IMG/VR virus record: IMGVR_UViG_3300042991_000280
Span: 1-20,521 of that record
Reading direction: 5' to 3' (one strand)
Origin: a virus
DNA: 20,521 nucleotides
In this document: positions 1-20,521 of the stretch, one piece after another
Layout: each line of letters opens with the position of its first letter
Position numbering within the stretch: the first letter of the stretch is position 1
Position numbers and translations under genes: made by a program
The notes under the pieces: model-generated
Seen by the model: the letters and a program-made list of their open reading frames with translations, nothing else
Databases searched by the model: none
Told to the model about the DNA's origin: nothing

Positions 1-113
1 TGATAATCAGAGAGAAAATATTTTGGCGTTTGCTTTTCGGTTCTGTATTTATATATGAGAGCGAGAAGGAAAGACTCTCGGTAAATAATTAGAAGTATTA
101 AAATTTTAAAGTA
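1..113 (+). other. Upstream non-coding leader with a weak promoter-like stretch
   Basis: No gene is visible before the first start codon at 114. The stretch is AT-rich. At 43-52 it reads CTGTATTTAT, which matches the late motif GCGTATTTAT found elsewhere in the window at 8 of 10 positions but lacks the leading GC and lies about 70 nt from the ATG. A small hairpin (CGAGA 62-66 with TCTCG 76-80) lies between them. The start may also include the end of an upstream gene that is cut off. A promoter here is plausible but weakly supported. Confidence 0.25.
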
Positions 114-365
114 ATGGATTTTAAAAAAGCGTTAAAGGAAAGAATCTCAGAGATTCAAAGTGCGAAGAGGCATTATGCCGAATTGCTTGCAAACACCTAT
201 GGTGAAAAATTAAGAGCAAAGACTGACGATGAGGTTAACGAGTGGCTCGATGAAATGTGTACGCAGTTCGATGAGAGAGCAATACTCAATATCATCTGGG
301 ATAGGCAGACTGACACAGAGAATGTGCTACGTCAGTTGGAGCGAGAAACAGCAAGTAAAAATTAA
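114..365 (+). CDS. Hypothetical 83-aa charged protein
   Basis: I do not recognise this gene. It encodes a short, strongly charged, probably all-helical soluble protein with no signal peptide or membrane segment. Acidic and basic residues alternate in heptad-like fashion at about residues 5-45, so a short helical bundle or coiled coil is likely. The ATG follows an A/T-rich leader without a Shine-Dalgarno sequence, as for most genes in this window. It opens a run of small same-strand genes that ends in a sigma-like factor. That context suggests an early or middle phage accessory gene, but no function can be assigned. Confidence 0.6.
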   Translation: MDFKKALKERISEIQSAKRHYAELLANTYGEKLRAKTDDEVNEWLDEMCTQFDERAILNIIWDRQTDTENVLRQLERETASKN

Positions 366-374
366 ATGAAAGTA

Positions 375-397
375 GTGCCCCTACGTAGTAGGGGCAT
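375..397 (+). other. Perfect GC-rich hairpin between genes
   Basis: TGCCCCTA (376-383) pairs perfectly with TAGGGGCA (389-396) around a 5-nt loop CGTAG. The loop and the adjoining stem bases also form the 8-nt palindrome CTACGTAG (381-388). There is no run of T after the stem (it continues TATTAAAA), so it is not a standard intrinsic terminator. It could be a weak terminator, an RNA-stabilising stem or a protein-binding site in the 49-nt gap between the first two genes. Confidence 0.45.
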
Positions 398-414
398 ATT
401 AAAACCACAAAGAG

Positions 415-516
415 ATGAAAAACAGAAATGAATTTAATGATTGGGTAGTGAACGTTATGTTATGGACTACAAGTGCAATAGTAATATTATTATTCATATT
501 AATAATCTTATTATAA
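415..516 (+). CDS. 33-aa single-span membrane peptide
   Basis: A short reading frame, ATG at 415 and TAA at 514-516. The N-terminus is polar (MKNRNEFNDW), and an uninterrupted hydrophobic stretch of Ile, Leu, Val and Phe runs from about residue 13 to the end, long enough for one membrane span. It ends 6 nt before the next ATG and begins 49 nt after the previous stop, so it fits the operon tightly. Small membrane peptides of phages can act as holin-like, anti-holin or exclusion factors, but nothing in the sequence picks one. Coding is supported by its clean topology and snug fit. Its small size keeps confidence moderate. Confidence 0.5.
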   Translation: MKNRNEFNDWVVNVMLWTTSAIVILLFILIILL

Positions 517-522
517 AAAGTT

Positions 523-741
523 ATGGGAAAGAGAAAAGCAACACCAAAGCAAGTAGTGCTTTTGTTAAGAACAAAAGGGAACTACATATATGACGACAGA
601 ATCGGTACGTTGGTCATAGCATATCAGAACCGATACTTCCTTACAAGGAATGATGACTACTACGAAGAGCACGTTGATATGGATTCAGCATTATCAACAG
701 CGATAAAATTAACAGACAGTATAAAATCAAAATCACTATGA
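523..741 (+). CDS. Hypothetical 72-aa protein
   Basis: I do not recognise this gene. The N-terminus is basic (MGKRKATPKQ). The middle looks like short beta strands with aromatic residues (LVIAYQNRYFLTR), followed by an acidic, helical C-terminal part. It could be a small alpha/beta nucleic-acid-associated protein, but no family motif is visible. Its TGA stop overlaps the next gene's ATG as ATGA (738-741), the classic translational-coupling arrangement, and it is the only TGA stop I see among the complete genes; the others end in TAA. Confidence 0.6.
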   Translation: MGKRKATPKQVVLLLRTKGNYIYDDRIGTLVIAYQNRYFLTRNDDYYEEHVDMDSALSTAIKLTDSIKSKSL

Positions 742-1214
742 ACAACTACGAAGCAGACGACTTAATTGGTCGCAATAGGTTCAAAGAAGAATTCGGGTCA
801 CACTACATTTTTCAAGATACGACAGAATTCGCTCACACAGATATAATGATGACGGCTTGTACGAAATCATTATGCTACAATACGGAAATTAAGAACAGGA
901 ATTACAGCATCGATGAAATAGCGGATTCAGCAATCCTTGAGAAGATAAAACTGGATGCGTTCAGAGAGCAGTACAGAAAAGACTGTAACAGATGCCTGAT
1001 ATACTTCAACTACTTCACAGATGGTTGGGTAGCATATGATATGACGAACAGAATCAGATATGCTGAAGGTCTGAACAAGACGAACACGATGCTACTACCA
1101 GCAACAACATCGGAAGATAATGGTGCAAAGGAAAAAGAGGTAGTGTACTTGTGCCGAACAAATAATATGTATGTGCAAGATAAAATCAGATGCTATGATA
1201 GAAATAATGGTTAA
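738..1214 (+). CDS. Possible PD-(D/E)XK-type nuclease, 158 aa
   Basis: The segment TDIMMTA...YNTEIKNRN has the spacing of a PD-(D/E)XK nuclease core: Asp35 at the end of one strand, then Glu50-Ile-Lys52 on the next, with an upstream helix that could carry the conserved Glu (residues 16-18). The later segment (about 85-105) is rich in aromatic residues and strand-like, as the rest of such a fold would be. If real, it would cut or process DNA, for example in recombination, repair or host-DNA degradation. Two cysteines near residue 84 (CNRC) might bind metal or be incidental. The start overlaps the upstream stop (ATGA), and the end overlaps the next gene by a few bases. Family membership rests on a short motif read by eye. 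Confidence 0.5.
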   Translation: MNNYEADDLIGRNRFKEEFGSHYIFQDTTEFAHTDIMMTACTKSLCYNTEIKNRNYSIDEIADSAILEKIKLDAFREQYRKDCNRCLIYFNYFTDGWVAYDMTNRIRYAEGLNKTNTMLLPATTSEDNGAKEKEVVYLCRTNNMYVQDKIRCYDRNNG

Positions 1215-1560
1215 TGGAAACACAGGACACACAGAATACTATTACTCAGTATCAGATGTGTGTAAAATGCTCGGTCTACGTGACGCAAGCGGTAAACTAA
1301 TAGGACGTAATAATATGTTCAAGGTATTAAGATATGCAGGTGTGCTATGTCAAGACAACACTCCGAAGCAGCATTTTTTAAATATGGGATTGGCAATATA
1401 TCATCGTACAATTAAAAGGTATAAGACATATGGGTTGCCGATGTTTAGTGAACGTGGGGTTAATTACCTACAGAGACAATTCGAATGTGGGAATTATCAG
1501 GTGTTCTACGAACCCACACAAAAGAAAAAAATAACAGTAAATATTAATGACGTATGTTAA
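1207..1560 (+). CDS. KilAC-domain (phage antirepressor C-terminal-like) DNA-binding protein
   Basis: The segment from 'YYYSVSDVCKMLG' through 'GRNNMFKVLRYAGVL', then a line of NTPKQHFLNMGLA and a final strand GLPMFSERGVNYLQRQF, follows the order seen in the KilAC domain found at the C-terminus of phage antirepressors. That order is a winged-helix 'LG..GRN.LF..LR..GIL', then 'N.P.Q.YI..G.F', then 'T..G..YI'. Here it stands alone, without the N-terminal BRO/KilA-N/Rha domain. The frame is open from ATG 1171, but the start at 1207 (ATGGTTAATG), which overlaps the upstream stop by 8 nt, seems likelier; 1195 is also possible. The probable role is transcriptional control in the early/middle block. 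The insertion DASGKLI within the helix-turn-helix is slightly unusual. Confidence 0.65.
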   Translation: MVNGNTGHTEYYYSVSDVCKMLGLRDASGKLIGRNNMFKVLRYAGVLCQDNTPKQHFLNMGLAIYHRTIKRYKTYGLPMFSERGVNYLQRQFECGNYQVFYEPTQKKKITVNINDVC

Positions 1561-1561
1561 A

Positions 1562-1723
1562 ATGAAAAAGAAAACAACAGAAGTGAAATCACAGAGATTG
1601 GCACTAAGAATAAGTATCAACACACTATCAAAATTACAGTATTTATGTGGTAGAAATATGAGCGAATATGTAGTAAAACTCATAGAAACAGAATACGAAA
1701 AAATAACAGGAAGTAAAGAGTAA
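1562..1723 (+). CDS. 53-aa ribbon-helix-helix (CopG/Arc-like) regulator
   Basis: ATG at 1562 begins one base after the preceding TAA, and the frame ends with TAA at 1721-1723. The protein has a basic start (MKKKTTEVKSQ), then RLALRIS, the beta strand of a ribbon-helix-helix fold, helix A (INTLSKLQYLCGR), a short NMSEY turn and helix B (VVKLIETEYEKI). This matches Arc/CopG/MetJ-type dimeric DNA-binding proteins, in which the strand pair reads the major groove. Such proteins are usually repressors or antitoxin-like regulators, but no toxin partner is visible next door. It lies between a KilAC protein and an HTH-like protein, so it extends a regulatory cluster. Confidence 0.7.
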   Translation: MKKKTTEVKSQRLALRISINTLSKLQYLCGRNMSEYVVKLIETEYEKITGSKE

Positions 1724-1734
1724 AAAATAAGACA

Positions 1735-2436
1735 ATGATAAAAATAGAATTAACACCCGAAATTATTGCAGCATTAGACGTAGATGCAGCAAGAGCAGTA
1801 TTGACACAATTAACACGAGATTTAAAATCAGACGTTGACGAAAGAATCGTAAGAATAAAATCAGAATTGGCTGATGTGGATAAAGATTACCCACCAGTAG
1901 CACCACACATTATTCACACAAGGGAGCGTCAGAAAGACGAAATAAGCGAGGTTCAGTCACCAAAGCAGTCAGTATATCAAACAGATTCAGTGCCTGTAGA
2001 AGTGCTTAAAACGATTCAAGAGAGGTATGATAATGGTAATGAAAGTCTGCAAGGAATATGTAGAGATTACCCACAGTATAAATATCGCACCATATGGCAA
2101 CATATGACATTAAAAAAAAAAGTCAGAGAAGTAAAAACAATACCATACGTTGAGCCAAAAGAAGAACCTATGAAAATTGCTACGAGTCATATCAATAAGA
2201 AAGACTATTATGATTATGAACGTGAAGAAGGTATGAGTAAGAAAGAGGTAAAAGTATGGTTCAATACATTATTAGATAATCCTGCAATACCGATATGGCG
2301 AATAAACGAAATGTATCAGGGCATATATAATGACAAAGACAAATTAAGCACAGAAAAATTGGCAAAAAAGTATGGTACATCGGAAGCAAGAATAATAAGC
2401 ATTATAAATAAAAACTGTTATCAAGATGATGAGTAA
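1735..2436 (+). CDS. Hypothetical 233-aa protein with helix-turn-helix-like segments
   Basis: I do not recognise the family. The first 60 residues look helical. Residues of about 75-95 are a low-complexity Gln/Ser/Val linker. Two segments resemble helix-turn-helix units: one around EVLKTIQERYDNGNESLQGI...YRTIWQHM, and a C-terminal one around EKLAKKYGTSEARIISIINK. The second has the spacing of a recognition helix ('LAKKYGTSEARI'). A DNA-binding regulator or replication accessory protein would fit. Its end overlaps the next gene (ATGATGAGTAA), so it is probably translationally coupled to the sigma-like protein that follows, and the two may act together. Confidence 0.55.
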   Translation: MIKIELTPEIIAALDVDAARAVLTQLTRDLKSDVDERIVRIKSELADVDKDYPPVAPHIIHTRERQKDEISEVQSPKQSVYQTDSVPVEVLKTIQERYDNGNESLQGICRDYPQYKYRTIWQHMTLKKKVREVKTIPYVEPKEEPMKIATSHINKKDYYDYEREEGMSKKEVKVWFNTLLDNPAIPIWRINEMYQGIYNDKDKLSTEKLAKKYGTSEARIISIINKNCYQDDE

Positions 2437-3115
2437 TTATTGGACACACGAGGATAATCAGAGAGTAATGGAATTTTATTTGTGCTATACGGCAAGCACA
2501 TCAGCAATCACCAGACAGAGGATATTCAATATGTTAATGCCGAGATTCAATTATATGATAGGCACAGCACAGCAAATGATAATGAGTAGTTGGAATAAGG
2601 AAGATAAGGAAGAAGCGAAGCAGGATGTGTTGGTAAAGTTGTGGAATGTGCTATCACATAAGTTCGATAACGATAGAGCACAAGGAACACTGAACTTCCT
2701 ATGGACAGTAGTACGTAATAAGTTATATACAGTCACACGTGAACAGAATAGATGTAAGCCTAACATAGTATTGAACTCAGACTTACACTTAATGGGTGAA
2801 GAGTATATTGGAATGGGATATAGCATAGAAGACTACAGTGAGCCAGAAGAAGATGACGATAAATATATTGACATTGATGATATGAAGGAAGAGATATTCA
2901 AAGAACTGGACAGGAAGATACTCAAGCAACATAAGGTCAATCGTACTAATACGATATATCTGATACTATTGAAGGAATATTTAATAGCAAATGATTGTAA
3001 TGGCAAAGGCTTTCAAGAGTATATATGTGAGAAACTCGGCATCGATAGGAAATACTTTTATCAGGTTAATTACAAATTAAAAATTCGTTCAAGCGTATTT
3101 AATAATAAAAAGTAA
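2426..3115 (+). CDS. Phage sigma-70-like factor, probable late-gene activator
   Basis: Residues of about 35-110 resemble sigma-70 region 2. They contain KEEAKQDVLVKLWNVL, equivalent to the 'DLVQE.FLKLW' core-binding helix, then FDNDRAQGTLNFLWTVVRNKLYTVTREQNR, equivalent to 'FDP.RG.F..WL..I.RN...D..R', which contacts the -10 element. A very acidic linker (about 138-155) follows. A C-terminal helix-turn-helix-like part (about 195-222, FQEYICEKLGIDRKYFYQVN) could be a region 4 remnant. Such a protein would bind host RNA polymerase core and redirect it. The gene sits at the end of the regulatory block and directly precedes the first of seven GCGTATTTA motifs, which are the obvious candidate targets. 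The start may be 2426 or 2429. Confidence 0.7.
   Translation: MMSNYWTHEDNQRVMEFYLCYTASTSAITRQRIFNMLMPRFNYMIGTAQQMIMSSWNKEDKEEAKQDVLVKLWNVLSHKFDNDRAQGTLNFLWTVVRNKLYTVTREQNRCKPNIVLNSDLHLMGEEYIGMGYSIEDYSEPEEDDDKYIDIDDMKEEIFKELDRKILKQHKVNRTNTIYLILLKEYLIANDCNGKGFQEYICEKLGIDRKYFYQVNYKLKIRSSVFNNKK
3093..3102 (+). promoter_or_regulatory. Late-promoter-like motif copy 1 (GCGTATTTAA)
   Basis: GCGTATTTAA followed by an A-rich tail, 24 nt upstream of the ATG at 3117. It lies inside the last codons of the sigma-like gene. The identical spacing to the copies at 7462 and 8764 argues that it is more than coding coincidence. It may drive the lipoprotein and the terminase genes, since no copy lies directly before 3453. 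Confidence 0.5.
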
Positions 3116-3116
3116 T

Positions 3117-3329
3117 ATGAAAAAGATTTATATGATAATCGGATTGTTGCTGATAGTAGCAGCACTGAGTTGTGAGAAAGGTGAGGAATGTTATGAGTGT
3201 CAAGCAAAATATAAAGGTGGTTCTGGCTATGCTACACAAGAATACTGTGGTGATTGGGCAGGAGTAAGACAGATGGAAAGAAAAGCACCAAATAATAATT
3301 ATGAGAACTGGCGATGCTCACCAAAATAA
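3117..3329 (+). CDS. Small cysteine-containing lipoprotein, 70 aa
   Basis: The N-terminus is a classic lipoprotein signal: a basic start (MKKIY), a hydrophobic core (MIIGLLLIVAAL) and a lipobox-like ALSC with Cys19 as the lipidated residue. The residues after it (EKGEE) include acidic positions, like the surface-export signals of Bacteroidota lipoproteins. The mature part is about 52 residues with four further cysteines, so two disulfides are possible in the periplasm or on the surface. It lies between regulatory and packaging genes and follows motif copy 1. Phage-encoded lipoproteins often mask receptors or block superinfection (T5 Llp is the known precedent), and I infer such a role with low confidence. 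Lipoprotein status is much surer than function. Confidence 0.7.
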   Translation: MKKIYMIIGLLLIVAALSCEKGEECYECQAKYKGGSGYATQEYCGDWAGVRQMERKAPNNNYENWRCSPK

Positions 3330-3452
3330 AATAAGCCGCCCGTCTTTGAAAAAATTATAAAAGTCTGGATACCACGCCCCCAAAAGAGGCTTAACGAAAA
3401 TAGAAACATAGGCGGGTGTCAAAAAATTAGACACTTTATAAAAAATTATACT
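3330..3452 (+). other. GC-rich structured intergenic region (candidate cos/pac site or RNA element)
   Basis: This 123-nt gene-free region is far richer in G and C clusters than its surroundings. AAGCC (3333-3337) and TCTTT (3343-3347) can pair with GGCTT (3388-3392) and AAAGA (3383-3387). The bulge between them, GCCCG (3338-3342), can pair with CGGGT (3413-3417), so a pseudoknot is possible. Competing pairings exist, such as CCGCC 3336-3340 with GGCGG 3411-3415. A further small hairpin is GTGTC 3416-3420 with GACAC 3430-3434. Its place just before the terminase genes is where cos sites often lie in HK97-like phages. Function is unproven. Confidence 0.4.
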
Positions 3453-3788
3453 ATGAAAAAGATAACATTAGCAAAGGCAAAAAAGTTACTCAGTGACATA
3501 AAAGCCGACCAGACAACATTAGAACTGATAGTAAATAATATCGTACAGTATAATGCATTGGTGGATGAGTTCAATAATGACGAGAGACATAATGCGTATC
3601 TGATGTATCAACTCAATAACCAAATCATAAAACAAATACAGTCGGTAATGAAATTAAATAAAACACTGACTGGTGACGAGGTAGACGAAGATACATTCAA
3701 TACAGTTATCAACGCAATAAAAAATACCAAAGAAAAACCAGTGATAGGATTCGCTGTCAATAAGAAAGATGATATCGAAAAACGATAA
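3453..3788 (+). CDS. terS: Probable terminase small subunit
   Basis: A 111-aa helical protein directly before the large terminase, overlapping it by one base (TAATG at 3785-3789). It has a basic N-terminus (KKITLAKAKKLLSDIKADQ), a middle of amphipathic helices with regularly spaced Asn, Gln and Ile residues (about 20-70), and an acidic-then-basic tail. The size, the helical nature and, above all, the position fit a small terminase subunit that recognises the packaging site and oligomerises. The middle vaguely resembles P27-type small terminases, but I see no diagnostic helix-turn-helix. The call rests mainly on synteny. Confidence 0.55.
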   Translation: MKKITLAKAKKLLSDIKADQTTLELIVNNIVQYNALVDEFNNDERHNAYLMYQLNNQIIKQIQSVMKLNKTLTGDEVDEDTFNTVINAIKNTKEKPVIGFAVNKKDDIEKR

Positions 3789-5410
3789 TGATTACAAACA
3801 AAGACATAGCAATTAAGTATGCCACTGACGTACAAGCAGGTTCAATCCCATCCTGCAAGTACGTCAAGATGGCTACACTTAGATTTTTAAATGACTTAGA
3901 AAACCCATTGTATTATTATAATGACTCAGAGGTAGATGCAGTGATTACCTTCATTAATGCTTTATATCTTACGGAGCAGGTTAAGAAGAAGCATTTTTAT
4001 TTAGAAGATTGGCAAGTGTTTATTACTGCCAGCATATACGGTATATATCGTGTAGCGGACAACATACGTAAAACTAAATATGCATATATCGAAATGAGTC
4101 GTAAGAATGGTAAAAGCCAGTACGCAAATGCGTTGGCAATATATCATTTGCTCACTGACGTAGACGCACAGGTAGTAGTATCAGCAAACAGCAAAGACCA
4201 AGCGAAGAACGTAGACTTCAAGAAGTGCAAGCAGTTCGCTGCTCAACTGGATAATAAGAAAAAATATATAAAACATTATTACAATTCGTTAAGGTATAAG
4301 GACAGTGAACTACTCGTGACAGCAAGTGATGCTTCAAAATTGGACGGACTTAATACGTCATTCGCTATCATAGACGAGTTACACGAAGCACCAAATTCGT
4401 TAATGTATAATGTAATTAAGTCGTCAATGGGTTCAAGACAGCAACCATTACTGCTTGTCATCACGACTGCTGGCTTCGATTCAACGTCATTCTGTTACCA
4501 GTTACGTACCTATTGTACAGATATATTATCGGGTATTGCTGATGACGAAGCACAGTTCGCTATCATATTCACGTTGGATGACGAAGACGATTATAGTGAT
4601 AAGAGTGTATGGGTAAAGGCAAACCCAAATCTGAACATCAGTGTTTATTCGGACTTCATAGAATCAGAAGTAAATAAGGCAGTGAACTTCGAAGCGGAAC
4701 GTAATGGTGTGTTGGTAAAAAACTTTAATAAGTGGCTCAAGGCAAACTCAGAAGAAGACTGGATACCCGAAAAGTATATTGTGGATGCTATGCAAGATAT
4801 AAGTATTGACGACTTCAAAGACGAATATTGTATTGTTGGTGTGGACTTGTCAGCAGTATCTGACATCACAGCAGTATCATATATGTTTCAACGAGAAGAT
4901 AAGACATACTTTTTCAACGAATATTATATCCCGCAGGACTCTATCAACAGTAATGTTAATCGTGATATGTTCAGAAATGCAGCAGCAAATGGACACATAC
5001 ATATTACGTCAGGAAACGTTGTGGACTACGATAGAATACTTGAAGATATACTGAAGGTAAATGATGTAAGTCCCATACAGAAAGTAAGTTATGACAAATG
5101 GAATGCCACTTCCTTTGCGATAGCAGCAACGAGTGCGGGACTACTTATGCTACCATATCAACAGACATCAGGTAGTATGAACAAACCTATTAAGGAGTTC
5201 CAGAAACTCATTATGCAGGGACAGGTGGTGATGAACAAAAACATTATCACCAAATGGATGTTCGGAAACGTAATACTAAAACAAAATTATATGGGCAACT
5301 TCCTAATCGATAAAAGTAGTCGTGATAAGAAAGTCGATGGTGTTGTTGCTTCCTTAAATGCATTAGGTGCTTTATTAGACTCTCCACAGTACTCATTCTC
5401 AGTGGTATAA
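3788..5410 (+). CDS. terL: Terminase large subunit (HK97/Terminase_1 type)
   Basis: This is the DNA-packaging motor and headful or cos nuclease. At 540 aa it is normal in length. The ATPase half shows a Walker A motif SRKNGKS (104-110) after YIEM, as in HK97-type terminases, Walker B FAIIDELHE (192-200) with the catalytic Glu after the Asp, and coupling motif C ITTAG (225-229). The nuclease half has the RNase H-like metal ligands: Asp353 in GVDLS, Asp436 in the YDKW segment and Asp517 in KKVDGVVAS. All key residues are present, so the enzyme should be active. It is coupled to the small subunit upstream and followed by the portal after a 50-nt gap that holds motif copy 2. Confidence 0.95.
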   Translation: MITNKDIAIKYATDVQAGSIPSCKYVKMATLRFLNDLENPLYYYNDSEVDAVITFINALYLTEQVKKKHFYLEDWQVFITASIYGIYRVADNIRKTKYAYIEMSRKNGKSQYANALAIYHLLTDVDAQVVVSANSKDQAKNVDFKKCKQFAAQLDNKKKYIKHYYNSLRYKDSELLVTASDASKLDGLNTSFAIIDELHEAPNSLMYNVIKSSMGSRQQPLLLVITTAGFDSTSFCYQLRTYCTDILSGIADDEAQFAIIFTLDDEDDYSDKSVWVKANPNLNISVYSDFIESEVNKAVNFEAERNGVLVKNFNKWLKANSEEDWIPEKYIVDAMQDISIDDFKDEYCIVGVDLSAVSDITAVSYMFQREDKTYFFNEYYIPQDSINSNVNRDMFRNAAANGHIHITSGNVVDYDRILEDILKVNDVSPIQKVSYDKWNATSFAIAATSAGLLMLPYQQTSGSMNKPIKEFQKLIMQGQVVMNKNIITKWMFGNVILKQNYMGNFLIDKSSRDKKVDGVVASLNALGALLDSPQYSFSVV

Positions 5411-5437
5411 TAAATAAGAAATATTAGTGGAAATTAA

Positions 5438-5447
5438 GCGTATTTAA
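5438..5447 (+). promoter_or_regulatory. Late-promoter-like motif copy 2 (GCGTATTTAA)
   Basis: GCGTATTTAA plus GAAAAATA, 23 nt upstream of the portal ATG at 5461, in the only intergenic gap between terminase and portal. No Shine-Dalgarno sequence separates it from the start. Confidence 0.65.
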
Positions 5448-5460
5448 GAAAAATACTAAT

Positions 5461-6771
5461 ATGGGCATATTCAACAGAAATAAAAAAGCACCTGTAGAAG
5501 AAAAACGTAGCATAGATGAGTGGGTAAATCCCGTAGTCGGCACGTTGAACTACAGCACATTCGGCTCTTACAATAACAGTAGGTCGATGAAAATCAGTAC
5601 AGTTTATCGCTGTATGAACTTAATATCAGACAGTATTGCATCGCTACCTCTCATTCCTTACACATTTCGTGGTGACTGGAAATACATAGATGAGACAAAT
5701 TCCTTATATAATATATTGAATGTACAGCCGAACAGTTATATGTCGGCATATATGCTGAAGAAATTAGCGGTACTTCAAATGCTTAGTAATGGTAATGCTT
5801 ACATATATATTGACAAAGAAAAGACTGGACAGGTAAAATCACTGACACTACTTAATCCTTCAAACATAGAATTATTACTTAATGGTGCAAGCATCGGGAC
5901 AATAGTAGATGTTAGTTCGATGATACAAGAAGGTAATCTCGACATCACATATCATAATATGGTAAGTGGTAAGGTGTATGATAAGACTCAGATAATACAC
6001 TTAATTAATTATCCTGATGCAAATGGGTTAATGGGATTCAGTACATTAAGTTATGCAGCAACAGTTTTGGGAAACGCCTATTACACTGATGCTCATTCAA
6101 GCCAGTTTTTTCAGAGTGGTGCGAATCTCGGTGGAATACTACGTCCCGTAGCAGGTGTCAACCTATTAAAAGGACAGGCAGCAAAGGCGAAACAAGATTT
6201 TATTAATGCATTATCACCATCGTTAGGTGGAACATCTGGTGGTGTTGTGGCGTTGGACGCTGGGTTAGAATATCAGCCGATTGCCATCAATCCCCGTGAT
6301 TCACAAATGATAGAAAACAAAGAGTTCAACGTACTTGAAATATGTAGATTTTTCGGTGTGCCACCTTCATTAGCATTCTCAGAAACTGGAAAATTCAGTA
6401 CTGCTGAACAGCAGGGGTTGGACTTTTTAAATAATGGTTTATTACCAGTAGTCGAGAAGATGGAGAATGAAATATTTAGGAAATGCTATTTACCTTCTGA
6501 GTGGATTAATAATGAACTACGTTTCGATGTAGATAATTTAATTCGTTTGGACGCAACAACAAAGATAGATGTATTGACGAAGCAGATAGCAGCAGGTGTT
6601 AAAACACCAAATGAAGGACGTGCAATATATAATATGGCATCACCAGTAAAAGGTGGAAATAAAGCATTCATCAGTACGAACCTTCAGACACTCGATGCTC
6701 CTGCTGTTACAGGTGGGAAGCCTGAGAAAGAAGAAAAAGAAAATAATACGATTAATAATATAGCGAAATAA
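5461..6771 (+). CDS. Portal protein, HK97 family
   Basis: Forms the dodecameric ring through which DNA enters and leaves the capsid. Recognisable HK97-type portal segments are the N-terminal STVYRCMNLISDSIASLPL (helix and strand at the start of the portal core), the Asn- and Gly-rich NGNAYIYID region, HSSQFFQSGANLGGILRP, and the stem/crown region EICRFFGVPPSLAF...KFSTAEQQGLDFLNNGLLPVVEKMENEI. At 436 aa it is a typical length. The tail is a low-complexity Lys/Glu/Asn segment. It follows motif copy 2 and ends two bases before the protease start, so the two genes form one unit. Confidence 0.95.
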   Translation: MGIFNRNKKAPVEEKRSIDEWVNPVVGTLNYSTFGSYNNSRSMKISTVYRCMNLISDSIASLPLIPYTFRGDWKYIDETNSLYNILNVQPNSYMSAYMLKKLAVLQMLSNGNAYIYIDKEKTGQVKSLTLLNPSNIELLLNGASIGTIVDVSSMIQEGNLDITYHNMVSGKVYDKTQIIHLINYPDANGLMGFSTLSYAATVLGNAYYTDAHSSQFFQSGANLGGILRPVAGVNLLKGQAAKAKQDFINALSPSLGGTSGGVVALDAGLEYQPIAINPRDSQMIENKEFNVLEICRFFGVPPSLAFSETGKFSTAEQQGLDFLNNGLLPVVEKMENEIFRKCYLPSEWINNELRFDVDNLIRLDATTKIDVLTKQIAAGVKTPNEGRAIYNMASPVKGGNKAFISTNLQTLDAPAVTGGKPEKEEKENNTINNIAK

Positions 6772-6773
6772 TT

Positions 6774-7451
6774 ATGGAAAATAAGAATATTTTAGAAACA
6801 CGTTATGCTACTGAAATCAGAGCAAATACGGAAACAGGTGTAATATCTGGAACAGCAATAGTGTTCAATCAAGAATCAAATTTACTCGGTGGACAGTTCA
6901 AAGAAGTCATTCGTCCCGAAGCAGCAACAGAAGAATTCCTTCGTGGACAGGATATTGTTATGAAATATAATCACGGACAAGATTCAATACTTGCAAGATA
7001 TCGTCCTAATGCTGAACGTAATAGTCTACATTTCAACGTTGATGAACGTGGTGTTCACTTCGACTTCAAAGCAAAAGCAAAAGATGCTGGCTTACTTGAG
7101 AGTATTGCAGCAGGTGACTTGAACGCAGCATCATTCGCATTTAGAGTAAGTCCCGATGCAAATGCAGAACGTTGGGAAAAAAGAAGCGATGGCACTTACT
7201 TACGTACTATTAATAAGTTCGATGTTGTAAAAGATTTTTCAATAGTAATCGAACCAGCATACTCACAGACGGTAGTAAGCACTCGTGGTATTGAAGAAAT
7301 AGCACAGCAGGAAGAAGCGGAACGTCTAAAAAAAGAACAAGAAAGACGTGATGCTGAAAAGGTAGAAGCGGATAAAAAAGCAGCCGAAGCACAGAAATTA
7401 ACTGAGTATTATAAAAAATACGAAGAAATTATTAATGGATTTAAAAAATAA
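6774..7451 (+). CDS. Prohead maturation protease, HK97 family (S78-like)
   Basis: Cleaves the capsid-protein delta domain during head maturation. The fold is herpes-protease-like. Visible features are RYATEIRAN...GVISGTAIVFNQES at the start, His67 in KYNHGQD, and the nucleophile Ser120 in DLNAASFAFRV, followed by VVKDFSIVIEPAYSQTVV. The usual third member is probably His or Glu near residue 160. From about residue 174 to the end a Lys/Glu/Ala-rich coiled coil is added, perhaps scaffold-like or a tether to the capsid shell. Its ATG is two bases past the portal stop, and motif copy 3 follows its own stop. Confidence 0.92.
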   Translation: MENKNILETRYATEIRANTETGVISGTAIVFNQESNLLGGQFKEVIRPEAATEEFLRGQDIVMKYNHGQDSILARYRPNAERNSLHFNVDERGVHFDFKAKAKDAGLLESIAAGDLNAASFAFRVSPDANAERWEKRSDGTYLRTINKFDVVKDFSIVIEPAYSQTVVSTRGIEEIAQQEEAERLKKEQERRDAEKVEADKKAAEAQKLTEYYKKYEEIINGFKK

Positions 7452-7461
7452 TTAAAACATA

Positions 7462-7471
7462 GCGTATTTAA
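7462..7471 (+). promoter_or_regulatory. Late-promoter-like motif copy 3 (GCGTATTTAA), before the capsid gene
   Basis: GCGTATTTAA plus ATAAAATA, 24 nt upstream of the major capsid ATG at 7486. With the terminator at 8729-8760 it brackets the capsid gene as a single-gene unit. Confidence 0.7.
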
Positions 7472-7485
7472 ATAAAATATTATAT

Positions 7486-8685
7486 ATGGACTTAAATGAA
7501 CTTATAGAAAAACGCAAGGTAAAACTTCAAGAACTTGAAGGAGTACTCGGCAAAGCAAAGGAAGAAAAACGTGAAATGTTCACTTCCGAGAACGAAACCT
7601 TCAATGCTATCGATACAGAAATTAAAAGTATTGATGCGCAGATAGAAGAAAAAAGAAAAATTATCACAAAAAATAATATAATCATAAAAAATACAAACAA
7701 TAAAATGGAAAATTCAATCCTATTAAAAACTATAAGGGACGCTGCTGAAGGTCGTCCTTTCGATGAAAGAAGTGCAGCATTACTTGACTTAGGTAGAGAT
7801 ACATTCAAGAACTCAGGTTTAAGTTATCGTGGACAAATCGTATTACCTACAAAATTCGAAACTCGTGCTGCTATTTTAGCAGGTACACAATATGCTGGAC
7901 AAGAAATTGTAGCAGAAGAAAAACAATCATTAATGGGTGCATTATATGCAAACTCAGTAATTTTTGCTGCTGGTGCTCAGTTGATGAGCAACCTTACTGG
8001 CGACATCAGTATTCCAAAATACAGTGGAACTGGTAGCGGTTGGGGTACAGAAGTAGAGGCAAAATCAGAATCAGGTGGTACTTTTTCTGAAATAACATTA
8101 GCACCACACAGACTTGTCACCGTATTATTAGTGAGCCGTCAATTCCTCGCACAAGACTCAATCAGTGCTGAAAGAGTATTGGTGAACGATATGCAGAACA
8201 GCATTATGGCAAAATTACAGTCTACTATCCTTGACGCAAACGCAAGTTCGACTTCAAGAGATGCAGGTCTACTTAATGGTGTTTCTTACACTTCAACGGG
8301 TGCGACATCATTCGAAAAACTCGTTGCTCTTGAAAGTTTGGTTGACACATCAAACGCATTAATGGGTAACATTGGTTACATCAGTACTCCTACACTTAAA
8401 GGTAAAATGAAGACAACTTCAAAAGACACTGGTAGCGGTATTTTCATTGCAAGTGAAGGCAATCAGGTTAATGGTTATCCTCTCTACGCAACATCAGCAA
8501 TGCCATCAGGCAAGGTCATTTTTGGTAACTTTAATGACGTTCTTGTGGCGAATTGGGCGGGAATGGACGTTTTAGTAAATCCTTACTCCTATTCGAAAAC
8601 GGGCCAAGTGGAATTAGTCATTAATACCTACTGGTCTTGGGCAAAAAGACGTACAGAGTCTTTCGCATACGCAAACCTTACTTAA
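7486..8685 (+). CDS. Major capsid protein, HK97 fold
   Basis: The icosahedral shell subunit. Residues 1 to about 72 form a charged coiled coil (MDLNELIEKRKVKLQELEG...), the scaffolding delta domain that HK97-type proteases remove. The mature part carries features of the HK97 fold: RGQIVLPTKFETRAAI, the A-domain-like SIPKYSGTGSGWGTEVEAKSESGG, then PHRLVTVLLVSRQFLAQDS and a long spine-helix region ending LVINTYWSWAKRRTESFAYANLT. No cysteine is seen, in contrast to the fibre genes. The start at 7486 is supported by motif copy 3 sited 24 nt upstream. An internal ATG at 7705 would make a version without the delta domain. At 399 aa it is normal for the family. Confidence 0.94.
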   Translation: MDLNELIEKRKVKLQELEGVLGKAKEEKREMFTSENETFNAIDTEIKSIDAQIEEKRKIITKNNIIIKNTNNKMENSILLKTIRDAAEGRPFDERSAALLDLGRDTFKNSGLSYRGQIVLPTKFETRAAILAGTQYAGQEIVAEEKQSLMGALYANSVIFAAGAQLMSNLTGDISIPKYSGTGSGWGTEVEAKSESGGTFSEITLAPHRLVTVLLVSRQFLAQDSISAERVLVNDMQNSIMAKLQSTILDANASSTSRDAGLLNGVSYTSTGATSFEKLVALESLVDTSNALMGNIGYISTPTLKGKMKTTSKDTGSGIFIASEGNQVNGYPLYATSAMPSGKVIFGNFNDVLVANWAGMDVLVNPYSYSKTGQVELVINTYWSWAKRRTESFAYANLT

Positions 8686-8728
8686 TTACTTCTCTTTCCT
8701 TTCTATTACAGATTTTATACTTCAAAAG

Positions 8729-8760
8729 AAGCACTGCCATTCGGTAGTGCTTTTTGTTTT
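8729..8760 (+). terminator. Intrinsic terminator after the capsid gene
   Basis: AAGCACTGCC (8729-8738) pairs with GGTAGTGCTT (8743-8752) through a 4-nt loop (8739-8742) with one G-T wobble, and is followed by a T-rich tract to 8760. The next motif copy starts 4 nt later, so transcription ends here and probably restarts. Confidence 0.85.
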
Positions 8761-8763
8761 TAT

Positions 8764-8773
8764 GCGTATTTAT
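8764..8773 (+). promoter_or_regulatory. Late-promoter-like motif copy 4 (GCGTATTTAT)
   Basis: GCGTATTTAT plus AAAAAATA, 24 nt upstream of ATG 8788 and just 4 nt beyond the terminator T-tract. This adjacency is the strongest local argument that the motif is a promoter. Confidence 0.72.
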
Positions 8774-8787
8774 AAAAAATAAAAGAT

Positions 8788-9090
8788 ATGAACGTAGCAC
8801 TATTAAAAAATCATTTGAACATCGAATCAGATTTTCTGGATGATGATATATTACTTCAACATTATTTAAATGTTGGGGAGCAAGCAGCACTTAATTACCT
8901 TAACTATTGGACTGGTTCAACATCAGGTGTTACTGGAACAACACGTCCAGTTAGCATCGACCAAGCGGTATTATTATTGGCTGCTCATTTTTATGTTACG
9001 AGACAGCCAGTAGCATATGGACAGGCATATAAAATTCCTTATACTATTGAATATCTGTTGGACAGTTACAAGCAATTTACAGTACAATAA
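8788..9090 (+). CDS. Head-tail connector protein, HK97 gp6-like
   Basis: A 100-aa protein just past the capsid gene, where the connector (adaptor) is expected. It starts MNVALLKNHLNIESDFLDDDILLQHYLNVGEQAALNYL, the 'LK..L.I...DdD.LL..yI..A...ie.yl' pattern of DNA-packaging/connector proteins, and goes on with helix IDQAVLLLAAHFYVTRQPV and the C-terminal IPYTIEYLLDSYK, as in that family. These proteins bind as a ring under the portal. First gene of a unit running to the tail-completion gene, with motif copy 4 upstream. The size is normal. Confidence 0.85.
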   Translation: MNVALLKNHLNIESDFLDDDILLQHYLNVGEQAALNYLNYWTGSTSGVTGTTRPVSIDQAVLLLAAHFYVTRQPVAYGQAYKIPYTIEYLLDSYKQFTVQ

Positions 9091-9092
9091 TT

Positions 9093-9416
9093 ATGACAAT
9101 GGTAATTGGAAATATGAGATATAAGATACTCGTGAAGAGGTTAACTACCACACGAGATTCGAATAACGGTTCGGTTGTCGAAACGTGGGCGACTGTGTAC
9201 ACTCTCAAGGCATCAATACCGAGAGGTAGCGGGACAAAGACTATTCGTAACGAAGAAATATTTAATACTTCAACAGTGACATTCAACACATATTATCGTG
9301 ATATCGAAGAGACAGATAGAATTTATTATGAAGGTGATTATTATAAAATAATGATGATTGGTGAAATTGGGTTCAAAGAAGGACTTGAAATTATAGCAGA
9401 AAAAATAACAGAGTAA
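9093..9416 (+). CDS. Head closure / head-tail joining protein
   Basis: A 107-aa beta-rich protein with the head-tail joining pattern: MRYKILVKRLTTTRDSNNGSVVETWATVYTLKASIPRGSGTK (core strand and hairpin), then EETDRIYYEGDYYKIMMI and a closing strand GLEIIAEKI. These proteins cap the connector and keep DNA in. It starts at one of several close ATGs (9093, 9099 or 9114). The IGNMRYKI start resembles family members beginning near 'MRIG.LRH.I', so 9099 is also plausible. Its stop overlaps the next start as TAATG. Confidence 0.85.
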   Translation: MTMVIGNMRYKILVKRLTTTRDSNNGSVVETWATVYTLKASIPRGSGTKTIRNEEIFNTSTVTFNTYYRDIEETDRIYYEGDYYKIMMIGEIGFKEGLEIIAEKITE

Positions 9417-9895
9417 TGCCAGATTTAACATTAGAAGTAATAAACGACAAAGAGTTACTAAAACTTTTTAATGAACTGATACCAAAAGTACAGAGTAAAA
9501 TCATTGCTGGTGGGTTCAGAACAGCAAGTAAGATTATACTCGACCAAGCGAAGATTAACTTCCACGCTACAAAAAAGGGTAAAAGTCGTACTGGTTATGC
9601 TGGCATTAATTCGATGTTCAAATCAAAACCACTTCGAGCACCAAAGATAGGTGCTGTTGTTGGGTTAAGTTCAAAAGAAGGTTATAAATATAGGTTCGAA
9701 AACTACGGTACAGAAGATAGATTTTATATGACAAAGAATAATAAAAAGCACGAGACTGGTAAAATAAAGGCTACGAAATTTTTCGATAATGCAGTAGAAG
9801 CAAAACAAGAAGCAGCAAATAGAGCAATATCAGAAGCAATTGTAGATTCATTAAAAAAGACTATTATAAAATATGATAAAAAATACAGATTATAA
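9416..9895 (+). CDS. HK97 gp10-like tail-completion/neck protein
   Basis: A 159-aa protein with the HK97 gp10 family outline. An N-terminal helical part (KELLKLFNELIPKVQSKIIAGGFRTASKIILDQAKIN) is followed by a basic linker (KKGKSRTGYAGINSMFKSK). Then come the strand pair PKIGAVVGLSSKEGYKYRFENYGTEDRF and the C-terminal helix. The fold is seen in tail-tube terminator-neighbourhood proteins and acts at the head-tail interface. It overlaps its neighbours on both sides by a single base (TAATG), so it is part of a tightly coupled connector unit. Confidence 0.85.
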   Translation: MPDLTLEVINDKELLKLFNELIPKVQSKIIAGGFRTASKIILDQAKINFHATKKGKSRTGYAGINSMFKSKPLRAPKIGAVVGLSSKEGYKYRFENYGTEDRFYMTKNNKKHETGKIKATKFFDNAVEAKQEAANRAISEAIVDSLKKTIIKYDKKYRL

Positions 9896-10212
9896 TGCCG
9901 ACAATTCAATTAAAATTTAGTTTAAAAAAAAAGAAATATACTAAAAAAACAAATAATGAAAATCACGCATTTGTTTATAATACAAGGATATGGAGAATTT
10001 TAAGGCTTCAATATTTAACGAAAAATCCTTTATGTGAACGATGTAAAAAAATGGAAAAATTATCACTGGCAATCGATGTTCATCATATAATTCCGATAAG
10101 TACTGGAAAGACAAGGGAAGCGAAACAAAGATTAGGATACGATATAAATAATTTAATGGCATTATGTGAAGAATGCCACAAATACATACATAGAAATGAT
10201 AACGATAAATAA
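9895..10212 (+). CDS. HNH endonuclease, 105 aa
   Basis: The fold shows Cys47-x2-Cys50, the catalytic segment DVHHIIP (His63-His64), Asn85-Asn86-Leu and Cys91-x2-Cys94-His95: a zinc-stabilised HNH nuclease with all key residues. Small HNH proteins in HK97-like phages help terminase cut cos DNA, and others are free-standing homing nucleases. Here it lies inside the connector operon, not beside terminase: it overlaps gp10 by one base and the next gene by 17 nt. Its N-terminal third is extremely Lys- and A-rich (poly-Lys run KKKKYTKK), unlike its neighbours, hinting at later acquisition. Function within packaging or mobility cannot be decided. Confidence 0.9.
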   Translation: MPTIQLKFSLKKKKYTKKTNNENHAFVYNTRIWRILRLQYLTKNPLCERCKKMEKLSLAIDVHHIIPISTGKTREAKQRLGYDINNLMALCEECHKYIHRNDNDK

Positions 10213-10573
10213 CGCCATATATACGCTTTTAACAACGAATACGGGACTTACAGCCTTAATTGGTACGAAAGTATATCCGCTTATATTACCTCAAGACACA
10301 GCACTTCCTGCAGTTGTAATAGATAGAAGTTCAACAGCAGTGTATAGTAATGATGGAACATATGGGTTCGTCAACACAATTAATATAGCGGTAATAGCAG
10401 CGTCATATACTGAGTCCGTTACTATTGCTGAGAAAATAGATAACATACTTAATTTTTATCGTGGGACTGTTGCTGGTATTAAAATTATAGATAGTAGATT
10501 ATTAGATGTTAGTGAGAATTATCAAGAGGAAGCATATGTACAAAAATTAGTGTATGAAATAAAAAACTATTAA
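10196..10573 (+). CDS. Tail completion protein, DUF3168 type
   Basis: About 125 aa if started at ATG 10196 (MITINNAIYTLL), and 135 aa if started at 10166. I prefer the former because DUF3168 proteins begin right at such a helix and the extra residues overlap the HNH gene more deeply. The DUF3168 pattern is visible: INNAIYTLLTTNTGLTALIGTKVYPLILPQDTALPAVVIDR, with 'L..l.g.rvyP...pq...lP.vvi', and later a strand-helix-strand. These small proteins finish the tail-tube end joining it to the head. It is followed by motif copy 5 and the major tail gene. Confidence 0.8.
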   Translation: MITINNAIYTLLTTNTGLTALIGTKVYPLILPQDTALPAVVIDRSSTAVYSNDGTYGFVNTINIAVIAASYTESVTIAEKIDNILNFYRGTVAGIKIIDSRLLDVSENYQEEAYVQKLVYEIKNY

Positions 10574-10580
10574 AAACTTA

Positions 10581-10590
10581 GCGTATTTAA
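10581..10590 (+). promoter_or_regulatory. Late-promoter-like motif copy 5 (GCGTATTTAA), before the major tail gene
   Basis: GCGTATTTAA plus ATAAAATA, 44 nt upstream of ATG 10625, so any leader would be about 20 nt longer than for the copies at 24-nt spacing. With the terminator at 11125-11159 it isolates the major tail gene. Confidence 0.65.
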
Positions 10591-10624
10591 ATAAAATAAT
10601 ATAAGCATATAAAAATTCAATATA

Positions 10625-11092
10625 ATGGTAAACGCAAATCAAATAGTATATGGTGGAACAGCGATGATATTCATCAGCACAGGCACTACAAACGCAAACT
10701 TACAGCCAGCAGCATTCAGTACAGCAGCAAAATTAACTGTCAACCTTGGAACTCGTGAGATAAGTAGCAAGGATTCAGCCGATTGGTCAGAGTTCAGTGG
10801 AACGAAATTCGATTGGGATATGTCAACAGACACACTTATGAACTTGTCTGGTGTTACAGGTAGTACATTAAGTACAAAAGAAATTTACGCAAAATTCGTT
10901 GCGAAACAAACAGTTTATGTTTCATTCGCAAGTGCAACAGGAACAGCACCTTCGTGGACAAAAAATACTGATGCAGTGAACTTCACTGGACAAGCAATTA
11001 TTACGAATATGTCATTCGATGCTCCGAATTACGAAAGTGCCACAGCGTCTATCGCATTAAAAGGTACTGGTGTGTTAGCAATAGCGGGTTAA
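10625..11092 (+). CDS. Major tail (tube) protein, TP901-1 type
   Basis: The 155-aa tube subunit. It starts MVNANQIVYGGTAMIFIS, then a beta-rich core with RE..SSKDSADWSEFSGTKFDWDMSTDTLMNL and ends with strands ATASIALKGTGVLAI. 'SKD...W.e...g...w......l' is a signature of TP901-1-type tube proteins, in which the beta-sandwich assembles into hexamer rings. As expected for a very abundant protein, it stands alone between a motif and a terminator. No Cys is visible. Confidence 0.88.
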   Translation: MVNANQIVYGGTAMIFISTGTTNANLQPAAFSTAAKLTVNLGTREISSKDSADWSEFSGTKFDWDMSTDTLMNLSGVTGSTLSTKEIYAKFVAKQTVYVSFASATGTAPSWTKNTDAVNFTGQAIITNMSFDAPNYESATASIALKGTGVLAIAG

Positions 11093-11124
11093 TTTTTGTT
11101 TTTATTTACTTATTTTTTTCTATT

Positions 11125-11159
11125 AAAAAATGGTGATTCCACAGTCACCATTTTTTTTT
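11125..11159 (+). terminator. Intrinsic terminator after the major tail gene
   Basis: ATGGTGATT pairs with AGTCACCAT over a CCAC loop (11139-11142), with one T-G wobble. The stem is extended by A6 and a 9-nt T run (11151-11159). This gives a bidirectional-looking but + strand-positioned terminator. The next motif starts 18 nt later. Confidence 0.87.
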
Positions 11160-11176
11160 ATGTATTATCGATATCA

Positions 11177-11186
11177 GCGTATTTAT
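11177..11186 (+). promoter_or_regulatory. Late-promoter-like motif copy 6 (GCGTATTTAT)
   Basis: GCGTATTTAT plus AAGAAATA, 27 nt upstream of ATG 11204 and 18 nt past the major-tail terminator, so it is well placed to restart transcription for the tail genes. Confidence 0.7.
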
Positions 11187-11203
11187 AAGAAATATTATAA
11201 AAT

Positions 11204-11518
11204 ATGTTAGACGAAATTAAAATCAAAATCAAGGGACAGGAGTTCATCGTAAAAAAATCATTCCGTTCATTATTACTATTCGAAGAATTATCTGGTAAAG
11301 GTATCGACCAGTTGAAAGAAACTCTTACAGACTTAATGTTGTTATTCTATTGCATATTAAAAGCGAATAACAAAGATACTTTCAATTATACGCTGGATGA
11401 GTTTATTAGTGCTATTGACGAAGCAGAAGAAAAACCACTGGATAAGTTCAACGAGTATTTAGTTGGTCAAGCAAAAGGGCAGGTAGACGACAAAAAAAAA
11501 GTAGCGAAGAAACAGTAA
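11204..11518 (+). CDS. Tail assembly chaperone, short form (lambda G-like)
   Basis: A 104-aa acidic, helical protein placed between the major tail protein and tape measure, exactly where tail assembly chaperones sit. It starts with a small beta part (IKIKGQEFIVKKSFRSLLLFEEL), then helices, and ends in an extremely basic, A-rich tail (DDKKKVAKKQ). This tail includes the A9 run at 11492-11500 and precedes a TAA at 11516. The -1 frame, which enters an open frame to 11823, shares this region. Together they look like the G/GT pair, in which a minor fraction of ribosomes slip to make a longer protein that helps load tube subunits onto the tape measure. Confidence 0.8.
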   Translation: MLDEIKIKIKGQEFIVKKSFRSLLLFEELSGKGIDQLKETLTDLMLLFYCILKANNKDTFNYTLDEFISAIDEAEEKPLDKFNEYLVGQAKGQVDDKKKVAKKQ

Positions 11519-11823
11519 AACTTATTGACATATACGGAGTAATTGTTGGTTCAATAGGTATAAGTCCCGAATACTTTTTAAATGAAATGGGTAGTAGAGA
11601 AGTAGATGCTCTTTTAAATAATTATAATGTCGAATATAAAACCAGATGGGAACAGGTAAGATGGTTGGGATATATTAATGCAGCACTTGTGAACGAAAAA
11701 ATAAAGAAGCCACAAGATGTATTAAAATTCAAATGGGACATAGAAGAAAAAGAAAAAGCATATACGAAAGAGGAACTGGTACAGGAACAATACAAATTAA
11801 TTAACATATTCAATAAGAAATAA
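11491..11823 (+). CDS. Tail assembly chaperone extension, made by -1 frameshift (T-like)
   Basis: In the -1 frame relative to the upstream gene this stretch is open without stops from 11446 to TAA 11821-11823. After the A9 run it gives SSEETVKLIDIYGVIVGSIG, then SPEYFLNEMGSREVDALLNNY, a sensible helical protein with 'SPEYF..M...EVD.LL..Y', as in T-like chaperone domains. An internal ATG at 11587 would begin mid-domain, so independent start is unlikely. Slippage at the second AAA of A-AAA-AAA (11494-11500) would give a fused protein of about 206 aa. The tape measure starts two bases after its stop. Confidence 0.75.
   Translation, partial: QKKSSEETVKLIDIYGVIVGSIGISPEYFLNEMGSREVDALLNNYNVEYKTRWEQVRWLGYINAALVNEKIKKPQDVLKFKWDIEEKEKAYTKEELVQEQYKLINIFNKK
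11494..11500 (+). promoter_or_regulatory. Slippery heptamer A AAAAAA for programmed -1 frameshift
   Basis: Within the 9-A run (11492-11500), zero-frame codons AAA AAA AAA precede GTA. The heptamer A-AAA-AAA fits the X-XXY-YYZ rule, and the run is the only slippery run in the overlap between the last -1 stop (11443) and the zero-frame stop (11516). Any stimulatory stem downstream was not assessed. Confidence 0.7.
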
Positions 11824-11824
11824 T

Positions 11825-13432
11825 ATGGCGAAATTCGATTTAATAACGCAACTGACGCTCAATAGTGCGGGATTCACTCAAGGAATAGACAGAGCAAAAA
11901 AAAGTACTCAAGGCTTCCAGAGTACGATAAAAGGTATGGCTGGATTCATAGCACCATTAATTGGTGTTGGTGCTGCGTTGGGTACATTAAAAAGTAGCCT
12001 TAATGCTGTCGAAGGTACTGGTGATAGATTCGCAGCAGCAGTTGGTGGTGGAAAAGAGGCACTTTTCGAATTCCAAAGAGCATTGGCTACGATGGACTTC
12101 AGTAATTTTTTATCGAATTTAAAAGAAGGATTTACTCGTGGAAAAGAGTTTACTAAAATGCTCGATGAACTCGCTGATGCTACAGCATATAGTGATTATA
12201 AAATATCATCATTAAAAAGAGAGCAGTCGGGATATGAAGAAATAGCAAAGGACAAAACAAAGGAAATAAAGGTTAGGGCAGAAGCAGCAGAAAAAATCAA
12301 AGAGATTGCCCAGCAGATATATGACAGACAGGTAGAACTCGCACAAAAAACCTTCGATGTGGAAAAACGTAGTTGGGAAGGTCGTAATAAAATGTCAGTT
12401 GACGAAGCCATTAAGTTATACGAAACAATAGATAATTTATCATCAGAACAAGAGAATAGACTTGCAAAATCCTTTGAGTATCAGACAAAACTTTTCGGTA
12501 AGAAAAAGGGTGTAGAAATGATACTTAGCGGGGAAGCACAGCGTGGTATGCTTAAAGGAATACCAGAAGAAGTGATTCAATCATATGGAAAATACTTCAA
12601 ATTATTAGAAACTGGCGAAGCAGAAGTATTACCAAAATTGTTCTCAACATCAAAGAAACTTCAAGAAGCACAATTTACAGCACAAGAAGAATTAAATGGT
12701 GCTGTTGCGATGACTTCAAAATTATTCGTACAAGAAGAAAAAGATATAAATAAGACTGCTGATGCATTAGCAAAATTAAAAAAAGAAACCACTGGAATAA
12801 AAAAAGTCAGTCTGGAACACTTAATGCCAAAGAAACCAGACAGTACGACATTAAAACCTATGAAGCCAGTCGTTATGGCGGTAGTATGGGAATGGGATGA
12901 ACTGGGTTTATCTGAAAAATTCGCTGAAAACTGGAAGGTAGCATTAGGTGAAATTGGTAGTTATGTCGATAATGTAGCAGGTGCTTTTATGGCATTAGGT
13001 GATGCAATAGTAAATGCAAGTGCTGATGGTAAAGTATCATTTGCCGAAGCAATGAACATCATAATACAGTCAGCAATGAGTGCCATATCAATACTTGCAG
13101 CACTCGCAGCAGCACAAATAATTACCAAAGAAGCATCAAAAGGTTTAATTGGTATAGCAACAGCACTCATAGGTCTTGCAGCACTCGCTTCAATATGGAC
13201 GGCATTTGTAAAGCCAAAGCCGATGGCACTCGGTGGTTTATCTCAAGGTGGTCTGACATTAGTGGGTGAAAGGGGAGCAGAACTCATAGATTTACCATCA
13301 GGTTCAAGAGTATATAGCAATCCTGAGTCAAGAAGAATGATGGGTGGGGGAGAAGTGGTGTTCCGTATTGAAGGTGATACTCTCGTTGGTGTGCTTAATA
13401 ATAATGGTAGAAGAAAAAATTCATATAGATAA
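11825..13432 (+). CDS. Tape measure protein
   Basis: A 535-aa protein that sets tail length and fills the tube. Order: MAKFDLITQLTLNSAGFTQGIDRAKKST (typical tape-measure N-terminus), a hydrophobic segment (about 38-55), a long Lys/Glu-rich coiled-coil stretch (about 120-205) and further helices. Two adjacent hydrophobic segments follow (about 412-434 and 440-463), then the C-terminal GLTLVGERGAELIDLPSGSRV that I associate with tape-measure proteins. Using about 1.5 angstrom per residue, the tail would be roughly 80 nm, on the short side for a siphovirus. The hydrophobic helices may form the DNA-injection pore. Its start follows the chaperone stop by two bases. Confidence 0.9.
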   Translation: MAKFDLITQLTLNSAGFTQGIDRAKKSTQGFQSTIKGMAGFIAPLIGVGAALGTLKSSLNAVEGTGDRFAAAVGGGKEALFEFQRALATMDFSNFLSNLKEGFTRGKEFTKMLDELADATAYSDYKISSLKREQSGYEEIAKDKTKEIKVRAEAAEKIKEIAQQIYDRQVELAQKTFDVEKRSWEGRNKMSVDEAIKLYETIDNLSSEQENRLAKSFEYQTKLFGKKKGVEMILSGEAQRGMLKGIPEEVIQSYGKYFKLLETGEAEVLPKLFSTSKKLQEAQFTAQEELNGAVAMTSKLFVQEEKDINKTADALAKLKKETTGIKKVSLEHLMPKKPDSTTLKPMKPVVMAVVWEWDELGLSEKFAENWKVALGEIGSYVDNVAGAFMALGDAIVNASADGKVSFAEAMNIIIQSAMSAISILAALAAAQIITKEASKGLIGIATALIGLAALASIWTAFVKPKPMALGGLSQGGLTLVGERGAELIDLPSGSRVYSNPESRRMMGGGEVVFRIEGDTLVGVLNNNGRRKNSYR

Positions 13433-15498
13433 TGGCATATGGAATAAAATATAGAACATCTTACAAAAGACGTGGTGGTGGAACAACTACGATTCATATA
13501 CTCGAAAATGATTATAGTAGTACTATTACTGACTTAGATGCTGACGTAGAACCATTGGTTATCGATACTGGTGGTGATTCTGAGAATATATACGAAACAA
13601 TAAAAGGTAGCGGTGCATCGATTAGATTATTAGTGCCACCACTAACAATGACTGATTTATTTACTCTCGACCCGCAAAAATATATGGTAAAAGTATTCTC
13701 AGGTTCAACAGGTGGTACGTGTATCTGGCAGGGATTCGTGAACACTGGTGTTTATACTGAGAGTTATAGCGATAGTATTGACACTCCTATTACAATTACT
13801 TGTAATGACGGACTTAATTTATTCGACAACATTCCGTATTTACCTGTCGCAAGCGGTACTACTAAATATACGGGATTCACTACAATAGCGGGAGTAATGG
13901 GTAATATATTGTCAAAAATCAACCTGACAATATCTGAAATATATACGATGACGAACCTTGAGGTTGTAGTGGGAGACACAAATTTATTTTTATATCTGAC
14001 TGTAAATAATGAAAATTATTATAAGGAAGATGGAGAACCTATGACTTGTCGAGAAGTACTTGAAAGTATATGGGGTTCGCTGGGGTTCGTAATGACACTT
14101 AGGGGTGAGCGTATGTATCTTATCGACCCTTACTATGTCTATGATGCTACGAAGCGTAAAGCGTATAATACGACATCATATTCACAAAAAACATCTGTTG
14201 TTGTTGGTGGAACATTAGATATTAGTAATGCTGAAATTAATTGGTATCAGACTGGAACAGTATTAGACATCATTCAGCCACATAATCAGATAGATATAAA
14301 ATACGACCCTTACAATTTTAGTGAAGGTACGTATGACTTCAACGCTGATGGCAATGCAGGTAGTAATACGACATATCAGAGTCTTACAGATGGTACTATT
14401 AAGTATAGAATATATACAGGTGTTACTATGCAAGATTGGACAACAGGTACATATAAGTTCGAAGCATATCAATTATCTGGTGCTACGATGGGTGCTATTG
14501 AGTATTATATCAAACAAGAAGCGGGTAAGACTGGTAACTTCACATATACTTTTCCTATGAGTAATATAAAAGAAGATGGTAATATGTGGTTAGAACTCTC
14601 GATGGATGTTTATGTCAATACTAAGCACGCAACAAACCTTCAAAGTACAGCAGCAGGAACAACAGTGCAAGAACTAATAATACCTATGTTTTTAAAGGTT
14701 GGTAATCAATGGACAACAGGAAACAGAGGTTGGTATTCAACGTCACAAGATATACATATGACAATTAGAACACCAGATACCAGCAAATACACTAAATATG
14801 TTAGGGATGGTTGGTGGTTCTGGCGACATACTGATGTGGTTGCAGTAGATGATAGTATTATTAATGATACGTGGACAACTTGTGCAATTACTGTTAATAT
14901 GGGCACACACGTAGTAGGTTCATTCCCAAATGGTAGTATTACGGTATTAATACCAAAAGAATTTACGTATCTGGATTGCGAACCTTGGGCAGCATTATCA
15001 TATATAAAAAACGTATTAATTAAAAACGTAAGTGTTAGAGTTATAAGAGCAACTGATAAAGTGCCTATTAATAATAATGGTGTTAATACTAAGATGACTA
15101 TTTATAGTAATGCAGCAGTAAAAAAATCAAAATTAGAAATAGAATTAAAAAATGGAAGCGGTACATATGGTTCGAGTAGGGGTGCATTCAGTAGCACTCA
15201 AGTTACTCCCGCAAACACTAATATATTAGGTTTAAAACGTGCTGATAGTAGTACTACATATGATGTAGCACAATTATTAGGACAGTCATTAGTATCACAA
15301 TATGGTTCACCGAGAACAATATTAACAGGTAGTCTCGATGTTAGTGGATATTTATTAGGTATTGAACAGAAACACATAAAAGACACTGATTATATCGGAA
15401 CAAAAAGATTATATGTTGTTGGTGGAAAATATAATGATGCTGAAGAAAAATATGATGCTGAAATGTTGGAAATAATGCAATCAAGAGAAAGTATGTAA
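13432..15498 (+). CDS. Tail-tip/baseplate hub-like minor tail protein
   Basis: A 688-aa protein directly after tape measure, the usual place of the distal-tail/hub (Dit/Tal-like) proteins. It begins MAYGIKYRTSYKRRGGGTTT and continues with SSTITDLDADVEPLVI, then SGASIRLLVPP and CIWQGFVNTGVY. That beginning (MAYGIKYRT) and the 'ITDL...PL.I...G' and 'GSGA.I.L' pattern recur in tail-tip proteins of Bacteroidota phages in my memory. The remainder is beta-rich with many aromatic residues (YY, WW) and ends with a helical part. It overlaps the tape measure by one base and the fibre gene follows one base after its stop, so all are translated together. Enzyme activity is not visible. Confidence 0.72.
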   Translation: MAYGIKYRTSYKRRGGGTTTIHILENDYSSTITDLDADVEPLVIDTGGDSENIYETIKGSGASIRLLVPPLTMTDLFTLDPQKYMVKVFSGSTGGTCIWQGFVNTGVYTESYSDSIDTPITITCNDGLNLFDNIPYLPVASGTTKYTGFTTIAGVMGNILSKINLTISEIYTMTNLEVVVGDTNLFLYLTVNNENYYKEDGEPMTCREVLESIWGSLGFVMTLRGERMYLIDPYYVYDATKRKAYNTTSYSQKTSVVVGGTLDISNAEINWYQTGTVLDIIQPHNQIDIKYDPYNFSEGTYDFNADGNAGSNTTYQSLTDGTIKYRIYTGVTMQDWTTGTYKFEAYQLSGATMGAIEYYIKQEAGKTGNFTYTFPMSNIKEDGNMWLELSMDVYVNTKHATNLQSTAAGTTVQELIIPMFLKVGNQWTTGNRGWYSTSQDIHMTIRTPDTSKYTKYVRDGWWFWRHTDVVAVDDSIINDTWTTCAITVNMGTHVVGSFPNGSITVLIPKEFTYLDCEPWAALSYIKNVLIKNVSVRVIRATDKVPINNNGVNTKMTIYSNAAVKKSKLEIELKNGSGTYGSSRGAFSSTQVTPANTNILGLKRADSSTTYDVAQLLGQSLVSQYGSPRTILTGSLDVSGYLLGIEQKHIKDTDYIGTKRLYVVGGKYNDAEEKYDAEMLEIMQSRESM

Positions 15499-15499
15499 T

Positions 15500-17503
15500 A
15501 TGGCAATAACAATAAAACAAACAGAATTAATACCAGTACGTAGAGACGGGCAAATCGTTTCAACGCAAGTAGTATATGGTGGTAGTGGTGGTGGGGCAGG
15601 TGGTGCTGGAACAACATATCTCGCTGGCACAAACATTTGTATTGGTGGTGATAGTAGTATTAATGTATGCGGGACAGTAGCATCAGCATCAAATGCCTTG
15701 GCATTATGTGGTTGTGTTCCTTCGTGCTTTTTAGGAGCAACTGCTTGTGCTTATGATAGTGCAAGATTAAATAACTGCGTACCTGCTGATATTACTTCAA
15801 ACCTTACTTCAGGACAGGTATTATATTATGACGGTACGACAATTCGTTCTTGTACTGTTACAAGCGGTGGTGGTAGCCTTGATGCTCTTTCAGATGTTGT
15901 TATAGCAACACCAGCAACGAATCAAATACTTCAATATAATGGCAGCACGTGGTGTAATACAAATACTACGAATATTACTACGAATGTCAGTAGTGGGCAA
16001 CTTTTATGTTATAATGGAACTACAATAACGGGTGTTACAGCATCAACATTAAGTGTAAAAAATAGTACTTGTTTAAATGGACAATTAGCATCATATTATT
16101 CAGTAGCATCACACACTCACAATTGTTATGATGGTACTTTTTGTGCAACAACATTAAGTGGTGGAACATTATGTGCAAGAACTTGTATATGTTCTGGTGG
16201 TGATATAAATATCCCTTTAGGATGTTATATCAAATTAAATACAAATGCTGCTATGAGACAAACCAGCAACTTGATGCAATTCGGTTGGATAGGACAAGGG
16301 CATTATTTTCAGACTGGAATAGCAGACCCATTTTTAGGTTTATATAAAAGTAGTGCGCTTGTATTAGGTGTTACGACAGATGGTAATACTTATATTCCTT
16401 CAACGAAATGTTTTTTTGTTGGACAAACAACTGGTGCTGAAAAATTAGACGTAAGTGGTAATATCAAAGCAAGTGGATGTATAATAACACCTGTAATAAA
16501 AATAACTAATGGTGCTGCTGCAGGATGTGTATTATCATCGGCTGCGGATGGAACAGCATCGTGGACAACACCTACAGGTGGAGTAACTACACTTGATGGT
16601 TTATCTGACGTAGTTATAAGTGGAACACCTGCAACGAATCAGGTAATTCAATACAATGGTTCAACGTGGTGTAATACAGCAGTATGTGATGCAAGTACGA
16701 ATGTTACTTTTTGTAATATATGTGCAACAGGTGCATTAAATATGGGTGGTTCATATATTAATTGTACTGGAAACTTCGAATTACGTGGTACTGGAACTGC
16801 TGATTCAACAGCCGTAAGGGTATTCGCTACAGGTGGTAATTTATATTTACAAAATGGTTCGGGTGATACTACAATTTTTAGAAGTAAGACTGGTGGGCAG
16901 ATTATGTGTATTACGAATGCTGGTAATTTAACAGTCGCTAATAATTTACTTGCAAACTGCTTAAAATTAAACGGAGCATCAACACCTTATATTACGGCAA
17001 GTGCATCGGCAACACAAATTTATTATGACTTGAACTTATATAATACCTTAAAATTTACTGGTACTGATTTAAGTACAATTGGTAGCGGTATTATTAATGG
17101 TAGTGGTGTTACATTACAGCATAATGGTTCAGCAGCATTAGCAACACTAACAAATGGTGCTTGTATTTATGGTTGTGGCTTCGCTACAGACTTCATAGGT
17201 AGTTCAGATAGAAGATTAAAAACTGATATCAATCCTATTAATAATGCGTTGGGAATAGTGGATAAAATGCAAGGAAATTATTTTAAGTTCAATGCTGAAA
17301 ATACTTGTAATGTGGGATTTATAGCACAAGATGTTCTGGAAATATTGCCAGAAGTGGTGGCGTTAACTGATGGATATTATGGAATAAAATATGATAAAAT
17401 CACAGCAGTACTGGTAGAAGCGGTAAAAGAATTAAAAAAATGCAATAGTGATTTACAGAAACAAATATTCGCATTAGAAGATAGGTTTATTAATAACGTG
17501 TAA
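15500..17503 (+). CDS. Tail fibre with C-terminal S74 self-cleaving chaperone domain
   Basis: A 667-aa host-recognition fibre. The N-terminus (AITIKQTELIPVRRDGQIVS) leads to a Gly-rich hinge, then a long beta-rich shaft with many Cys (31 in total by eye). A 28-29-residue repeat, LD.LSDVV...TPATNQ..QYNGSTWCNT, occurs at about 127-154 and 365-393. The C-terminus (from about 569) is the intramolecular chaperone (S74 peptidase) domain. Its start SSDRRLKTDINP gives the dyad Ser569 and Lys574, five residues apart as in endosialidase-type chaperones. It then runs GFIAQDVLEILPEVV..., GIKYDKITAVLVEAVKEL and a coiled coil. It would fold trimeric fibres and then cut itself off before Ser569. Confidence 0.9.
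   Translation: MAITIKQTELIPVRRDGQIVSTQVVYGGSGGGAGGAGTTYLAGTNICIGGDSSINVCGTVASASNALALCGCVPSCFLGATACAYDSARLNNCVPADITSNLTSGQVLYYDGTTIRSCTVTSGGGSLDALSDVVIATPATNQILQYNGSTWCNTNTTNITTNVSSGQLLCYNGTTITGVTASTLSVKNSTCLNGQLASYYSVASHTHNCYDGTFCATTLSGGTLCARTCICSGGDINIPLGCYIKLNTNAAMRQTSNLMQFGWIGQGHYFQTGIADPFLGLYKSSALVLGVTTDGNTYIPSTKCFFVGQTTGAEKLDVSGNIKASGCIITPVIKITNGAAAGCVLSSAADGTASWTTPTGGVTTLDGLSDVVISGTPATNQVIQYNGSTWCNTAVCDASTNVTFCNICATGALNMGGSYINCTGNFELRGTGTADSTAVRVFATGGNLYLQNGSGDTTIFRSKTGGQIMCITNAGNLTVANNLLANCLKLNGASTPYITASASATQIYYDLNLYNTLKFTGTDLSTIGSGIINGSGVTLQHNGSAALATLTNGACIYGCGFATDFIGSSDRRLKTDINPINNALGIVDKMQGNYFKFNAENTCNVGFIAQDVLEILPEVVALTDGYYGIKYDKITAVLVEAVKELKKCNSDLQKQIFALEDRFINNV
15875..15960 (+). 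repeat. Fibre-shaft repeat, copy 1
   Basis: Encodes residues about 127-154 of the fibre (LDALSDVVIA...NGSTWCNT). Copy 2 lies at 16592-16678. The protein repeats are nearly identical, and the DNA differs mainly in synonymous places. Confidence 0.75.
16592..16678 (+). repeat. Fibre-shaft repeat, copy 2
   Basis: Encodes residues about 365-393 (LDGLSDVVISG...NGSTWCNT), the partner of copy 1. It suggests an internal duplication that lengthened the shaft. Confidence 0.75.
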
Positions 17504-17505
17504 TT

Positions 17506-18129
17506 ATGGCAATGCCGAGTAGTGGTAGTATAGGTTTAGTTAGTGCCCCACAAACGTGTGGTAGTATTGCTTGTGCCGTATGTGGAACAAATGCTTCGCC
17601 ACCGTATTCATTAAATACTCTGAGTGCTGCAGCAGGAAAATCAGCACCACATTCAATGTTGGAGTTTTATGGTTATAGTCCTGCTCCTACGTGGAAGACA
17701 GTATATTTTTCAAATATAAGTTCAACGTGTCCGAACTACGATGATATATGTGAATGTACTTGTGCTTGTTTAACAACGAGTAGTGCTATGGCAAGTGGTG
17801 ACTGCTATTTTCCTGCGTTCAGTTGGAATTTTTATAAGCCAACAACAGCAGCACCGACACCAGTGTGCGTGCATCTTTTATGCAATGGTGTTACTAAATA
17901 TTGTTGTGGATTTATTAGTAAGACAGCATATAGTTGCAGTGGTACGTGGGCAGCATTCAGCGTAGATTCAAATGATTGTATTCACGCAATAACACACGCT
18001 GAGATACTGACGGATTGTGTAGTAGGTTCAACAGCAACAGTTACATTATGTGCAGTCAACGTATGTGTTGGTTGCTATTGCGTAGGTAGTCCCGCAACAG
18101 TATATTCAGAGACTTGTAGTAGTGCATAA
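17506..18129 (+). CDS. Cysteine-rich fibre-associated protein, 207 aa, paralogue 1
   Basis: The start MAMPSSGSIGLVSAPQTCGS and the later SLNTLSAAAGKSAPHSMLEFYGYSP have the 'P.SG.IsL..i..e.g...l.sl...fyG' form common at the N-terminus of phage tail proteins. The remainder is a beta-rich domain with the clustered Cys motif STCPNYDDICECTCACL. By eye it holds 21 Cys in 207 residues (about 10%). The cluster and the surrounding ~60 residues match the next gene closely, so they are tandem paralogues. Likely an adhesin or fibre-tip protein exposed on the virion. Whether the thiols are oxidised, bind metal or stay free is unknown. Its start is two bases past the fibre stop. Confidence 0.65.
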   Translation: MAMPSSGSIGLVSAPQTCGSIACAVCGTNASPPYSLNTLSAAAGKSAPHSMLEFYGYSPAPTWKTVYFSNISSTCPNYDDICECTCACLTTSSAMASGDCYFPAFSWNFYKPTTAAPTPVCVHLLCNGVTKYCCGFISKTAYSCSGTWAAFSVDSNDCIHAITHAEILTDCVVGSTATVTLCAVNVCVGCYCVGSPATVYSETCSSA

Positions 18130-18160
18130 AAATTATAAAAAAATATAAAAAATTATAAAT

Positions 18161-18670
18161 ATGGGAATAATAATGTTAGGTGGAAGAGCGGTAATGTTAG
18201 GTGGACAAGCATTAAGCATTAGTACTACGATTACTTATAAGGCAATAGACTTTTGTGATATAAGTACTACGTGTCCGAACTATGATTCGATATACGAATG
18301 TACTTGTGGATGTTTACGTTCTGTTGCTGCTATGTCAGCAGGAGAATGTTATGGCGTTTGTATTGGATATAATATATATAAAGCAGCATCGGATACTCCA
18401 TATGAAGAATATGTTGCAATAATATGTAATAGTACTACTATTCGTTGTTGTTCAATTATTGAACAGACAACAGCAAGTGCAAACGGTATATTTACTGCCT
18501 TCAATGTATGTCACGGTGATGATGTTCACGTAGTTACATTCGCAGAAATAGATGTTCCCGATAATGGTGGTGCATATTCTTGTGCAACAGTAAGCACATT
18601 AACACCACTTAGTGGAAATTTTTGCTATGGAACAAATCAATATCAACGTTCAATTACTTGTGCATATTAA
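18161..18670 (+). CDS. Cysteine-rich fibre-associated protein, 169 aa, paralogue 2
   Basis: Shares with the preceding gene the block IDFCDISTTCPNYDSIYECTCGCL followed by AAMSAGECY (compare ISSTCPNYDDICECTCACL, SAMASGDCY). DNA identity is visible there (CGTGTCCGAACTA in both). By eye it has 14 Cys in 169 residues. The N-terminus differs: MGIIMLGGRAVMLGGQALS is Gly-rich and hydrophobic, with a repeated MLGG. The tail of the protein is beta-rich. It lacks the 'P.SG' start of paralogue 1, so one gene may have swapped or lost its attachment domain. The 31-nt gap before it is almost pure A/T and holds no late motif. Confidence 0.65.
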   Translation: MGIIMLGGRAVMLGGQALSISTTITYKAIDFCDISTTCPNYDSIYECTCGCLRSVAAMSAGECYGVCIGYNIYKAASDTPYEEYVAIICNSTTIRCCSIIEQTTASANGIFTAFNVCHGDDVHVVTFAEIDVPDNGGAYSCATVSTLTPLSGNFCYGTNQYQRSITCAY

Positions 18671-18690
18671 AAAAGAAAAATAGAATCATA

Positions 18691-18700
18691 GCGTATTTAA
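18691..18700 (+). promoter_or_regulatory. Late-promoter-like motif copy 7 (GCGTATTTAA)
   Basis: GCGTATTTAA plus ATTAAATA, 42 nt upstream of ATG 18733, with no terminator visible just upstream. Confidence 0.65.
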
Positions 18701-18732
18701 ATTAAATAATAAGAAATTAAAAAATATAAGAT

Positions 18733-19167
18733 ATGTCAGCAACAAATTACTTCGAAACTTGTACACTAAAACACATTTTTCAAAACGCAGCATTAAGTGG
18801 TATAGGTGACACTACTGGATTACCAGCATCAACAGCAGCAGGTTGTTTATATGTAGCAATCGGAACAGCGATGAGTGACGGGGAAATACCTACATTCACA
18901 GAAGCAAACTACGGTGCATATGCAAGAGTAGGTATGTGCAGAAGTGCAGCAGGTTGGACTGTTACAAATAACGTGGCTTGTAATACAGCAGCAGTTACTT
19001 TTCCACAAGCAATAAGTGGAACAAACTGTGCTTGTTACTTCGCAATATTCGACTGTTTAACAGCAGGTAATCATCTGATTAACGGTACAATAACAACACC
19101 GCTTGCTATTAGCGTGGGCATCACGCCAGAATTCGCAACTGGAACTTTGTGTGTATCATTAGATTAA
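18733..19167 (+). CDS. Phage tail-fibre-type protein with 'YVA.GTA...YAR' module, 144 aa
   Basis: The sequence order LYVAIGTAMSDGEIPTFTEANYGAYARV, then VTFPQAI, CYFAIFDCLTAGNHLINGTIT, ISVGITPEFATGTLCVSLD matches a module widespread in small phage tail proteins: 'LYVALfTa...E....gYaR', 'fP.a', 'fgIfD...gGnll..g', 'v..Gd...f..G.L.i.l'. It is complete. By eye it has 8 Cys, several where family members usually have small or polar residues. It is a likely structural protein of the tail tip or fibre. Motif copy 7 lies upstream and a strong terminator follows. Confidence 0.7.
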   Translation: MSATNYFETCTLKHIFQNAALSGIGDTTGLPASTAAGCLYVAIGTAMSDGEIPTFTEANYGAYARVGMCRSAAGWTVTNNVACNTAAVTFPQAISGTNCACYFAIFDCLTAGNHLINGTITTPLAISVGITPEFATGTLCVSLD

Positions 19168-19190
19168 TTATTAAATAAGAATAATATGCG

Positions 19191-19225
19191 AAGGCATAGC
19201 ATAGGGTTTATGCTATGCCTTTTTT
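19191..19225 (+). terminator. Strong intrinsic terminator
   Basis: A perfect 13-bp stem, AAGGCATAGCATA (19191-19203) with TATGCTATGCCTT (19209-19221), has a GGGTT loop and a T6 tract (19220-19225). No GCGTATTTA motif follows before the next ATG at 19240, so that gene may rely on read-through or an unseen promoter. Confidence 0.9.
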
Positions 19226-19239
19226 AATTTAAAATATAT

Positions 19240-20521
19240 ATGTCAACCTGTATTTTTACATCAAGTGGTTCATTCGTAGTTCCTGCTGGCGTTACTTCAC
19301 TTCAAGTAGAAGCGTGGGGTGCTGGTGGTGGTGGCGGTGCTCAGTGCCTTTCATCTGACGGTGCAGGTGGTGGTGGCGGTGGTGCATATGCTATGTGTCC
19401 GAGCATCAGTACTACTGCAAGTAATACATATTGTATTGTAATTGGTACTGGTGGTGCTGGTGGAACATCAGCAGGAACTTATTCGGGACTACTTAAAGGT
19501 CAAGGATGTTTCGGAACAGCAACGTATTTTTGTTGTACTTCAACAATGCTGGCTTGTGCAGCAGGTGGTACTGGTGGTATGGCTTCAACAGGTACTCCGC
19601 CAAATGGTGTAGCAGGTGGAACTGTAGCAGCATCATTAGGTGATATCAAATATGCTGGTGGCTTCGGTGAAAAAGGTGAAAATGCCAGTGCTGGTGATGG
19701 CGCATTCGGTGGTAGTTCAGCAGGTTGTGCAGCAGCAGGTTTTCGTACAGTAGGAACAACGACTTGGAGTACTTCAACATATCCTACTGCTTCAACACCA
19801 GTTTGTGGTTTTCACGGTGGTAATGGTGGAGCAGTAAATAATAATGGTAGTAATGCTCCTTCATATGCTGGTGGTGGTGGTGGTTCAGGAGAAGGAACAA
19901 CAAGAACTGGTGGTAATGGTGGTAATGGTTATCTCGTAATAACATATACTGTTGCAAATAACCCTATTGTTGGTAGCACTGCATTATCAATCGGTACAGC
20001 ATCAGCAATACAAGCAAAAGGTACTGTAGCAGGTAGTGTCGCAACAACAATAAGCCAGTCAGCAGCAATACAAGCAAAAGGTGCATTAGCAGCAACTGCA
20101 ACATTATCATTCTCAACAAATGCTGAAATATCTGAGCAAGTAACACCACCATCATTAATAGAAGGTACGACAGCAGTAGTATTCAGTCAATCAGCAGCAA
20201 TACGTGCAAAAGGTAGTCTTGCTGGGACAGCAACAGCAACATTCAGTAGTTCAAGTGCAATTAAAGGTAAAGGAAATGTTGCAGCAACATCAGCAACATT
20301 AATGGCAACATCATCAGCGATAAAAGGTAAAGGAAATGTTGCAGCAACATCAGCAACATTAATGGCAACATCATCAGCGATAAAAGGTAAAGGTAATGTT
20401 GTTGGTAATTCGTCATTATTATTTAACACAAATGCAGAAATTAGTGAAAAACAAACTGGTACTGGTGCAATAAGCGGTAGTGCTACATTATCATTCGGCT
20501 CTGCAAGTGCTGTTAAAGGTA
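19240..20521 (+). CDS. Glycine-rich tail protein with tandem ~20-aa repeats (3'-partial)
   Basis: ATG at 19240 opens a frame that continues past the window end (at least 427 codons). The first part (IFTSSGSFVVPAGVTSLQVEAWGAGGGGG...) is the glycine-rich domain of tail fibres: a beta start then poly-Gly-rich loops, closing with GGNGGNGYLVITYTV. By eye, about 11 Cys lie in this part and none after it. From about residue 245 degenerate repeats follow, with the pattern 'G.[VL]A[GA][TS]AT[LA].x[FM]..SSAI[KQ][GA]K': Ala/Ser/Thr-rich with a Lys-Gly joint, probably a repetitive beta or helical shaft. A near-exact 60-bp duplication lies inside. Its function in host binding is inferred from position. 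Confidence 0.8.
   Translation, partial: MSTCIFTSSGSFVVPAGVTSLQVEAWGAGGGGGAQCLSSDGAGGGGGGAYAMCPSISTTASNTYCIVIGTGGAGGTSAGTYSGLLKGQGCFGTATYFCCTSTMLACAAGGTGGMASTGTPPNGVAGGTVAASLGDIKYAGGFGEKGENASAGDGAFGGSSAGCAAAGFRTVGTTTWSTSTYPTASTPVCGFHGGNGGAVNNNGSNAPSYAGGGGGSGEGTTRTGGNGGNGYLVITYTVANNPIVGSTALSIGTASAIQAKGTVAGSVATTISQSAAIQAKGALAATATLSFSTNAEISEQVTPPSLIEGTTAVVFSQSAAIRAKGSLAGTATATFSSSSAIKGKGNVAATSATLMATSSAIKGKGNVAATSATLMATSSAIKGKGNVVGNSSLLFNTNAEISEKQTGTGAISGSATLSFGSASAVKG
20263..20393 (+). repeat. Near-exact 60-bp tandem duplication inside the glycine-rich gene
   Basis: The 60-bp segment starting at 20263 recurs at 20323, with identity running to 20393 and the first difference at 20394 (A to T). It encodes a 20-residue unit (GNVAATSATLMATSSAIKGK). 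Looser copies lie on both sides from about 19970 on, so this is the youngest pair in a longer repeat array. Confidence 0.9.

Follow-up and report, generated by a model that had tools for sequence, protein, structure and literature searches.

A putative phage late sigma factor and its candidate single-element promoters in a small phage of Bacteroidota

The question raised by this locus is whether a sigma-like gene lying ahead of the structural genes of a phage encodes the protein that reads a short word, GCGTATTTA, repeated in front of these genes. The DNA analysed here, referred to as the window, is the whole of a 20,521-base virus record, which was treated as a fragment and which stems from a small phage of Bacteroidota; gene names within it (portal, capsid, connector, fibre) are based on Pfam, and the features of the locus are collected in Table 1. 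An initial annotation had proposed that the sigma-like protein, together with host RNA polymerase, recognises this word, and that its gene, the last one before the late block, forms part of a self-contained late-transcription switch.

Table 1 Features of the sigma gene and of the repeated motif in the window.
Feature	Positions	Strand	Remarks
Phage sigma factor gene (putative)	2426..3115	+	229 aa; sequence, profile, predicted fold
Sigma region 2 (residues 8-108), five predicted helices	2447..2749	+	AlphaFold pLDDT mostly 80-93
C-terminal helix-turn-helix domain (residues 150-221), predicted	2873..3088	+	Separate model, pLDDT 91.8
Motif copy 1, GCGTATTTA	3093..3101	+	Within sigma gene, upstream of gene 3117-3329; doubtful
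Motif copy 2 with downstream AA	5438..5452	+	Before portal gene 5461
Motif copy 3 with downstream AA	7462..7476	+	Before major capsid gene 7486
Motif copy 4 with downstream AA	8764..8778	+	Before head-tail connector gene 8788
Motif copy 5 with downstream AA	10581..10595	+	Before gene 10625 (tail tube candidate)
Motif copy 6 with downstream AA	11177..11191	+	Before gene 11204
Motif copy 7 with downstream AA	18691..18705	+	Before gene 18733 (gp80-like fibre protein)
Intrinsic terminator	8726..8755	+	Ends 8 nt before motif copy 4
Intrinsic terminator	11125..11156	+	Ends 20 nt before motif copy 6

A divergent sigma factor

The residues on which the region-2-like block had been postulated are present in the reading frame (KEEAKQDVLVKLW at 61-73 and RN at 97-98). 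Taken as a single sequence, the protein matched Pfam Sigma70_r2 only below the cut-off (E 0.019) and PHROG 1740, annotated as 'RNA polymerase sigma factor', with an E-value of 8e-6. Single-sequence searches otherwise gave little: none of the viral contigs searched contained a relative, tblastn against annotated phages returned one weak phage match and nothing convincing, and the best E-value in the PDB was 1.5. Homologues were reached via relatives of TerL, in which they occupy the same place and share 23-54% identity with the window protein. Of 393 Bacteroidales genomes compared with a family profile built from nine such relatives of the sigma protein, 69 contained candidate sigma factors, with a best E-value of 7e-8 outside the prophage. 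These candidates are chromosomal and of the ECF type, and Sigma70_r2 and r4_2 were both found in all three of the matched loci that were translated. The phage family itself is rare in sequenced genomes: in 395 genomes at phylum level and 117 at family level, its one match (E 1e-12) was the metagenome-assembled genome (MAG) that already contributed the relative L029.

Comparison of the AlphaFold model with known structures, a check that the initial annotation had suggested, led to the same assignment. The top structural match of region 2 was T4 gp55 (7d7c_F, Z 10.9), and sigma-E (4lup_A) was matched with Z 9.8 and 2.4 A over 90 residues. Foldseek E-values were modest (best 0.027), and a Z near 10 is by itself not decisive for helical folds; weight is rather carried by the uniform identity of the matches, sigma chains in all 50 matches listed. 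Residues 8-108 are thus predicted to fold as sigma region 2. Together with the profile, it confirms the proposed block and makes the 229-aa protein a divergent ECF-like sigma factor, with a firm likeness in region 2. The rest of the chain is predicted to consist of a disordered linker (residues 110-148) and the helix-turn-helix (HTH) domain. The HTH-like C-terminus of the initial annotation is therefore borne out as a predicted fold (pLDDT 92), whereas its assignment to sigma region 4 stays tentative: the model matched sigma3, sigma4 and other HTH proteins with Z at most 5.9, Pfam returned no region-4 match, and the predicted domain is sigma3/sigma4-like at best. In the sigma homologues of two relatives (L024, 22-900; L025, 87-848) the chain is extended at the C-terminus by a further DNA-binding domain, of the I-HmuI NUMOD-like type (PF22083, E 3e-9).

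A repeated motif before particle-building genes

The word GCGTATTTA occurs seven times on the plus strand of the window and never on the minus strand, against 0.19 copies expected, and seven copies were never reached in 100 shuffles. Six of the seven stand clearly in front of particle-building genes. Scans for sigma-70-type and Bacteroides-type promoters gave no more than chance.

Copy 1 lies, as had been described, in the last codons of the sigma gene, reading across AGC GTA TTT AAT. Its position holds, but its proposed role as a switch element is weakened because it overlaps conserved Val-Phe-Asn codons, which are kept in L013 where the same position reads CAGTATTTA, and because its downstream AAA is imperfect. 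It is the weakest copy and may be largely a by-product of these codons. The placement of the sigma gene as the last gene before the late block is likewise a weaker point, since the terS-terL operon directly after the sigma gene lacks a good copy and the boundary is therefore not sharp.

Could the motif act in the RNA, as a translation enhancer or a processing site? A-rich leaders increase translation in Bacteroidota (PMC6847099), and start codons are often found 14-18 nt after the motif. This distance nevertheless ranges from 14 to about 35 nt, the motif follows terminators, and it is absent from tightly coupled genes, being found at 6 of 9 genes with gaps of at least 30 nt versus 1 of 11 other genes (p 0.017). 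An action in the RNA is thus highly improbable.

Conservation of the motif among relatives

An unbiased k-mer search for words over-represented before open reading frames, made with no reference to GCGTATTTA, placed NN-GTATTTA among the leading words in most TerL relatives. The signal common to relatives with the sigma gene is NN-GTATTTA-N4-AAA at syntenic places, namely before portal, capsid, connector and tail genes. The first dinucleotide of the word is lineage-specific: GC in the window, L008, L011 and L013, TC in L009, TT in L014/L029, L015 and L023, TA in L017, L019 and L022, AA in L020, and AC or CC in L025. Across 68 sites selected by the core GTATTTA, the AAA is fixed 4 nt after the core (59, 65 and 63 of the sites at its three positions), and no column between -50 and -14 holds notable information, that is, no -35 element was seen. 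In 15 records, 70 copies of NNGTATTTA-N4-AA were counted on the late strand and two on the opposite one, with about 4.5 in shuffles. At 19 of 66 sites, compared with 20 of 3000 random places, a terminator was found in the preceding 70 nt; such post-terminator placement looks like that of the promoter of an insulated unit.

The MAG mentioned above (L029), from a member of the Bacteroidales, offers a view of the motif in a host chromosome. Here the sigma gene and the sites lie within a prophage flanked by host genes on both sides, at the end of which is a 405-aa gene that we take to be integrase-like. The motif is AT-rich, and its CGTA is similar to the -10 words of ECF sigma factors, as would be expected if it were a consensus promoter of the host, used with the primary sigma or with an ECF sigma of the host. 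Yet throughout the 4 Mb of this MAG, TTGTATTTATAANAAA as a strict pattern was counted six times, always within the prophage and on one strand, which argues that the word is not a host consensus. Moreover, the word differs between related phages, and neither element of the Bacteroides promoter consensus (TAnnTTTG at -7 and TTTG near -33; PMC7366714) was seen at the motif sites. Such a host consensus is accordingly very improbable and already largely refuted.

Linkage of the sigma factor to the motif

In the 11 motif-bearing records whose genes upstream of terL were compared, the sigma family is present in all 11, a terS-like gene in 10 and any other gene in at most three, although some of these records hold few genes in this region, so that absence of a gene is partly limited by coverage. 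The sigma family is the sole regulator upstream of terL common to all of them. Relatives without a detected sigma mostly also lack the word; one exception is L020, with the motif AAGTATTTAT and no sigma match in its 21.5-kb fragment. Co-variation of sigma and motif, which had been put forward as a further check, was observed: the word changes with lineage, and in L080/L081, whose sigma is a distant homologue (E about 1e-22), a different word, CAATACTTA, is found. Such parallel change is what any reader carried by the phages would produce, because motif and sigma have a single phage phylogeny in common. In L026/L027, more distant TerL relatives, another word (TGTCTATAT, six copies each) precedes late genes, and no sigma was found within these fragments.

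Residues 102-105 were considered as a determinant of specificity. They read TxxR in the sigmas of the window, L013 and L009, where the second motif base is C, and TK/TN/TY-hydrophobic in most sigmas with T or A at this base; with exceptions in L024, L025 and L069, the cases are too few for such a claim.

Upstream of the sigma gene, the window encodes a KilAC-like antirepressor (1171-1560) and then a protein with a Mor-like C-terminus (1735-2436); among the compared records, relatives of either were found only in L009. Alternatively, then, the motif might be a phage promoter element read by another phage protein, such as the Mor-like one, in concert with a host sigma. The C-terminus of that protein does show weak matches to Mor and 'late transcriptional activator' families. 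Its family, however, occurs in 2 of the 11 motif-bearing records, versus 11 of 11 for the sigma, and the motif consists of one -10-like word that is not palindromic and has no operator upstream, which renders a different phage-encoded reader improbable. It is common for phages to encode proteins that bind the core polymerase and inhibit transcription in the host, and the sigma-like fold could in principle serve to appropriate or block the host polymerase instead of reading the motif. The retention of both region 2 and the HTH domain and their tie to the motif across phages speak against such a use, which we regard as most improbable.

Taken together, the fold and profile, the presence of the sigma in 11 records, the parallel divergence and the promoter-like placement support the proposal that the protein reads GCGTATTTA before late genes. 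It is very probably a phage late sigma factor for one -10-type element, akin to gp36 of phage phiEco32 and to gp55 but with its C-terminal HTH kept. As to core binding, motif recognition, start site and late timing, we infer that region 2 would dock onto the host core RNA polymerase and read the single element, GCGTATTTA in the window phage, without use of a -35 element. Transcription would start about 5-7 nt downstream of the motif, at the conserved AAA, leaving short leaders before the portal, capsid, connector, tail and fibre genes, with several late units presumably insulated by a terminator just before their own promoter.

Promoter-like sites were also seen upstream of the sigma gene region in three relatives (L029 at 8024 and 7486, L023 at 7139, L022 at 1498), in front of the operon or gene adjoining the sigma gene; in L029 and L023 their first dinucleotide deviates. 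These sites give a hint that in the three phages the sigma factor may activate its own gene, and no site of this type was found at the sigma gene in the window.

Comparison with known phage sigma factors

Phage phiEco32 encodes phi32_gp36, which serves middle and late genes from the single-element promoter tAATGTAtA with starts 6-8 bp downstream, and related sigma factors of which have changed promoters (PMC8948821). Judged from the description of gp36, both are phage sigma factors with single-element promoters and no -35, and it is by likeness to these starts that the AAA is proposed as the start site in the window phage. The systems differ in that phi32_gp36 is reported without region 4 homology (PMC8948821) whereas the window sigma has an HTH domain predicted after region 2, and also in host phylum, in the word itself and in the temperate relative of about 22 kb (L029). 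In phage 7-11, the late sigma SaPh711_gp47 likewise combines region 2 with a DNA-binding domain at the C-terminus, but its promoters are bipartite (GTAAtg-(16)-aCTA; PMC8948821), while no conserved upstream element was seen for the window phage. Bacteroidales ECF sigmas share region 2 homology by profile; the window protein is distinguished from them by being phage-encoded, by its long disordered linker and divergent C-terminal domain and by the missing -35 element.

The closest structural likeness is to T4 gp55, a sigma-domain-2 protein that reads an 8-bp, -10-only late promoter (PMC2988020). In T4 the sigma4 mimic is a protein of its own, gp33, and a sliding clamp takes part as well (PMC2988020), whereas both domains stand in one chain in the window sigma, which is not known to depend on a clamp and whose predicted folded HTH sets it apart from the gp55 type with its clamp-binding tail and no sigma4-like domain. 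Perhaps the protein is a natural single-chain counterpart of gp55 plus gp33, in which region 2 would read the promoter and the HTH would hold the beta flap without reading a -35 element; we offer this tentatively and consider it rather doubtful. A review of T4 asks why a fused late sigma is absent in nature (PMC2988020).

Other features of the window

The sigma gene is separated from the terS-like gene by a conserved element that contains a run of C and a run of G (3374-3420; ataccacgcccccaaaagaggcttaacg...ggcgggtgtc), and similar stretches occur in L009, L013, L017, L023, L029 and L081. Its position adjoining the terminase, together with an HNH gene at 9895, suggests a candidate cos or pac site. 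An Rfam search gave no match. The tail-fibre-like proteins at 15500-18670 are very rich in cysteine (4.6, 10.1 and 8.3 percent), unlike the capsid and tape-measure proteins with none, a contrast that appears to exist also in the L029 prophage.

Implications for phages of Bacteroidota

In a limited look through the open-access literature, no description of a phage sigma together with its late promoters was found for Bacteroidota. With about ten sigma-promoter pairs whose members have diverged in parallel, the family would allow swaps that test how region 2 reads the -10 word, and late promoters of these phages could readily be predicted from the motif.
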